Notes: generated by a model not told the origin, from the letters alone. A DNA stretch of 64,000 nucleotides from an uncultured Saprospiraceae bacterium (GCA_937950315.1 CALFDU010000105.1:1-64000), one strand, 5' to 3'. Positions 1 to 64,000 are shown, numbered from the stretch's first letter. Numbers and translations are program-made.

Positions 1-521
1 ACATCAGCCTTGACTTTATTTCAGGTCTTGTTTACAAAGAAACAAACATCACCCAGCAAAGTTATTCTCCTCATCAGAATGGTTCTATGGGTTTCTTCAT
101 TGAATGCTTTGCTTTCTATTGGTTGAGAGAAGTAAATATAAAAAGCATTGAAATCCCGCTAGAGTTACGTTCAAATATTCAGTTGGGAAATTTTACATTT
201 TCCCCAATCTTAGGATTGGCTGTTGATGTACCAGTGAGCAGAACCCATCATTTGTTCTACCAAGAATTCAATGATGCAGGAATTACAAAGGGAGAATTTA
301 ATGAGACCGAAAAATTTGAATCACCTACCAAATTCAACTACAGTACCATTTCAAAATTGGAAGTTGCATACCAATTGGCCAACCAACACAAAATCAAATT
401 CGCAGCATTTTACAATATGTTTATCATCCATGCTTTGGATTATCAATTAAGCGACCGTGATGCAGTATCAACGAAGGGGTTTCAGATTGCCTACGAGATC
501 CCTTTAACCAACATTAAATAA
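1..521 (+). CDS. Outer-membrane beta-barrel-like protein, 5' truncated
   Basis: The reading frame is open from the left edge (first full codon at base 3) to a TAA at 519-521, so only the C-terminal 172 residues or so are present. They alternate polar and hydrophobic residues in short strands (for example GNFTFSPILGLAVDVPVS and KIKFAAFYNMF) and end in a strand-like segment, as in porin-family or PorT-like outer-membrane proteins of Bacteroidota. An internal ATG at base 87 gives a shorter frame, but the same kind of sequence continues upstream, so 87 is not the true start. The family assignment rests only on strand pattern. The N-terminus, with any signal peptide, lies outside the window. A terminator-like hairpin follows 190 bp downstream. 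Confidence 0.6.
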   Translation, partial: ISLDFISGLVYKETNITQQSYSPHQNGSMGFFIECFAFYWLREVNIKSIEIPLELRSNIQLGNFTFSPILGLAVDVPVSRTHHLFYQEFNDAGITKGEFNETEKFESPTKFNYSTISKLEVAYQLANQHKIKFAAFYNMFIIHALDYQLSDRDAVSTKGFQIAYEIPLTNIK

Positions 522-1027
522 GTGCAAAACTCGTAAAATATCTTACACTACTCGCAAGCGTATCATATTTCAACCAAATATTTAGCAGTCGGACGCAACG
601 TTTTACTTTCTAAAGACATACTACTATTAGAGAATATCATTTGATTGTTTTCAGATCATAATGACTATTAAAAAAGTCATAAATATTTAGTTGGTTTTTC
701 TATATATTAAAGCCTTGTCGAGAATCCTTGACAAGGCTTTTTTTATTATGCTTCCGCAAATGTTGCCAATCATCTTTACGACCATGCAAATAGAATCAAT
801 CATTACTGCTACTCCATCCATTGTGAATCGGAACAATCTATCCATCAATAAGTTATTATAATAAGCAGAATAGAAAATCTTACTAAAGACTAGTCCTGCA
901 AATGACTTTTTTATAGTATTTCTAAGCAATCTTTCATTTTTAGCTTGGTTTGATTTCAATAGACCATCTACATGTAATAAATTACTTGAACGATCTGGCA
1001 CATGGCTCCAGAAATAAAAATATAATT
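522..1027. other. 506-bp intergenic region holding a strong hairpin terminator
   Basis: No convincing gene was seen. A 104-codon GTG-start frame on the minus strand (687-1001) has no family resemblance, and its last codons run through the hairpin at 709-740, so I treat it as chance. The hairpin is too far (about 190 bp) from the stop at 521 to be an obvious terminator of that gene, which leaves room for a short independent transcript. No good TTG-N19/21-TAnnTTTG promoter is visible for the gene starting at 1028; the nearest resemblance is TAGCTTGG at 941-948. Confidence 0.5.
709..747 (+). terminator. Rho-independent terminator (orphan position)
   Basis: The stem GCCTTGTC (712-719) pairs with GACAAGGC (730-737) around a 10-nt loop. 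The flanking AAA and TTT extend the stem to 11 bp, and a run of seven T follows. The stem start GCCTTGTCGA is the same ten bases that begin the stem of the orphan terminator at 14279-14312. Confidence 0.75.
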
Positions 1028-1831
1028 ATGAAAACAATCTACACTTTGATCCTTTGCTTCTTCCTCTTTGGTCTTTATGCGCAGACAGCACCAGACTTTG
1101 ATGTTACTGACACACATGGAGAAGATCATTCCCTTTATGCGGATTATCTTGATCAAGGCAAAACAGTGGTTCTTGATTTATTTTTTGTTGACTGTCCACC
1201 TTGCAACGAACTTTCACCACTCCTTGAACCAGTCTACCAATCATGGGGAGCAGGCACGGCAGATGTTGAATTCATTTCATTAACAGCTGATCTAAATGAT
1301 ACCATTGCAAAGGTGCTAGCATTCGAAGAGTTACATGGTACAACCTGGCCAGCTGTGAGTGTTGAAGGTGGAGGACCCCCAGCACAACAACCATATACAA
1401 CAGGAGATTTTGGTGCCTTTTTTGGTTACCCTACATTGATCGTAATTTCTCCGGATGGTTCAGTTCAATTTAAAACATTTGGTATCATACCTGAAACGCC
1501 AGGTATTCTTGATGAAATGATCAGCAATACCGGAGCCGTAAAACCTCTTGTTGCTGTAAGCGATTTAGACAACGTGCAGTCATTTTCTTTCGCTCCTAAC
1601 CCTGTAAGCGAAACGGCGATATTGACCTTTGAACTTAATGAAGCTTCAGAAGCAAGCATTGATATATACAACAACACGGGACAGATAATAAGCCATCTAT
1701 TTTCTGGGACACTATCTTCAGGTGTCCAGAGTATTCAGCTTGATGCTTCTTCTCTTTCTAGTGGGGTTTATTTTGTGAGGGTCGCCATGAAAGATCAAGT
1801 GACGATGCAACAGTTTATCAGAGGAAACTAG
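1028..1831 (+). CDS. Secreted thioredoxin-like protein with T9SS sorting domain
   Basis: Encodes 267 residues from the ATG at 1028; an in-frame TTG at 950 is ignored because the signal peptide begins at MKTIYTLILCFFLFGLYAQ. Residues 22-175 form a TlpA/redoxin-like thioredoxin fold with a CPPC redox pair in DLFFVDCPPCNELSPL and a later GYPT segment (the cis-Pro region). Residues 185-267 are a typical T9SS type A C-terminal domain (FAPNPVSETAIL, then SSGVYFVRV). It is predicted to be exported by Sec, carried over the outer membrane by T9SS and to act on thiols or disulfides outside the cell. Substrate is unknown. CPPC rather than the CGPC of thioredoxin is common in TlpA-like proteins. It stands alone and converges with the LamG gene. 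Confidence 0.85.
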   Translation: MKTIYTLILCFFLFGLYAQTAPDFDVTDTHGEDHSLYADYLDQGKTVVLDLFFVDCPPCNELSPLLEPVYQSWGAGTADVEFISLTADLNDTIAKVLAFEELHGTTWPAVSVEGGGPPAQQPYTTGDFGAFFGYPTLIVISPDGSVQFKTFGIIPETPGILDEMISNTGAVKPLVAVSDLDNVQSFSFAPNPVSETAILTFELNEASEASIDIYNNTGQIISHLFSGTLSSGVQSIQLDASSLSSGVYFVRVAMKDQVTMQQFIRGN

Positions 1832-1879
1832 GATTTTTAGAATATGGGATTATCAGGAATTGTACAACCACCAAAATTT

Positions 1880-2863
1880 TTATTGGTCAGGAGTTAGGTA
1901 TAATTTTCTAGTGAATGCTTGGTCTTTGGCTTGAAGGATTACTATGTAAAGACCTTCCTCCAAATTGCCGAAATGGATTCTATTAGAAGTTGGGCTTGTG
2001 AATTCTTTTACTTTTCTTCCGGTCATGTCATGGAGTCGTATCGCATCAATGTCAAACGGAGATTCGTATTCAAAATAATGTTTCGCGGGATTGGGGAAAA
2101 TAGTTAGTGCCTCTTTGGAAATTAATTCATTGGTTGAGGTGCTTGTCTTTTGTTGGAATAAGATATTTACTTCTTCTGAGGTAAGTGCAATATCAAAGAG
2201 GCGTATTTCATCCATCAAGCCCTTTAAATAAATCGGATTAGGATCATACATGTCTGTTCCTATTGTCAACGGGAAAGGCCTTACAGAAATACCTGTCTCA
2301 TCAACATACGTCTCTTCACTATCAAGTTGGCCATTAATATATATTTTTTGAGAACCACCATTGTAGGTACTTACCACATGGTACCACTGCCCTGCTTCAA
2401 GCGAAGTATTGGAAGTAATGCATCGTTGACATAAGGTATTGCCATTTGGGCAGACATCTGGCTCCACACATGCCATCACTGAATTCAGATTAAATATCCA
2501 AGTCCCATATCTCGAATGTCCTCCAAACTCATCAGCACTTTGTTCTACCAAAGAATAAAAACTCCCCCCTTGTTGATCATCATGCTTGTACCACATACTA
2601 ATACTTACTTCATCCGATATTTCCAATAAACTATTATGAGATACTTCCAGAAAGTTATTTATACCTTCTAGCTCCAGCCCTTCGTTTACACAGCCTTCTA
2701 CAAACGAGGTTTGATGGTTGATGACTGTGTGATTGTTACCCGATAAATCCAACAATGAATTTCCATCAAAATTCAAATGAAGTACCAGGTTTTCTGTTGC
2801 AACATCTTGCGCCAACAATTCGAAACTACTTAATAGGAACAAAAACAGATACAATATTCTCAT
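1880..2863 (-). CDS. LamG-domain secreted protein, T9SS type A
   Basis: Encodes 327 residues. A signal peptide (MRILYLFLFLLSSFELLAQ) is followed by a LamG/concanavalin A-like jelly roll over about residues 25-230: LHLNFDGNSLLDLSGNNHTV, then the ISMWYK strand, the GQWYHVVSTYNGGSQKIYIN motif and a MDEIRLFDIALTSEEV ending, all typical of LamG-fold (Laminin_G_3) proteins. A T9SS type A domain closes the protein (LTIFPNPAKHYFEYES, then LEEGLYIVILQ). It probably binds carbohydrate or another surface ligand outside the cell; no catalytic module is present. It has its own leader of nearly 290 bp and no operon partner. The fold call is firm, the ligand is unknown. Confidence 0.85.
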   Translation of the reverse strand: MRILYLFLFLLSSFELLAQDVATENLVLHLNFDGNSLLDLSGNNHTVINHQTSFVEGCVNEGLELEGINNFLEVSHNSLLEISDEVSISMWYKHDDQQGGSFYSLVEQSADEFGGHSRYGTWIFNLNSVMACVEPDVCPNGNTLCQRCITSNTSLEAGQWYHVVSTYNGGSQKIYINGQLDSEETYVDETGISVRPFPLTIGTDMYDPNPIYLKGLMDEIRLFDIALTSEEVNILFQQKTSTSTNELISKEALTIFPNPAKHYFEYESPFDIDAIRLHDMTGRKVKEFTSPTSNRIHFGNLEEGLYIVILQAKDQAFTRKLYLTPDQ

Positions 2864-2954
2864 AAACTAGGTTAAAATGCGATGATGTTATGATACAAAT
2901 ATGAAATGAAAATAAATATTAATTGACCAAACTACAAGTTAAAGCTGTTCTTTG

Positions 2955-2964
2955 GTCATATGAC
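2955..2964. repeat. 10-bp perfect palindrome upstream of the LamG gene
   Basis: GTCATATGAC sits 92 bp before the LamG start codon in a 286-bp gap. It could be an operator, but a 10-bp palindrome is not rare in 64 kb, and no second copy was noticed. Confidence 0.25.
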
Positions 2965-3149
2965 ACACATATACGTCGCATATCCTTTAACAAACAATAC
3001 ATGCAGATGATGGATTGAATGCCAAACATGCATATACCATCGACCATCCTCAAGAAGACCCTAACTATGTAGAATCTACAACAACACATTTTATGATTGA
3101 GATATGCTGTCAGACAAAGCTTCTTGTCTTATTGTGTGTGAGCCTAAGT

Positions 3150-3686
3150 TCAATGATAATCCCTTTCCAAAATCCCCAAGTGGTGCCAAGTGTGTAGTAT
3201 ATTAAAATATGCCATTTCTCGAATGGTCAAATTCCCAACTACAGGATGAGGCAATACGTTTTTTGAAAGATGATGTTCTTTCCATCTATCAAATGCTTCT
3301 TTGAAATCTCGTTGCTCATCTCGAAAACGTTTGATGATTTCTTCTTTGCCAAATTTTCTTCCTTCCGCAGGAGAAAGCTCCCTCTTGGCAATCAGTTTTT
3401 CCTGACTTATCAATGTTTCCAATTCATTCTTCAATGCTTCATATGATTTCTCTTCGCGCTTGATCGTCCCAAATTTCATACGCAACAATATTCTTGGAAC
3501 CTTAAAACCACTACTCACCGCTTTTGTGGTTTTCACCAAATGAAAAACATGACCCGCAGCAGTCCACCTATCTTGATACCTGACCGAATTTAAATCATCC
3601 TCACTGCTAGATTCTACCCACGCAACTACTTTATCGAATACGTCATCGAGCCTAGCATAAATTTCCTTATTTGTTAAATGTTGCAT
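3150..3686 (-). CDS. DinB-like (DUF664/DinB_2-type) helical protein
   Basis: Encodes 178 residues from the ATG at 3686; a longer frame reaches 3743, but the added N-terminus looks non-conserved. The protein is all-helical with the DinB superfamily layout: an early helix, a His in the second helix (TAAGHVFHLVKTT) and a C-terminal HTWHHLGILER motif. These give the three His that hold a divalent metal in this fold. Members include bacillithiol-related transferases and many proteins of unknown role; no specific substrate can be read here. It is cytosolic, with no signal peptide. It is monocistronic, separated from the cyclase gene by about 210 bp with no clear promoter. Confidence 0.7.
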   Translation of the reverse strand: MQHLTNKEIYARLDDVFDKVVAWVESSSEDDLNSVRYQDRWTAAGHVFHLVKTTKAVSSGFKVPRILLRMKFGTIKREEKSYEALKNELETLISQEKLIAKRELSPAEGRKFGKEEIIKRFRDEQRDFKEAFDRWKEHHLSKNVLPHPVVGNLTIREMAYFNILHTWHHLGILERDYH

Positions 3687-3898
3687 TGTTTGTAAATGGT
3701 TTTTAGTCAACAAATTTTCTACGCTGACATCCAAATTAGTCAATGTATTGAATCCAAGTCTCGCGTTTTAAAAATCCAAAATACAGCGAAAATCGATTAT
3801 GGATATTTTTTAAATCAATCAAAATTGAATGTATAAAATCCTACTTCTTAACTTTCTTTACAAAGTAATAAATTTCTTTAGATGCAATGCAAAATGCA

Positions 3899-5740
3899 CT
3901 AAACGTCAGGAGAATTATTCTCCACAAAATACATTTTCATAGAGCCTTTGGATTTTACTTGTACCTCGCCTCGATATTCACAGTGATATTCATCCTTAAT
4001 TAATTCGTACGTATTCGCAGATACATTTATTTTTCCAGTTGCCGAACTTGATTCCATTCTAGCAGCGATATTTACAGCATCGCCCCAGATATCATAGGCA
4101 AATTTCTTAGTTCCAACAACCCCAGCAACGACAGGGCCGGTATTAATACCTAGTCTTATTTCGAGCCCTTCACGATCGAATGGATTATCGTGTTTTGCTT
4201 TTTCAACAAATGCGGAAATATCAAAAGCAGCTTGAATCATTTTAATTGCATGATTTGAAGTAGGAAAAGGAAGTCCACCTGCACACATATAAGAATCACC
4301 AATGGTCTTTATTTTTTCCAATCCATACTTGTTTATTATTTCGTCAAACATCGAATAATAAAAGTCAACTATTTCTACCAAACTTTCTGGAGAAAGGCCT
4401 TCAGAATATTTTGAAAATCCTATAAAATCGGTAAACATAACTGTGACAGACTCAAACCGTTGACCCTTCACTTTCCCATATATTTTTAGCTCGTTGGCAG
4501 TTTCTTCTGGTAAAATATTCAGAAGTAATTCTTCAGAACGCTGTTTTTCCTTACTAATAATTAGACTACTTTCTTGAATGATTTTGTTGCGCTTATATAA
4601 GCTTAGTGCCAAAAGCCCAAAAAGAATAAAACCAATAATTGCCGCAATGGCCATAATTTGTTGATTCTTCTTTTGTTGACTTAATAAATCAACTTCAATT
4701 TGCTTTTTAGAAAGTTCATAGTCCGTTCTAATGTTTGCGATTTCTTGGATCGAACTTAAATTATTTACGCTGTCTTTATAGGAAATATGTTTCTTTAAGT
4801 GATGCAAGGATTCATAGTGATTTCCAGATTTTTCTTGTAGCTCTGACAGTTTCAAAAAAGCCTTTCCTACTTCCTTTTTCAATCCATAGCGTTGCGCCAA
4901 ATCCAAACTTTGTTTAGCAAATTTTAAAGCAGCAACATTGTCTCCTTTTTCCAAATAAATATCTGACATATAAGTGAGGTAAACACAAATGGGATAAAAA
5001 TCACCATGCTTTTCTAGTAACTCAACAGCTCTGCTTATTTTTTCTTCAGCTATTTCATATTGCTCTTTCTTTGCATAGACCAACCCTACATTTCCCAAAC
5101 AATACGCTTCACCATCTTCTGAATTGATGGATTTGAAAATTTTCTCGGCTTCATTAAAATACAACAATGCAGAATCCTGTTTGCCATAATTAAAAAACTC
5201 ATCGCCAAGGTTCAGCAAGGCAGAAGCATGTCCTTGCTTATCATCTTCTTTCTTTAAAATATTGATGGCAATATGATAGCTTTCAACTGCTTTGGAATGA
5301 TTTTCTGTCAAGGAATAAACATCCGCAATAGCAACATTGATTAATCCTTGTTCGCGAGCCATATTGACTTGAGTCGCGATATTGGCTCCTTGGATGTAAT
5401 TTTCAAGAGCCTTGGAAAGATCTCCTTTTAATCTCAACGAATTCCCCTTTTGCAAGTATCCACTATAAGCATATTGGATGGAATCCAAATCCATTGCCCT
5501 TTGAATCAAAAGATCGCTATAAAATAATTTTCGCTCTGTATCCAAATGATTGTTCGCAATTTTTCTTAGCATATTTAATTCTTCCGAAGGAGCGAATGCT
5601 TCATTTTCATAAATGCTGGCTAAGCTATCTGCCAACTGCTGATTTTGTGCATTTGCTGAATGGCTAAAAAAGAACAATAGTAAAATCGCCCAAACCAAAG
5701 TTGGTTTCAATTCACACTCTTTTTCTTCTGATAATTTCAT
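3899..5740 (-). CDS. Class III adenylate cyclase with periplasmic TPR sensor
   Basis: Encodes 613 residues: signal-like hydrophobic segment near 15-32, a TPR array (about 90-320), a short coiled coil, one membrane helix around 357-378 (AIAAIIGFILFGLLALSLY) and a C-terminal class III nucleotide cyclase domain (about 415-605). The metal-binding Asp are D438 (MFTDFIGF) and D482 (TIGDSYM). K478 in IKTIGD and D550 in YDIWGD match the adenine-specifying pair, and N557/R561 in AVNIAARMES complete the site. So it should make cAMP rather than cGMP. The TPR part is probably periplasmic and senses protein or peptide ligands; class III cyclases work as dimers. It lies 26 bp after a small secreted protein gene and is probably co-transcribed with it. 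Confidence 0.9.
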   Translation of the reverse strand: MKLSEEKECELKPTLVWAILLLFFFSHSANAQNQQLADSLASIYENEAFAPSEELNMLRKIANNHLDTERKLFYSDLLIQRAMDLDSIQYAYSGYLQKGNSLRLKGDLSKALENYIQGANIATQVNMAREQGLINVAIADVYSLTENHSKAVESYHIAINILKKEDDKQGHASALLNLGDEFFNYGKQDSALLYFNEAEKIFKSINSEDGEAYCLGNVGLVYAKKEQYEIAEEKISRAVELLEKHGDFYPICVYLTYMSDIYLEKGDNVAALKFAKQSLDLAQRYGLKKEVGKAFLKLSELQEKSGNHYESLHHLKKHISYKDSVNNLSSIQEIANIRTDYELSKKQIEVDLLSQQKKNQQIMAIAAIIGFILFGLLALSLYKRNKIIQESSLIISKEKQRSEELLLNILPEETANELKIYGKVKGQRFESVTVMFTDFIGFSKYSEGLSPESLVEIVDFYYSMFDEIINKYGLEKIKTIGDSYMCAGGLPFPTSNHAIKMIQAAFDISAFVEKAKHDNPFDREGLEIRLGINTGPVVAGVVGTKKFAYDIWGDAVNIAARMESSSATGKINVSANTYELIKDEYHCEYRGEVQVKSKGSMKMYFVENNSPDV

Positions 5741-5766
5741 ATTCTAAGCGGGAGAATAACATTCAA

Positions 5767-6243
5767 TTAATTCCTTACTTGAATTTTTGGATCGATAACA
5801 AAAGTGCCTCTTCTTCTTGATCCATTACTCATTACCTTAAAGGTAATCGAGTACTTTTGAATTTCACCAGCTTCACCAGACATCACTCTTGCCATCACAA
5901 CTCCAGGCAATTGATTGTTATCCTTAATCGTATTTTGACCGAGAAGGTTTCTACCACTTTCATGGACGATAGAGGTAATCAAGACTTGATCGGTTTCTGG
6001 TGCATTGGTTGACACTGCATCCCAAATAATAAAATCACCAACCGAAGCTTCAATGGTATGGTCTTTATTTAGAATTCCTGCAGCCTGGCCAAAATCACAA
6101 CTCGCATCTACATTTTCTGATTGTAGAGTTGAAGTATTGACTTGCAGTGTCACTGAATGTGTACTAGTCTGAGCAGTAAGCTGATTGATGAAGGCTGAAA
6201 GTATTAGCAATAACACGATAGCCACTTGTGAGAATGGATTCAT
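5767..6243 (-). CDS. Small secreted protein of unknown function
   Basis: Encodes 158 residues with a clear Sec signal peptide (ending INQLTAQ) and no sorting domain, lipobox or membrane helix after it. The mature part is predicted beta-rich with two strand blocks (SVTLQVNTSTLQSENV and KYSITFKVMSNGSRRRGTFV), a single Cys and the motif GDFIIWDAVS. I do not recognise a family. It is first in a two-gene unit with the TPR adenylate cyclase (26 bp apart), so a role as ligand or accessory of the periplasmic TPR domain is a reasonable but untested guess. Confidence 0.6.
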   Translation of the reverse strand: MNPFSQVAIVLLLILSAFINQLTAQTSTHSVTLQVNTSTLQSENVDASCDFGQAAGILNKDHTIEASVGDFIIWDAVSTNAPETDQVLITSIVHESGRNLLGQNTIKDNNQLPGVVMARVMSGEAGEIQKYSITFKVMSNGSRRRGTFVIDPKIQVRN

Positions 6244-6616
6244 ATTTAGGGGTTAAATTTCTGTGACTTCTATTTAAAATTTGAAGCAACAGTTGGTTAT
6301 TTCAATAACAATCCACTAAATATCTCTTCCATAAATTAATCGAGAAAGAAAGGATATCAAAATGGAAAGTCTATATAATTATTGGGATGCCATTAATACC
6401 ATACTCCAATGAACCATAAATATAGTATATGATATTGAATATTTACTTTTTCTTTCGGCCATGTGCATAATTCCCAAGGGATCAATTCTAAATCAAAAAG
6501 AAGAAATCATGAATATTTTGTGATACTACTAAATTAAATCTCTTGAGCAAGTAAAAAATATAACGCTCTAGAACCGTAATTCGGACCATTGTAAAAAAAA
6601 ATTAATCCGTAGCCGC
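6244..6616. other. 373-bp AT-rich intergenic region
   Basis: Lies between the stop of the second transglutaminase-like gene and the start of the small secreted protein gene. No ORF, RNA gene or hairpin terminator was identified. One Crp-like half site, TGTGA (6263-6267), lies 20 bp before the start codon at 6243, but no matching second half follows. Confidence 0.4.
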
Positions 6617-8587
6617 TTAGTTTTTAGTCAATACAATCTTCTCTTTGTGTTTCTGCTCAATCAGATCGTAGAATTGTTTTACTCCTTGGTATTGTTCAGG
6701 AAGAATAATATCATTGTTTACGATAAGGGTCATAGAAATTACAACAGCGTCATTTTGTTCTTTACAATCATAGATGAATTTCCCATCCGAGTTCCCCATC
6801 TTAACTACCATAGCCTCAGGCAATGACTCCACAACATATCCTTTTGGAATTTTAATTTGATGAGATCTTACAAAATTTAATTTATAGGAATAGAAAATGG
6901 GGTAATCACGCTTTTCTTCGGTAAACGGATTTTCATCATAACTAGAATCAAGACAGGCATCAATAAAAATTTTATCTTCAATTACTCTCACTTGCTCGTA
7001 CAACTTCTCTTCTAATTCATAAGTAATAGGTTTATAAATATCATCTTCATTATCTATACTGATTGTGATTGTAACATTTTCCTTCGCATCTGTATCGACA
7101 TCATTAATTCCATCTTTCTTTTCAATGTCTGTAGCTAAGGATTCTCTTTTTAAAATGGCAGCATAATCTGAATACCGGTATTTACCTCCTCCGATCAAAA
7201 CCTCTTCTTCAACATTCACATCGTAATTGATCATATTAATCACTTTGTAAGTATTGGGATTTCTGTAATATTTTATCTCTCCACCGGTTTCATCAATGGC
7301 CATATAATTGATGGTATTGGCACGAGTGGGTAGATTTCCCATTGGAACTTTTTTACTGGTTGCATCAAGTAATAATACTTCATCACCAATAGTCACCTCT
7401 GCAACCACATAATCAAACTCCGTCAATGTAGGATATGTTTCATTGAGTATTCCCCTACTTCTTGTTTTAAGGAGTGCTGGCTTTACATCATGTCCTGCTT
7501 TTAATAATAAATTGATAAGTAACAAATTAATTTCGGCTATATCTCCTTCCTTATCATCTACAACTTTCCTAAGATTAAATGCATAAAGTCCTTTATAGCC
7601 AGTCCAGTTGTAGGTGTTGCGAACATAATCATAAAGATATTTGACTTGATCTTTACCTTCTAGTTTCTTGGCATTGATTACTTGCAAATCCAGAGATTTA
7701 TATTTTTTGGTGAGCGCAGGACCAAATGAGGAATTGACAAAATGATCACGTGCTATTTCATCCCATGATGAAGAATAAAGTTCTTCGCGGCCTTCACTCC
7801 ATTTCACTCTACTAATTTCATACTTTAGGCTGGTTCGATAATCGTCTATACTCAAAACATAGTCATCATCTTTCAACGAAGGAATATCTTTGGCCCAAAA
7901 AGTATACTTAACGCCAGAAAACATATTGGTATTAAAAAGTTCTTGCTCTCTTTCCAAGGGCACAAAACCTGTAGGTATTGGAGTCATGTCAAAATAATCT
8001 GGCACTTTAATGATCATTTCTGAATACAACACAGGCACTTCCTTCTGAAAAAACCACCTCTCAATAGAGCGTGTAGATGGCATAGACAACTTATATGTCA
8101 CATCGATGATGGTTCCTTCCTTTACGTTGGGCATGGCAAATTTTGTACGTATATAATCCTCGGAACTTTCCTCTCTAAATATCTGCTCCTTATCTAGCTT
8201 TGTTTCTACAACTTTTCCATCAACCAAATTATAACTGAATCCCTTGACGCCACTGACCCTTTCTTTATATTTTGCTTGATTTTTTTCACCAATATCAAAA
8301 TTACCGTATTTCATCCCACTCGCGGACAAGACTTTGATCCGATCATGAATGAAATAATTGACAAACATATTGTCACCTCTCACGGTATATTCAACTTCCT
8401 CATTGTGCAATAAATAAACTACACTTGCTGCAGAATCTTTTTCCGGCAATTCTACCTCGAAGTCTTCAGCTTTAACATCACCAAATTTTTGCCCCAATAG
8501 CTCTACACTTCCTAACAAAAAAAGCAATTGAAGTATAAAAATATAGATAGCCTTTGCGGCATTATTTTTTAAGGATAAGTTGTACAT
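6617..8587 (-). CDS. DUF3857/transglutaminase-like protein, catalytic residues lost
   Basis: Encodes 656 residues with a signal peptide, an N-terminal DUF3857-like region (about 50-260), a transglutaminase-like core (about 305-415) and a beta-rich C-terminal part. The core aligns without gaps around the catalytic motifs with the upstream paralogue, but the nucleophile position of GDCKALS is GDIAEIN here (I350). The His position is Tyr (FDYVVAEV, Y393), and only the Asp (LLLDATS, D408) remains. It should therefore be non-catalytic, perhaps a binding partner or regulator of its active neighbour. The frame overlaps the end of the upstream gene by 26 bp, so translation is probably coupled. The protein is otherwise intact, so this is not simple decay. 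Confidence 0.85.
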   Translation of the reverse strand: MYNLSLKNNAAKAIYIFILQLLFLLGSVELLGQKFGDVKAEDFEVELPEKDSAASVVYLLHNEEVEYTVRGDNMFVNYFIHDRIKVLSASGMKYGNFDIGEKNQAKYKERVSGVKGFSYNLVDGKVVETKLDKEQIFREESSEDYIRTKFAMPNVKEGTIIDVTYKLSMPSTRSIERWFFQKEVPVLYSEMIIKVPDYFDMTPIPTGFVPLEREQELFNTNMFSGVKYTFWAKDIPSLKDDDYVLSIDDYRTSLKYEISRVKWSEGREELYSSSWDEIARDHFVNSSFGPALTKKYKSLDLQVINAKKLEGKDQVKYLYDYVRNTYNWTGYKGLYAFNLRKVVDDKEGDIAEINLLLINLLLKAGHDVKPALLKTRSRGILNETYPTLTEFDYVVAEVTIGDEVLLLDATSKKVPMGNLPTRANTINYMAIDETGGEIKYYRNPNTYKVINMINYDVNVEEEVLIGGGKYRYSDYAAILKRESLATDIEKKDGINDVDTDAKENVTITISIDNEDDIYKPITYELEEKLYEQVRVIEDKIFIDACLDSSYDENPFTEEKRDYPIFYSYKLNFVRSHQIKIPKGYVVESLPEAMVVKMGNSDGKFIYDCKEQNDAVVISMTLIVNNDIILPEQYQGVKQFYDLIEQKHKEKIVLTKN

Positions 8588-10484
8588 TTTGTTGTTTTTT
8601 AATACTTGCTAGAAATGTTTTGATTTCGTCAAATTCTGATGGATCATAAAATCCTTTATAAATTTCTAAATCAGAATCCAACAAGATGAGTCCATTTTCA
8701 TCTTGTTCTATTTTATATTTGTATTTTCCATACTTTGATTCTATGACGCCGCTCTTCTGTTTTTCCTCTAACAAAAACCCTTCTGGCACTTCAAATTCAT
8801 AGGATCTGATTTCTAATATTTTTCTAAAAAATTCAATAGGAAATCGCCTTTCCTTCTTTGAAACCATAACAGGCAGAGCAGAAGGAGATAGTAAAAGTGG
8901 TAGCATATAATAATTGCCAACCAATTCAGCATAAGACTCTGCATTTACTTTAATTTTTTCTGAAACCAAAAGCTTCTCGGGTTGGATTTTTTGAGAATAA
9001 GAAATGTAATCGGTCTTGTGAAAATGTGCATAGCGTTTTTCTTCTATGATTTTTTTCATTTCACTTTCATCATATTTTTGATACCTTAATTTATCATCGA
9101 TATAATACCCGCTATTCTCGCAATCAACCGAAAGTGAAATATTACCTTCTTCATCTAGGACTGCCTTTGCTTTTTCTTTTACAAAACTAATTTCATTATA
9201 ACTTGGCGTTTTAACAATCTTTCCCTCAGATTCACTGACTTCAACAGCATAGCGATCATCAGTAAACGACCCCAAATAATCTACGGGGTTTGTCGAGGAG
9301 GTGCAATCCAACCAAATCGTATCTTTTTCCAGAGGTACGTTGACAATAATATGATTTCCGGGTGCTGGACTAGCAAAAGTAGGATCCAAGGAGAGAGGCT
9401 TATTCTTACCTGCATATACTTCCACATAATTTGCCTTTATGTTGTACCCTTTCAAAATTGAGATCATGTAAAAAGAAAGAGCTTTACAATCGCCATATTT
9501 ATTCACATGAACTTCCGCTGTAGACATTGGTTGAAAACCACCTTCATCGAGAGCAATACTCACATACCTTGTATTGTCTTGGATATATTTATAAACCTGA
9601 CCGACGATTTCTCTTTTTGATACATTTAAATCTACATATTTCTTTAACTCATTATGGACCTCTCGGCCGTCCATTGTGTTCTGCGAAGCCATAAGTTTGG
9701 TCTGGTAAAACTGTCCATAGCTTTCCCAGTCAGAAATATGCCCATCAACTTTTTCAAAGGTAAAATCCGTAGGCCTAAATTCGACTCTTGGCATTATGCT
9801 ATATGGGTGTGGACTATATTCCTCAATATTAAATGCCTGAATATTAGTGGCCACATAGTTTAAGTTTTCTGACTTTTCAATTTCAAATTCTTTAAGATTT
9901 TTCTCATTGAATCTTATTTCAGTATCCGTACGATTGATCAATTGCACGCTTGCATTTTCAATCGACATTTTTGATTTCCAAGCAGGATACCAGGCAGGAA
10001 TCAAAAATGTATTTCGAGAATCCAAGGTGAAGCTTACTTCTATAGTAAATGGATAAGTCATTTCATTGAGCTTCATATATTTTGTTCGATAGTCTGTAAT
10101 AATAGAATAACCATCATACCCAGAATAATCTTCCAAACTTTTTTCATCTAGGATGCCAAGTATTCCTCCTTCTGCATTGTACAACACAACTTTAAAATCA
10201 AGAATTTTTGAGCTGCCTTTTTTGTACCCCAAAGAAATTTGCAACAAATCATTGGCTGAATCATCCAACAATGTAACGGCATAACTTCTGTCTAAAATAA
10301 ACTTATTTGATTTGACTTCAATAAGAGTTTGATCATTACGCATAACCGAATTGGCTCCGACCAACAATGAAGAATCAATATGCGAGACCTTATAGGCTTG
10401 AGCATAGGACAAATTATTCATGAGCAAAATGGCTGTCAGACAAAACAGCGATAAAGAAATGCTATGCTTGGAAGGTCTGTTCAT
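8562..10484 (-). CDS. DUF3857 and transglutaminase-like protein, intact triad
   Basis: Encodes 640 residues: signal peptide (to about 29, SYAQA), DUF3857-like domain (about 45-260), transglutaminase-like papain fold (about 285-400) and a C-terminal beta domain. The triad is complete: C333 in YGDCKALS, H378 in GNHIIV and D393 in WLDCTSS. Enzymes of this fold cleave or form amide bonds to glutamine or act as peptidases; substrates of the DUF3857 group in Bacteroidota are not established. Expected location is periplasm or surface. It follows the marR gene by 41 bp and overlaps its inactive paralogue by 26 bp, which suggests a three-gene operon of regulator, enzyme and pseudoenzyme. Confidence 0.88.
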   Translation of the reverse strand: MNRPSKHSISLSLFCLTAILLMNNLSYAQAYKVSHIDSSLLVGANSVMRNDQTLIEVKSNKFILDRSYAVTLLDDSANDLLQISLGYKKGSSKILDFKVVLYNAEGGILGILDEKSLEDYSGYDGYSIITDYRTKYMKLNEMTYPFTIEVSFTLDSRNTFLIPAWYPAWKSKMSIENASVQLINRTDTEIRFNEKNLKEFEIEKSENLNYVATNIQAFNIEEYSPHPYSIMPRVEFRPTDFTFEKVDGHISDWESYGQFYQTKLMASQNTMDGREVHNELKKYVDLNVSKREIVGQVYKYIQDNTRYVSIALDEGGFQPMSTAEVHVNKYGDCKALSFYMISILKGYNIKANYVEVYAGKNKPLSLDPTFASPAPGNHIIVNVPLEKDTIWLDCTSSTNPVDYLGSFTDDRYAVEVSESEGKIVKTPSYNEISFVKEKAKAVLDEEGNISLSVDCENSGYYIDDKLRYQKYDESEMKKIIEEKRYAHFHKTDYISYSQKIQPEKLLVSEKIKVNAESYAELVGNYYMLPLLLSPSALPVMVSKKERRFPIEFFRKILEIRSYEFEVPEGFLLEEKQKSGVIESKYGKYKYKIEQDENGLILLDSDLEIYKGFYDPSEFDEIKTFLASIKKQQNVQLILKK

Positions 10485-10525
10485 TGGGATGTTGTTATAG
10501 TCAGTGGTTGATCTTTCTTTGATAG

Positions 10526-10960
10526 TTAAGAATAATTATCAAAAACCTGATCGATGATTCGTGTAAAAACATCATAATCATCTTTGCTTAATTCTTTCCA
10601 GCCCTGTTCTCGCAATTTACTAATCTCCGCCTGAAGAACTTCTGTTATTCTCCTTCCTTCTTCAGTTTGATGTATTAGATAAATACGCCCGTCCTCAGGA
10701 GATGCTTTTCGCTCGACCCATTGCTTCTTTTCTAGGACATTGATAATCCTTGATATCGTAGGAGCATCCTTGAAGCTATCATTGGCTAGTTCCTTTTGAG
10801 ATTGATCATTTTTTCCATGAAGGCTATCCATCACCACCCATTGTTCAGGCGTGATGTCAATATTTAGGTTCTTAAAGCACTTGTGGAAGCTCAGTTTTAC
10901 TACCCTTGTCGTTCTTTCCAATAGATAACCTATCGGTTTTGTGTGAATATTCTTGTCCAT
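10526..10960 (-). CDS. MarR-family transcriptional regulator
   Basis: Encodes 144 residues with the MarR fold: N-terminal dimer helix, then a winged helix-turn-helix (about 40-110) with QKELANDSFKDAPTISRIINVLEKKQWVERKASPEDGR split across recognition helix and wing, and a C-terminal dimer helix. The DGR in the wing tip is the family hallmark. It should bind a palindromic operator as a dimer and respond to a small ligand. It is the first gene of a probable operon with the two transglutaminase-like genes. Its upstream region has no clear -33/-7 pair and no operator could be identified. Confidence 0.9.
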   Translation of the reverse strand: MDKNIHTKPIGYLLERTTRVVKLSFHKCFKNLNIDITPEQWVVMDSLHGKNDQSQKELANDSFKDAPTISRIINVLEKKQWVERKASPEDGRIYLIHQTEEGRRITEVLQAEISKLREQGWKELSKDDYDVFTRIIDQVFDNYS

Positions 10961-11220
10961 TTCCCTAAAAATGGGACATTATTCTGACATGATTAAAAAA
11001 TAATAAAGCTAAATCCTCAAAAAAAATGGTCGCCGAGGCAACTTTAGCTATAAATGTGCATATTAGTTATAGGACCAAATACTTCATAACTGCCTTATTT
11101 ACAACTAATTGAGTGTTTGCTTGTTAAAATATAGCAGGTCAGAATAAAATTTTGAAAAAAAAAGCTCCCACGACTAAGTAATTGGCATTTGGGATGCATT
11201 ATATAATAAAATCCAGACTT

Positions 11221-11910
11221 ATGAATACTTCAGCAAAATACTTAATGATAGAACAGTTAAGCCTATTGAAGAATCTTAACGAAACACAGAAAAATGAACT
11301 GGCTCAACACGGACAGTTTATTAAGGTCAAAAAAGATAAAAAGATCTTTGAAGCAGATCAAAAGATTAAATCTGTGTACATCTTACTAAAAGGAAGTATC
11401 AAAGTGGGTCTCGAAATGGAACCTGGTAAAAGCATCATCAAACAACTTATACACGAAGGTGAAATATTTGGTGAAAACATCATTACCAAAAAAGAAACTA
11501 GAGTTGATTATGCACAAGCATTGGCAGAGTCTCAAGTGTTCGTAATACCAAAAGCAATATTCGAAACACTGTTGTTTGAAAACGTAGAATTTTGCGGATC
11601 GATCGTTTCTCATATACTGACCCAACTTGCTACACTAGAAAAAAGAATTACTGACTTTGTATATGTCAAAGCACAAAAACGCATCGAAGGATTCTTAAAA
11701 AATATGGCCCTCAATAAAGGAATTAAAATCGGAATAGATGAATTGCTGATCAATCACAATCTATCCCACTCAGATATAGCTTTTATTACTGACACTAGCC
11801 GTCAAACTGTTTCTAGAGTCTTAGGAGACTTAAAGAGAGCTAACATCATTCATTTTTCCGCGAGAAAACCAAACAAGATTCTTGTTAGATCAATGGCACA
11901 ATTAGCTTAA
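11221..11910 (+). CDS. Crp/Fnr-family transcriptional regulator
   Basis: Encodes 229 residues from the ATG at 11221; an in-frame upstream start at 11182 adds 13 residues not typical of the family. Residues 10-130 form a cyclic-nucleotide-binding-type beta roll (IFEADQKIKSVYILLKGSIK, then GEIFGENI). A helix-turn-helix lies near 180-210 (SDIAFITDTSRQTVSRVLGDL). The GE..G loop lacks the usual RxAT phosphate-binding motif, so cAMP binding is uncertain, and no Fnr-type Cys cluster is present. It probably recognises a TGTGA-N6-TCACA-like site through the RQTVSRVL helix. It ends 3 bp from the stop of the convergent thioredoxin lipoprotein gene. Confidence 0.88.
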   Translation: MNTSAKYLMIEQLSLLKNLNETQKNELAQHGQFIKVKKDKKIFEADQKIKSVYILLKGSIKVGLEMEPGKSIIKQLIHEGEIFGENIITKKETRVDYAQALAESQVFVIPKAIFETLLFENVEFCGSIVSHILTQLATLEKRITDFVYVKAQKRIEGFLKNMALNKGIKIGIDELLINHNLSHSDIAFITDTSRQTVSRVLGDLKRANIIHFSARKPNKILVRSMAQLA

Positions 11911-11913
11911 AAA

Positions 11914-12405
11914 TTATTGAGCAACTCTAACTTCCCACTCGGATATTGCCTCATTCGCAAGATTAACCAAACTCTTGTGCATGAGGCTTCCGTCATTTCT
12001 AGACAAGGTCTTTCCTTTATGATCCAATATCAACAAAGTAGGAATAATATTGACCCCGTATAACATTTTCATGTTTGCCCCAGATTGGGTTTCAACGTCA
12101 ACTTTGTAGTTGATAAAATTGTCATTGAAAATGTCCGCCGTCTCCTGATGGGTAAATACTTCCTCACTCATAATCTTACACGGCAAGCACCAGTCTGCTT
12201 CAAATTCCACAAACAAAGGTTTGTTTTTTTCTTCTGCTATTTCCAACGCCGAAATCAAATCATCCGCAATCTGAAAAACCATCTTACCATCCATATAAGT
12301 ATCTGGAGCTGACTCCTCTACCACTGGTGCCTTTGTTTTACAAGAAGATACACCTATACTGACTAAAACAATAAACAACAACCCTTTCCAATAAGCTTGA
12401 CGCAT
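11914..12405 (-). CDS. Thioredoxin-fold lipoprotein (WCLPC active site)
   Basis: Encodes 163 residues. The N-terminus has a lipobox (VSIGVSSCKTK), so the mature protein is anchored by its lipidated Cys. Residues 45-150 are a thioredoxin-like domain with FEADWCLPCKIMSEEVF and the cis-Pro region GVNIIPTLLI, similar to Thioredoxin_7/DsbD-gamma-like proteins. WCLPC differs from the thioredoxin WCGPC and suggests a periplasmic reductase or oxidase. It is the last gene of a tight operon with cysQ and a glycosyltransferase (gaps of 2 and 4 bp), a pairing with no obvious joint pathway. The family is certain, the partner protein is not. Confidence 0.87.
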   Translation of the reverse strand: MRQAYWKGLLFIVLVSIGVSSCKTKAPVVEESAPDTYMDGKMVFQIADDLISALEIAEEKNKPLFVEFEADWCLPCKIMSEEVFTHQETADIFNDNFINYKVDVETQSGANMKMLYGVNIIPTLLILDHKGKTLSRNDGSLMHKSLVNLANEAISEWEVRVAQ

Positions 12406-12409
12406 ATAA

Positions 12410-13165
12410 CTATTTTGTTTTTAACGAATCGTAATATTGAATCTTCTTTCGCACCTGCATCGCATTGGTTCGACTTATCCGATACCCAACCGATCCTTCC
12501 AAAAATCCTAAATTCAACAAGTATGATTTAATAAAACGCACACTTGGCCCAAATATTCTTTTCAACATTCCAGGACGTTTGCCTTCTGCAATCCACTGCT
12601 CCGCCGACAAACGTGCATAATTTTCTGTTTTGGCAAGATGTTCATCATAATCGGTATAGGAATAATGCAACATGGCACCCGGTAATTTTTCAAGCTTGGG
12701 TGTCTGTTGATGCGTCAAACCTTCATGCACCTTTCTCTGATTCCACCTCGTATTGGCTTTCTCGTATAGTCGAAATTTATATGCAGGCCTCCATTCAGAA
12801 TACCTGATCCAATGGCCGCAATAATTGGTAATATTATTGATAAGATACAAGGTACCTTCATGCAATTCCTTTTCCAATATTGCTTGTTTCAATGCTTCAT
12901 CGACCACTTCATCAGCATCAATAGAAAGAATCCATTTGCGAGAAGCTCTGTCTGCGCCATAATTTTTATTGGCGCCATATCCCTCCCAATCTTTCACATA
13001 AACTTTTGCACCAAGACCTTCTGCAATGGAAACTGTTTTATCCGTACTTCCACTGTCAACCACAATCACTTCATCGACTAGGCCCTGCAGTGATTTGATG
13101 CAAGCCTCTATGTGGTCCTCTTCATTTTTTGTTATGATTACTGCTGAAATACCGGCTGGATTCAT
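12410..13165 (-). CDS. Glycosyltransferase family 2 (WaaE/KdtX-like)
   Basis: Encodes 251 residues with a GT-A fold: ISAVIITKNEEDHIEACIKS opens the domain, VDSGSTDKT binds the nucleotide sugar and SIDADEVVD supplies the DxD-type metal motif. The later VHEGL motif is typical of the WaaE/LgtF-like group that adds a sugar to lipopolysaccharide core. No membrane helix is present, so it probably works at the inner face of the cytoplasmic membrane. Its neighbours are cysQ (2 bp upstream) and a thioredoxin lipoprotein (4 bp downstream). Sugar and acceptor cannot be read from sequence, but lpxB in the same window shows that lipid A is made. Confidence 0.87.
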   Translation of the reverse strand: MNPAGISAVIITKNEEDHIEACIKSLQGLVDEVIVVDSGSTDKTVSIAEGLGAKVYVKDWEGYGANKNYGADRASRKWILSIDADEVVDEALKQAILEKELHEGTLYLINNITNYCGHWIRYSEWRPAYKFRLYEKANTRWNQRKVHEGLTHQQTPKLEKLPGAMLHYSYTDYDEHLAKTENYARLSAEQWIAEGKRPGMLKRIFGPSVRFIKSYLLNLGFLEGSVGYRISRTNAMQVRKKIQYYDSLKTK

Positions 13166-13167
13166 GC

Positions 13168-13959
13168 TTACTTCTTAAGATCTCCGTAGGCAATAAAATG
13201 AGGATTGGTCAATATTTCTTTGTTGTATCTCAATGGTGTGTTGTCATCTGCTCTCACAACCTGACCCCCAGCTTCTTCCAAGATAATATGTGCTGCCGCA
13301 GTATCCCACTCCATGGTCGGAGCCAGTCTAGGATAGACATCGGCATTTGATTCTGCAATGATCAAAAACTTCAATGAACTACCTTTTGATACAGTCTCTG
13401 GCTTGTTCATTTTATTTAAAAAGGCAGAAGTCTCTTCATTTAGGTGCGACCTTGAACATACAACACCAAGGCCTTCATCTTCCATGCTATAATTATTGGC
13501 TTTCAGTCGAGTCTTTTCTCCATTTGCTTCTTTCCACGAACCTTCTCCTTCTACTGCCCAGTACATTTCATCTGTCACCGGCACGTAGACCACTCCTGCT
13601 ACAGATTTGTTCTTATGAATCAAGGCAATGTTGACTGTAAACTCCCCATTTCGTTTTATAAATTCTTTCGTACCATCTAAAGGATCAACCATCCAGAAAT
13701 AGTCAAAATCCTTTCTTTCTGCATAATCTATGGCCTTATTTTCCTCAGAAATAATCGGAATATCAGGATTCAAAGCAATCAATGAATCACAGATGACCTT
13801 ATTCGCACGCTGATCCGCAAGAGTCAAAGGAGAGTCATCCGCCTTCGATTCTACGCCAAACGAGGCCTCATCTTTATATACCTCAAGTATTTCTTCTCCT
13901 GCTGCAAAAGCAATACCCCTTACATGATCTATCAAATTTATAATGCTCGCTTTTTCCAT
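13168..13959 (-). CDS. cysQ: 3'(2'),5'-bisphosphate nucleotidase CysQ
   Basis: Encodes 263 residues of the inositol-monophosphatase superfamily. The metal-binding motifs are SPLTLADQRAN, SEEN and DPLDGTKEFI, with the closing WDTAAAHIILEEAGG. The GTKEF variant marks the CysQ group, which removes the 3' phosphate from PAP formed in sulfate assimilation and protects sulfotransferases and RNases from it. The start at 13959 is chosen over a TTG at 13989 because a clear promoter (TTG-N19-TAGCTTTG) lies between them, so an mRNA would begin after 13989. It heads the operon with the glycosyltransferase and the thioredoxin lipoprotein. Confidence 0.93.
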   Translation of the reverse strand: MEKASIINLIDHVRGIAFAAGEEILEVYKDEASFGVESKADDSPLTLADQRANKVICDSLIALNPDIPIISEENKAIDYAERKDFDYFWMVDPLDGTKEFIKRNGEFTVNIALIHKNKSVAGVVYVPVTDEMYWAVEGEGSWKEANGEKTRLKANNYSMEDEGLGVVCSRSHLNEETSAFLNKMNKPETVSKGSSLKFLIIAESNADVYPRLAPTMEWDTAAAHIILEEAGGQVVRADDNTPLRYNKEILTNPHFIAYGDLKK

Positions 13960-13976
13960 TATTTCAATTTTTTCTG

Positions 13977-14006
13977 CAAAGCTACTCAATTAGACATCAT
14001 TAGCAA
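13977..14006 (-). promoter_or_regulatory. Bacteroidota-type promoter of the cysQ operon
   Basis: On the minus strand TTG (14004-14006), a 19-bp spacer and TAGCTTTG (13984-13977) match the -33/-7 consensus TTG-N19/21-TAnnTTTG. The start point should fall near 13972, giving a leader of about 13 nt to the ATG at 13959. Confidence 0.65.
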
Positions 14007-14279
14007 TCTTAGTTTGTCTCTGCTTTTCATTACTATGAAGTCGCTTATTTCTAGGGTCGGAGCCCAAATTTTTAAACTTTAGATTAAATCAAAGAACAAT
14101 TACCCAAAGAAAAAAAATGAAAGCTTTCCATAAAATTTACCTAAAAACTTACTGATAATCAGTCAGTTACAAAGAAATATTAACATTTAAAACAAAAATA
14201 TGTGTCCTCAAACGAGCAAATAGTTTTAAAAATTATTAAATTGCAAGCTTATAGTCATAGGGTGTCTGTAATTTCGTTG

Positions 14280-14312
14280 CCTTGTCGATGTCATAGTCGG
14301 CAAGGTTTTTTT
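14280..14312 (+). terminator. Orphan rho-independent terminator before the M1 peptidase gene
   Basis: CCTTGTCGA (14280-14288) pairs with TCGGCAAGG (14297-14305) with one G-T wobble, an 8-nt loop and seven T afterwards. No plus-strand gene precedes it. With the base before it, it begins with the same GCCTTGTCGA as the hairpin at 712. Confidence 0.75.
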
Positions 14313-14398
14313 ATATAAAATCTTACCTTAGCAGCACCAAGCCCACCTACCTGATTAAGAGCATTAAACCACTTTTTTAACTTATTACTTTGACCGAC

Positions 14399-17335
14399 AT
14401 GATGCGTTCAGCAATTTTGTGTATTGTATTCCTATTACCAACTCTGACTTTTTCTCAATCCTATTTCCAACAAGAAGTCAACTATAAAATGAATGTCTCC
14501 CTGGATCCTGAATCCAAAACTTATGATGGAGACGCAATAATTACCTATACCAACAACTCTCCAGATCAGCTTACGGAAATATACTTCCACATATGGGCCA
14601 ATTCATACAGCTCTGTTGATTCCGATTTTGGAAAACAACAGTTGAGAATGAACACCAGGAAATTCCAATTTCACGACCCAGAAGTAGACGGTGGTGGTTA
14701 CGAAAATATTTCTTTCGCAGTTGGCAAAAACGATCTACCATTTGAATATCATGACGACAATCCTGATATCGTTTTGGTTCAATTAAACAAACCCCTTGCT
14801 CCAGGCAAAACCGTTAAAATAAAAACAAACTTTAAAGTCAAAGTGCCAATCTTCTTTTCAAGAATGGGAAACCAAGATGGATATTTTCAGATTACTCAAT
14901 GGTTCCCAAAACCAGCAGTATACGATACCGAAGGATGGCACCAAATGCCATATTTGGATCTTGGTGAATTCTTTTCTGAATTTGGTGAGTACGATGTAAC
15001 CATCAATGTTCCAAATGACTACAAAGTGGCCGCAACTGGTTCCTCAACTGGAATCAAAAAAGAAGACAACAATACTACGAGTTATTCATTCAATGCCAAG
15101 ATGGTACACGACTTTGCCTGGTGCGCTCACAACGATTTCCGTATTGAAGAAAGTTCTGTTACATTACCAAATGGAAAAGAGGTAGACTTATTCGTTTATA
15201 AAACCAATGACAACACATCATGGGATAATGCCATGACCTACTTAAAGAACTCTATCCTATTCTATTCAGAAGAAGTTGGAAATTATCCATACCCACAAGC
15301 AACGGCGATCCAAAGCCCAGGTGGTACCGGAGGAGGAATGGAATATCCGATGTTAACAACCATTGACACTGAATCATCTCCTCAGGCAGTTGATCATGTA
15401 ATTGCTCACGAAGTAGGACACAATTGGTTCTACGGAATACTTGCATCCAACGAACGTGTCAATGCATGGATGGATGAAGGCATCAATTCATTCTACGACC
15501 ACAAATACAATGATATATATTATTCAGATGCGACTTACGATGATATGCTTCCTAAATTTCTGCAAGGAGATTCAGAAGCCAGCATCTTGCAGACATCGCT
15601 CGTATGGCAATGCAAAAGAGGAAGAAACCAAGCTTGCAGTACCCACTGCAGCAAAATGAACATGACCAACTATGGCTTCAGTGCTTATGAATATCCTGCA
15701 TGGAGTCTAAAATACCTAGAAGCTTACCTAGGAGAAGAAACCATGTCTGACTGTATCCACGCATATTATGAAGAGTGGAAGTTTAAACACCCAAAACCAG
15801 CAGATGTTGAAGAAGTCTTTGAAAGAGTTTCCGGAAAAGATTTGGATTGGTTCTTTACAGAACTTATTGAATCCGATGGATATGTCGATCATGCCATCAG
15901 CGCTTTATCCGAGAGCAATGCAACCATCAAAAACATAGGGCAAATCAATATTCCTGTAAGGCTAGATTATAAAAAAGATGGAGAGTGGGTCGATCACCAA
16001 TGGGTTGAATCATTTGACGGAAGTCAGAATATCAAATTAAAAAACCAAAACTTTGATGAGCTTGCGATCAATGGAAAGGTGACTTATGTAGATGTAAACC
16101 CGCAGAACAATACCAAGAAATTAAATGGCTCAAATTTCAAAAAACCAAAGTTGAAATTACTCGGACAGATCGATGATCCCAACAGATCAGAATTGTTCTT
16201 CTTGCCACTTGCGTTTTTCAATGTACACGATGGATTTATGCCATTCATCAGTTTTTACAATTCCGTATTTCCGCTAAAGTGGACTAGATTCAATGGCAAC
16301 ATTGGTTATGGAACTAAATCAAATGATCTTGTCGGAACAGCCAATCTTGAACACGACTTCATGTTGAATTCATCAAGTTTTAGAAAAATCACACTCGCGC
16401 TGAACTATAGGCACTTTAGCTACAGGACTCCGCTAGTAGACACGGACGACTTATTTTACTACGATAGAATTGCTCCCTCAATAGCTTTACATGTAAATCC
16501 CTATTTTAGTCAGAAGAAAGAGGAATGGTTGAAATACAGTCTGATACATTTGCGACAGCGAATAGATGTAAGTGAATTTGTACCTGAAGGTTTTGATGAT
16601 GCAGGCTTTTTTCATGTACTGGAATTCAATAGAGTCGTTTCCAAAGCGCTGAAACCAAACAAATTGAAAGTGGAGGCGATGTATCATAGATACGAAAATG
16701 CCGTAACTGAAGACAACGCATTTTTAAAGCTATCCGCAAGCATGGCAGGAAGATTATACTACGCAGAAAAAAGTGCCTTCCACTACCGAGTTTTTGCCGG
16801 ATATTTTCCAATAAATACAAGTCGTAATGTTAACAGTTACAACAACGAACTTGCCAAAGGAAGCCTAAATCTTGCTTACAATCCATTTGCCGATGTGGCA
16901 TTTTCAGAATATTGGATTGGAAGATCACAGCAGATGGCGACCACAGAACAACAGATCAGAACGCTCGAAGGGGGATTCAAGACTGGCTTGCTCTACAACA
17001 ATGGAAACTTAGGAAAAAGCAATCATGCCCTGTTTGCCATCAATCTAAAAGCAGATATTCCCGTACCGTTATTCCGAGTGATCCCGATAAAGCCTTATTT
17101 TGACTTGGGAACTTTCGCCAGCCCTGAAGGAGAAGATTTTACTTGGGATGTTGTATATGATGCAGGACTGGCTTTGGAATTTCTAGATGGTGACCTAGGA
17201 ATATATTTATCATTGCTTCAATCAGATAGAATAAACCAAGTCTATAGCGCTGAAAATTTTGGAAGAAGGATTGGGTTTCAGATCAACATCAACCGGTTAA
17301 AGCCTTGGGAATTGATTGATCAACTAGATTTATAA
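14399..17335 (+). CDS. M1-family zinc metallopeptidase, secreted
   Basis: Encodes 978 residues from the ATG at 14399 (another ATG follows at 14402; a TTG at 14390 is unlikely). After the signal peptide (ending LTFSQ) come the beta-saddle domain (about 25-240) and the thermolysin-like catalytic domain. GGTGGGMEYPML corresponds to the GAMEN-type substrate motif. HEVGHNWFYG with a second Glu 18 residues on (WMDEG) is the complete HExxH-18-E zinc site. A stretch after it holds three Cys (QCKRGRNQACSTHCSKM), unusual for the family. The last 350 residues are beta-rich and barrel-like (many short YR/FN strands), not a T9SS domain, so the protein may be outer-membrane associated. It trims N-terminal residues from peptides. 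Confidence 0.88.
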   Translation: MMRSAILCIVFLLPTLTFSQSYFQQEVNYKMNVSLDPESKTYDGDAIITYTNNSPDQLTEIYFHIWANSYSSVDSDFGKQQLRMNTRKFQFHDPEVDGGGYENISFAVGKNDLPFEYHDDNPDIVLVQLNKPLAPGKTVKIKTNFKVKVPIFFSRMGNQDGYFQITQWFPKPAVYDTEGWHQMPYLDLGEFFSEFGEYDVTINVPNDYKVAATGSSTGIKKEDNNTTSYSFNAKMVHDFAWCAHNDFRIEESSVTLPNGKEVDLFVYKTNDNTSWDNAMTYLKNSILFYSEEVGNYPYPQATAIQSPGGTGGGMEYPMLTTIDTESSPQAVDHVIAHEVGHNWFYGILASNERVNAWMDEGINSFYDHKYNDIYYSDATYDDMLPKFLQGDSEASILQTSLVWQCKRGRNQACSTHCSKMNMTNYGFSAYEYPAWSLKYLEAYLGEETMSDCIHAYYEEWKFKHPKPADVEEVFERVSGKDLDWFFTELIESDGYVDHAISALSESNATIKNIGQINIPVRLDYKKDGEWVDHQWVESFDGSQNIKLKNQNFDELAINGKVTYVDVNPQNNTKKLNGSNFKKPKLKLLGQIDDPNRSELFFLPLAFFNVHDGFMPFISFYNSVFPLKWTRFNGNIGYGTKSNDLVGTANLEHDFMLNSSSFRKITLALNYRHFSYRTPLVDTDDLFYYDRIAPSIALHVNPYFSQKKEEWLKYSLIHLRQRIDVSEFVPEGFDDAGFFHVLEFNRVVSKALKPNKLKVEAMYHRYENAVTEDNAFLKLSASMAGRLYYAEKSAFHYRVFAGYFPINTSRNVNSYNNELAKGSLNLAYNPFADVAFSEYWIGRSQQMATTEQQIRTLEGGFKTGLLYNNGNLGKSNHALFAINLKADIPVPLFRVIPIKPYFDLGTFASPEGEDFTWDVVYDAGLALEFLDGDLGIYLSLLQSDRINQVYSAENFGRRIGFQININRLKPWELIDQLDL

Positions 17336-17421
17336 TTTTATTAACGAATTTTTAAGGAGACTTTACGTTCTACACATTAACTTAAACAACTATTGTTACG
17401 TCAAAATAAAAAACCAATGTT

Positions 17422-18495
17422 ATGTTGAAATACATTATTACAAGTTTATTAGTAGCAGCAACTCTATTTAGCTACGCGCAGGATGTTGAAGATGAAGTAG
17501 GTTTCATCTATATCAAAGCAGAATATTTATTGGAAACCCAAAGATATTCTGAAGCAATCAAACAATTTGACGAAGTGATCAGAATACAATCAGATTACAA
17601 AGATGCTTTACTTAAAAGAGCAGAAGCCAAATACGCGATGGCTTCATTCAGGGGAGTGAGAGAAGATGTCATGAATTACATAAAAACCAAAGGAGTAAGT
17701 GGAGCAGCATTGACGATGCTTGGATTGACCGATTACAGACAGGGCAATTATGAAGCAGCACTCAACTCTCTAAATACCGCCTTGGCCTGCGGATCATCTG
17801 ATGCAGAATTATACTTTGCAAGAGGTGAATCTCAGCTGGCGCTGGATATGTTTGCAGATGCTTGTGGCAACTGGAACCATGCGGCTGCAATGGGACACAA
17901 CAAAGCAAGATTGCAAGCAAATAAATATTGTGGAGACGTTGTGGCAAACAAGCCCAACTCAGGGCCAAGACCAATGCCAGGTCAAGGATCTGCAGGTGGA
18001 ACTACCTCTTCTACTCCGACACAATCAACCCCGATTCCTACCAAGCCAGGGAATACAGGTGGCACAGGTTCTGTACCAAAACCAACAGGCGGACCGATTC
18101 CGACAAAACCTGGTTCAACAACAGACAGCGGCATGGGTGGACAAGATGAAGTCATTGTACCAGAAAAACCAACCCAACCATTTGATAATTCAGTAAATGA
18201 AATAGAAGTGGATGAGGACCTTACCTTGATAATCAAAAATGGATTAGGAGGAAGAGAATTGATCCAACAGCCAAATATTTTGATTTTATCAGATGAAGGA
18301 GGTACTGTGGCGATTGACATCGTGGTGAACGAAAGAGGAAGAGTGGATAGCGCAGAATTGAATACCACTGCATCTACACTGAGAACAGCAAGCATCATTT
18401 CATTGGCAACCAGAAAGGCCAAAGAATTTTGGTTTGAAAAATCAGAGTGGGATGAAATGGAAGGAACCATCCTATTTGTCATATCGGGCAGATAG
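17422..18495 (+). CDS. Secreted TPR protein with TonB-C-like terminal domain
   Basis: Encodes 357 residues: signal peptide (to about 19), three or four TPR repeats over 25-165 (EVGFIYIKAEYLLETQRYSE and following), a 75-residue linker rich in Pro, Gly and Thr with repeated PIPTKPG units, and a C-terminal alpha/beta domain of about 90 residues. The end (TVAIDIVVNERGRVDSAEL, then AKEFWF) resembles the fold of TonB C-terminal domains, whose usual role is binding outer-membrane receptors. No N-terminal anchor typical of TonB is present. It is 86 bp after the M1 peptidase gene and may share its transcript, which a strong terminator ends at 18555. Confidence 0.7.
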   Translation: MLKYIITSLLVAATLFSYAQDVEDEVGFIYIKAEYLLETQRYSEAIKQFDEVIRIQSDYKDALLKRAEAKYAMASFRGVREDVMNYIKTKGVSGAALTMLGLTDYRQGNYEAALNSLNTALACGSSDAELYFARGESQLALDMFADACGNWNHAAAMGHNKARLQANKYCGDVVANKPNSGPRPMPGQGSAGGTTSSTPTQSTPIPTKPGNTGGTGSVPKPTGGPIPTKPGSTTDSGMGGQDEVIVPEKPTQPFDNSVNEIEVDEDLTLIIKNGLGGRELIQQPNILILSDEGGTVAIDIVVNERGRVDSAELNTTASTLRTASIISLATRKAKEFWFEKSEWDEMEGTILFVISGR

Positions 18496-18514
18496 TGGTC
18501 TTTGAGGCTCAGAC

Positions 18515-18555
18515 AAAAAAACATATCACAACATTGGTTGTGATATGTTTTTTTT
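18515..18555 (+). terminator. Rho-independent terminator
   Basis: CATATCACAAC (18522-18532) pairs perfectly with GTTGTGATATG (18537-18547) around a 4-nt loop. Eight T follow and a run of A precedes, so it could work on both strands. It ends the M1 peptidase/TPR unit. Confidence 0.9.
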
Positions 18556-18637
18556 GCCCCTATTTCACGTGTTTGTTCGCCAAAAAGGGCCTCTCAGTAT
18601 CTTTATGTACATCATTTTCAATTGAATGCTTAAAAAG

Positions 18638-18668
18638 TTGGTGAAATCATAACATATTACTATTTTTG
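18638..18668 (+). promoter_or_regulatory. Promoter giving a near-leaderless mRNA
   Basis: TTG (18638-18640), 20-bp spacer and TATTTTTG (18661-18668) match the Bacteroidota -33/-7 consensus. Only five bases separate the -7 box from the ATG at 18674, so the transcript should begin at or next to the start codon. Confidence 0.6.
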
Positions 18669-18673
18669 CTAAT

Positions 18674-19111
18674 ATGTCTAGAATACTATTCTTAGGAACA
18701 CACGATAGATTTAGAAGTAAGTTTGCTTGCCTCTACTTTAATTCGCTTTGCAGGGAGAAAAATCTTCCTATGCGTGGGCTTTCTGCAGGATTTAATATTT
18801 CACTGGACAAAAGGAAACTCAAAAAAACCAACCCAGCCTTAGATTACCTAGGATATCTTGGTTTGCTGATTGAAGACGATGACTTGAGACCTACACAACT
18901 TACAGATGTGTATATCAATGCGGCAGACAAAATCATCTGTATGAACATGGAAGAGCATCTTACCATGATGCGCAAAACGTTTCCAGAGCAAGTCAAAAAA
19001 TCAACGTACTGGCACTTTGCCGACGAGTTTGAAAAGACACCATGGAGAACGCTTACCTTGATACAAAAGGAAGTCGATCATCTGATGGCCGGTCTCGAAG
19101 TACTTGCATAA
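18674..19111 (+). CDS. Low-molecular-weight phosphatase-like protein lacking the nucleophile
   Basis: Encodes 145 residues. The opening ILFLGTHDRFRSKFACLYFN aligns with the P-loop region of low-molecular-weight tyrosine phosphatases and arsenate reductases (C-x5-R-S). The nucleophilic Cys is Gly (G8) while Arg (R14) and Ser (S15) are kept. A later DEFEKTPW segment takes the place of the DPY/DPF general-acid loop and still has Asp. Without the Cys it cannot form the phospho-enzyme, so it may bind phosphate or phosphoproteins without hydrolysis. It has its own near-leaderless promoter and precedes surE by 76 bp. An alternative is a divergent family with another chemistry. Confidence 0.7.
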   Translation: MSRILFLGTHDRFRSKFACLYFNSLCREKNLPMRGLSAGFNISLDKRKLKKTNPALDYLGYLGLLIEDDDLRPTQLTDVYINAADKIICMNMEEHLTMMRKTFPEQVKKSTYWHFADEFEKTPWRTLTLIQKEVDHLMAGLEVLA

Positions 19112-19187
19112 ATTTCTCTTTATCAAGTTTCTCTTATCTCTCCTGTATTTAACGTAATTTCACGGCCAATTAAACCGTTCATTAAAC

Positions 19188-19964
19188 ATGTCGAATAGAA
19201 TAAAGATATTGGTTACCAATGATGATGGCATCACAGCGCCAGGCATCGCAGCCCTTGTGGAAGTAGCAAAAGAATTTGGAGATATATTGGTGGTTGCGCC
19301 AGATAGTCCGCAATCTGGCCAAGGACACGCCATCACCATCTACGATCCTATCAGATTGAAGAAGTCAGATCAGTTTCCAGGTATCGAAGCATATGAATGC
19401 TCAGGTACACCTGTTGATTGTGTCAAACTTGCAAAAAATGTAATACTGAATGATGTGAAACCAGACTTATGTATTTCTGGAATCAATCATGGAGGAAATG
19501 CAGGAGTAAATATTATTTACTCAGGAACGATGTCAGCGGCAATGGAAGCGAGCATCGAAGGGATTCCATCTATTGGTTTTTCTAATAGAAACTTTGCTTC
19601 TGATGCCGACTTTACTGCTTCAAAATTTTACGCAAAAAAAATCATCCAGGCGGTATTAGAAAATGAATTGGTAGAGACGAAATTACTAAACGTAAATATC
19701 CCCAATCTTCCACTTGAAGAAATCAAAGGGATAAAAGTTTGTACTCAAGCGAATGCCATGTGGGTGGAAGACTATGTGGAAGGAGAAGACCCAAGAGGAG
19801 GAAAATATTATTGGCTTGCAGGAAAATTTGTAGATAGAGATCCGGACAATCATGGCGGCGACGTACGAGCGTTGACAACAGGCTATGTTTCGGTCGTACC
19901 ATCGATGCACGATCTTACAAAATTTGAAGCAATCCCTGAATTAAAATATATGGAAGAGCTATGA
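19188..19964 (+). CDS. surE: 5'/3'-nucleotidase SurE
   Basis: Encodes 258 residues, the usual SurE length. The metal site opens with ILVTNDDGITAPGI (Asp12, Asp13), then VVAPDSPQSGQGHAIT with the conserved Ser, and SGINHGGNAGVNIIYSGTM with the metal-binding Asn. SurE removes the phosphate from nucleoside 5'- and 3'-monophosphates in the cytosol and supports stationary-phase survival. It is the first gene of a compact unit: its TGA overlaps the ATG of the next frame by 4 bp (ATGA), a classic coupled arrangement, and lpxB follows. Confidence 0.95.
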   Translation: MSNRIKILVTNDDGITAPGIAALVEVAKEFGDILVVAPDSPQSGQGHAITIYDPIRLKKSDQFPGIEAYECSGTPVDCVKLAKNVILNDVKPDLCISGINHGGNAGVNIIYSGTMSAAMEASIEGIPSIGFSNRNFASDADFTASKFYAKKIIQAVLENELVETKLLNVNIPNLPLEEIKGIKVCTQANAMWVEDYVEGEDPRGGKYYWLAGKFVDRDPDNHGGDVRALTTGYVSVVPSMHDLTKFEAIPELKYMEEL

Positions 19965-20284
19965 GAAACAATTCCCCGTACAACAAAATCATGATTGGTA
20001 TCCTAGTGGGAGCCATCTACCCTATTCTTGCATTTGTGGTAATCGAACAGATTTTCATATTGCTGACCAAGGCAGAATTGATTGCAGATGTGGGAAATGG
20101 GCTTGGTTCTGATCGACGTACAAGAACTATGTATTTGTTCTCATTGGTAGCGGCCATCTTGCCGCTCCAAATTTTCAACAACCGAAGATTTGATGAGACC
20201 GTGAGAGGTTTTATGTTACCGATGGCTATTTATATTGGCGCATGGGTATGGAAGTATTGGTCTTACTTAATGGCACACTTTTAA
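19961..20284 (+). CDS. Small inner-membrane protein between surE and lpxB
   Basis: Encodes 107 residues with three predicted membrane segments (about 10-34, 52-68 and 83-102) and short loops; KNR-type charges lie between them (SDRRTRT, NNRRFDE). No family was recognised. It overlaps surE by 4 bp and ends just before lpxB, so its product is expected at the cytoplasmic membrane where LpxB acts. A link with lipid A synthesis is suggested by position only. Confidence 0.7.
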   Translation: MRNNSPYNKIMIGILVGAIYPILAFVVIEQIFILLTKAELIADVGNGLGSDRRTRTMYLFSLVAAILPLQIFNNRRFDETVRGFMLPMAIYIGAWVWKYWSYLMAHF

Positions 20285-20295
20285 AATAGCCTGTT

Positions 20296-21378
20296 ATCAA
20301 ATACTACATCATAGCAGGAGAAGCCTCGGGTGACATCTATGGAGCTCAATTAATGTCAGCCTTAAAGGCAAATGATCAAAATGCTTCATTCAGGTTTTGG
20401 GGAGGTCAGAAAATGCTGGCAGTGGATTCCAATCAAGCAATGGACTACAAGCACACGGCATTCATGGGTTTCTGGGAGGTAATTAAAAATCTAGGAACCA
20501 TCCGAAAACATTTTGCATTCTGCAAAAAGGACATTGATGAATTTCAACCAGATAAGATCATTTATATAGACTACCCAGGATTCAATATGCGGATGGCAGA
20601 TTGGGCCAATCAACGAGACTACCACAACATTTACTTTGTAGCACCGCAGATCTGGGCTTGGAAAAAAAATCGCTATAAAAAAATAAAGAGAGACATCAAG
20701 CAACTCTTTGTCATCCTTCCATTTGAAAAAAACTTTTACCAAAAACTCGGGATAGAGGCCAATTATTTTGGTCACCCGCTCGAGGCAAATATTGATCAAA
20801 AGGCAATCAAAGAATTCAACCCACAATCGCTAAAAATTGCCATTCTGCCAGGGAGTAGAAAACAAGAGTTGCAAAAACATCTTCCCGTTTTTCAACAGGT
20901 CATCCGTTCGAGACCACAAGATCACTTTACCATTGCTATCGCCCCTGGCTTAAGCAAACAAGATATAAGAGCATATCTTCCAGACAACTTGTCCAACCTC
21001 AGTTTTGACAACAACAACCATAAGGTGATCAGAGAAGCAGACATTGCTTTGATCAAAAGTGGAACTTCTACATTGGAAACAGCATTGATAGGAACGCCTC
21101 AGATTGTCATTTATAAAACCTCCAGCCTATCCTATAATATTGCAAAACGCATTGTCAAGCTGTCACACATATCCCTCGTCAACATCATTGCACAAAAGGA
21201 AATAGTCAAAGAGCTCATCCAAGATGATTTCAATGTAGACCGAATCAATCAAGAAATAGAAAGCTTATTGTCGCGGGAAAAATTCAATAACATGATCCAA
21301 TCTTATACCGATCTAAGAAATGAATTGAAGGGCGATCAAGTATTTGAAGGAATAGCTAAGTCAATTGTCACTGCATAG
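20296..21378 (+). CDS. lpxB: Lipid-A-disaccharide synthase LpxB, non-standard start
   Basis: LpxB joins UDP-2,3-diacylglucosamine to lipid X to form the lipid A disaccharide at the inner membrane. Visible motifs are YYIIAGEASGDIYG (N-terminal Gly-rich loop), YPGFNMRMADWA, PQIWAWK, FGHPLEAN, LPGSRKQEL and KSGTSTLETAL, all in order. The first ATG (20353) lies after the GEASGD loop. Upstream in frame there is only CCT GTT ATC AAA TAC after a TAG at 20287, with no ATG, GTG or TTG. I place the start at the ATC at 20296, where relatives have the Met of MKYYIIAGEASGD. A sequencing error (ATG read as ATC) is the main alternative. From ATG 20353 the protein would have 341 residues and lack the conserved loop. 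Confidence 0.85.
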   Translation: MKYYIIAGEASGDIYGAQLMSALKANDQNASFRFWGGQKMLAVDSNQAMDYKHTAFMGFWEVIKNLGTIRKHFAFCKKDIDEFQPDKIIYIDYPGFNMRMADWANQRDYHNIYFVAPQIWAWKKNRYKKIKRDIKQLFVILPFEKNFYQKLGIEANYFGHPLEANIDQKAIKEFNPQSLKIAILPGSRKQELQKHLPVFQQVIRSRPQDHFTIAIAPGLSKQDIRAYLPDNLSNLSFDNNNHKVIREADIALIKSGTSTLETALIGTPQIVIYKTSSLSYNIAKRIVKLSHISLVNIIAQKEIVKELIQDDFNVDRINQEIESLLSREKFNNMIQSYTDLRNELKGDQVFEGIAKSIVTA

Positions 21379-21381
21379 ATA

Positions 21382-21816
21382 CTATTCATGAACCCCAGAA
21401 AAAGTCAGTGGACCACCTTCTACAAGAGGGCTCGCCAAGTCAATTATGCGCACAACTTCTTCGCCATCAAAATCAAAGCTCACAGAAATTTCTGATTCGC
21501 TCGGAAACGTTTGAACACAGACACAACAGAAAACAGACACCACTAATTCTTCACAAAGACTATTTAAAAATTCTGCAATGCCATCGAGATTCCTGGTATA
21601 AGGACAAGCGTCATTGTCTAAATCCAATAAAGTAAAGTTTTCCAATTCAGGATCGAGCATCGATTGAAGGGATTCATCATCAAGCGATTCTAAGGCAATC
21701 ATAAAATCAGCGCAATTCAAAGAAACTTCTGGTTCAATCAATAAAACCGAGTCTTCATTTCGGTTGCAAGCAAACAAGGTACTGACGAAAAGAAAAACAA
21801 AAGCGCATCTAACCAT
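21382..21816 (-). CDS. Hypothetical lipoprotein
   Basis: Encodes 144 residues. The signal peptide ends in a lipobox (FVSTLFACNRN), so the mature protein should be lipid-anchored. The rest is acidic and Cys-containing (DNDACPY, NSLCEELVVSVFCCVCVQ), with alternating strands near the end (ISVSFDFDGEEVVRIID). No family was recognised. Its stop lies 3 bp from that of lpxB on the other strand, with no terminator between. Upstream it is separated from the next minus-strand gene by a terminator, so it is transcribed alone. Confidence 0.65.
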   Translation of the reverse strand: MVRCAFVFLFVSTLFACNRNEDSVLLIEPEVSLNCADFMIALESLDDESLQSMLDPELENFTLLDLDNDACPYTRNLDGIAEFLNSLCEELVVSVFCCVCVQTFPSESEISVSFDFDGEEVVRIIDLASPLVEGGPLTFSGVHE

Positions 21817-21913
21817 TGCACAAAGATTAAGAAATTATTTCTAATAATTCATTTACAATATAGATAACGACTAAGTAGAAGAAACCGTTGGTACTTCATC
21901 ATGAAAAAGCATA

Positions 21914-21943
21914 TAAAAAAAGCCCTGTTGACATTTCAACAGG
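21914..21943 (-). terminator. Rho-independent terminator of the repeat-protein operon
   Basis: On the minus strand CCTGTTGA and TCAACAGG (21943-21936 and 21931-21924) form an 8-bp stem around a 4-nt loop and are followed by GC and seven T. It lies 53 bp after the T9SS protein gene. Confidence 0.8.
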
Positions 21944-21995
21944 ACTTACTTTTGCTTGACTCAAATAAAATAAAGGAATTCCAATTAGAATTTCT

Positions 21996-23225
21996 TTACA
22001 TCTTAATAAATTTATTTATACCGTGAATCAAACTTCCACGCACAACTGAATGATAAGCACCTTTAGGTAAGTCGCTCACATCCAATAAAAATCTATTGTT
22101 TCCATTCTGAATATTATGGCTTGATATGAAAACAATATTTCCTAATTCATCATAAATCATAACTTGCGCTATATCTTGTTTATCACTCAATAAGTCAATT
22201 GTAACAAAATCTTGACTTGGATTAGGATATGTAGAAATATTTACCAACTTCTCCAAGTCAACAATAGAAGAAGGATTGTTGGACCACAATGCAAAATCTC
22301 CATAGGCATCTGTCAATTGTGTTGTAATCACATTATCATTTCCACTTCCAGCGCCCAAAGAACTCCATGAAGAAGATGTTGCATCCCAATGGATCACTTC
22401 AATCTGATCTACCGCAATGACATTTGGATCTGCCGCTTCATTGACATCATCAAAGCTGATGGACAAAGATGTATTCGGTGAAACGACATAATCATTATTT
22501 CTTACGATCCAGAATCTGTCAACCAAATTCAATCCTGAATCATCACCATTTACCACATTGTTGGTCACATCTAGAGGCAAAGGAGAATTTGTTTCATCGG
22601 TTCCGAATGTACTAAGCAGCAAATAACCTTGTTCTCCTTCTCCTTGAGTATTCAATTCAAAAACTACAGGTAAGCTTACATCAAAGTCATTTACAAATGG
22701 AACTGTATATTGGCCTTCGGCTTCCTCTCCGACATCCCACCTTACAAATCCGTAGCTATCGGAGGTCTCTGCCCTGACACTTCCAGTTGAAGCTTGTAGT
22801 GCCGTATTCGCTGGATTCAATATGTGCAAAGTATTGGTATTTAAATCAATCACTCCATTATTCAAATTCACCGAGTTACCAATCCCAATCGTAGATTCTA
22901 AAATTACAGCTTGGTTTTCACGTAGAGACACATTATTGAAGAGTGTGTTAAAACCACCACCAATTGTCTGAACATCTCCGACCATTTCTACAGTTCCAGT
23001 TCCTGGATTCAAAGGATTGGTAGAAACGGTATTTAACCAGTCTCCTCCGATCTCTATCAACCCTTCATTAAAAATGACGCCTCCTTGATTGGTAAAGTCT
23101 CCTTGTATGTGCACCAATACATCTTGCTGAATTGTGATTTCAGCTCCATCATTGAATAGTTGCCCAATCGACTGCGAAACAAAAACAAATTGAATGATAC
23201 ATATTTTAAATATTATATTTTTCAT
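21996..23225 (-). CDS. Secreted protein with T9SS type A domain
   Basis: Encodes 409 residues from the ATG at 23225; a longer frame to 23309 would overlap the preceding gene and has no signal peptide. The mature protein starts with beta-helix-like strands (ITIQQDVLVHIQGDFTNQGG, then LIEIGGDWLNT), as in proteins that describe an added layer, and ends in a T9SS domain (ISTYPNPSQDFVTIDLL, then LPKGAYHSVV). The end is slightly atypical (GAYHSVVRGSL instead of GVYFVRV). It lies 10 bp after the 132-bp-repeat gene, so the pair is an operon. Likely surface-attached or released; exact role unknown. Confidence 0.75.
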   Translation of the reverse strand: MKNIIFKICIIQFVFVSQSIGQLFNDGAEITIQQDVLVHIQGDFTNQGGVIFNEGLIEIGGDWLNTVSTNPLNPGTGTVEMVGDVQTIGGGFNTLFNNVSLRENQAVILESTIGIGNSVNLNNGVIDLNTNTLHILNPANTALQASTGSVRAETSDSYGFVRWDVGEEAEGQYTVPFVNDFDVSLPVVFELNTQGEGEQGYLLLSTFGTDETNSPLPLDVTNNVVNGDDSGLNLVDRFWIVRNNDYVVSPNTSLSISFDDVNEAADPNVIAVDQIEVIHWDATSSSWSSLGAGSGNDNVITTQLTDAYGDFALWSNNPSSIVDLEKLVNISTYPNPSQDFVTIDLLSDKQDIAQVMIYDELGNIVFISSHNIQNGNNRFLLDVSDLPKGAYHSVVRGSLIHGINKFIKM

Positions 23226-23235
23226 TGTTTGTATT

Positions 23236-24282
23236 TTAGTTTGGACAAGTAACAACATCATTAACAAGTTGGCCTTGCATATTAACGGTAACCCTATAGC
23301 AGTTCCCATTTGGAGAGGTTAAAATGATCCCTCTTGTGGGATCGTTGATATAAACATCACCATCTGCTATTTCTAGTTTTGCTGCTGGAACTGTTGTCCC
23401 CAATCCTACATTTCCATTTTCATTCACTCTCAATGCTGGCGTCATCGGGCTTGCTCCATCATTCAAGATATTCATCGTCGGTGCTCCGGCTGCTCCGACT
23501 ACCATGAATCTTGCCCCTGGCATTGTCGTTCCTACTCCAACTCGACCATCTTCGTTGACTCGGATCGCTGGATTCATCGGACTTGCTCCGTCGTTCAAGA
23601 TATTCATCGTCGGTGCTCCTGCTGCTCCGACCACCATGAATCTTGCACCAGGTGTCGTTGTTCCTACTCCTACTCGACCATCTTCGTTGACTCGGATCGC
23701 TGGATTCATCGGACTTGCTCCATCATTCAAGATATTCATCGTTGGTGCACCTGCTGCTCCGACCACCATGAATCTTGCACCTGGCATTGTCGTTCCTACT
23801 CCTACTCGACCATCTTCATTTACTCGGATCGCTGGATTCATTGGGTTTGTTCCATCGTTCAAGATATTCATCGTCGGTGCACCTGCTGCTCCTACTACCA
23901 TGAATCTTGCTCCTGGCATTGTCGTTCCAACTCCTACTCTCCCATCTTCGTTGACTCGGATCGCTGGATTCATCGGGTTTGCTCCATCGTTTAAGATATT
24001 CATCGTGGGTGCACCGGCATCTCCAATAACCATAAATTTGGCACCTGGCATCGTTGTTCCGATGCCAACTCTTCCGTTATCATTTACTCGCAATGCTGGA
24101 CTCATAGGATTTGTACCATCATGTAATACATTAAAAGCGGGAGCCCCTGCTTCTCCAACGACCATTAATTTGGCGCCAGGTGAGGAAGTACCAACACCAA
24201 CATTTTGAGCGGAAATAGAATTTAGTACCAAAAGACCAAAGGCTAAAGCCATAAAGACTTTCATGTTCATTAAATATTTCAT
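23236..24282 (-). CDS. Secreted protein of six 44-residue repeats (VGVGTT...NEDGR)
   Basis: Encodes 348 residues: signal peptide (ending SISAQ), six tandem 44-residue repeats (28-291) that start VGVGTTMPGARF and end RVNEDGR, a partial seventh unit (VGLGTTVPAAKLEI) and a unique tail with two Cys (NGNCYRV and VVTCPN). The VGIGTT.P..KL unit is widespread in Bacteroidota surface proteins and in phage tail-fibre-like proteins, where it forms a repetitive beta structure. Repeats 3-6 are almost identical, so they were amplified recently. No sorting domain is present. It heads an operon with the T9SS protein and lies behind a perfect Crp/Fnr-type site. Confidence 0.75.
   Translation of the reverse strand: MKYLMNMKVFMALAFGLLVLNSISAQNVGVGTSSPGAKLMVVGEAGAPAFNVLHDGTNPMSPALRVNDNGRVGIGTTMPGAKFMVIGDAGAPTMNILNDGANPMNPAIRVNEDGRVGVGTTMPGARFMVVGAAGAPTMNILNDGTNPMNPAIRVNEDGRVGVGTTMPGARFMVVGAAGAPTMNILNDGASPMNPAIRVNEDGRVGVGTTTPGARFMVVGAAGAPTMNILNDGASPMNPAIRVNEDGRVGVGTTMPGARFMVVGAAGAPTMNILNDGASPMTPALRVNENGNVGLGTTVPAAKLEIADGDVYINDPTRGIILTSPNGNCYRVTVNMQGQLVNDVVTCPN
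23410..24201 (-). repeat. Six tandem 132-bp repeats inside the repeat-protein gene
   Basis: The unit is 132 bp (44 codons), in frame, and 6 x 132 bp fills 792 bp exactly. Codon changes between units are few in repeats 3-6 and greater in repeats 1 and 2. Such an array can gain or lose units by slippage or recombination without shifting the frame. It also creates a long chance frame on the opposite strand (23504-24208). Confidence 0.95.
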
Positions 24283-24325
24283 TTTTTTGTTTGTTTAGAT
24301 GAATTAGGAATTCATATGTTGAAAA

Positions 24326-24333
24326 CAAAGCTA
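24326..24333 (-). promoter_or_regulatory. -7 box of the repeat-protein operon
   Basis: TAGCTTTG on the minus strand matches TAnnTTTG. No TTG is found at the usual -33 spacing; instead the palindrome at 24355-24370 reaches to that position. The predicted start point is near 24321, about 39 nt before the ATG. Confidence 0.5.
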
Positions 24334-24354
24334 AATGCTGACAAAATGAAATCT

Positions 24355-24370
24355 TGTGACTTTAGTCACA
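24355..24370. promoter_or_regulatory. Crp/Fnr-type operator, exact TGTGA-N6-TCACA
   Basis: TGTGACTTTAGTCACA has 7-bp perfect arms around a 2-bp centre and matches the Crp consensus exactly. Its centre (24362.5) is about 41 bp upstream of the predicted start point of the repeat-protein operon, the classic class II activator position. A Crp/Fnr gene ends 48 bp further upstream. Confidence 0.65.
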
Positions 24371-24417
24371 CATAGAAACTTAAATGAAATGTGGAAGTAT
24401 TCAGGCTTTTACTAAAT

Positions 24418-25059
24418 CTATAAAAATATAATCTCTTTGTTTTTTATTTCAATAAGCTTATCCTTTCTTAAAGATTGAAGCAACCTAGAAACTACCTCGC
24501 GTGAGGTAGATAGATCTCGAGCTATTTCTTTGTGAGTTAATCCAGTAATGACGTTGCTATTGCTATTGGCAATTTCTCTTTTTAGGTAATTTATCAATCG
24601 CGACTTGGTATCGTGGAAAGCCAAATTATCAATCGAGTTGATCAATTCATTGTATTTTGCATTGAATAAGTTGTAAGTGAAGGAATGTAGGAGATTATAT
24701 TCATTTAATAATTTGACAAATAAGTCTGTTGGAATGGCAAGTATTTTACTCTTTTCAACAACTACTCCTTTGATAGAACTTTTTTCATTTTTTAAGCAAG
24801 TTGTAATAGACATTACACAACTTTCGCCGCTATTGATGTAATACAATAAAATCTCATTGCCCAATTCATCCTCTCTATATATTTTGATGAGGCCATTCAA
24901 TAACAGAGGAATCACTTTTATGTAATCGTCAACATCCAAAATAACTTGATCTTCAGCAACATCCATGATGGTACCTACTTTCATTAGTTCAGTAATAAAT
25001 GCTTCTGAACGTTTAAATTCTGGGAATTTTGATTTTATTATTTCTGTAGTGATGTCCAT
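24418..25059 (-). CDS. Crp/Fnr-family transcriptional regulator
   Basis: Encodes 213 residues with a cyclic-nucleotide-binding-type beta roll (about 25-130: ILDVDDYIKVIPLLLNGLIK, then ILLYYINSGESCVMS) and a helix-turn-helix near 165-195 (HKEIARDLSTSREVVSRLLQ). The phosphate-binding RxAT motif of cAMP receptors is absent, and SGESCVMSITTC contains two Cys, so it may answer to redox state, a metal or another ligand rather than cAMP. It resembles the many Bacteroidota regulators with an SREVVSRLL recognition helix. It lies directly upstream of the palindrome and the repeat-protein operon and is the first candidate for their control. Confidence 0.88.
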   Translation of the reverse strand: MDITTEIIKSKFPEFKRSEAFITELMKVGTIMDVAEDQVILDVDDYIKVIPLLLNGLIKIYREDELGNEILLYYINSGESCVMSITTCLKNEKSSIKGVVVEKSKILAIPTDLFVKLLNEYNLLHSFTYNLFNAKYNELINSIDNLAFHDTKSRLINYLKREIANSNSNVITGLTHKEIARDLSTSREVVSRLLQSLRKDKLIEIKNKEIIFL

Positions 25060-25165
25060 TCAATGGTCTATTAATCTACAGAAAGATAATACAAATTTAT
25101 TGACGCCTAAAATTAATAGGTCCGTTCCATGACTTTATAAGCAAGAAATGGGCAAAAATAATTAG

Positions 25166-25816
25166 CTACAGATGCTTGGAAATCGAAAACTTGAATACCG
25201 TGTTTCCTTCTGGAGTTTTTTCTAACCCAATTTCGCCATTGTGTAAAGACACAACTCTTTTACAAATGGAAAGACCAATACCTGTTCCTTCTGTTTTTTT
25301 CTTTGATATTCTTATGAATGGTTTAAATATTTCCTCGGCATATATATAATCAATACCAATCCCATTATCCTCCACAGTAAAATTCCAGAAATTTTTTGAT
25401 TCACTAAAATCTACTTTGACGGTTGGGATTTCAGAGTTATTAAACTTTATCCCGTTATTAACCAAATTATAAAAAACCAATCCAATCAGTTGTTTGTAAA
25501 CCTTGATTTTGGTTTTAGGCAAGTTTAAATGAATGACTCCCTTATCTTTATTTGGGAATTTGATGTTATTCAATTTTTCTGTTACCAAAGTGTGTATGTC
25601 AACAAATTCAGCGGTAAGATTTTTCGAACCTGAAATAGCATAATCCAAAGTATCAACAATGAGTGACTCCATTCGATCTGTTGAAGTATCGATAAAATCC
25701 AAGTACTCTTTGCCTTTCTCACTGATCTTATCTGATTCTCTAAGCAGCAACAATTGTGAAAAACTCTTGATTCGTCGCAAAGGTCCTTTAAGGTCATGAG
25801 ACAACGCATAAGTAAA
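25166..25816 (-). pseudogene. Sensor histidine kinase core, 5' truncated and probably frameshifted
   Basis: The frame begins after a TAA at 25817-25819 and first reads FTYALSHDLKGPLRRI, the phospho-acceptor box, so dimer helix 1 and all sensor sequence are missing. The catalytic part is complete: N box (NLVNNGIKFNN), G1 (VEDNGIGID), F box (FKPFI) and G2 (TEGTGIGLSI). The only start available is a TTG at 25804, one codon before SHD. In the neighbouring frame the bases just upstream read GPIDN, so a single lost T in GATAATTT would restore IDNFTYALSHD, the normal context. I therefore read it as a kinase remnant. A short active kinase core translated from TTG is possible but unlikely. Confidence 0.6.
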
Positions 25817-26166
25817 TTATCAATTGGTCCTTTATCCACGTTAAACAATACCTTACAAAAGACAGGTAATTATATTGGATCATTCCAAGAATACGATTTA
25901 GTGTACATACTGAAGAATCAATATGTTTTTTGAACTATTAGTAAGAAAAATCCTATTAATGTCTTGTATTGTATCGACCAACGCATTGCTAGCATTTGTT
26001 TCCTCCAGTCATCATCTATATAAGTTCAATAGAAATCTTGGAAAACATGGCAGCTTATCCTATTTTTAGGAACAATAAATCAAAGTAGATAGTGCCTTTA
26101 TATTTGAATTAATGCATATATTAATTTTGTTTTAGACTAAAGTAGTCGCCCCGAAAATTCTCGACA
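25817..26166. other. 350-bp region with kinase gene debris
   Basis: About 35 bp next to the kinase fragment may be decayed kinase coding sequence (see the fragment). The rest has stops in all frames and no recognisable gene, RNA or repeat. A TAATTTTG at 26122-26129 fits the -7 consensus for the patatin gene at 26167, but no TTG lies at the right distance before it. Confidence 0.4.
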
Positions 26167-27939
26167 ATGATCTCTTTTCAAACTGACCAACAGAAATGGT
26201 TGTATGTTCTGTCTCAACTATTCCGAAACTTAGACAAATCAGTCCTACAACAAATCTTACAAGTTGGTACCATTTCAAAATTTGATTCCGGAGAACAAAT
26301 ATTCAAACAAGGAGATATCGAAAACACCTTCTTTATTGTCTTGTCTGGCAGATTTAGAGCTGTTTCCGAATCAAAAGATAAATTTACCGTCCTTGGAGAT
26401 ATTACAGAGGGAGAATCAGTTGGCGAGTTTGCTTTTTTTAGCGATGACGTTCGATCTGCAACCGTTTATGCAATGAGACCTTCTGTCACCATAGAATTGA
26501 CAAAAAAAGAGTATTTGCAGATCGTGGCAATGGAACCTGAGTTTGCTCAGAAATTAACCACATTGATTGTCAATAGATACCAGAGCAATAGTCTTCAAGA
26601 TAAAATAAAAGATGCTCCAAAGAATATTGCCATTATCAATCTTCATGAAAATACCGACTTAAGTCCTTGGACTCAATTGATTGAAAATGAATTATTAGAT
26701 AAAAAGATAGAATTTCAACTCCACAATCATGAGTCTATCAAAAACCAAGATCACGAAACATTCTTCAACAAGTTAGAATCTACCGATGACATTAAGTTTT
26801 TGGTTTGTAGCCCATCTCATCCAGAATGGTCAAAACAATGTTATATATATGCAGACTTAATCATTATTGCTGCAGAATTTGGTAGTGATCCAACAATTCA
26901 TTCTATTGAGTCAGACCTACAATTGTATGCCAGAAATATCTTGAGAAAAAATGTTTATCTGCTTTTGCTACACGAAGATCAAGCATCAAAACCAACCAAT
27001 ACGAGAAAATGGTTTGAGAACAGAGAAATTGACTTACATATCCATTTTAGAAAAAACCAATTTGATGCTGCAAGATTTTGTAGAATAATAACCAATCAAG
27101 CAGTTGGCGTTGTACTGGGAGGAGGAGGAGCAAAAGGTTTTGCCCACTTAGGAGCATTGCGGGCCTTGTATGAAGAAAAAATCCCTGTTGACTTTTTAGG
27201 TGGTACTAGCGCAGGAGCACTGTACGGATTGGCTGTTGCAAATTTTGATTTTGATTTTGAAAAAATGGAGAAACATACAAAGGAAGCCATTGACAAAAAA
27301 TTGACTTCAGGCGATTTAACCTATCCTATCATGTCATTAATGGCGGGTAAAAAAATGAAGAATTATCTATATGATTTCTATCAAGACACGCGACTAGAAG
27401 ATTTCTGGATTACATCCTTTTGTATTACCTCAAACCTATCCGCTGCTTCTCTTTCATTTCACGAAAGTGGACTCGCTGCTCAAAAGATCTTAGCCAGTAT
27501 TGCTATTCCTGGAATATTTCCTCCGGTCATCATCGATCACCAACTTCATGTTGATGGAGGTGTTATGGACAACCTTCCTATTAAGTCAATGTATCAATAT
27601 CCGGTAGGCGAAATAATCGCTTTTTCCTTACTAGCCATCAAACAAAAAAAATCAAAGCTGGCAGAAACACCAACTTCCAGAGAATTATTACTGAATAAAA
27701 TATTAAGAAGAAAAAAATACCGTCTACCTGGTATCACTTCTATCATCATGAATTCTTTGACATTAAACAGTGTCCAAAAGCAAGAAGAAAACAAAGCAAA
27801 GGCATCTTTGTACTTTGAATTAAATTTAAAAGGCTTTGGTTTTATGGATGATTCTAAATGGAAATCTATCATCCAAAAAGGATTTGATCAGACAAAAGAA
27901 TTTATAAAAAATATAAAAGAAGAAAAACGGTTTTGGTAA
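26167..27939 (+). CDS. Patatin-like phospholipase gated by a cyclic-nucleotide-binding domain
   Basis: Encodes 590 residues of the NTE/YchK-like group. Residues 20-135 are a cyclic-nucleotide-binding domain with the phosphate-binding cassette GEFAFFSDDVRSATVYA (Glu87, Arg96), so cAMP binding is plausible. A middle region (150-305) has a Rossmann-like pattern as in bacterial NTE proteins. The patatin domain (312 to about 500) has the oxyanion loop GGGGAKG (318-324), the nucleophile elbow GTSAG (346-350, Ser348) and DGG (463-465), so the Ser-Asp dyad is complete. It should hydrolyse phospholipids or lysophospholipids at the membrane. The next gene on the same strand, 100 bp on, encodes an adenylate cyclase. 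Confidence 0.93.
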   Translation: MISFQTDQQKWLYVLSQLFRNLDKSVLQQILQVGTISKFDSGEQIFKQGDIENTFFIVLSGRFRAVSESKDKFTVLGDITEGESVGEFAFFSDDVRSATVYAMRPSVTIELTKKEYLQIVAMEPEFAQKLTTLIVNRYQSNSLQDKIKDAPKNIAIINLHENTDLSPWTQLIENELLDKKIEFQLHNHESIKNQDHETFFNKLESTDDIKFLVCSPSHPEWSKQCYIYADLIIIAAEFGSDPTIHSIESDLQLYARNILRKNVYLLLLHEDQASKPTNTRKWFENREIDLHIHFRKNQFDAARFCRIITNQAVGVVLGGGGAKGFAHLGALRALYEEKIPVDFLGGTSAGALYGLAVANFDFDFEKMEKHTKEAIDKKLTSGDLTYPIMSLMAGKKMKNYLYDFYQDTRLEDFWITSFCITSNLSAASLSFHESGLAAQKILASIAIPGIFPPVIIDHQLHVDGGVMDNLPIKSMYQYPVGEIIAFSLLAIKQKKSKLAETPTSRELLLNKILRRKKYRLPGITSIIMNSLTLNSVQKQEENKAKASLYFELNLKGFGFMDDSKWKSIIQKGFDQTKEFIKNIKEEKRFW

Positions 27940-27985
27940 CAAAGCCATTTTGAATTTAGATACTAAAAACAATGAACATAGATAT

Positions 27986-28021
27986 AATTCAATAAAAATT
28001 CGTACAAACTTTTATTGAATT
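27986..28021 (+). repeat. 12-bp perfect inverted repeat before the adenylate cyclase gene
   Basis: AATTCAATAAAA (27986-27997) and TTTTATTGAATT (28010-28021) pair perfectly around a 12-nt loop and end 18 bases before the ATG at 28040. No T run follows, so it is not a normal terminator. It may be a leader hairpin that limits ribosome access, or an operator. Confidence 0.45.
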
Positions 28022-28039
28022 TACTAAATAGTCAATCCA

Positions 28040-30112
28040 ATGAGTAATGAAAAACGTAGACAATTGTCTGCTATACTTTTTGCAGATATCCAGGGTTATT
28101 CAGCCTTAATGCAAGCCAATGAGGCAAAGGCAATGAAATTCCTGAATCACTACCAAAGTATTCTACAGGAATCAGTCTCTAGTCATAAAGGTGAAGTGGT
28201 AAAAAATTATGGAGATGGAAGTTTGTGTCTTTTCAACAGCATTCTTTCGGCAGTTTTATGTGCACAAGATCTTCAATTGCAATTAAGAAAAGAACCCGTT
28301 GTACCTCTTAGGATTGGATTACATGTCGGAGATATTATGCACGCTGGAAATGATGTGTATGGTGATGCCTTAAACATAGCTGCAAGAATAGAATCAATGG
28401 GTGTCCCAGGCTGCGTATTGTTGTCGGATAGTATTTACAACAAAATAAAAAACCAAGCACATCTTAAAATGGAAAGCCTTGGTGAATTTGAATTCAAGAA
28501 TATTGAGCAGGCAATAGAAGTATTTGCTTTGGCCAATGATGGATTGGTAGTCCCTGAAAGATCGCAACTTTCTGGAAAGTTTAAAGAAAAAAAGAAAAAG
28601 ACATTTGCTTCAAGCAAAATTTTATGGCTGCTTCCTATACTTTTACTTCTAGGAACGGCGTGGTATTTTGCTGGTCCAAGTCGCACAAAAGATGAGGTCA
28701 CAGATCAAAATTTATCAAAGCTAAAGGAAACTCCAACCAAAGAAAACTCAATTGCGGTCTTGGCATTTGCAGACATGAGCAACGAACAAGATCAAAAGTA
28801 CTTCTCAGAAGGTATTAGTGAAGAGATTCTAAATCTATTGACTAAGATCCCCGACCTAAAAGTAATTAGTCGTTCTTCTTCATTCGCCTTCAAAGATAAA
28901 AATGTAACCAGTTCAGAAATCGGAAGTGCGTTAAATGTAAATCATCTACTGGATGGAAGTATCAGAAAATCGGGAAATACATTGCGGATATCAACCCAAT
29001 TAATCGAAGCGATAAGCGGTCAACAATTATGGTCAGAAGTCTATGATCGACCGATGGATGATATTTTTAAAATCCAAGATGAAATTGCAGATAAAATAAT
29101 AAACGAACTTGAAATCAACTTGATGGGCAAAACCATCCATTCTAAAACTGTAGACATCGAGGCTTACAATTTATACTTAGAAGCAAAACAATTGATGGAG
29201 GAACGCAATTACAAAAGTGATAGTCTTGCTGAGAAAACAATTAGAGCTTCCTTGAAAATCGATAGCACCTATGCACCCTCCTGGGCTCTGTTGAGTGAGG
29301 TGGTTTATAATGGGGCATTGAGCTTTTCCAGATATACGATACCAGAGGCAATGCCCATCAGTATTGAGGCAGCAAAAAAAGCGATTTCGTTGGATCCTGA
29401 AAATTCAGGAGGATATATTTCATTGACTACTTTGAACCGAGCAGAAAATGATTTTGAATCTGCCGATAAAAATTTAGCAAAGGCATTAGAAATTGATCCT
29501 ATCAATGTAAATGCTATTTATGAAGCATCTAGTTATGCATTGGATTTGGGAAATATGGAAGACGCTATTTCGCAGATTCATGAAGCCATCCGACTAGATC
29601 CAGTCAACGACCTTTTATATTATACACTCGGGCTTTACTCTATCTGGGTAGAGGATCTAAATACTGCAGAGGTAAACATGGCCAAGTACCTCAAAACAAA
29701 TCCGAGCTCCGGTCTTGCAAATAATTTTATGTCGCAAATTTATCTCAAGCAGGGAAAAATCAAAGAAGCATTTGCTGCTTTGGAAAAAGACAGCGATCCA
29801 TATTGGAATAACTATAGAAGAAGTATCCTTGAATATGGCGCCGGTAATATTGATAAAGCAGACGAATATCTAAATCAATTTATCAAAGAGTATGGACACG
29901 AAGGGTGGCCCAACATCGCTCATATTTATGCATACAGAGGCGATAAAGACAAAACTTTTGAATGGCTAGAATTGGCTCGTAAAAACAATGATGCATCTCT
30001 ATTTGAAATTCTAAACTACCCTGAATTCAACATACTCAAAGATGATCCGAGATGGAATGCCTTCATCGCAAAACTAAACTTACCAAAGCACGAAAAATTT
30101 TCATCTAGATAA
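28040..30112 (+). CDS. Class III adenylate cyclase with TolB-like and TPR domains
   Basis: Encodes 690 residues: N-terminal class III cyclase domain (1-165), one membrane helix near 198-214 (ILWLLPILLLLGTAWYFAG), a TolB/FlgO-like domain (about 235-375: SIAVLAFADMSNEQDQKYFS) and C-terminal TPR repeats (about 380-670). Catalytic residues are present: metal Asp D16 and D59, K55 and D105 in the adenine-specifying positions, N112 and R116. The cyclase part faces the cytosol, the TolB/TPR part the periplasm. This layout is common in Bacteroidota and Proteobacteria. It follows the cyclic-nucleotide-binding patatin by 100 bp, so the pair may form a local cAMP-to-lipase circuit. A perfect hairpin precedes the start. 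Confidence 0.9.
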   Translation: MSNEKRRQLSAILFADIQGYSALMQANEAKAMKFLNHYQSILQESVSSHKGEVVKNYGDGSLCLFNSILSAVLCAQDLQLQLRKEPVVPLRIGLHVGDIMHAGNDVYGDALNIAARIESMGVPGCVLLSDSIYNKIKNQAHLKMESLGEFEFKNIEQAIEVFALANDGLVVPERSQLSGKFKEKKKKTFASSKILWLLPILLLLGTAWYFAGPSRTKDEVTDQNLSKLKETPTKENSIAVLAFADMSNEQDQKYFSEGISEEILNLLTKIPDLKVISRSSSFAFKDKNVTSSEIGSALNVNHLLDGSIRKSGNTLRISTQLIEAISGQQLWSEVYDRPMDDIFKIQDEIADKIINELEINLMGKTIHSKTVDIEAYNLYLEAKQLMEERNYKSDSLAEKTIRASLKIDSTYAPSWALLSEVVYNGALSFSRYTIPEAMPISIEAAKKAISLDPENSGGYISLTTLNRAENDFESADKNLAKALEIDPINVNAIYEASSYALDLGNMEDAISQIHEAIRLDPVNDLLYYTLGLYSIWVEDLNTAEVNMAKYLKTNPSSGLANNFMSQIYLKQGKIKEAFAALEKDSDPYWNNYRRSILEYGAGNIDKADEYLNQFIKEYGHEGWPNIAHIYAYRGDKDKTFEWLELARKNNDASLFEILNYPEFNILKDDPRWNAFIAKLNLPKHEKFSSR

Positions 30113-30113
30113 T

Positions 30114-30995
30114 CTACCGATCAAATTCTTTGTAGTCAATTGAAGGATCGTAATCTTGATTGGTCGTAATGGAATACAATTCACTTTCTGGCTTGTCAGA
30201 TTTAATGAAGGGAAACATCAATTGAACATACCATGGTTCTTTCATCTGATTCCAGGCACCAAAACGAGTAGGATACTTTCTTGTAATCTTGGCAGTGCCA
30301 AAAATGACATCCCAAATAAACAATAGGTTTCCATAATTTCCATTGGGATGAGAAACACCGTCTTCTTCTGTCAGACCATGATGAGCAAAATGAGTACTAG
30401 GAGTAGATATCAATCTTTCAATGACCCAAGCCAAAGGATGTAATATTTTATACTTATATAGAAATCGATCCCACTTTGTTTCGCTATGCGCAAATAGAAT
30501 TACCACCAATTTGATTGGAAGATAAAATAGGTACACGTAACCCATTCCAAAAAAAATCAATAATGCTGAAAACCAAATACCAGGCATTAATGCATAATAT
30601 AATATTGCATTTCGGTAAGTAACAAGTACGCCCATCTCTTCTACAACATGGTGTGGTCTATGTAGCTTCCACATCATTCGATTGGAATGTGACAAACGAT
30701 GCCACCAATATTGCGTCATATCATCCAACACGAGAAATGCCACGATATGCCACACCACCCCAACACCAATAAAATAATCTTCAAATTGTGGAAACCAAGT
30801 CTGGCATAACCAAATGGTGACAACAAAAATGGCAGGCTGAATAAGCGTCGGTAAAGTAAACAAACTGACCAATTCGATGGTCCAGTCGTTTTTGGTTCTT
30901 TTGTCATCAAAATACAACCCACCCATGGCTTCCATCACTCCTAGCACGAGCAACATGAAAACGGGAATAGATTTGCTGATTACAAGTGGGTCCAT
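30114..30995 (-). CDS. Sterol desaturase/fatty-acid hydroxylase family protein (1)
   Basis: Encodes 293 residues with four or so membrane helices and the family's di-iron histidine motifs: WHRLSH, KLHRPHHVVEEMG and a late THFAHHGL. Enzymes of this family use O2 and two irons to hydroxylate or desaturate lipids in the membrane. The lipid substrate is not known. It is the last gene of the minus-strand sulfur block, 171 bp after the cytochrome c gene, so it may or may not share that transcript. It is paralogous to the hydroxylase at 32926-33990 (both have HH.VEEMG). Its stop abuts the adenylate cyclase stop on the other strand. Confidence 0.88.
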   Translation of the reverse strand: MDPLVISKSIPVFMLLVLGVMEAMGGLYFDDKRTKNDWTIELVSLFTLPTLIQPAIFVVTIWLCQTWFPQFEDYFIGVGVVWHIVAFLVLDDMTQYWWHRLSHSNRMMWKLHRPHHVVEEMGVLVTYRNAILYYALMPGIWFSALLIFFGMGYVYLFYLPIKLVVILFAHSETKWDRFLYKYKILHPLAWVIERLISTPSTHFAHHGLTEEDGVSHPNGNYGNLLFIWDVIFGTAKITRKYPTRFGAWNQMKEPWYVQLMFPFIKSDKPESELYSITTNQDYDPSIDYKEFDR

Positions 30996-31166
30996 TTCTT
31001 CATTTTATACCTGGCTTGTCAAGATAATCAAAAACTTAATACAACAACGTATCCACCATAGACAATGGTCCTACAAAAATGAAAAAATCAGATTTACATT
31101 ACAAACCAACAAGCAAAGCCAATATTGAAATTGAAATCCACAAGCTAAGCTAGAAAGGAATTAAAA

Positions 31167-31697
31167 CTATTCGCTCTCGTCATCTAAATCCAAGATGTAC
31201 CACTTGATCGCAGCGACATCGATGTTTTTCCTGCGACCCACCTCTTCCGGAGCATAGTGCTTAGCTAGGTAGTTCACTATCGCGGGTTCGCGTATTCCCA
31301 GATCGGGAAGGCCTTGTGTTTCTTGCATCCAATCAATCAAATTTTCCCACCCACTTCGCGTGGCACGATTCTGTGTGATCAACTTGGCAGAGTGGCAAGA
31401 GGTGCAAGCACCGATGACCAACTGCAAGTCCTTATCTGCCTTTAGCCCAGTTTTCACATGGATGCCGTTTTCAATGAGATTCCAATTGTCGCCACGGGCT
31501 TTTGCTTGGGCCATTTCTCCCCGCTCGGTCAATTTATCCAACTGCTCTTGGGTGTATTTCGGCCTATTGAGAAAATCGTTGATCTGGTCTTCCAAGCTTA
31601 GATACATAAATGCAAGCACTGCCAATACAACGACCAAGTTGATCATCAACATGAGCATCCTCCAAGAATCCGATGTATCGTATCGATGGTCTTCCAT
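31167..31697 (-). CDS. Membrane-anchored monohaem cytochrome c, sulfite dehydrogenase partner
   Basis: Encodes 176 residues: one N-terminal membrane anchor (LMLMINLVVVLAVLAFMYL) and one haem-binding site CTSCH (GACTSCHSAKLITQNRATR), with a C-terminal region that should supply the axial Met or similar ligand (no clear ordinary Met motif was seen after the haem site). The gene starts directly after the stop of the sulfite dehydrogenase gene, with no gap. In SorAB-type enzymes a small cytochrome c is the electron acceptor of the molybdenum subunit, which fits well here. The single CxxCH and the anchor place it in the periplasm at the inner membrane. Confidence 0.85.
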   Translation of the reverse strand: MEDHRYDTSDSWRMLMLMINLVVVLAVLAFMYLSLEDQINDFLNRPKYTQEQLDKLTERGEMAQAKARGDNWNLIENGIHVKTGLKADKDLQLVIGACTSCHSAKLITQNRATRSGWENLIDWMQETQGLPDLGIREPAIVNYLAKHYAPEEVGRRKNIDVAAIKWYILDLDDESE

Positions 31698-32924
31698 CTA
31701 TGAAATTTTTACTGCGATTCTGTGACAAGCATTGTTCAAATATCCCTTAGGGTTCCAACCCGGCAATAACATAGGCTGTGTGTTTCCGTCTGAATCTGTG
31801 GCTCTTGCCCACAACTCATAGTAACCCGTTTGTGGAAACGAAACCTTGGCATCAAAATGTTGCCATGCATATCTGTTTGTACTTTCAGAGACTGTAGCCT
31901 CCTTCCAGCTCACTCCAAAGTCAATTGAATACTCGACCTTGGTAATTTCTCTTCCCGAGGTCCACGCGTGTCCTGCTATCGGAAGCAATTGATCGGCCTT
32001 GATGGTTGCACCCGTTTTGGGAAAAGATATAAGAGACTTAACGGGCATATCTTCAATGATGCACATATCCTTTTCATCCACTTTCTCACCAGGTGCCACC
32101 GGAGAACATGGAGTTCTATAGGCTGTACCCAGCATTTTTTGTCCATCGTGGACTTGGTCTCTGATTACTATTTTTTCCAACCACTTTCCAGAGCAAGATG
32201 CTGGATAGCCTCCAAATACCAATCTCAATGGATATCCATTAAGCATCGGAAGATCTTGATCATTCATCGACCAAGCAATCATACTTTCTTCTTCCAACGC
32301 CTTGGCAATCGGCACCCCTCTTGAGATGGAATCCTTGCCTGGGTCTCCAGACAAATGTGTGTCAGCACCGTAATAACCTAGATAGACTGCACTGGATTTT
32401 ATGCCTACATCATTCAATACGTCTTTCAATCTCACACCCGTCCATTTCACACAACCAACCGCTCCTACACTCCACTGATTTCCTTTCGCAGGAGGACTGA
32501 ATTCTTTTCGCCCATTACCTCCGCACTCCAATGTTATATCATAACTAACATTTTCAAATTTTGATTTTAGTTCGCTGATGGTGTAGCTCTTTGTCTTACT
32601 TGCCGACTCTCCAGTGATGGTTAATTTCCATTTGGTCGGATCGATATTGACAGGAGGAAGTCCATTGTTTCGCACAAAAAATAGATCATTGGGTGTCAGT
32701 GAATCATTTAATAAATGCGCTGGCGTTTCCATATTGATGGGACGATCATTGAGAACCGTCATCAGTTGGTTCTTACCAGGAAACTGATTGTCCATGGATT
32801 CTCCCAACCCAATCAACTCAAGTCCTTCAGGCAAATTGTGTCCAAAAACAATATTCGTTCCCAAGGAAATACCCAGTGATGCAAGTATTGAATCTTTAAT
32901 AAATTTCCTTCGCTGATTGCTCAT
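31698..32924 (-). CDS. Sulfite dehydrogenase, molybdopterin subunit (SorA/SoxC-like)
   Basis: Encodes 408 residues of the sulfite oxidase family. A twin-arginine signal is seen in NQRRKFIKDSILASLGIS, so the folded enzyme is exported with its cofactor. The molybdopterin domain (about 55-290) has the Mo-ligand Cys in LECGGNGR, and the dimerisation domain (about 300-400) closes the protein (AGHAWTSGREITKVEYSIDF). It should oxidise sulfite to sulfate in the periplasm and pass electrons to the cytochrome c encoded immediately downstream. Upstream lie a lipid hydroxylase, a sulfurtransferase and a rhodanese, which together point to breakdown of reduced sulfur. SoxC-type dehydrogenases are close relatives, but no Sox genes are present. 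Confidence 0.9.
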   Translation of the reverse strand: MSNQRRKFIKDSILASLGISLGTNIVFGHNLPEGLELIGLGESMDNQFPGKNQLMTVLNDRPINMETPAHLLNDSLTPNDLFFVRNNGLPPVNIDPTKWKLTITGESASKTKSYTISELKSKFENVSYDITLECGGNGRKEFSPPAKGNQWSVGAVGCVKWTGVRLKDVLNDVGIKSSAVYLGYYGADTHLSGDPGKDSISRGVPIAKALEEESMIAWSMNDQDLPMLNGYPLRLVFGGYPASCSGKWLEKIVIRDQVHDGQKMLGTAYRTPCSPVAPGEKVDEKDMCIIEDMPVKSLISFPKTGATIKADQLLPIAGHAWTSGREITKVEYSIDFGVSWKEATVSESTNRYAWQHFDAKVSFPQTGYYELWARATDSDGNTQPMLLPGWNPKGYLNNACHRIAVKIS

Positions 32925-32925
32925 C

Positions 32926-33990
32926 TTAGTCTTTGTTTATCCTTTCGTGGTCAGAAGCCTTAAAATTCTTACCCGAAATTCCGAGAAGTGATTGTTGTAA
33001 AAACTTATCAGGAAATTGTTCTACTCCTGGAAATCCAAGTTTGATATCTTTCCCATTATGAGGAATGTACGCAGTGCCAAAAATATAATCCCAAATAGAT
33101 AAAGTAAGGGCAAAATTCACCCCATACCTTCTTTCTTCCGGCAACTCAAATGAGTGATGCCAAATATGCATTTCAGGACTGTTGAACAAATATTTCATAA
33201 TAGGACCCAATACAAGATAGCCTATTATTGCCGAAACGCCCAAGGTCATCAAGGTAGTCGACATCGTTACCGTTTCAAATAAGTTGAAGTCGACCAAATT
33301 TTGACTTATTAAAAATCCAATCATAAGTGCAACAATCAAACCTGTATATCTATGATTGATCGAAATATTGGAATGGTTGTAATGACCCCACGCAAGGGTG
33401 AAAATATGAATGATAAAAAAGTCATGCAATCCAATTCCCAACAGAGCCAGTGGAAGATACTCTAGTGTTCTGTAAACAATATTTTCCATCCAGTGGTATC
33501 GCAAGTGTGCCGCAAATCCCATCTCTTCAACGGAATGATGTACCTGATGGAATTGCCACAACCATTCTGACTTATGCAGCAATCGATGAATCCACCATTG
33601 CACAAAATCTCTGATCAAAAATCCGACCACCAAAATAGACCACATAGGCCAACTCGTCATTGGGTTGTTTTGCCTCAAGTCAAATCCTCCACTGATTGCC
33701 TTGATACCGTCATTGAAAAGATTCACAAGAACATCGGAAGCGGCATTGTAGATGATCAAGGAAAAGATGAAGAAATTAAAAAACATGTAAAAAGCATCAA
33801 GCCAAAAATCCTTTCTCAAAATCGCCTGTTTTTTCCTCCAAGGAACAACCACTTCCAGCACAAAAAAGAACAATGACACCATGATCAACCAATAGAAATA
33901 ACTTCTAAAAGAAGGATGTGTAATTTCATGCCACAAATATCCAGCATACCCTTTGTAGCCTTCAATAAATATATCTAAGTATTTCTCCAT
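32926..33990 (-). CDS. Sterol desaturase/fatty-acid hydroxylase family protein (2)
   Basis: Encodes 354 residues with several membrane helices and the di-iron motifs HRLLHKSEWLWQFHQVHH (two His sets) and MHIWHHSFE, as expected for membrane O2-dependent lipid hydroxylases. It sits 1 bp from the sulfurtransferase gene upstream and the sulfite dehydrogenase gene downstream, so it is a true operon member. Why a lipid hydroxylase should be made together with sulfite dehydrogenase is not explained by known pathways. A sulfonolipid or other sulfur-containing lipid is one idea, but no synthase gene for one is here. It is paralogous to the gene at 30114-30995. Confidence 0.9.
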   Translation of the reverse strand: MEKYLDIFIEGYKGYAGYLWHEITHPSFRSYFYWLIMVSLFFFVLEVVVPWRKKQAILRKDFWLDAFYMFFNFFIFSLIIYNAASDVLVNLFNDGIKAISGGFDLRQNNPMTSWPMWSILVVGFLIRDFVQWWIHRLLHKSEWLWQFHQVHHSVEEMGFAAHLRYHWMENIVYRTLEYLPLALLGIGLHDFFIIHIFTLAWGHYNHSNISINHRYTGLIVALMIGFLISQNLVDFNLFETVTMSTTLMTLGVSAIIGYLVLGPIMKYLFNSPEMHIWHHSFELPEERRYGVNFALTLSIWDYIFGTAYIPHNGKDIKLGFPGVEQFPDKFLQQSLLGISGKNFKASDHERINKD

Positions 33991-33991
33991 A

Positions 33992-35029
33992 TCAATTTAC
34001 ATTTGCGATAAGCGAATCTTTTGTAATTTTATATTTCTCTTCGTCACTCTGGATGACAGGAATGCTGTTGTCCAAAGAATGTTTGTAACTCCATTCGATC
34101 CATGAGCCATCGTAATTTTTGACCTGCTCATAACCCAATACATGTTTCAACACATAAAAGGTATGAGATGTTCGAGAACCACTTTGACAATACAGAATTA
34201 TTTTTTTATTTGGAATGATTCCGAGGCTATCTAGATCATATCGTAAATCATTCTCTGACTTAATCCGATGATCCCCATTCAAGTCAGCCAATTTGGCCCA
34301 GTTTAAATTTATAGCGGTAGGAATACTTCCCCTTTCAAATGCTCCCTTTTTATATGGATGTATCTTGCCTTCATTAAGATACGGCAAGCCTTGGTATTCG
34401 AATGACTCTCTCGTATCTACCAACAAAGTATTTGGATCATCGATCGCTTCCAACACATCATTGAAAGATGCAATAATTGAGTCATCAAAATCTGTATCAA
34501 GCTGAAAGTTGGTTTCCTTAAGTTGCTTTCCCTCACCTCCTTGGGTTGGCAGACCCGATATCTTCCAAAATTCAATACCTCCATTCATGATTTTAAATTC
34601 ATCAAAACCATACAAATTTAGCACCCAAGCAAATCGAAATGCATCCACATTGGCTTTTGCATCATAAAGAATAAGGGTTTTCCCTTCTTCATACCCAAGC
34701 TTTTGCAAAAGTTTTTGTAGCTTTTCTTTTGATGGTATCAGACCTCCGTATGGCACCGTTACATCAGAACCATAATCCGGTCTCCAGATATTCTGTGCGT
34801 TGGGGATGTGCTCCGAGCGAAAAGTATTTACTTTCGATACTTGAATGGGAATATAAGCTTTTGGGTTTTCCAAAATCAGCGTATTGGCAGTCAATGGATC
34901 GATCAAGTTATACGCTTTGATCTCTGATTTATCTTTTGAATAAAGTTCAGTGTTTGATACGGTCGACCGATCACTTTTACAAGCACCCAAGACAACCAAA
35001 AAACCAAAAATTACTCCACTCATTTTCAT
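33992..35029 (-). CDS. Two-domain rhodanese lipoprotein (sulfurtransferase)
   Basis: Encodes 345 residues from the ATG at 35029 (a GTG at 35038 is less likely). A lipobox (FLVVLGACKSD) marks a lipoprotein. Two rhodanese domains follow. The N-terminal one (about 45-165) has no catalytic Cys (LILYDAKANVDAF has Asp at that place). The C-terminal one (about 190-320) has the persulfide Cys in LYCQSGSRTSH. This is the normal pattern of SseA/RhdA thiosulfate or mercaptopyruvate sulfurtransferases, but here exported. It should move sulfane sulfur in the periplasm, upstream of the sulfite dehydrogenase in the same operon (one base to the hydroxylase gene). A possible internal promoter -7 box (TACATTTG, 35082-35075) precedes it without a -33 box. 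Confidence 0.9.
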   Translation of the reverse strand: MKMSGVIFGFLVVLGACKSDRSTVSNTELYSKDKSEIKAYNLIDPLTANTLILENPKAYIPIQVSKVNTFRSEHIPNAQNIWRPDYGSDVTVPYGGLIPSKEKLQKLLQKLGYEEGKTLILYDAKANVDAFRFAWVLNLYGFDEFKIMNGGIEFWKISGLPTQGGEGKQLKETNFQLDTDFDDSIIASFNDVLEAIDDPNTLLVDTRESFEYQGLPYLNEGKIHPYKKGAFERGSIPTAINLNWAKLADLNGDHRIKSENDLRYDLDSLGIIPNKKIILYCQSGSRTSHTFYVLKHVLGYEQVKNYDGSWIEWSYKHSLDNSIPVIQSDEEKYKITKDSLIANVN

Positions 35030-35174
35030 ATACAACACACTAACTATGAAAGACCTGATCTAAGTTGCTTTCGCCAAATGTAAAAACAATTCCACAAGTA
35101 CACTTACGCATTGATCACAATATTTCTTTTATTCTTCGATCCATCACAACATCAATATTTATCAACTTGCATTT

Positions 35175-35807
35175 TTATCTTGCAATTACAATATATTGTG
35201 TCTCCAACAAATCGTTGTTGACCTCAAATTCATCAAACCCTGCCACCATCAATTCTTCCTTCACTTTATCCACTGCCACTCGATATCTTTTTGGCGGACC
35301 CGGAGACTTTACTTCTTTTTTAAAATCAACAACCATCAAACTTCCTTCCCTATTTATTCCATTTTTTACTTTCGTAAAATAGGCTTCGCGATCTTCAATG
35401 TGATGATAGGTATTGACAATAATCACATGATCAACTTCCTCTTTTTTCAATAACGGATCTTCATACTCTACTTTGCGTGTGGAAACGTTATTTGAGTTTG
35501 ATTTCAATCTTTTTTCTTCTATATAATCCAAAAAACGATCATCTACATCCGCTGCAATAACTTTCGCTCCTTTATCCGCCATTCTAAATGAAAAATACCC
35601 AGTCCCTGCTCCGATATCCATGATTTTCTTCCCAGCAATGTCTCCAAATAACGCAATAACCTCATCTGGTTTTTGAGATTTTGTTCGTGTTGGGTCTTCA
35701 AATCTTTTGACCAGATTTTCAAATTTGTTTCTATTCATAAATGAATTAGAATCACCTGCGCAACTTCCGAGCAAGATTACCAATAATATCAACGAGATTT
35801 TTTTCAT
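35175..35807 (-). CDS. SAM-dependent methyltransferase with lipoprotein signal
   Basis: Encodes 210 residues from the ATG at 35807 (the longer frame starts with TTG). The N-terminus is a lipoprotein signal (ISLILLVILLGSCAGDSN). Class I methyltransferase motifs follow: motif I in MDIGAGTGYFSFRMADKGAKV, motif II acid in ADVDD, and post-I residues in VIIVNTYHHIEDREAYF. An exported SAM enzyme is odd because SAM is not expected in the periplasm. Either the signal is not used, or the fold has another role. It starts 17 bp after the rhodanese stop. The substrate is not known; a small sulfur or metalloid compound would fit the operon. Confidence 0.85.
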   Translation of the reverse strand: MKKISLILLVILLGSCAGDSNSFMNRNKFENLVKRFEDPTRTKSQKPDEVIALFGDIAGKKIMDIGAGTGYFSFRMADKGAKVIAADVDDRFLDYIEEKRLKSNSNNVSTRKVEYEDPLLKKEEVDHVIIVNTYHHIEDREAYFTKVKNGINREGSLMVVDFKKEVKSPGPPKRYRVAVDKVKEELMVAGFDEFEVNNDLLETQYIVIAR

Positions 35808-35824
35808 TGTCTGAAACAACTGTT

Positions 35825-36187
35825 TTATTTACCCTTATTGTCTACGATCTCTTTTACTGCCTTCCAGCTACCGCCATTCATTACATTGTCAAATCCATTG
35901 CTTTGTAAAATCTGCATTGCCTTGCCGCTGCGGTTACCACTTCTACAAAATACCACAATGTTTTTCTTTCCTTTAAATTCTCCTAAGCGACTTTCTACGT
36001 CGGATAAAGGAATGTTGATAGCTCCATCCACACTCCCCCCTGCAAATTCTTTTGGCGTACGAACATCGATCAAAGCTGCTCCATCCTGTATTAATTTTTG
36101 TAATGCAGGATCGGTTGATCGATTTACAAAGACAAACATCACTACAATCAAGAAAACTGCAACACCCAAAATTATTTTCATCATCAT
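35825..36187 (-). CDS. Single-domain rhodanese, membrane-anchored
   Basis: Encodes 120 residues with one N-terminal membrane helix (IILGVAVFLIVVMFVFV) and a rhodanese domain ending in the active-site loop VVFCRSGNRSGKAM, so the catalytic Cys and the anion-binding loop are present. It carries sulfane sulfur, cyanide-type or persulfide transfer, in the periplasm. Three consecutive ATG codons begin it (36187, 36184, 36181). It is the first gene after the regulator, with an imperfect palindrome 22 bp before its start. Confidence 0.92.
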   Translation of the reverse strand: MMMKIILGVAVFLIVVMFVFVNRSTDPALQKLIQDGAALIDVRTPKEFAGGSVDGAINIPLSDVESRLGEFKGKKNIVVFCRSGNRSGKAMQILQSNGFDNVMNGGSWKAVKEIVDNKGK

Positions 36188-36208
36188 ATTTAATTTTACT
36201 TAACCCTC

Positions 36209-36226
36209 AATACTTATTGAAGTATT
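36209..36226. promoter_or_regulatory. Operator-like palindrome before the rhodanese gene
   Basis: AATACTT-ATTG-AAGTATT has perfect 7-bp arms around a 4-bp centre. It ends 22 bp before the ATG at 36187 and agrees at 14 of 18 positions with the element at 36581-36598, which is 22 bp before the arsR start. A probable target of the ArsR-family protein. Confidence 0.65.
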
Positions 36227-36247
36227 CAATTATTAATTTAAAAAATG

Positions 36248-36559
36248 CTAGATCAAATCACATTTGTCTAGACAATCCAACAAACTAAGAACAGATTTTT
36301 CTGCAATATTATAAAACACTTGCTTACCCATTTTTTCAGAATGTAAAATCCCGTTATCGCGCATTTTTGAAAGGTGGTGTGACATCATACTGATCTCACA
36401 ACCCGAGCCGATCTGTTCGCACAAAGACGAAACATCCATTGCGCCATTGCTTCCCAAAAGTTGCAAAATCTCCAACTTTACTGGATGAGCAACGACCTTA
36501 AGCAACCTTGCCGCGTTCTGTAATCTTTTATCCGATAATATGGCTACTTCATTGTTCAT
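36248..36559 (-). CDS. ArsR-family regulator of the sulfur operon
   Basis: Encodes 103 residues from the ATG at 36559 (the longer frame to 36577 would begin upstream of the promoter's start point). It is a winged helix-turn-helix of the ArsR/SmtB family: ARLLKVVAHPVKLEILQLL, recognition helix SMMSHHLSKMRDNGIL and wing EKMGKQVFYNI. Cys are at 47 and 54 (SSLCEQIGSGCEIS) next to the recognition helix and at 96 and 100 (LLDCLDKCDLI) at the C-terminus. This arrangement suits metal, metalloid or persulfide sensing; in BigR/SqrR-type relatives two Cys form a sulfur bridge. With rhodanese and sulfite dehydrogenase downstream I favour reactive sulfur as the signal. Confidence 0.85.
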   Translation of the reverse strand: MNNEVAILSDKRLQNAARLLKVVAHPVKLEILQLLGSNGAMDVSSLCEQIGSGCEISMMSHHLSKMRDNGILHSEKMGKQVFYNIAEKSVLSLLDCLDKCDLI

Positions 36560-36563
36560 ATTG

Positions 36564-36593
36564 CAAAGATATAACATTTTAACAGTTATTCAA
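36564..36593 (-). promoter_or_regulatory. Promoter of the arsR/sulfur operon
   Basis: On the minus strand TTG (36593-36591), 19-bp spacer and TATCTTTG (36571-36564) match the Bacteroidota consensus. The -7 box ends 4 bp before the ATG at 36559, so the mRNA should be near-leaderless. The -33 TTG lies inside the palindrome at 36581-36598, a natural arrangement for repression. Confidence 0.65.
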
Positions 36594-36598
36594 GTGTT
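36581..36598. promoter_or_regulatory. Operator-like palindrome before the arsR gene
   Basis: AACAGTTATTCAAGTGTT is an imperfect palindrome related (14 of 18) to the element at 36209-36226. It covers the -33 box of the arsR promoter and ends 22 bp before the ATG, the same distance as its partner, which suggests autoregulation. Confidence 0.6.
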
Positions 36599-36652
36599 CA
36601 GATGAAGATTTAGTGCTTATAGCACTCCCTGCTATTTAAAATAGCTACTCTA

Positions 36653-38065
36653 CTATTTATTTCCTTTCAATTTGTCTTTGGCCATTTCTAAATTTCCCTG
36701 ATAAAACTCAAGATCGAGATCCTCATTTCTTTTCGCTACATCGACAGCGCCTTGATAGCTCCTCACTGCTTCTTGAATATCGCCAACATGCATCAATGCC
36801 TCTCCATAACTATCAAACACATTGGGAGAATCTGGATGCAAGAGGGTATTTAATTTAAAAAGTCCCAGCGCCGCATTTGGTTTTTCCTTTTTCAATAGAT
36901 AATCATAACCCATGGTATTGATATCCCATTCACCAAACAAACCTGAATTTATAAAATCACGAATCGTATTCTCCAGCAATTTATCAGATTCCCCAGCAAC
37001 ATAACTAGCCAATACGGATTCCAAATTGACATATTGACGTTTATAACTTTCGCTCTTATCAAATCGAAATTTTTCAGCAGCTTCTATTGCCATTTTGTAG
37101 GCCTTATCAAAAGTTTCCTCTACACTTGTTTTGACTTCTGGAATCACGCCCACTCCTTCCCAACTTGTATTAGTAATCGGATTGACTGCCCGACCCGTAG
37201 GAATAAATACCGATAAATTTTCATTGAGCCCCATGCCTCTACCAGGATTAGCTCCTCCTCCAGTTTTCTGCCCTATCAACGTTGCCCTTTTTTGTGTTTG
37301 CATATTGTAAGAAAACTCTTCCGCTCCAGAAAAAGTATCTTCCCCTGTAATAACAAAAAGAGGCACATCAGGCATCTTCTTCCCATCCACTTCGTCCAAG
37401 GTCCAAAATTCTTCTACATGATTATTTCTTCTATAATGTAGACTATTAAGATGTAGCTTCTCATCAAAAAAATGACTGCAGAGATACTGCACCATCCTGG
37501 GGCTTCCTCCACCATTTTTACTCACATCTATAATCACTGCATCCGCAAGCGACATCAATTTCATATATGCATCCGCAATCACCTTGGCTCTTTCCATTCC
37601 TGCAAAACCTCTTAAATCTAAATATGCCACATTGCCTTCCAAAATCTTAAGTTCCGTAAAGCCATGATTGAAACCTCGATAATTATTTATTTGATCCATT
37701 CTTTCCTCCGTTTTTCGTTCGACCGTATTTGGAGGAGCTTCATAAGGAGGATTGGCTCTGACTTTCATATGCTTATCCTTATTGACAGATTGTACGCATT
37801 CGGTAAGCGCTTGCGCAAATGTTGCATCATCAGTATACCCATCAAAGCTTCCAGCGTCCAACTCAGCTTTTAATTTTTCTACCGTTTTTTTGCCGACATC
37901 CGGATAAATATATTCATTGGTAATATGCATGGACAAAACGTTCACAACCTCTTTCTTGTAGTCCTTCGAAAGCGTGTTTGTCGAAGAAGGTTCTTGCGCA
38001 GATAATACATGAAATTGATTACACACAAAAACCAATAAACTGATTCTAATCAGAAAAGTATTCAT
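36653..38065 (-). CDS. S41-family peptidase-like protein with C-terminal TPR
   Basis: Encodes 470 residues: signal peptide (ending FHVLSAQ), N-terminal helical part (about 30-110), C-terminal-processing-protease/IRBP-type core (about 140-320) and a TPR-like tail (about 370-465: LDLEFYQGNLEMAK). The core has the YLDLRGF strand, VIIDVSKNGGGSPRMVQYL and the Ser nucleophile in TFSGAEEFSYNMQTQKRA, followed by IGQKTGGGANPGR, so the expected catalytic elements are present. Expected location is periplasm or outside; substrate unknown. Two direct copies of AATTGGGGTTT(T)AC lie just before the start. Confidence 0.88.
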   Translation of the reverse strand: MNTFLIRISLLVFVCNQFHVLSAQEPSSTNTLSKDYKKEVVNVLSMHITNEYIYPDVGKKTVEKLKAELDAGSFDGYTDDATFAQALTECVQSVNKDKHMKVRANPPYEAPPNTVERKTEERMDQINNYRGFNHGFTELKILEGNVAYLDLRGFAGMERAKVIADAYMKLMSLADAVIIDVSKNGGGSPRMVQYLCSHFFDEKLHLNSLHYRRNNHVEEFWTLDEVDGKKMPDVPLFVITGEDTFSGAEEFSYNMQTQKRATLIGQKTGGGANPGRGMGLNENLSVFIPTGRAVNPITNTSWEGVGVIPEVKTSVEETFDKAYKMAIEAAEKFRFDKSESYKRQYVNLESVLASYVAGESDKLLENTIRDFINSGLFGEWDINTMGYDYLLKKEKPNAALGLFKLNTLLHPDSPNVFDSYGEALMHVGDIQEAVRSYQGAVDVAKRNEDLDLEFYQGNLEMAKDKLKGNK

Positions 38066-38548
38066 AATAATTGGGGTTTTACAAATTGGGGTTTACGAAA
38101 TAACTGAAAACACTACACCAGTAAATACAAATAGATGGCAATACCAGATTGATATCTATTTGCACCTGTTAAAGTAATAAATCTAAAGTATGTAAAACCC
38201 AATTCATAAATTGCACTTACAATTATCAACTTTTTAACAAGATTAAATTGTAAGACACAGAAATAACATGCACTTACATTAACCCAAAAGAAAAGACGGA
38301 CAGCCACACCAAGGATTTTTACAATTTCAAAAAACCAACTGATTCCTTCTCTTTGCAATGGCTCAAAAAAAAACTAAAAAATAAATAAGCAATTGTAGCC
38401 TACAACCTACCCATTCAACCAATACTATTAACTTCTTACTGACATCAAATGAGCCCTAAACCAAAAAGCTAACAATCTTTAGAATAAACAAGAACTATTC
38501 TAAATCAATAAAATATCTTACTTCCGACTGAAGCTCCCACCTTCAAAT
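38066..38548. other. 483-bp AT-rich intergenic region
   Basis: Precedes the S41 peptidase gene. Two direct copies of AATTGGGGTTT(T)AC (38069-38082 and 38084-38096) lie close to the peptidase start codon, and an inverted repeat CAAATAGAT/ATCTATTTG (38128-38136/38154-38162) lies above them. An 81-codon minus-strand frame (38113-38358) has no family features and I do not accept it. No terminator or RNA gene was seen. Confidence 0.4.
38069..38096. repeat. Tandem direct repeat before the S41 peptidase gene
   Basis: AATTGGGGTTTTAC and AATTGGGGTTTAC lie one base apart, 3-31 bp upstream of the ATG at 38065. A binding site for a tandem dimer or a leader element are both possible; the copies differ by one T. 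Confidence 0.4.
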
Positions 38549-39481
38549 TCAGCTTACCACTTCTCGACGCTCATACAAATATCCACCGCAAGCCAAATCC
38601 GACGCAGCAAAGCCCACCGACTTAAATACAAGCTTTTCTGATTCTCCATGTGTCTCTTCTGTCTCCCTGCTGCTCAATCCAACAATATCTCCCAACACAT
38701 CCTCGCGGGTTATCACACCTTTACGCATTGGTATAAGCATATCTCCAGATTCTTCCATTGCCGAAAAAGTATCCACATACAACTTCGCCCCATGCAATAC
38801 TTGATCATCAGCCTCCCTACTTTCTTTCAAATATGAACCAACCAAATCAACATACACCCCATTCTTCAATCCTTCACCATGCAGTAAGGCTTCTTTTGCC
38901 GAGGTTGCTGTCGATATCAAATCGGCCATATTTGCGCAAGCGTCTTTATCAATCACATGTGTCACCGGCAAGCCAGCCATCTTCAATTCCAATGCCTTTT
39001 TCTTAGCTTTCTCAAGATCCCTTCCCCAGATTCCTATATTGTCAAATTGATGGATTGTATGGTGAGCCTTGATCAATTCTCCAGAAAGATTTCCAGTACC
39101 GATCATCAACATCCTCTTTCTTTTTCCTTTCGCCAACAACTTTCCAGCCAACGCAGAGACCGCTGCAGTCCTCTTACACGTCAAAGTCAATCCATCAAAT
39201 AGCCCCAGCACATCTCCTGTCTCTCGACTCATCAAAGTGTAGACACCTTGGATACTAGGATGATGTCTGTTTTCAGGAAATACATTGACCAACTTAACTC
39301 CCATATACTTTTCATGACCCCAGCTAGGCATAATCAACATAACACCTTTTTTTTCTTCATTCACCTCCAAGTGTGTACGTTGTGGAGTAGTTATTTTTTT
39401 AGTATAGAAATTTTGTAAATAAGGGATGAATTCATTGTAATCAAAAAGTTGTTCGATATCTTTTTTGGTAAAGTACTGCAT
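38549..39481 (-). CDS. Ornithine cyclodeaminase/mu-crystallin family protein
   Basis: Encodes 310 residues. N-terminal substrate domain with MGVKLVNVFPENR and LTCKRTAAVSALAGKLLA (Lys and Arg typical of the active site), then a Rossmann domain with MLMIGTGNLSGELIKAH (NAD(P)-binding loop GTGxxSG) and DLISTATSA. The family includes ornithine cyclodeaminase, alanine dehydrogenase and ketimine reductase. The sequence alone does not choose among these. It is cytosolic, transcribed alone and divergent from the TonB-dependent receptor gene. The stop is followed by the long 483-bp gap. Confidence 0.9.
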   Translation of the reverse strand: MQYFTKKDIEQLFDYNEFIPYLQNFYTKKITTPQRTHLEVNEEKKGVMLIMPSWGHEKYMGVKLVNVFPENRHHPSIQGVYTLMSRETGDVLGLFDGLTLTCKRTAAVSALAGKLLAKGKRKRMLMIGTGNLSGELIKAHHTIHQFDNIGIWGRDLEKAKKKALELKMAGLPVTHVIDKDACANMADLISTATSAKEALLHGEGLKNGVYVDLVGSYLKESREADDQVLHGAKLYVDTFSAMEESGDMLIPMRKGVITREDVLGDIVGLSSRETEETHGESEKLVFKSVGFAASDLACGGYLYERREVVS

Positions 39482-39595
39482 CTGTTAAAAGTAATATTTT
39501 TCTGACTTGTCTTTCCAAAAATAATTTTCTTTTGGCAACCCTAGAAAACAAAAATTAATCGAATTTCGACAAATGCAAAAAATAGATTTAAACAT

Positions 39596-39611
39596 TGTGA
39601 CCCAAGTCACC
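39596..39611. promoter_or_regulatory. Crp-like site upstream of the TonB-dependent receptor gene
   Basis: TGTGACCCAAGTCACC matches TGTGA-N6-TCACA at 9 of 10 positions, with GTGAC/GTCAC arms. It lies 166 bp before the ATG and about 139 bp before a possible start point from the -7 box TACTTTTG (39730-39737), so it is not at a normal activator position. It may serve either divergent gene. Confidence 0.45.
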
Positions 39612-39776
39612 ATTTTATGAAAAAATCAAGTATATTATTACATTTCACAACAAATCGTCGCAGAACACCCATTCTTGGAAAGAAAACAGATTTTATAGGA
39701 TAGTTATCAAAATTACAGCCGATTTATTTTACTTTTGACTTCTATAAACCGAGTTGTAAATCAAGATAGAATAGAG

Positions 39777-41996
39777 ATGCAGTTTAGATTTTTAATCCCC
39801 TTTTTAGTATTGATACATGGATCATTAATTGGTCAAACAGTAACGGGAATTGTTACAGATGAATACCAAAGTTCTATAAGATCAGTCAGCATACTCAATA
39901 AATCTAGCAACCTACATACCCATTCAGACGAACTAGGAAAATTTTCATTAGAAAATATAGCCATTGGAGATTCTCTGCAATTTATGCACCTCGGTTTTAT
40001 CAGTAAGACATTGGTTATTGATGATTTGAACGAAACACTAAATGTTGTCTTGTATACCAATATCATCAGTCTTGATGAAGTTGTCATTTCTCCTAAGATC
40101 AATCCGCTACAGCAAGTATCTGACATTGATATCCAAACAAATCCAGTAAATTCTTCACAAGACATTTTGAGAAAAGTGCCCGGCTTATTCATTGGACAAC
40201 ATGCGGGTGGAGGAAAAGCAGAACAATTATTTTTACGAGGATTTGATATAGATCATGGCACAGACATCAACGTAACGGTCGATGGTCTTCCTGTTAATAT
40301 GGTATCCCATTCTCATGGCCAAGGATATGCAGATTTACATTTTGTGATCCCTGAGACAGTGGACAAAATTGATTTTGGGATTGGCCCGTATTACGAAAAC
40401 AAGGGAAATTTCAATACTGCAGGTTACGTCAACTTTATGACGAAAAGGAAACTCAACAACAGTTCGATCAAATTAGAAGCAGGACAGTTTGACACATACC
40501 GCCTTTTGGGTATGTTTGATTTACTTGAAAGTGAAAAACACAATGCCTACGTGGCCACCGAATATTTATCTTCCAACGGACCATTCGAAAGTCCACAAAA
40601 TTTTAATAGACTAAACATCTTTGGAAAGTATGCAGGGTTCATTACAGACACAGATCGAATCGGCATTACCTTGTCATCGTTTAGTAGTCGCTGGGATGCT
40701 TCAGGACAAATTCCAGTACGTGCAGTTGAAAGTGGATTGATCTCACGTTTTGGGGCAATCGACGACACCGAAGGTGGCATCACATCGAGGACCAACTTAC
40801 TGGTCAACTACGACAAATTTATCAACGAAGAATCGTCCATTAAAAGTTATGTATTCCTCAGTCAATACGATTTTGAATTGTTTTCCAACTTCACTTTCTT
40901 CCTAGAAGATCCTATCAATGGAGACCAGATCAGACAAAAAGAAGATCGCTCCATTTATGGATTCAATAGTGAATATGAAAGATCGTTTTCAACCGAGGTA
41001 TTGGATGGAAGCTGGAACGCAGGAATTCATCTACGCAACGACGTAAGTCTAGAAAACGGATTATCGCGTACACTCAATCGCAAAGAAATCCTAGAGCAAA
41101 TTCAACTTGGAGATATTTATGAAACCAACTTGGCCGCTTACTCAGGCACAACCATCGACATAGCTAAATGGACCTTCAATCCGTCCATCAGAGTAGATTA
41201 TTTTGATTTCAAATATATCGACGCACTACAAACTGCATTCAGTACCCAATCTCAAACAAAGGCAATCCTCAGTCCTAAGTTCAATGTATTCTACACGCTA
41301 TCTCAAGACCTTCAATTCTACTTAAAATCCGGAAAGGGCTTCCACTCCAACGATGCAAGAGTCGTCGTTGCCGAACAAGGAAATGAAATACTACCTGCTG
41401 CATACAGCTTCGATCTTGGATTCACATGGAAGCCAACAAGAAACATGTTTGTAAACATAGCTTATTGGGATCTGTTCCTCGAGCAAGAATTTGTTTATGT
41501 AGGAGATGCAGGAATCGTAGAACCAAGTGGAAGAACAAGACGTCAGGGGATTGACTTCAGCTACCGCTACCAACCATTTACTTGGTTGTATTGGAACTTG
41601 GATGCCAACTACATCAATCCTAGATCGATTGATGATCCTGAAGGACAAAACTTCATTCCATTGGCACCAGATTTTACGCTTGTGAGCGGTATCAATCTAA
41701 ACCTAAAATCAGGATTCTATGGCGGTTTAAATTTTCGCTACTTGGCTGACCGTCCAGCCAATGAAGACAACTCTATCGTAGCAGAAGGCTACAACATCAC
41801 AGACTTGAACATGGGCTACAAATTCAAAAAAGTAAATCTGGGATTCCAAATTCAGAACTTGTTCAATGCAGAATGGAACGAAACGCAATTTGCTACAGAG
41901 TCTAGATTGCAAGGTGAGACTCAATCAGTAGAAGAAATACACTTTACACCTGGGGCACCATTTTTTGCTAAACTAATCGTGGAATATATCTTTTAA
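39777..41996 (+). CDS. TonB-dependent receptor with CarboxypepD-like plug extension
   Basis: Encodes 739 residues from the ATG at 39777 (the frame extends to a TTG at 39735). After the signal peptide (HGSLIGQ) comes a carboxypeptidase-regulatory-like domain (20-105: TVTGIVTDEYQSSIRSVSIL), then the plug (about 115-240: DILRKVPGLFIGQHAGGGKA, LRGFDIDHGTDINVTVDGLP) and a 22-strand barrel ending in VEYIF with the terminal Phe. No SusD gene is near, so it is not a SusCD pair; a metal-chelate, cobalamin or siderophore-type receptor is more likely. A -7 box (39730-39737) and a Crp-like site lie upstream. Confidence 0.92.
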   Translation: MQFRFLIPFLVLIHGSLIGQTVTGIVTDEYQSSIRSVSILNKSSNLHTHSDELGKFSLENIAIGDSLQFMHLGFISKTLVIDDLNETLNVVLYTNIISLDEVVISPKINPLQQVSDIDIQTNPVNSSQDILRKVPGLFIGQHAGGGKAEQLFLRGFDIDHGTDINVTVDGLPVNMVSHSHGQGYADLHFVIPETVDKIDFGIGPYYENKGNFNTAGYVNFMTKRKLNNSSIKLEAGQFDTYRLLGMFDLLESEKHNAYVATEYLSSNGPFESPQNFNRLNIFGKYAGFITDTDRIGITLSSFSSRWDASGQIPVRAVESGLISRFGAIDDTEGGITSRTNLLVNYDKFINEESSIKSYVFLSQYDFELFSNFTFFLEDPINGDQIRQKEDRSIYGFNSEYERSFSTEVLDGSWNAGIHLRNDVSLENGLSRTLNRKEILEQIQLGDIYETNLAAYSGTTIDIAKWTFNPSIRVDYFDFKYIDALQTAFSTQSQTKAILSPKFNVFYTLSQDLQFYLKSGKGFHSNDARVVVAEQGNEILPAAYSFDLGFTWKPTRNMFVNIAYWDLFLEQEFVYVGDAGIVEPSGRTRRQGIDFSYRYQPFTWLYWNLDANYINPRSIDDPEGQNFIPLAPDFTLVSGINLNLKSGFYGGLNFRYLADRPANEDNSIVAEGYNITDLNMGYKFKKVNLGFQIQNLFNAEWNETQFATESRLQGETQSVEEIHFTPGAPFFAKLIVEYIF

Positions 41997-42053
41997 GGTT
42001 TTTCCGGTCAACGCTAGCCAATTGAAAGCCAAGGTTCCTATTCCAAGCTCTAG

Positions 42054-45000
42054 CTACAAAACAAACAGTTTCTCCAAATACCTACCCTGCTCACCCAGCA
42101 CTTCCAAAAAATAAACGCCACGCTGAACGGAAGAAAGATCTATCTCTTCAAGCATTACTTCTGATGAGAATACCTCAACACCGGTCGGCGAATAAATCTT
42201 TATTCTATAATCATTTCCAAGCTCATTATTCACCAAATACAGTCTGTCGTTGGTAGGATTAGGAAAAGCTTTGATATCTAAAGTAATCAGTTCATGGGTA
42301 CTCTCAATCAAACAACCCGGAGCATCGCTTGGCAATACGTTTAAAAATAAGAGTTGGATGGAATCACATCCAAATACGGAAGACAAAGTATCGAGATACA
42401 AACCAGTTGTTGTGTATTCCTGGTATGATTCACCTTCGCAGATGTCAACACTGAGGTCGTATTTTCCGTGTTCACAGAGATAATAATTTTCAGTTTTATT
42501 GGTAATGATAGGTTCATTAAAATCAAAGTAGATTCTTGCTTCGTTTTCTATCAGTGAACCCGGATCAGTATTTGGATCAACACCCACTTCAAATTGCACA
42601 AATCCATGTGAACCCATTTCATTGGTTGTGCTATCCACCAAGGCTATATCTGGAAAGTTAATTACCAAGATAGATCTTTCCAAATGCCATGTAAAGTCAT
42701 GTGACGCTACCAACGGTCGTATCGTACTGGCATCAAAATACTCCGGCAAGTCATCTACAATCCTAACATTAAAAGCCGTGTCGGATCCAGTGTTCTGAAA
42801 TCTTATTTTGTATTCCAAACTAGAATTTTCTTCAATTACTTCTCTCAATTGGAAACCGTCAACGAATGAAGTTTTATCGTTTGGATCCCAAGAACCGATA
42901 TTGGGCATACATTGGAAATATTGAGCATCTGAATCCAATTCAAAACATGGGTTTTCATACTCCACCAGAAAAATATTGGTGTAATGCTCCCAACCTAGTG
43001 GAGCTTCACAAGACAAATTAAAAGTAATGGTACCATTTGTATGTTGGTTTCGCCCTATGGCATCGACACCTAGCGTTATCCTGTTTCCATCTTCTTCCAA
43101 AACTTCAAAACTCGAACCATTAAAATTGAAATGCTCATCGAGTTCGACGATAATCTGCAAATCTTCTGTTGCGACCGAACCAAAGTTATCTAGGCGTACA
43201 CTGAAGGTATTGTCAAAACACCTTCTCAAAAATGGAGTGCCAGCATTGATTTCAACATCGGCACATTCTCTGATAATTTCCAATGGGATATATACTAGAT
43301 TTTCTTCATCTTCTACAATATCAATCGTCATTGATGAATTACAACTAGCATAAAATTCAGGATTGAAGTTGGCCAATACTTCATAACTATCACCACTAAC
43401 AATCAATTCGACTTCACCGTCTTTGTCTGTCAAACTTTTAAAACCTGGACCGATCTCAATAAAAATATTTTCAAGTCCCTCTTCATTATCATCAAAAGTA
43501 CAATCACCATCTTCATCAAGAAAAACCTTGACCTTCACAACACTTGATCTTCCTTCTAGGGTTTCATTGGATGTAAGGATTCCTGTACCGTCTCCCGCAA
43601 TATAGACATGGTTATCACGAGCAATGGTTACATCATTGATTCTGTACAAATCTGGATGAGTAGGAGTAATGTCTCTCCATGTAAGACCAGCGTCATAACT
43701 CACCGCTGCAACCCTTTCTCCCCACAGAAGCAACCTTCCCTTCTTATCAGATTTTAAATGATACGTACCTGCATAGGTGCAATCGGGAAAAGGAAAATTG
43801 GTTTCATTCCATGTCTTTCCTCCATCGTAGGTAAACATAAAAGTTCCAGGTGCTCCATTGCCTCCTGGATGTCTTACAAAATATAAATGATTAACATCAA
43901 ATGCCGATTCATAATTAGAACACCAAGAAAAACCAAAATCATAATTGACCAACTCTCCATTTTCATCCCAATAAGTCAATCCATTAAAATCAATTCCATA
44001 GACGGTCTCGGGACCCATTAATCCAATAGGCTCAAAACCAGGATCAATGGTATCCCAAGTCATGCCATCATCTTCTGAGGTGTAGTATAAATTTTGGAAG
44101 TCATTGAGTGCAAAAATTTTGTTTCCTCGTTGATGAAAATCAGTTGCAAAAAATGGTAAATCATCCTGCCAAGTTGCACCACCATCCACCGATCTATAAT
44201 TGTTGCTCGCCAACAACGTCCCTGATTCAAGCACAAATATTTCATCTGAAAACAATGGATCTTCGTAGGTCTCCCACGGATCATTCAAGGACTGTTTGTA
44301 ATAGGATATTTCTCGACATGTCCCAATCACAATATTATTATCCGGACCGACAATCACTTTTTCTGCGTGAGGTGTGGCCCGTCTATTTTCTTTTTGAAGC
44401 CACGTCAATCCGCAATCATTGGTATGATAAATAGGATGAATTTCACAACCAAACAAATCCGTATAAATCAAATTACAATCTCCGGTGCTCCATACCGTAT
44501 GTGCACCTTCCAGCACAGGAATGGTCATTTCGCTATAGCTATCTCCCCCATCATTTGAAACAAATAATTTATCAGGATTAAAACCTTCGGTTACCAAAAC
44601 TCCTTGATTGTCAACATAGAGAAAGGACGACTCTTCCTCGTAAGAAATCCAGTTTTGACCTTCATCTTCCGTATAGTTTCTAAAGGTATAAATTCGACCA
44701 TTGGCATATTTTCTAACTGGAGTTTGGTTATTAAAAGAGGCAAGTTCATTCAACGCATGATCAAATCTCTTGATGGTGTTATTTGCAAAAGCATAAAAGG
44801 ATTGACCATCGATCTTCCCAAATGTACTTGCCTTAAATTCATATTCTCGCAACTTCCACCCAGTCAAATCATATACAGCCATATCCCGTATAGCTGCAGC
44901 TATTAAGATTTCTTCATCATTCAAAAATTCAAAATCATTGATTGCAGCGCCGGGTACTTCCATGATCATCTCCAACGGATCCGTTGGACTTATGTAACGG

Positions 45001-45314
45001 TATAATTTATTCGTGTTTACCAAATACAAGTCACCATTGTAGCTCTTCATAACCAATCGAAAACTGGTATTCCACACAGAAACAGAAAAATTATCGATCT
45101 CCGGTCCTTCATAAAATAATTCCCAACTATCTCCATTATCGGACGACTTCATAAGTTTGGCGGGAAAATCATAAAACCCGATAATATCTCCATTTTCAAG
45201 CGTCGTAATGACCTTGATGGCCATATCGTTGTGCCGCTCAAGCTCGCTATAGGTGAGCTGTGAAAATGCCACATGGCTTAATATAAGGCCAATAAATAGC
45301 GCGGAAAGTCTCAT
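42054..45314 (-). CDS. Large T9SS protein with propeller repeats and DUF7619-like module
   Basis: Encodes 1086 residues from the ATG at 45314 (an upstream frame to 45356 has no signal peptide in the right place). A signal peptide (SHVAFSQ) is followed by about 600 residues of BNR/photosystem-assembly-type repeats with many DGG..W turns (SNDGGDSYSEM, SVDGGATWQDDL, TYDGGKTWNET), then an SdrD B-like strand region (VKVKVFLDEDGDCTFDDNEE), a DUF7619-like repeat (GSWDPNDKTSFVDGF, YKIRFQNTGSDTAFNV, IYFDFNEPIITN) and a C-terminal T9SS domain (IKAFPNPTNDRLYLV, VQRGVYFLEVL). It is predicted to be displayed or released. Its function cannot be given, but the many Trp/DGG turns resemble glycan-binding propellers. 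Confidence 0.8.
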   Translation of the reverse strand: MRLSALFIGLILSHVAFSQLTYSELERHNDMAIKVITTLENGDIIGFYDFPAKLMKSSDNGDSWELFYEGPEIDNFSVSVWNTSFRLVMKSYNGDLYLVNTNKLYRYISPTDPLEMIMEVPGAAINDFEFLNDEEILIAAAIRDMAVYDLTGWKLREYEFKASTFGKIDGQSFYAFANNTIKRFDHALNELASFNNQTPVRKYANGRIYTFRNYTEDEGQNWISYEEESSFLYVDNQGVLVTEGFNPDKLFVSNDGGDSYSEMTIPVLEGAHTVWSTGDCNLIYTDLFGCEIHPIYHTNDCGLTWLQKENRRATPHAEKVIVGPDNNIVIGTCREISYYKQSLNDPWETYEDPLFSDEIFVLESGTLLASNNYRSVDGGATWQDDLPFFATDFHQRGNKIFALNDFQNLYYTSEDDGMTWDTIDPGFEPIGLMGPETVYGIDFNGLTYWDENGELVNYDFGFSWCSNYESAFDVNHLYFVRHPGGNGAPGTFMFTYDGGKTWNETNFPFPDCTYAGTYHLKSDKKGRLLLWGERVAAVSYDAGLTWRDITPTHPDLYRINDVTIARDNHVYIAGDGTGILTSNETLEGRSSVVKVKVFLDEDGDCTFDDNEEGLENIFIEIGPGFKSLTDKDGEVELIVSGDSYEVLANFNPEFYASCNSSMTIDIVEDEENLVYIPLEIIRECADVEINAGTPFLRRCFDNTFSVRLDNFGSVATEDLQIIVELDEHFNFNGSSFEVLEEDGNRITLGVDAIGRNQHTNGTITFNLSCEAPLGWEHYTNIFLVEYENPCFELDSDAQYFQCMPNIGSWDPNDKTSFVDGFQLREVIEENSSLEYKIRFQNTGSDTAFNVRIVDDLPEYFDASTIRPLVASHDFTWHLERSILVINFPDIALVDSTTNEMGSHGFVQFEVGVDPNTDPGSLIENEARIYFDFNEPIITNKTENYYLCEHGKYDLSVDICEGESYQEYTTTGLYLDTLSSVFGCDSIQLLFLNVLPSDAPGCLIESTHELITLDIKAFPNPTNDRLYLVNNELGNDYRIKIYSPTGVEVFSSEVMLEEIDLSSVQRGVYFLEVLGEQGRYLEKLFVL

Positions 45315-45426
45315 AAGTGGAGTTGTTTTGTTAGTCTTGATTATAATAATAACCAAGATTTTTCACTGAACGCTGCTTAATATAGCACAAAACAAAAAAA
45401 CTGATAGCAAACACCCACAAATAAAA

Positions 45427-45451
45427 AAGGACCACCTATCAGGTAGTCCTT
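45427..45451 (-). terminator. Rho-independent terminator of topA
   Basis: AAGGACTACCT and AGGTGGTCCTT (minus strand) pair over 11 bp with one wobble around a 3-nt loop and are followed by a T run. It lies 4 bp after the topA stop. Confidence 0.85.
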
Positions 45452-45455
45452 TTGT

Positions 45456-48059
45456 TTATTTCTTCTTGGCAGCTGGCTTTTTCTTGGCAGCCGCTTTCTT
45501 CTTAGCAGGTGCTTTTTTCTTTGCCGCCGCTTTTTTCTTCTTCTCTTTAAACGAACCAGGATATTCTTCTTCCACCAACTTCTTTACTTCTTCCAAAGTC
45601 AAGGTCGCTGCTTGCTCCGAAGTTTGTCGTTTGTCATCTATCTTTGGCAACTTGATTGACTTCTTTTTGAATCGGATAAAAGGTCCCCATCGTCCATTCT
45701 CAATCGCCAATTTCAATTCCGGCCATTGCATCACAAATCGGTTTGCTTCTTTCTCCTTTTTCGCTTCAATCAATTCTTTGATTTCTGCATCAGAAAGATT
45801 TTCTGAATCGTATCTCTTTGGAATATTGATAAACCAATCATTCCATTTTAAGTAAGGACCAAAACGTCCTACACCCTGCGTAATTGGCATTCCATCATGC
45901 TGCCCGATTGGCATATCTGCTTTGATCTTTGCATCGATCAATTCTTGGGCACGCTCCATTGAAATGGTCAGTGGATCTTCCCCTTTGGCCAATGAAATAT
46001 ATTTCTCATCGAATTTAATATATGGACCAAATCTTCCCAATGCCAATACCACTTCTTTGTCCAAATATTCACCAAGTGTATAAGGCAACTTAAACAACTC
46101 CATGACTTCTTCCAGTGTAATGGTAGAAATTGACTGCCCCCTTTTCAGGCTGGCAAATTTTGGTTTGCCTTCCTCTCCTACTTCCTCTCTGGTTCCAATC
46201 TGCGCCACCGGCCCAAATCTTGACATCTGCACTAGAATCGTATGACCTGTAGCCTCATCCACACCCAGATCTCTTCTTCCCTTCGCTCTTTCGGCGTGCT
46301 CAATTGTTTTCTCTACTGTTTCATGGAATGGATCATAAAAATCAACCAACATATCCTTCCACTCTATCTTCCCTTCTGCAATCTGATCAAGACGTTCTTC
46401 CACATCTGCTGTAAAAGTGTAATTCATGATCTCCTCAAAGTGTTCGCTCAAGAAATCAGTCACCACCATCCCAATGTCTTTACCATAAAGACGTTTGCTG
46501 GTTGCACCAGTGTTTTCAGTTTCTATTACTTTCTCAATCTCATCTGATTGTAAGGTCAATACATTATAATCACGTGGCTCCCCTTCTCTGCTCTCTTTTG
46601 CAACATACCCTCTTGCCGGGTCCATGATCTTTGTAATCGTCGGTGCATAAGTAGAAGGTCTACCGATACCCAACTCCTCAAGTTTCTTTACCAATCCTGC
46701 TTCTGTATATCTTGCCGGTGGTCTTGTAAACTTTTGAACCGCTCTCACAAACTGATTTTCAAGTACTTGACCTTTTGTCAATGGAGGTAAAAGACCAGAA
46801 TCTTCCTTCTTCTCATCGTCTTCGTCGTTGTCAATAATATACAACTTCAAAAATCCATCGAATACAACCACCTGACCCTTGGCAGTAAATCTTGCATCTG
46901 CTACCTTCGATGAACCAATAACAACCGTAGTATTTTCAAGTTTGGCGTCCGACATCTGTGAAGCCAAGGTTCTTCTCCAGATCAATTGATACAATCTCAA
47001 TTGATCTCTTTCCAGTTTTGGTGCTATATTTCCTGCATCCGTAGGTCTGATGGCTTCGTGAGCTTCTTGTGCTCCTTTGGCATTCTTTCCAGCATAATCT
47101 CTAGTCTGAAGATACTCTTTACCATATTTTTCCTCGATCTGAGCAGCAATCTGTCCTACAGCTTGTTTACTTAGACTCTTAGAATCTGTTCTCATGTAGG
47201 TAATCAATCCTTGCTCGTACAATCTTTGCGCAGTTCCCATCGTCTGGTTTACCGAAAAACCAAGTTTGGTAGATGCTTCTTGTTGAAGCGTAGAAGTAGT
47301 AAACGGCGCTGGCGGCTTTCTTTTTGAAGGTTTAACTACGATATCATCAATCGTATAAGTCGCTCCTTTGGATTGCTCTAGAAATTTCTCAGCATCTTCA
47401 ATGGTTTCTAGATTGTCTTTCAACTCAGCTTTTAGCGTTGTTGCTTTCCCATTTTTGTCTTTAACCGTAAAAAATGCGACCACCTTATAATATGGTGTCG
47501 ATTCAAAAGCAATAATTTCTTTCTCCTTTTCAATGATCAGCTTAACCGCTACAGATTGTACTCTTCCCGCTGATAATTTGTTCTTTACTTTCCTCCACAA
47601 TATCTCCGACAACTCAAATCCCACCAATCTGTCTAAAATTCTTCTTGCTTGTTGGGCATTTACCACGTTTAAGTCTACGGTACGCGGTTCAGTGACCGCA
47701 TTTTGGATCGCGGACTTGGTGATTTCTCTAAAAACAATTCTTTTTGTGGTCGCCGCATCCAGACCTAAAACTTCGCATAGGTGCCATGCAATTGCTTCAC
47801 CCTCACGGTCTTCATCCGTCGCGAGCCACACTTCAGATACCTTTTTGGCGGTATCTTTTAATTCTTTTACAACCTTTGTTTTTTCTGGAGAAACGACGTA
47901 GCTAGGTTCAAACTTATTTTCCTTGTCGATTCCTTTTTTCCCTTTATCTAGGTCTCTTATATGGCCATAGCTTGATTTAACTATGAACTCCCCATCCAAA
48001 TATTTACTGATGGTTTTTGCTTTCGCGGGTGACTCCACTATTAGCATTTTCTTAGCCAT
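45456..48059 (-). CDS. topA: DNA topoisomerase I with Lys/Ala/Pro-rich tail
   Basis: Encodes 867 residues. The Toprim domain starts MLIVESPAKAKTISKYL and has TDEDREGEAI (81-90, metal Asp). The catalytic Tyr is Y288 in LITYMRTDS. The C-terminal part has topoisomerase C-terminal repeats of the non-zinc type (RFGPYIKFDEKYISL, RFGPYLKWNDWFINI, RWGPFIRFKKKSIKLP) and ends in about 28 Lys/Ala/Pro-rich residues (AAAKKKAPAKKKAA), which should bind DNA by charge. It relaxes negative supercoils. It has a good promoter (48134-48163) and a terminator, so it is monocistronic. The basic tail is common in Bacteroidota. Confidence 0.97.
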   Translation of the reverse strand: MAKKMLIVESPAKAKTISKYLDGEFIVKSSYGHIRDLDKGKKGIDKENKFEPSYVVSPEKTKVVKELKDTAKKVSEVWLATDEDREGEAIAWHLCEVLGLDAATTKRIVFREITKSAIQNAVTEPRTVDLNVVNAQQARRILDRLVGFELSEILWRKVKNKLSAGRVQSVAVKLIIEKEKEIIAFESTPYYKVVAFFTVKDKNGKATTLKAELKDNLETIEDAEKFLEQSKGATYTIDDIVVKPSKRKPPAPFTTSTLQQEASTKLGFSVNQTMGTAQRLYEQGLITYMRTDSKSLSKQAVGQIAAQIEEKYGKEYLQTRDYAGKNAKGAQEAHEAIRPTDAGNIAPKLERDQLRLYQLIWRRTLASQMSDAKLENTTVVIGSSKVADARFTAKGQVVVFDGFLKLYIIDNDEDDEKKEDSGLLPPLTKGQVLENQFVRAVQKFTRPPARYTEAGLVKKLEELGIGRPSTYAPTITKIMDPARGYVAKESREGEPRDYNVLTLQSDEIEKVIETENTGATSKRLYGKDIGMVVTDFLSEHFEEIMNYTFTADVEERLDQIAEGKIEWKDMLVDFYDPFHETVEKTIEHAERAKGRRDLGVDEATGHTILVQMSRFGPVAQIGTREEVGEEGKPKFASLKRGQSISTITLEEVMELFKLPYTLGEYLDKEVVLALGRFGPYIKFDEKYISLAKGEDPLTISMERAQELIDAKIKADMPIGQHDGMPITQGVGRFGPYLKWNDWFINIPKRYDSENLSDAEIKELIEAKKEKEANRFVMQWPELKLAIENGRWGPFIRFKKKSIKLPKIDDKRQTSEQAATLTLEEVKKLVEEEYPGSFKEKKKKAAAKKKAPAKKKAAAKKKPAAKKK

Positions 48060-48133
48060 GTACGAGGGTTTACTTTGTATATTTCTATAAAATAATAGAC
48101 TTAAAAATTAGAAGTTGAATTCCAAATTAGCTG

Positions 48134-48163
48134 CAAATGTATACGAAAATTTATAAATAGCAA
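48134..48163 (-). promoter_or_regulatory. Promoter of topA
   Basis: On the minus strand TTG (48163-48161), a 19-bp spacer and TACATTTG (48141-48134) match the Bacteroidota consensus. A start near 48129 gives a leader of about 70 nt. Confidence 0.6.
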
Positions 48164-48201
48164 GCTTGACTTATAACCAAAGACATATTTATGTCCCTAA
48201 A

Positions 48202-48726
48202 TTAGTTCTTACCGTCTTTCGGAATTTTTCTGATTTCCGTTTTTATAGTTTGGTTCTCTTCTTGTCTTTTCTTCATCTCTGCTTCGTGTCTTTCATTCAC
48301 TTTTTTAATTACATCTACTTCGACAAGTACATCATTATTTAAAGTCGCATGTAGGTATCGGATCAGATATTGCGCCATAGCATCCGGCGTCAATACTCCC
48401 TTCTTTTTCAATATGTGTGAGATTCTCGATCCCGTATAAAACTGCCAGTTTACGATCATCCATCTTCCGATACCAAAGTGCAATTTTTCAGCTACATCTT
48501 CTATGTTCGCTTCCGCAAATTTTTTCAATGAGGCTTCATCCGACAAGCTTTGCAATTCGCCCAAGGCTTCTTCGATACTCCCAGGAATATAAACGCCCTC
48601 AAGGTGGGTCTGCTTGATATTACGATTGTACTCTTTTAAATACTCCTCTTCGTTTTGGGCAACATCTTGTGCCGGAATACTCAGGGAAAACCCTAGAATT
48701 AAACAACTTATGATAAAAACTCTCAT
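48202..48726 (-). CDS. Secreted DUF6794-like protein
   Basis: Encodes 174 residues: signal peptide (SIPAQ), then a region resembling DUF6794: VYIPGSIEEALGELQSLSD, the KLHFGIGRWMIVNWQFYTGS motif and MAQYLIRYLHATLNND, which is the pattern I recall for the family (a lead segment for a deal-with-length turn, H-GLG, W and a YHR-type C-terminal). A charged coiled tail (EMKKRQEENQ) follows. Function is not known. It lies before the divergent M43 metalloprotease gene with a 122-bp shared promoter region. The family call rests on motif order, not on a search. Confidence 0.6.
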   Translation of the reverse strand: MRVFIISCLILGFSLSIPAQDVAQNEEEYLKEYNRNIKQTHLEGVYIPGSIEEALGELQSLSDEASLKKFAEANIEDVAEKLHFGIGRWMIVNWQFYTGSRISHILKKKGVLTPDAMAQYLIRYLHATLNNDVLVEVDVIKKVNERHEAEMKKRQEENQTIKTEIRKIPKDGKN

Positions 48727-48786
48727 TAATGTCTTATTTGATTACTAACATTAACACCAAAATGCCATATAGTATTTCGAGAAGTG

Positions 48787-48818
48787 TTGAATTAACATAA
48801 CCTTTGGTAATATATTTG
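48787..48818 (+). promoter_or_regulatory. Promoter of the M43 metalloprotease gene
   Basis: TTG (48787-48789), 21-bp spacer and TATATTTG (48811-48818) match the Bacteroidota consensus; the start point should be near 48824, about 25 nt before the ATG at 48849. Confidence 0.55.
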
Positions 48819-48848
48819 TACAGTATTATACACAAATCATACCTTTTA

Positions 48849-51800
48849 ATGAATCTTAGAATATCAAACATATATTTTATACTGTGTATTTCATTTCTAA
48901 TCCACAATACCGCCTTATCCCAAAGGTCCTGTGGATCCAATTCATTAATGGAAAAATTCTATCAGGAAGTCCCTGAAGCAAGATCAAGCAACGATCAAGC
49001 AATCAAACTTTGGAAAGAAAAAAGCAAAGCAGGCAACAGAAGTTCGATAGAAGTAACAATTCCAGTACATGTTATTATAGTACACCCTCCCGGCCAGGCA
49101 GTTGGCACAGGAGACAACCTAAGCATGGATCGTATTATCTCACAGATTGATGTGCTTAACCAAGATTTTTCAGGTACCAATACAGATATTGTCAATGTTC
49201 CATCTCAATTTGATACAGGAGCATCTGATATTCAGTTTTGCCTGGCAACTTCTGATCCAGCTGGAAATCCAACAAACGGAGTTACCCGTTATGAAACCGA
49301 TTTAGAATTTGGGACCAACAACTTCTTCATTATGGAACAAACCATATGGGACAATAGTTCGTACCTTAATATATATGTGACTTCCACCATTCAAGACCTA
49401 GGATTCTCACCAGTTGCTTCACCAGCCTACACCATTCCTCCTATGTGGGATGCACCTACAGTTCTTACGTCATCTTTCGGTGGCCCTGGTTTTGCTACTT
49501 TAAACAATTACGATTTAGGACGTACTGCTGTGCACGAGATTGGACACTGGTTGGGGCTAAATCATTTATGGGGACCCACTGGTGGTGGTTGTACCGAAGA
49601 TGATGGCATGGATGATACGCCTACTCAAGAGGATTCAACCTTTGGTTGTCCAAATCATCCACTCGCATCATGCAACAATCCAGCGATTTTCTTTATGAAC
49701 TTCATGGATTATGTTGATGATGATTGTATGCTTGCCTTCTCTGAAGACCAAGTAGACTACATGCATTTTATCATCGAACAAGTAAGACCCGGATTGATCG
49801 GAGCAAATCTTACAAAATGCGAAGACATAGTAGTACCAGATCCAGTTGTAGGAACCTTACTTTCTACGACCAACGAATCTTGCAGCGGAAGTTTTGATGG
49901 ATCTGTCAGCATATCCGCTTCTGGTGGGACACCACCGTATTCATTTTCACTGGATGGATCTGCAGCACAAACAAGCGGTACTTTCAATAATATTTCTGGT
50001 GGAAACCATACGATTACAATTTTTGATTCCCAAAATCAGTCGGGCAACATTGATTTTAATATTGAAATAGCCACCCCTATCCTAGTAGAAATCGTTGCAG
50101 TCACCAATCCTTGCGGAAACAACACCAATGGTTCTTTCGGAGTTGTTGCCACCGGAGGAAATGGTGGTACAATCAACATCACTTTAAACCAAAACATGAC
50201 TGCTCCCAACAATTTTTTTACGGGACTTTCATCAGGTATTTTTACCATTCAAGCATCAGATCCACAAGGCTGTGTTGAAGAAATTCAATATGACTTAACG
50301 TCAAATATTGATCCATTTGCCCCAATAACAACAGACATACTTTATCCAAGCTTTGATGCTTGCGAAACAGATCCCAATTCAGTGAATGTGCAGTTTACCA
50401 CTGACATCAATGATGGGATAAACAACATTACGTTGAGCAACGGAATGACGAGTAGTACTGGTTCTTTCTCCAACTTGTCAACGGGTACTTATGATTATAC
50501 AGCAAGCAGTCCTGATGGTTGTCAAGAAACAGGAAGTTTTGTGATTGACCAAGAATACTATTACGACATCAATTTTACTGCTACGCCTCCCTCTTGCGCT
50601 TCAGCCAATGATGGACGTATTATATATACCAACAATACAGACTTACAAATAACCGTCGTAATGTCCGTAGGTACATCTACAGGCCCGACAACATACGAAA
50701 ATATAGAAGCCGGAATGCATACCGTGTCGGTATTTGGATTCAACAATTGCCTTCTTGAAGAACAAACGATCGATTTTAGCGTCAACGAAATAGTAACAGA
50801 GATAGATGAGATCAATCCAGACTGCTCTACTGGACTTACAGATTTCCAAGTATCAGCAACAGGTGGAACAGGTCTATTGACATACAGTTTCAACGGCATG
50901 AGCAATACGACGGGTTTATTTGAACATGTAGATCCTGGAACACACGAAGTGATTGTTACTGACGAAAACAACTGTGCTCAAGCCATTTTGGTAAACATAC
51001 AAGGTGTTGATGCGCCTATCAGTGTCAACACGACTTTGGGGCCAGATGTCCTTTGTTTTGGTGAAACCACTTTTATAAACATCGATGTTCAAGGTGGCGC
51101 ACCACCCTTTGAATACATCTTAAATGGTATCCCGCAGAACGGACCGTTTATAGATAATCTTGGTGGCGGATCATATGAACTCATTGTCCGTAGTGGGAGT
51201 GAATGTGCGGATGATTACGTCTGGCAAGGAGAAGTCATTCAGTACGAAGAACTGGTAATGGAAAATATTACCATCATCGACTCTGAATGCTCAAGCGCTG
51301 GCGGAAGCTTTGAGGCAGAAATATTTGACGGAAGTCTACCTTTCTATTACATACTAGATCAGACCGATACTTTTTTGATTTCAGAATTACCAGCTCTAGA
51401 ACATGGCCAGCATAGTATTCAAGCAATGGATGGCAATGGGTGCACCTCTGCGCCGATTGATTTTTTTACGACTATTTCAGAACCAATCAGCATTGAGGTG
51501 GAAATTGAAGACAATGTGAGTTGTTTTGGAGAAGATGATGGTAAGGTGAATCTATTTATTGACAGCAATCTAGGAGTAACCAGTTATGACTGGAACCTTC
51601 CCGTATCCAATTTTCAAGCGCTGACTGCTGGAGCATATTCTTTGACAGTGACCAACACCGATGGATGTACGGCGTTGGCAGAATTTGAAATCACTCAGCC
51701 GGATGAACTGATGATTGAAACGGAAAACTTAGTACCGGCTGGCAATCTTGCTGGGAGTGCAGAGTTCGTTATGATGGGCGGCACCCCACCATACAGTTTC

Positions 51801-52181
51801 AATGTAAATGGGATAGAAAGTGAAGATGGATTTTTCTCTTTGCTACAAGGAGATTATGAAGTAGATATCGCTGACGCAAATGGTTGTTCACTTACCCATG
51901 TATTCACCATTTTATTCTCGACATCAACCGATGACCTTGAAAACATTTTAGACTTTTCTATATATCCAAATCCAACCAGCAACAATCTAACCATCGATTG
52001 TATCGAATGCAATACTTCAACCACCTTTACGATTTACACCATAGAAGGAAAGAAAATAATGGAGGGTCAATCGCTGGATACAGGAAATAAAATAGATGTT
52101 AGCAGATTGAACAATGGACTCTACTTCTTACAAGTAAACCACAACGGCAAGTCAAGTACGCATAGATTTATGGTAATATAA
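48849..52181 (+). CDS. M43-family zinc metalloprotease with SprB-like repeats, T9SS type A
   Basis: Encodes 1110 residues from the ATG at 48849 (the frame extends to a TTG at 48804). Signal peptide (TALSQ), then a pappalysin-type M43 protease domain (about 45-320) with HEIGHWLGLNHLWG (H229 on; HExxHxxGxxH) and the Met-turn NFMDYVDDDCM, followed by SprB-like repeats (about 345-1020; units such as SGGTPPYSFSLDGS, TNPCGNNTNGSF, VSCFGEDDGK, TGGTGLLTYSFNG) and a T9SS domain (FSIYPNPTSNNLTIDC, NNGLYFLQVN). SprB-like repeats are typical of large surface adhesins and gliding proteins. It should be a cell-surface or secreted protease, substrate unknown. Confidence 0.88.
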   Translation: MNLRISNIYFILCISFLIHNTALSQRSCGSNSLMEKFYQEVPEARSSNDQAIKLWKEKSKAGNRSSIEVTIPVHVIIVHPPGQAVGTGDNLSMDRIISQIDVLNQDFSGTNTDIVNVPSQFDTGASDIQFCLATSDPAGNPTNGVTRYETDLEFGTNNFFIMEQTIWDNSSYLNIYVTSTIQDLGFSPVASPAYTIPPMWDAPTVLTSSFGGPGFATLNNYDLGRTAVHEIGHWLGLNHLWGPTGGGCTEDDGMDDTPTQEDSTFGCPNHPLASCNNPAIFFMNFMDYVDDDCMLAFSEDQVDYMHFIIEQVRPGLIGANLTKCEDIVVPDPVVGTLLSTTNESCSGSFDGSVSISASGGTPPYSFSLDGSAAQTSGTFNNISGGNHTITIFDSQNQSGNIDFNIEIATPILVEIVAVTNPCGNNTNGSFGVVATGGNGGTINITLNQNMTAPNNFFTGLSSGIFTIQASDPQGCVEEIQYDLTSNIDPFAPITTDILYPSFDACETDPNSVNVQFTTDINDGINNITLSNGMTSSTGSFSNLSTGTYDYTASSPDGCQETGSFVIDQEYYYDINFTATPPSCASANDGRIIYTNNTDLQITVVMSVGTSTGPTTYENIEAGMHTVSVFGFNNCLLEEQTIDFSVNEIVTEIDEINPDCSTGLTDFQVSATGGTGLLTYSFNGMSNTTGLFEHVDPGTHEVIVTDENNCAQAILVNIQGVDAPISVNTTLGPDVLCFGETTFINIDVQGGAPPFEYILNGIPQNGPFIDNLGGGSYELIVRSGSECADDYVWQGEVIQYEELVMENITIIDSECSSAGGSFEAEIFDGSLPFYYILDQTDTFLISELPALEHGQHSIQAMDGNGCTSAPIDFFTTISEPISIEVEIEDNVSCFGEDDGKVNLFIDSNLGVTSYDWNLPVSNFQALTAGAYSLTVTNTDGCTALAEFEITQPDELMIETENLVPAGNLAGSAEFVMMGGTPPYSFNVNGIESEDGFFSLLQGDYEVDIADANGCSLTHVFTILFSTSTDDLENILDFSIYPNPTSNNLTIDCIECNTSTTFTIYTIEGKKIMEGQSLDTGNKIDVSRLNNGLYFLQVNHNGKSSTHRFMVI

Positions 52182-52182
52182 A

Positions 52183-53082
52183 TCAACGGACCACAAGTTT
52201 TGTACCTGGTGAATTTTCAAGTATTACTACATCGACCGATACTTCTTTATGAAGCATCTTACCTGCAGATGTAATATTACAACGTGGAATTTTAGCTATG
52301 ATCTCTTTGATTGAACCAACAGATTCTCCGCTCGCCATTTCTGGTTTATCAAATTCAATAACATCATCATTGCTTACCCTTGCCACACCAAGACTTCCAA
52401 TTGATTTTCCTTTCTGAACTACCCGCGCAGATTCATTCATGAGTCTAAATTTATATTCAGGATTAAGGATTTTAATAGATGCATTCATGGTCTGTTGGAC
52501 AAAGGTGGGTTCGCGATTTATCGCCATATAGGATTGCATAAGTTCTTCAATAGAAAATAATTTGTAGTACCCCTTCCAGTCCTTTCTATAATTGTTTATT
52601 TTGGATTTGTTCTTTCCTGACTCTAGTGATGCAAGTGCTTTCTCCCCTACTGAAAAATCGTAATCTTTAAACACCAGTTGATCCTTAATTATTTCTGCAG
52701 GCAAGTAATATTTCTTATCCCTCAACTTAATGATTTTGTATGCAATATTTCCTTCTTGGACCACATTGGTCCCTTTGCCTATGGTATTATCATACAACAA
52801 TTCAAGCCTTATGATGGTGTCCTTTTGAAGGTTGACCAAAAATCGTTCATGCTCATCTGTCTTGATCAATTGTTTCTCAATCCCGTATTCAAAAAATTGC
52901 TCTTTCTCTTTACTCGATATATAGGCTGTTTCATTCGGATTCACCTTGTACGTTTCTGCATTGACGATGGCAGTGACAACATCAGAAGAGGCGTTGTATA
53001 ACTCTATATGAGCAAAATCAGCTTCATTACAAGCCAAAAGTAAAGTCATAAAGAACAAACCAAGAGGGAACAAAAATTTCAT
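52183..53082 (-). CDS. Hypothetical lipoprotein
   Basis: Encodes 299 residues from the ATG at 53082 (a longer frame starts at 53112). The lipobox is FMTLLLACNEAD. The mature part has strand-rich blocks (IRLELLYDNTIGKGTNVVQE, DVIEFDKPEMASGESV) and charged helices (ALASLESGKNKSKINNY), with no recognised family. It converges with the M43 protease gene, whose stop is 1 bp away, and no terminator is visible between them. A -7-like TAACTTTG lies upstream without a -33 box. Confidence 0.55.
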   Translation of the reverse strand: MKFLFPLGLFFMTLLLACNEADFAHIELYNASSDVVTAIVNAETYKVNPNETAYISSKEKEQFFEYGIEKQLIKTDEHERFLVNLQKDTIIRLELLYDNTIGKGTNVVQEGNIAYKIIKLRDKKYYLPAEIIKDQLVFKDYDFSVGEKALASLESGKNKSKINNYRKDWKGYYKLFSIEELMQSYMAINREPTFVQQTMNASIKILNPEYKFRLMNESARVVQKGKSIGSLGVARVSNDDVIEFDKPEMASGESVGSIKEIIAKIPRCNITSAGKMLHKEVSVDVVILENSPGTKLVVR

Positions 53083-53155
53083 AAAACTCAATTGTATTTG
53101 ATGATGCCTCAAAGTTAATCAATAAGACTTGTTTATGTATCACGTCACATTAGAC

Positions 53156-53186
53156 AAAAAAAGGAGCGCGCATATCTGCACGCTCC
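53156..53186 (-). terminator. Rho-independent terminator of ftsK
   Basis: GGAGCGTGC and GCGCGCTCC (minus strand) form a 9-bp, GC-rich stem around a 6-nt loop with seven T following. It lies about 36 bp after the ftsK stop. Confidence 0.9.
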
Positions 53187-53222
53187 TATTATTATACCAA
53201 CCTATTATTATTCTCTAAACCG

Positions 53223-55853
53223 CTACTGATTCTTTAAGTGACTCAGGTATTGGTTTAATTCTATTTCTGTATGAAATAATACTTCTCTTGGCTTAGATCC
53301 ATTGGTGTCTCCTACGATCCCAAGCGTACACATCTGATCCATGATCCTTCCAGCTCTGTTGTAACCCAACTGAAGCTTTCTCTGTATCATTGACGTTGAT
53401 CCATGCTGTCCACTCACCACCAATCTTGCCGCTTCTTCAAACATGCTATCTAGGTCTGACCATTTCAAGTTCTGGCCTTTACCGCTGATATCTGATTCAT
53501 CCGCTACTTCTGGTAAGAAGTATGGCTGAGGATATGATTGCTGTGCATCTATATGATCAATCACTCTTTCTACTTCTGGTGTATCAACAAATGCACATTG
53601 TATTCTTATTAAATCTGCTCCAATGGTAAACAACATATCTCCCATTCCTACCAACTGTTCTGCTCCTTTATGATCTAAGATGGTTCTTGAATCAATATTA
53701 GAAGTCACCTTGTATGATATTCTCGCTGGGAAATTGGCTTTGATCATACCTGTAATAATATTAGTCGTAGGTCTTTGCGTTGCAATGATCAAGTGAATCC
53801 CTATCGCTCTTGACAATTGTGCAAGTCTTGCAATCGGTAATTCGATTTCCTTTCCTGCTGTCATGATCAAATCCGCAAACTCATCAATCACTAGTACGAT
53901 GTATGGCAAATACTTATGACCATCGTTTGGATTAAGCTTTCTTTCAACAAACTTTTTATTGTATTCCTTGATATTTCTGCATCTCGCCTTCTTAAGAAGA
54001 TCATATCTCGCATCCATTTCTATCGTCAAAGAATTCAGCGTGTGAATGGCTTTGGCAGTATCAGTAATGATCGGTTCTTCTGAATCCGGCAAGAAAGTCA
54101 AGAAGTGCTTGTCCAACTTAGAGTATGGGAACAATTCTACCTTCTTAGGGTCAATCATTACAATCTTCACCTGTGATGGATGTTGCTTATATAGCAAGGA
54201 CATCAAAATAGCATTGATACCTACCGACTTACCCTGACCAGTTGCACCGGCCATCAACAAGTGAGGCATTTTAGCCAAATCGGCAACGAAAATTTCATTG
54301 GCGATCGTCTTACCCAATGCAATAGGCAAAGCCATCTTGGCATTCTTAAATTTATCATTGTTGATTACCTCCTTAAAGGCCACAATGTTTTTCTTTTTGT
54401 TTGGAACCTCAATACCTATCGTACCTTTTCCTGGTATTGGTGCGATGATCCTAATTCCCAGTGCCGAAAGACTTAAGGCAATATCATTTTCAAGATTCTT
54501 GATTGACTTAATTTTGGTTCCTGGTTTTGGTATAATTTCATAAAGCGTTACCGTAGGTCCGATCGTTGCTCGGATACCTGTAATCTGAATCTTATAGTGT
54601 GACAAGGTCTCCACAATCTGATTCTTATTTGCCTCGAGCTCCTCTCTATCAATCGTTACTTTTCTATCCGCATAATCCTCCAATAAATCCACTGATGGGT
54701 ATTCATAATTACTTAGGTCAGCAGTTGGATCATAGGGAGTTAAGGTCGAAGGATCCTCTTCCTCTTGTACGGGTAGCACCTTAGATTCCTCTTCAGGTTT
54801 TTCCACCATCTCAAATGGTAGATCTGGCACTCCTTGCCTAGCTAGGCCAGGAGCATCAGCGTTATTACTTCCAGCAACGGGAGCAGAAGAAGTCTCTATA
54901 GGTACGCTAACCGATTCATTTTGTGTTGGCTTCACCTCATTGCCTATCTCATTGGGATTGACCAAGTCAAGCATAAGATCTTGAAGTACTTTTGGCTTCT
55001 CTCTCTTTTTCTCAACAACAGGTACTTCCAAATCCATACCTGGTTCATAATCAGGGAATGCCTCTGGATTATTTAAAGGTGAAACTTTATCTTTTACTGC
55101 ATCAGCTTTCACCGGTGCCTCTTCGTTTTCTTCTTGATCATCTCTCATCATCTCTTCCAATCTACCAAAGTACCCTCTGCTTGAAGCTTTTTTAGATGGT
55201 CTAGATGCCACTGCCTCACTTGAGTGGAATAAATCCAAACTAGGCAATGAAAATCTATTCAATGAATCAGAGGTTGTAGCCAATGCTGGCTCGATGTTAG
55301 GATTTAAGAACCAAATGGTTGTAATACCTAAAATCAATACTATAAATAGCAACAAGCCTAACTTTCCAATAAAATTGGTCATCCATATAAATACAGATTG
55401 TCCCATAACACCACCCCAGCTAAAGGCCGATTGACTCATTAAGAATTCAATAACCACTGATGCCAGCGCCATGATCAATATCGTGCGAACACTAAATTTG
55501 ACAAATTCGATGATTGGTGATTGTCGGATAAGACCTAGGCCCAATTTTACCAATATGGCAACTACTCCAAATGAACTAATCCCAAAACCCCAATAAAAGA
55601 ATGCATTGGAAGTGATAGCACCAAAACGGCCAAGCCAATTGTCAACCGTTATGTCATTGGCGAGCATGGTACCCCAAGAATTGGTAAGTACTTTATCTTG
55701 GTCTAGTTTCCATGTAAAGAAATAAGACACAAAGGCTATGCTCAATAAAAGGGCAAAAAACAGGCAAAATAGACCTGCAATCTTCCATGTTCGTTCGTCG
55801 TTCAAGAACTTCGAAAAGCCTTTCTTATTTGATTTTTTCTTCTTTCGAGCCAT
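53223..55853 (-). CDS. ftsK: DNA translocase FtsK
   Basis: Encodes 876 residues from MARKKKKSNKKGF (55853; the longer frame to 55877 is not needed). Four predicted membrane helices (about 30-190) anchor it at the septum, then a Pro/Glu-rich linker (about 210-410), the RecA-like motor (about 420-800) with Walker A in AGATGQGKSVG and Walker B in IVLVIDEFADLI, and a C-terminal winged-helix gamma domain (SMIQRKLQLGYNRAGRIMDQ) that reads KOPS-type DNA. It moves chromosome DNA at division and activates XerCD recombination at dif. The protein is full length and looks functional. Confidence 0.96.
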   Translation of the reverse strand: MARKKKKSNKKGFSKFLNDERTWKIAGLFCLFFALLLSIAFVSYFFTWKLDQDKVLTNSWGTMLANDITVDNWLGRFGAITSNAFFYWGFGISSFGVVAILVKLGLGLIRQSPIIEFVKFSVRTILIMALASVVIEFLMSQSAFSWGGVMGQSVFIWMTNFIGKLGLLLFIVLILGITTIWFLNPNIEPALATTSDSLNRFSLPSLDLFHSSEAVASRPSKKASSRGYFGRLEEMMRDDQEENEEAPVKADAVKDKVSPLNNPEAFPDYEPGMDLEVPVVEKKREKPKVLQDLMLDLVNPNEIGNEVKPTQNESVSVPIETSSAPVAGSNNADAPGLARQGVPDLPFEMVEKPEEESKVLPVQEEEDPSTLTPYDPTADLSNYEYPSVDLLEDYADRKVTIDREELEANKNQIVETLSHYKIQITGIRATIGPTVTLYEIIPKPGTKIKSIKNLENDIALSLSALGIRIIAPIPGKGTIGIEVPNKKKNIVAFKEVINNDKFKNAKMALPIALGKTIANEIFVADLAKMPHLLMAGATGQGKSVGINAILMSLLYKQHPSQVKIVMIDPKKVELFPYSKLDKHFLTFLPDSEEPIITDTAKAIHTLNSLTIEMDARYDLLKKARCRNIKEYNKKFVERKLNPNDGHKYLPYIVLVIDEFADLIMTAGKEIELPIARLAQLSRAIGIHLIIATQRPTTNIITGMIKANFPARISYKVTSNIDSRTILDHKGAEQLVGMGDMLFTIGADLIRIQCAFVDTPEVERVIDHIDAQQSYPQPYFLPEVADESDISGKGQNLKWSDLDSMFEEAARLVVSGQHGSTSMIQRKLQLGYNRAGRIMDQMCTLGIVGDTNGSKPREVLFHTEIELNQYLSHLKNQ

Positions 55854-55955
55854 TAATATTCGATTTTTGGATATCAATCGCTAATGTAAAACAATATATT
55901 ACATATTACAAATAATCGTAATATATAAATCTATAGCTGTGTTAAACAAACTTAA

Positions 55956-55986
55956 TTGCGCAATGTTCAAACTTATACTATTTTCG
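55956..55986 (+). promoter_or_regulatory. Promoter of the saccharopine-dehydrogenase-family gene
   Basis: TTG (55956-55958), 20-bp spacer and TATTTTCG (55979-55986) match the consensus with one change (C for T in TTTG). Predicted leader is about 64 nt. Confidence 0.45.
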
Positions 55987-56054
55987 CCTCGGCTTCTCTG
56001 ATTGAGATAGCCAACAAACAACACAACTACAATAAACAACAACAAACAAATACT

Positions 56055-57185
56055 ATGGCTCATCGTATATTAATAGCAGGTGCAGGAGGAATTGGCCAGG
56101 CTACAGGTCTTATTTTAGCAGAGAAATCGGATTTTGATTGTGAAATATTTATAGGAGACAGATACAGCTCAGCCAGCGATGATGCGAAGGTGTTTATTGA
56201 AGAAGGTGCCGACGCCAAAGGCATTGTACATCCATTTATTATTCCGGAATCAGGTATCAATGATGAATTTAAGGATATCCTTAACAAATGTGACATCATA
56301 CTTGATTGCCTACCAGGCAGTCAAGCGCCTAGATTGGCGCAATTGGCCAATGACTACGATCTACATTATGCAAACCTGACGGAATACGTCAACGAAACCA
56401 ATCAGGTAACAGAAATTGCTAAAAATTCGGAAAAAGGTTTTATCCTTCAAACTGGATTGGCTCCAGGATTCATCAACGTACTTGCTATGAAGCTTTTCAA
56501 CGAGTTTACCAGTAAATACAATGTTGATAAAGTGCAGAAAATTCAGATGAAAGTAGGTGCTCTCTCAGATCACGTATTGGCTCCCCATTTTTATGCATTT
56601 ACATGGAGTCCTATAGGAGTAGCAACCGAATATGTCAAAGACGCGATTGCAGTAAGGAACTACGAAACAGTAACTATCAAATCTCTCGCAGATATAAAAG
56701 GACTTATCATAGATGGAAACAGATATGAAGAAAGTTTCACATCAGGTGGTGCTGCTGATTTACCAGAAGCACTGGCTGGTAAAGTAGCCGATCTAGATTA
56801 TCAGACATTGAGACATCCAGGTCACTATGAATGGGCAAAAAAAATCATAGATAACACAAAAGAGGGAGAAGACACGATCCAGCATCTTGAAAAAACAATG
56901 CTTCAAGAAATCCCTTCAGTTGAAGACGATCGAGTAATTATCTATTCAACAGTAATCGGAGAAGATTCAAATGGAAGATTGAGAGCATTGGAAGCTTCTT
57001 ACAACATCAAACCAACCATGGTCGGTAGTAAAAAATTAAGAGCTATTCAGACCACGACAGCGGCACCTTTGTGTGAGGCAGCCTATATGTTGTTGACTCA
57101 AAAATTAAAAGGACCTATTTTCCAAAGCATGATTGATCCAGATAAATTTATCAATGGACCATTTGTAAAAGCCATCTACGGATAA
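56055..57185 (+). CDS. Saccharopine dehydrogenase family protein
   Basis: Encodes 376 residues from the ATG at 56055 (MAHRILIAGAGGIG; upstream frame to 55956 lies before the promoter's start point). The Rossmann loop GAGGIGQATG begins the N-terminal domain, followed by EIFIGDRY and the LDCLPGSQAP motif; the C-terminal part holds GLAPGFINVLA and a KVGALS strand, typical of saccharopine dehydrogenase C-terminal domains. Family members make or break saccharopine or carboxynorspermidine with NAD(P)H. Lys biosynthesis by the alpha-aminoadipate route is not usual in Bacteroidota, so a different or modified substrate is likely. Monocistronic. Confidence 0.85.
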   Translation: MAHRILIAGAGGIGQATGLILAEKSDFDCEIFIGDRYSSASDDAKVFIEEGADAKGIVHPFIIPESGINDEFKDILNKCDIILDCLPGSQAPRLAQLANDYDLHYANLTEYVNETNQVTEIAKNSEKGFILQTGLAPGFINVLAMKLFNEFTSKYNVDKVQKIQMKVGALSDHVLAPHFYAFTWSPIGVATEYVKDAIAVRNYETVTIKSLADIKGLIIDGNRYEESFTSGGAADLPEALAGKVADLDYQTLRHPGHYEWAKKIIDNTKEGEDTIQHLEKTMLQEIPSVEDDRVIIYSTVIGEDSNGRLRALEASYNIKPTMVGSKKLRAIQTTTAAPLCEAAYMLLTQKLKGPIFQSMIDPDKFINGPFVKAIYG

Positions 57186-57244
57186 ACTCCAACCTTTTTC
57201 AGTCTACTTTTACAAACTCCTGTGTCTTCACAGCGTTTTTCTGC

Positions 57245-57275
57245 ATGATTCTATGTGCTGTATGCGTAGAATCAT
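57245..57275 (+). repeat. Perfect inverted repeat in the leader of the BNR gene
   Basis: ATGATTCTA (57245-57253) and TAGAATCAT (57267-57275) form a 9-bp stem extended by a G-T and a G-C pair, with a 9-nt loop. It ends 40 bp before the ATG at 57316 and has no T run, so it may be a leader hairpin or an operator. Confidence 0.4.
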
Positions 57276-57315
57276 CCCTACTTTCTTAGCTTCGTAATAC
57301 AAATTACTATACATT

Positions 57316-59847
57316 ATGCTAAGATCAATACTTGCTTTATTTTGTCTCTGTTTTATACTTGCTTCATGCAGTACCAATACCCAAACCAATAATGAGACAG
57401 AGGAATACAAAAGTCACTTCCCCAATGAAGATTATTTCAACAAAAGAAATTATCCAGAAACTACATTCGATCACAAGGCGTACTTCAATCAGATCGCTGA
57501 GATCAAAAACAATCCCGCATTAAAAACATTTACCGGAGAGTGGAAAGATCAAGGTCCTGGAAACATCGGAGCAAGGATCAACAAGATTGCTATCAATCCC
57601 AATGATGAAAATGAAATTTACCTTGGCTATGCCAGAGGCGGTCTTTACAAAACAACAGATGGAGGATTAACATGGAGAGACATGTTCAGAGAATTCTCCT
57701 ACTTGTCTATATCACATGTAGAAATTGACCCAAATGACACCAACACCATTTACATTGGTACAGGGGATGAAAATATTTCACACTACCCTGCTATCGGAAA
57801 TGGAGTATACAAATCTTCTGATGGAGGTGAAACTTGGGAACACCTTGGCTTGGGCGAAACTGGCATTATATCCAAAGTAAGTGTAAGCCATCAAGATCCA
57901 AATGTTCTTTATGCATCTGCTATGGGTATTCCGTTTGAAAAAACAGATGATCGCGGATTGTACAAGTCCGTTGATGGTGGTGACAGTTGGGATCAAATAT
58001 TTTTTGCCAACGACTCCACGGGTATTATTGATATGGTCGTTGCACCTGACAATGCGGACATCGCATACATTGCAGGGTGGAACAGATTGAGAGACAACAA
58101 CAACTCGAAAGTATCCGGTCCAGATGCTAAAATCTGGAGAACAACAGATGGTGGTGACAACTGGACACAAATGGAAACAGGTCTTCCCGAAGGAGAATTT
58201 GTAAGAATAGGATTGGCCATGTTTGATAGTGAAACTGTTTTCGCTTCATACTCATTCAGCGGTTCTAATCAGTTCTGCGATGAAAACGGGATTAACTTTT
58301 ATGGCTTGTATAAAACGAGTGACGGTGGAGACAATTGGGAAAGAACCGATGCAGGAGAATCAACACAATTACCTTGCGGTTTTACAGGAGGTTTTGCTTG
58401 GTACTTTAGCAAGCTAAGCGTCAACCCATTGGATCAAGACGACATCTGTCTTGCAGGAGTACAGATGCACAGAAGAAATCCTACCACAGGTCTTTGGCGT
58501 AATATGGTTTTTGATGTTTCTGAAGGAGTAACACCGCACGTGGATTTCCATGACATGGTTTACTACGGAGACAACTTATACGCCGCTACAGATGGTGGTG
58601 CATACAGATACAATGATACTGAAGGATGGGTGGATATTGAAAATATTTCTACCAACCAATTCTACCGAATAGAATACAACAACCACGAGCCAGATCTTTA
58701 TTATGGTGGTCTGCAAGACAATGGTGTAGTCGGTGGAAATGGTGAAAACATCAACGACTGGTTCAGAATTTCAGGCGGAGATGGATTCCAATTAAGATTT
58801 GACCCAAACGATCCAAACTTTGTCTATACGGAATCTCAGAATGGAAACATTCGCGCATCCAGTAATGGAGGCCAAAGTTTTAGTGGCTTTACCAATGGAT
58901 TGACTGGCGATAGAAATTGGGACATGCAATACATCTTGAGCCCGCACGATTCAAAAATAAGATACACCGGAACCGACAAAATGTTCATTCATATTGGTGA
59001 CATCAACGATGATCCTTGGATTCCTATGAGTGACCAAGACCTGACCGATGCAGAAGAAGACCCACTTGGTTTCTTTGAGCACAACATTACGACACTCTCC
59101 CAATCAGCACTCAATGCGGGAAGACTTTATTGCGGAACCAGTGATGGTTTCGTTTGGCGCTTGGCTGATTCGGGCAATGAGTTTGTTCAGATCAATGATG
59201 GATTGCCAAGACGATGGATTTCAGAAATAAAGCCTTCTCCGACTTTTGAAGATGTGGTATTTGTCACCGTAACTGGATATAAGAACAATGATTTTGTTCC
59301 TCACATTTTTAGATCTGACGATGCTGGAGACAATTGGATAGACATCAGCGGAGACCTTCCTGAATTTGCCATCAACGACGTATACATTCTCCCTGGCTTC
59401 AACGATCAATACATTTTCATTGCTACAGAAATTGGAGTATATGTAACCATGGATGGAGGATCCTCGTGGAATCGTCTTGGGGATGATTTCCCATTCATTC
59501 AATGCCTAGACCTTGAATACAACGACATCAACAATGAATTGGTCGTCGGTACATATGGAAAAGGATTGAGAACTTTCGACTTGGCCCAACTATTGCCAAG
59601 TTCTACCAAATCTATTTCGGTCAACAACTTGATTGCTCTAGCACCCAATGTTGCTTCTGATGTCATTCATATAATCGCTCAAGGCAAATATCAAAGCTTG
59701 AGCATTATCGACACCAATGGAAAGTTGATCAAAAAACTGTCAGGAGAAGCAAAACAACTTGACCTAAGCCAACTCAATGCAGGAACCTATTTTGTTCAAG
59801 CAAGAGATGGAAAGAAAATCCAAGTAGAAAAATTTATAAAACTATAA
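57316..59847 (+). CDS. BNR/sialidase-type repeat protein with T9SS domain and lipobox
   Basis: Encodes 843 residues. The N-terminus is a lipoprotein signal (CFILASCSTNT), then a linker and a long run of BNR/VPS10-type repeats with DGG..W turns (KTTDGGLTWRDM, KSSDGGETWEHL, TSDGGDNWERTD). The C-terminus is a T9SS type A domain (ALAPNVASDVIHIIAQ, SQLNAGTYFVQARD). Related proteins act as glycosidases, glycan binders or signal propellers; no catalytic FRIP/Asp box set was confirmed. A lipobox with a T9SS domain is unusual, because cargo is normally freed from the inner membrane by type I cleavage. The Cys could be a coincidence. A hairpin precedes it and a two-way terminator follows. Confidence 0.8.
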   Translation: MLRSILALFCLCFILASCSTNTQTNNETEEYKSHFPNEDYFNKRNYPETTFDHKAYFNQIAEIKNNPALKTFTGEWKDQGPGNIGARINKIAINPNDENEIYLGYARGGLYKTTDGGLTWRDMFREFSYLSISHVEIDPNDTNTIYIGTGDENISHYPAIGNGVYKSSDGGETWEHLGLGETGIISKVSVSHQDPNVLYASAMGIPFEKTDDRGLYKSVDGGDSWDQIFFANDSTGIIDMVVAPDNADIAYIAGWNRLRDNNNSKVSGPDAKIWRTTDGGDNWTQMETGLPEGEFVRIGLAMFDSETVFASYSFSGSNQFCDENGINFYGLYKTSDGGDNWERTDAGESTQLPCGFTGGFAWYFSKLSVNPLDQDDICLAGVQMHRRNPTTGLWRNMVFDVSEGVTPHVDFHDMVYYGDNLYAATDGGAYRYNDTEGWVDIENISTNQFYRIEYNNHEPDLYYGGLQDNGVVGGNGENINDWFRISGGDGFQLRFDPNDPNFVYTESQNGNIRASSNGGQSFSGFTNGLTGDRNWDMQYILSPHDSKIRYTGTDKMFIHIGDINDDPWIPMSDQDLTDAEEDPLGFFEHNITTLSQSALNAGRLYCGTSDGFVWRLADSGNEFVQINDGLPRRWISEIKPSPTFEDVVFVTVTGYKNNDFVPHIFRSDDAGDNWIDISGDLPEFAINDVYILPGFNDQYIFIATEIGVYVTMDGGSSWNRLGDDFPFIQCLDLEYNDINNELVVGTYGKGLRTFDLAQLLPSSTKSISVNNLIALAPNVASDVIHIIAQGKYQSLSIIDTNGKLIKKLSGEAKQLDLSQLNAGTYFVQARDGKKIQVEKFIKL

Positions 59848-59866
59848 CTTGAAACGAGACAATAAT

Positions 59867-59904
59867 AAAAAAAGCGTTCAACCAATTGGCTGAACGCTTT
59901 TTTT
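59867..59904. terminator. Two-way rho-independent terminator
   Basis: AGCGTTCA (59873-59880) pairs with TGAACGCT (59891-59898), with CC/GG inside and a 4-nt loop, flanked by seven A and seven T. It serves the BNR gene and the convergent 554-residue protein gene. Confidence 0.9.
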
Positions 59905-59907
59905 ATT

Positions 59908-61572
59908 TTAAAGATTTATCTCAATGATCTTTGTCCGTAACAACTTATTGGCAAAGCCAACAATCTTGCTCTCAGTCAGATACTTGACCGAACTCGGAAC
60001 AAACCAGTGATTTTCTAAATCACCTCTTCTTCCTAAATCTGCAATCGTATGAGGGACATGGTTTCCATCTTGATCGATCGTAAGCAACATCAGCTTGCGT
60101 TCTTCAAAATCATTGTAAATAAAATTAACCTTATTGTCTAAAAACAATTCTGACACAGACAACAAACGCAAAGATGTCTTCTTTTGATATTTATGGATAT
60201 TTTTCACCCAATTGATTTCTCCTTCGGCACTGACGTTTACAAATTTCATGTCACCAAAAATATAATTCGTCTCTGTATCAAATCTTGCATTTCCAGGACC
60301 TCCTGCAGTTCCTAAACCTGGACTAGATGTAACGACTGTATCAAAATACTCTCCAGCTATGGTAATACTATTGTCATCATGCACATAAGCATTGATTAAA
60401 TTGTTCCTAGCTGAAATTCTAACTTTTCTGCCTTTGTCAATTCTTCTTTCTGTACGCTTATCAGAAAATCTCTTTCTAGTACCGTTATCCTCAGATACCA
60501 AAAACTGCTTCTTTTGTTCCGGAGAAAAAGGAACAATTCTATTCTGAATGGTTTCAAAATTTACCGCGTCCATATTTCTGAAGATAACTCCATCGATCAA
60601 TAATTCTCTATCACCTACATATCCTACCAAACTAAGATTATCGTTTTGATCATGTCTGATCATTGCCTCAACAATAAATTTCTCTTCATTGTCAAATACA
60701 GTAGAACGCAACTTTCCATCATCAGAAAGAGAATATATTTGATGAAAATAGTTTCCTGCTCCAAATAAGTTGGCAAAACTATCATCGTAAATTTTCTGCA
60801 TTACGTTGACCACCCCGTCATTGGAAAGAGAAATACTGAAAGTAGTATTACCAACCGAGCTATTACTACTTGCTCTAAATGCAACATTGTTTATGTTTCC
60901 TCTCGTACTTCCATCTACAATTTCATACATCATCCATTCCGATTCCATATTTCTATTGAAAGTCTCAACATAGATTTCAGAAACAAATCCAAACCGCTCA
61001 TTGACAAATGAATATATAGCAAACTTGTTCCTATCCTCAGACTCAACAATAGCGTAAGTCGCTCTTCTATCTAATTTCCTATTAACAGAACGATCTTCAT
61101 ATACCAATTTCTCTTCTACAAATTCGAAAGATTCTGTATCTAATTTTAGACTATACAAACTGTTGATCCCTTTTACAAACTCAGAAAAATAAACATACAA
61201 GTTGTTGTTTTCATCCTGAACCGTAAACTCATAAGATGAACCTTTTGCTCTTCCCGCTGTCGTAATCTCAACTCCATCAATAGATGCTGATTCTTCTTTC
61301 TCTAGCTTGCTGTTGTACTTATCCACAAAAATGGAGGCTTTACCTCCCACATTGAAGCCTGTCAAACCCAATGAAGATCCTCCTTTGGTTCTTAATACAT
61401 AAAAGCCACCGTCATTGGTAGTCCCTACAACACCTAAATTCCCTTCAGACAATCCCTTTTCTTTGGGCTCACTAATATTAATGGAAACATCTCTGTTTTG
61501 GGCCTGTACCAATAATGTAGATACACATAATACTAATGCAATCAATGATTTTAAATTCTTCATAGTATTCAT
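59908..61572 (-). CDS. Secreted protein of unknown function
   Basis: Encodes 554 residues (first ATG 61572, alternative at 61563) with a signal peptide ending in LLVQAQ. The mature part is beta-rich and shows repeats of the kind found in propellers or lectin-like folds (GFYVLRTKGGSS, NLYVYFSEFVKGI, NLSLVGYVGDREL, SITIAGEYFDTV), but no named family. There is no sorting domain, lipobox or membrane helix, so it may remain in the periplasm. A basic stretch (RKRFSDKRTERRIDKGRKVR) is conspicuous. It is monocistronic, converging with the BNR gene. Confidence 0.6.
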   Translation of the reverse strand: MNTMKNLKSLIALVLCVSTLLVQAQNRDVSINISEPKEKGLSEGNLGVVGTTNDGGFYVLRTKGGSSLGLTGFNVGGKASIFVDKYNSKLEKEESASIDGVEITTAGRAKGSSYEFTVQDENNNLYVYFSEFVKGINSLYSLKLDTESFEFVEEKLVYEDRSVNRKLDRRATYAIVESEDRNKFAIYSFVNERFGFVSEIYVETFNRNMESEWMMYEIVDGSTRGNINNVAFRASSNSSVGNTTFSISLSNDGVVNVMQKIYDDSFANLFGAGNYFHQIYSLSDDGKLRSTVFDNEEKFIVEAMIRHDQNDNLSLVGYVGDRELLIDGVIFRNMDAVNFETIQNRIVPFSPEQKKQFLVSEDNGTRKRFSDKRTERRIDKGRKVRISARNNLINAYVHDDNSITIAGEYFDTVVTSSPGLGTAGGPGNARFDTETNYIFGDMKFVNVSAEGEINWVKNIHKYQKKTSLRLLSVSELFLDNKVNFIYNDFEERKLMLLTIDQDGNHVPHTIADLGRRGDLENHWFVPSSVKYLTESKIVGFANKLLRTKIIEINL

Positions 61573-61925
61573 TTATACGTTAGGATATAATCAACTTTAT
61601 TAAACACAATAACCGTTCCTTGTCCAATTTGATTTAATTATATCCCATAATTATAGAATTAATAACGTTTAAACAGCACAATAGCATCATTTTAAGGGTT
61701 TAGAAGTCCAAAAATCGGCAACCTCAAGCAGTAAGAAAATACATACTACCCCTATGCTCATTTTCTCAAAGTCCAAGTAATTGCAAATTAGCCGACAAAA
61801 AAATCATAGGAAAATCAACTTGTAGTAGCCGTGTAACAAATAAACGCTGTGCCGTAGATGGGGGTGCATAGGTAAACACCTCACTTTTCTGGTCTTATAA
61901 GTACAACACACAAAAACCAAGAACT
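61573..61925. other. 353-bp intergenic region
   Basis: Divergent region between the 554-residue protein gene and the small secreted protein gene. It is AT-rich with a G-rich patch at 61859-61872 (ATGGGGGTGCATAGG) about 55 bp before the ATG at 61926. No clear -33/-7 pair or terminator was seen for either gene. Confidence 0.35.
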
Positions 61926-62300
61926 ATGAAAAATTTAATCCTTACAATCGCAGCAGTTATCAGCTTATCAACGATAACATTCGCTACCAATATTGAAGAT
62001 GGTTCTTTGGCAATCGTTAAGTCAGAAAAGGTAGAAGTAATTTTAGAAAACGAAACTCAGAAAAAGTTTATCGTATCCTCTGTATTCGAAGAAGACAACA
62101 ACAACATTGCTTTGGTTTTTGAATCAACAGTGAACATGATTCAAGTATTTGATACAAACGGTGATCTGGAAATGATGTTACCGATCGATTCTTCAAAAGT
62201 AAACTTAGGAATGAGTCTATTTGCAGAAGGATCTTACAGAATTGGATTTATGGTTGAAGGATTATCTGAAGTACAGTATACTTCTCTTCAGGTAAAATAA
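61926..62300 (+). CDS. Small secreted protein resembling a stand-alone T9SS-like domain
   Basis: Encodes 124 residues: a clear signal peptide (STITFA), then about 100 residues that look like a T9SS sorting domain without cargo. MIQVFDTNGDLEMMLP, KVNLGMSLFAEGSYRIGFMVEG and the closing strand SLQVK line up in order with the DTNG.L / L...G.Y / KFIKL elements of real sorting domains in this window (for example in the BNR protein). No PNP motif of a complete CTD (YPNP/FPNP) is found, so it may not be cleaved or exported by T9SS. It is followed by a strong terminator. I do not know its function. Confidence 0.55.
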   Translation: MKNLILTIAAVISLSTITFATNIEDGSLAIVKSEKVEVILENETQKKFIVSSVFEEDNNNIALVFESTVNMIQVFDTNGDLEMMLPIDSSKVNLGMSLFAEGSYRIGFMVEGLSEVQYTSLQVK

Positions 62301-62334
62301 TCTAGACAAGTAATGTAGTTAAATAAAAGGTGGT

Positions 62335-62370
62335 AAACCCCTGATTCTAAGAATCAGGGGTTTTTGTTTT
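62335..62370 (+). terminator. Rho-independent terminator
   Basis: AAACCCCTGATTC (62335-62347) pairs perfectly with GAATCAGGGGTTT (62351-62363) around a 3-nt loop and runs into T-rich sequence. It ends the small secreted protein gene; the end of the T run meets the stop codon of the DUF1501 gene on the other strand. Confidence 0.9.
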
Positions 62371-63926
62371 TATGCCTTGATCACCCTCACAGTTTTCTGT
62401 GACTTTTTACCCGCAACTCTCACAAAGTAAATTCCAGAAACCAAATCATGGCTCGGTATTTTCAATTCATGTGTACCTCGTGAAAATTGCTGATTGGTGA
62501 TTACCTTCAATTCAGAGCCAATTGAATTGAAAACACTTACTCGATACCAATCATCTTGTGCATCAAACTTTACATTAAAGTAATCCGAAAATGGATTAGG
62601 GAATACTTGTAGATTGAAATTATCTGCTATCTCGTCTTCGACTGATGTAACTGTCGCGCATTGAATCAGTGGCAAATGTTGGAAGTCTCTAAAAAGAACT
62701 TCTTTTACCTTATCTTCAGAAATCCCAAACCAATCCATAAGCATGGTCGCATAAACTGACCTGAAATCGTATTGCATAGGAACTCCTTCGTTTACTTCCA
62801 CTTGAGTATCAATCGTTGGATTGTCTCCAATAATTCCCGGATTGACACAAGAACCAAAAACAATGATTGGTGCTGCAGTTCCATGATCGGTCCCCGCACT
62901 TTGATTTGATCTGATACGTCTACCAAACTCCGAGTAGGTCATGCCCATTACTCTATCGTCAATCCCCAACTTGATCAAGTCATCCTGAAATGCACAGATC
63001 GCATTTGATAATTCTTCTAGAATATCCGCATGTGTGCCAGTGGTAGGATCAGCTTCTTCTGCTTGCCCTGAGTGAGTATCAAATCCACCAAGCTGCACAA
63101 CATATATTTTTGTTTTACTACCGCCTGAGATAAGTCTTGCAACAATTTTTAGCTTCTCTGCTAGATTGGTTTCACCATATTTTGTTGACAAATTATTACC
63201 AGCATTTGCGGAAGCGATAATAGACTCTGAATACTCATTGGTCTGACGAGCAATATCTCTTACAAAATCCAATTCTCTTCCATAACAATTATTCTGGATA
63301 TCTCCTTCTTGCCCGATATTCACGGTCCCAGGTTCAAAAGGATCTGTCAATGCCAAAGAAAAATTACTAACCATACCCTGGCAAGTTTCTGAAACGATAC
63401 TTCCAATAGACAAAGCAAAAGGATCAGGACAAGCCTCATTAGGATAACCATCAGGGAAGTTGGCGTGATTCAACTCAAAGTATCTTCCCATCCACCCAGT
63501 AGTCAAAAATTCATCCGGCTCAGAAGCTGTGTTCCAGATATCCGTTGATCTAAAATGTGATCGATTCTGATTAGGATATGCCACACCTTGGATGAACCCA
63601 AGTTTGGAGTCATCCCACAGACGTCTCATATCTCCCATTCGAGGATGCAAGGCAGCTACATCTGTAAGGCTTAAAACAGCGTTTTCAGGCACCAAAATAT
63701 TTGATCGTACGGCAGCAAGATTGTCGTATTGGTCCATCGGGAGCAGTGTAGACAATCCATCATTCCCTCCTTGCAATTGCACAAGGACCAACACCTTGTC
63801 ATTCCCTTCTCCGATTACATCAAACAATTTATTTTTACCCACAGCAGTAAATGGAGTGCCGCCAACAAAAAATGGCAATGACAAAGCACTACTCGATTGT
63901 AGAAATTTTCTTCTTTTCATTTTCAT
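62370..63926 (-). CDS. DUF1501 protein with twin-arginine signal and T9SS domain
   Basis: Encodes 518 residues. The N-terminus MKMKRRKFLQSSSALSLPFF has a twin-arginine motif (RRKFL), as is usual in the DUF1501 group. The family domain (about 35-420) contains VLVQLQGGNDGLSTLLP, QNRSHFRSTDIW and QLGGFDTHSGQ with a Ser/Asp/His pattern of sulfatase-like enzymes. The C-terminus is a T9SS domain (LQVFPNPFSDYFNVKF, VSGIYFVRVA). Function of DUF1501 proteins is not settled. It is preceded on the same strand by a DUF1800 gene, its usual partner, 13 bp away. Confidence 0.88.
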   Translation of the reverse strand: MKMKRRKFLQSSSALSLPFFVGGTPFTAVGKNKLFDVIGEGNDKVLVLVQLQGGNDGLSTLLPMDQYDNLAAVRSNILVPENAVLSLTDVAALHPRMGDMRRLWDDSKLGFIQGVAYPNQNRSHFRSTDIWNTASEPDEFLTTGWMGRYFELNHANFPDGYPNEACPDPFALSIGSIVSETCQGMVSNFSLALTDPFEPGTVNIGQEGDIQNNCYGRELDFVRDIARQTNEYSESIIASANAGNNLSTKYGETNLAEKLKIVARLISGGSKTKIYVVQLGGFDTHSGQAEEADPTTGTHADILEELSNAICAFQDDLIKLGIDDRVMGMTYSEFGRRIRSNQSAGTDHGTAAPIIVFGSCVNPGIIGDNPTIDTQVEVNEGVPMQYDFRSVYATMLMDWFGISEDKVKEVLFRDFQHLPLIQCATVTSVEDEIADNFNLQVFPNPFSDYFNVKFDAQDDWYRVSVFNSIGSELKVITNQQFSRGTHELKIPSHDLVSGIYFVRVAGKKSQKTVRVIKA

Positions 63927-63939
63927 AAATTTTGTTGAC

Positions 63940-64000
63940 TTACATTAATTGAAATTCAGGCATCTCCAGCATCGCTGTAAATAATGCTACCAGTTTGTTA
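63940..64000 (-). CDS. DUF1800 protein, C-terminal end only
   Basis: The last 19 codons of a minus-strand gene (stop at 63940-63942) read NKLVALFTAMLEMPEFQLM, the typical end of DUF1800 proteins. The frame runs off the right edge. It lies 13 bp upstream of the DUF1501 gene, with which DUF1800 genes are commonly paired and co-transcribed in Bacteroidota. Too short for more. Confidence 0.75.
   Translation of the reverse strand, partial: NKLVALFTAMLEMPEFQLM

Follow-up and report, generated by a model that had tools for sequence, protein, structure and literature searches.

A putative membrane oxygenase gene within a predicted sulfur-oxidation operon of a Saprospiraceae bacterium recurs beside sulfur genes in relatives

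Results and Discussion

The analyzed sequence (the window, a 64,000-nucleotide stretch from an uncultured Saprospiraceae bacterium) carries a gene cluster, arsR-sorB, which is probably an operon for sulfane-sulfur and sulfite oxidation under the control of a thiol-based ArsR repressor. Within it lies hyd1, encoding a predicted membrane oxygenase of the FA_hydroxylase/sterol-desaturase family. On the same reading, this protein would be a working part of the operon, most likely one that hydroxylates a membrane lipid or another lipid-soluble molecule. Gene order supports this view: among 150 distinct hyd1 loci, 82 contain a sulfur-oxidation gene no more than 5 kb away.

Organization of the locus

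The putative operon extends from position 36593 to 31167 of the minus strand and comprises, in this order, a promoter and the genes arsR, rhodanese, methyltransferase, TST2, hyd1, sorA and sorB (Table 1). Gaps of 1 bp separate TST2 from hyd1 and hyd1 from sorA, and there is no gap (0 bp) between sorA and sorB. The methyltransferase and TST2 ORFs are approximately 136 bp apart, so a second transcription start is possible there. An earlier note on this DNA had described a sulfur operon that includes two lipid hydroxylases, and profile matches located all eight of its genes with the claimed domains: besides the two hydroxylases (that within the operon matching PF04116), these are an ArsR regulator with Cys pairs, a rhodanese, a methyltransferase with a lipobox, a two-domain rhodanese lipoprotein, a SorA-like Moco subunit with a twin-arginine N-terminus and a SorB-like cytochrome with a CxxCH motif. 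The one-base gaps that the note placed between both hydroxylase genes and the sulfur genes were found on each side of hyd1, but not at hyd2, which starts 171 bp past the stop codon of sorB.

Table 1. Features of the locus and of related loci
Feature	Position	Strand	Basis or remark
Bacteroidota-type promoter TTG-N19-TATCTTTG	36564..36593	-	pattern scan; directly before arsR
arsR-type regulator	36248..36559	-	NCBIfam HTH_metalloreg above cut-off
Candidate ArsR operator TTGAATACTTCAATAAGTATT, 21 bp	36209..36229	-	between arsR and next gene
Membrane-anchored single-domain rhodanese	35825..36187	-	PF00581 1e-15
Class I SAM methyltransferase, lipoprotein-like N-terminus	35175..35807	-	PF13847 2.7e-13
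TST2, two-domain sulfurtransferase lipoprotein	33992..35038	-	PF00581 5.6e-28, two stretches
hyd1, FA_hydroxylase/sterol-desaturase-family membrane oxygenase (predicted)	32926..33990	-	PF04116 1.6e-23
SorA-like molybdopterin sulfite-dehydrogenase-type catalytic subunit, Tat-type N-terminus	31698..32924	-	PF00174 3.8e-48
SorB-like membrane-anchored mono-haem cytochrome c (CTSCH)	31167..31697	-	SorB 26.8 bits
hyd2, second FA_hydroxylase	30114..30995	-	PF04116 1.8e-22; judged outside the system
Second cassette half: DUF983, PDO-rhodanese fusion, YeeE, YedE/DUF6691	L241:4440-7332		same genome, contig C1
Membrane protein of 75-92 aa	L098:8355-8606	+	relatives in L107, L108, L134-L136, L146, L210, L213, L214, L220, L224

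In two of the nearest relatives, G118 and G017, the corresponding genes form one colinear operon, arsR-SulP-PDO/rhodanese-rhodanese-MTase-YeeE-(YedE)-TST2-hyd1-sorA-sorB. Half of the cassette that relatives keep together is present in the window; the DUF983-PDO/rhodanese-YeeE-YedE part is located on a different contig of the same genome. DUF983 genes recur near sulfur genes in several relatives.

Promoter, regulator and candidate operator

A pattern scan of the minus strand from 30 to 48 kb gave the promoter as its sole match, and the element is kept upstream of the orthologous arsR in loci L013 and L014. Because this conserved element (TTG-N19-TATCTTTG) ends at 36564, the start codon of arsR is probably at 36559 rather than at 36577, as given in the earlier note.

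The regulator has two Cys pairs, located in SSLCEQIGSGCE and LLDCLDKC, which are retained in its nearest orthologues (L013 and L014). Its nearest solved relatives among the PDB matches are E. coli YgaV (3cuo) and BigR (3pqj). BigR repressors are marked by a reversible di- or tetrasulfide that forms between two Cys residues upon persulfide exposure. The ArsR protein of the window resembles the sulfur-sensing repressors BigR, YgaV and SqrR in its fold, Cys pairs and position before rhodanese/PDO genes, but it scores 42 bits against the BigR model NF040642, below the equivalog cut-off of 155, and sulfur sensing is a putative function here. It may place the operon under co-regulation by reduced sulfur.

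The candidate operator TTGAATACTTCAATAAGTATT occurs once in the window, with 0.03 occurrences expected when 3 mismatches are allowed. A similar element was found at the same place in L013 and L014, where it precedes sulP and not the rhodanese gene. No copy was found before the DUF983/PDO operon on contig C1.

Sulfur-transfer and sulfite-oxidation genes

The rhodanese and TST2, judging by their families, are predicted to transfer sulfane sulfur. TST2 has the active-site loop YCQSGSR, and its Cys20 (lipobox) and Cys284 are nearly invariant among 15 homologues.

The methyltransferase, whose start codon is probably the ATG at 35807, had been considered as an exported core component. Of 150 Saprospiraceae genomes, 112 have homologues of this protein, for the most part outside the operon. 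As the family is common and mostly located elsewhere, this candidate was rejected; the gene is probably accessory and not conserved in the operon. Several of the homologues have His-rich N-terminal segments.

The catalytic subunit encoded by sorA scores 273 bits against the SorA model NF052245, below the curated cut-off of 600, and is hence named SorA-like only. When its residues were numbered by alignment to Starkeya SorA (2blf), Cys104, Arg55 and Tyr236 were found to be kept as C134, R85 and Y269, which are invariant or nearly so in homologues; loss of the catalytic Tyr was thereby ruled out. Asn87 takes the place of His57. All 41 Saprospiraceae homologues compared carry Asn here, whereas His occupies the site in a true SoxC from a relative. 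The adjacent mono-haem cytochrome scores below the SorB cut-off (26.8 versus 93 bits), and its CxxCH motif is conserved in 40 homologues. The pair thus resembles Starkeya novella SorAB in the Moco and dimerisation domains, the Moco Cys, the Arg55 and Tyr236 equivalents and the neighbouring cytochrome, but differs in both scores, in the His57 replacement and in the membrane anchor of the cytochrome. Sulfite oxidation is the best guess for its function and is not certain, because the Moco Cys, Arg55 and Tyr236 equivalents are kept but His57 is changed to Asn.

The hyd1 protein

The hyd1 product matches PF04116 with 84 bits (gathering threshold 31) and is a long form with an insert of about 55 residues. 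The full set of His residues, H135, H139, H148, H151, H152, H166, H203, H206, H275, H278 and H279, is invariant in 26 diverse homologues. Di-iron oxygenation is the activity predicted from this family. The best NCBIfam match is the ornithine-lipid hydroxylase OlsE (NF052566), with 80 bits; a short-form relative of hyd1 scores 115 bits. The protein is like OlsE and the PF04116 family in its domain and His motifs, but it differs in a score far under the equivalog cut-off of 475, in the insert and in its sulfur-gene neighbours.

A search of solved structures with the hyd1 sequence gave no match, and a Foldseek search with its AlphaFold model (pLDDT 82) gave no significant one (E about 4). The top structural match of the model (VIA) was the hydroxylase domain of Scs7p, the yeast sphingolipid alpha-hydroxylase (Z 5.0, 171 residues, rmsd 5.0). 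This match is weak but agrees with the family assignment.

Linkage of hyd1 to sulfur genes

Conserved neighbourhood was examined in 199 Saprospiraceae genomes, which were searched with hyd1, sorA and hyd2; the loci chosen by each gene were fetched and their neighbours annotated. Genes hyd1 and sorA adjoin in more than 20 of these genomes. A more distant, short-form subtype (about 40% identical) also adjoins sorA in L053, L056 and L057. The set of 150 loci was picked by hyd1 similarity alone and comprised the top Saprospiraceae matches, a phylum-wide sample and named genomes. Within it, a sulfur gene is directly adjacent to hyd1 on the same strand in 64 loci, and in 40 of these lies within 30 bp. 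Sulfur genes make up 18% of hyd1 neighbours within 2 kb versus about 6% beyond 4 kb. The earlier note had named a lack of such conservation in relatives as a refutation; for hyd1, whose place beside sulfur genes recurs in relatives, the comparison did not refute its proposal.

The partners of hyd1 include rhodanese, the PDO-rhodanese fusion, SorAB, TST2, YeeE/YedE, TauE, SulP, an SQR-like protein, SoxB and a SoxA-like cytochrome. They are arranged as SQR, Crp, TauE-hyd1-small membrane protein-rhodanese in Algoriphagus marincola and A. kandeliae, TauE, hyd1-PDO-YeeE-YedE in Mesonia, YeeE-YedE, hyd1, SoxB-SoxA in Pontibacter, arsR-DUF983-rhodanese-hyd1 in Acidiluteibacter and hyd1-sorA-sorB in Portibacter marinus; SorAB partners are also present in Cyclobacteriaceae. 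In sulfur clusters, an uncharacterized membrane protein of 75-92 aa that matches no Pfam or NCBIfam model is repeatedly encoded immediately downstream of hyd1 or ahead of sorA.

A common membrane gene of Bacteroidota might also come to lie in sulfur islands by chance. Hyd1 is indeed frequent in Saprospiraceae, and 68 of the 150 loci lack any sulfur gene within 5 kb. However, when the presence of a sulfur neighbour was mapped on the hyd1 tree, parsimony gave 19 changes, at least 9 of them forced by strong branches, so the linkage does not reflect one inherited block; its recurrence with partners that differ by lineage argues for function over shared descent of such a block. The 40 loci with gaps of no more than 30 bp also speak against mere hitchhiking, as does hyd2, a control hydroxylase that gave none in 20, and we regard chance placement as quite unlikely.

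For hyd2, orthologues of about 70% identity or above were considered, and no sulfur gene of the set was present within 5 kb in any of the 20 loci (0 of 244 genes). The link that the earlier note drew between two lipid hydroxylases and sulfur genes therefore stands for hyd1 (82/150 loci) but was rejected for hyd2, which we judge to be an unrelated neighbour outside the sulfur system, in a local neighbourhood. Its OlsE score is 52 bits (cut-off 475), and its other end is separated by a 1-bp gap from a convergent plus-strand gene (28040-30112). The latter is an adenylate cyclase-TPR gene, next to another plus-strand gene (26167-27939) whose translation reads as a fusion of a cyclic-nucleotide-binding and a patatin-like esterase domain.

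The association extends to gene content, with hyd1 present in 62 of 67 SorA-positive versus 92 of 132 SorA-negative Saprospiraceae genomes (p=0.00015; counted by hand from tables, with kinship ignored). The many loci and genomes with hyd1 but no sulfur neighbour or SorA suggest that its role either reaches beyond sulfite oxidation or is not bound strictly to sulfur.

Proposed function of the operon

In the favoured reading, sulfane sulfur would be processed by the rhodanese and the TST2 lipoprotein, either at the membrane or in the periplasm. The persulfide-dioxygenase-rhodanese, whose gene lies elsewhere in the genome, would supply part of the sulfite, which the SorAB-like pair would oxidize while feeding electrons into the respiratory chain. 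The hyd1 protein, as an integral-membrane di-iron oxygenase induced together with the sulfur genes, would most likely hydroxylate a lipid-soluble molecule such as a membrane lipid, and its product may adapt the membrane during the oxidation of sulfide or sulfane sulfur. Lipid modification is suggested by membership of a family that does not by itself give the substrate.

A more direct role is conceivable, in which the di-iron centre oxygenates lipid-soluble sulfur (membrane-dissolved elemental sulfur, or persulfides of alkyl groups or lipids) so that rhodanese, PDO and SorAB can use the product. No recurrent lipid-synthesis gene was found beside hyd1 in the loci examined, the only recurrent partners found being sulfur-oxidation genes, and hyd1 also lies next to the gene for SQR, an enzyme that liberates sulfane sulfur at the membrane. 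Yet many hyd1 loci have no sulfur neighbours and we know of no FA_hydroxylase family member that oxidizes inorganic sulfur, which makes this role unlikely.

Alternatively, the substrate of hyd1 might be a sulfonolipid made at the expense of sulfite; the operon would then couple sulfite supply to sulfonolipid tailoring. Sulfonolipids are outer-membrane lipids of Bacteroidetes whose synthesis begins with a cysteate-using step (PMC9304779), and many hyd1 loci share genes for sulfite handling (SorAB, TauE, PDO). However, no cysteate or capnine synthesis gene lies beside hyd1 in the clusters examined, and we consider such coupling very unlikely.

The enzymes encoded around hyd1 relatives are those of the SQR-PDO-rhodanese pathway, by which heterotrophic bacteria oxidize sulfide and in which, as described, no membrane hydroxylase is known to us. 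Literature on sterol desaturase or fatty acid hydroxylase was searched for links to rhodanese, thiosulfate, sulfide or sulfite dehydrogenase; nothing relevant emerged from this search, which covered few subscription papers, and a report elsewhere is possible. Hyd1 appears to be a new, uncharacterized component within a known kind of pathway, and bacterial sulfur oxidation appears to involve membrane oxygenases of its type as a part that has been overlooked. There is a somewhat less than even chance that sulfur oxidation in Bacteroidota includes, as a dedicated component, membrane di-iron oxygenases from a widespread clade, which would either oxygenate membrane-dissolved sulfur or produce a special lipid that the process requires.

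Sulfur oxidation has been little described in the Bacteroidota, which are abundant aerobic heterotrophs. Should a membrane oxygenase indeed belong to their sulfur clusters, either this process includes an unrecognized enzymatic step or it needs remodelling of the membrane, and the culturable hosts Algoriphagus, Mesonia, Pontibacter and Portibacter make the role of hyd1 directly testable.
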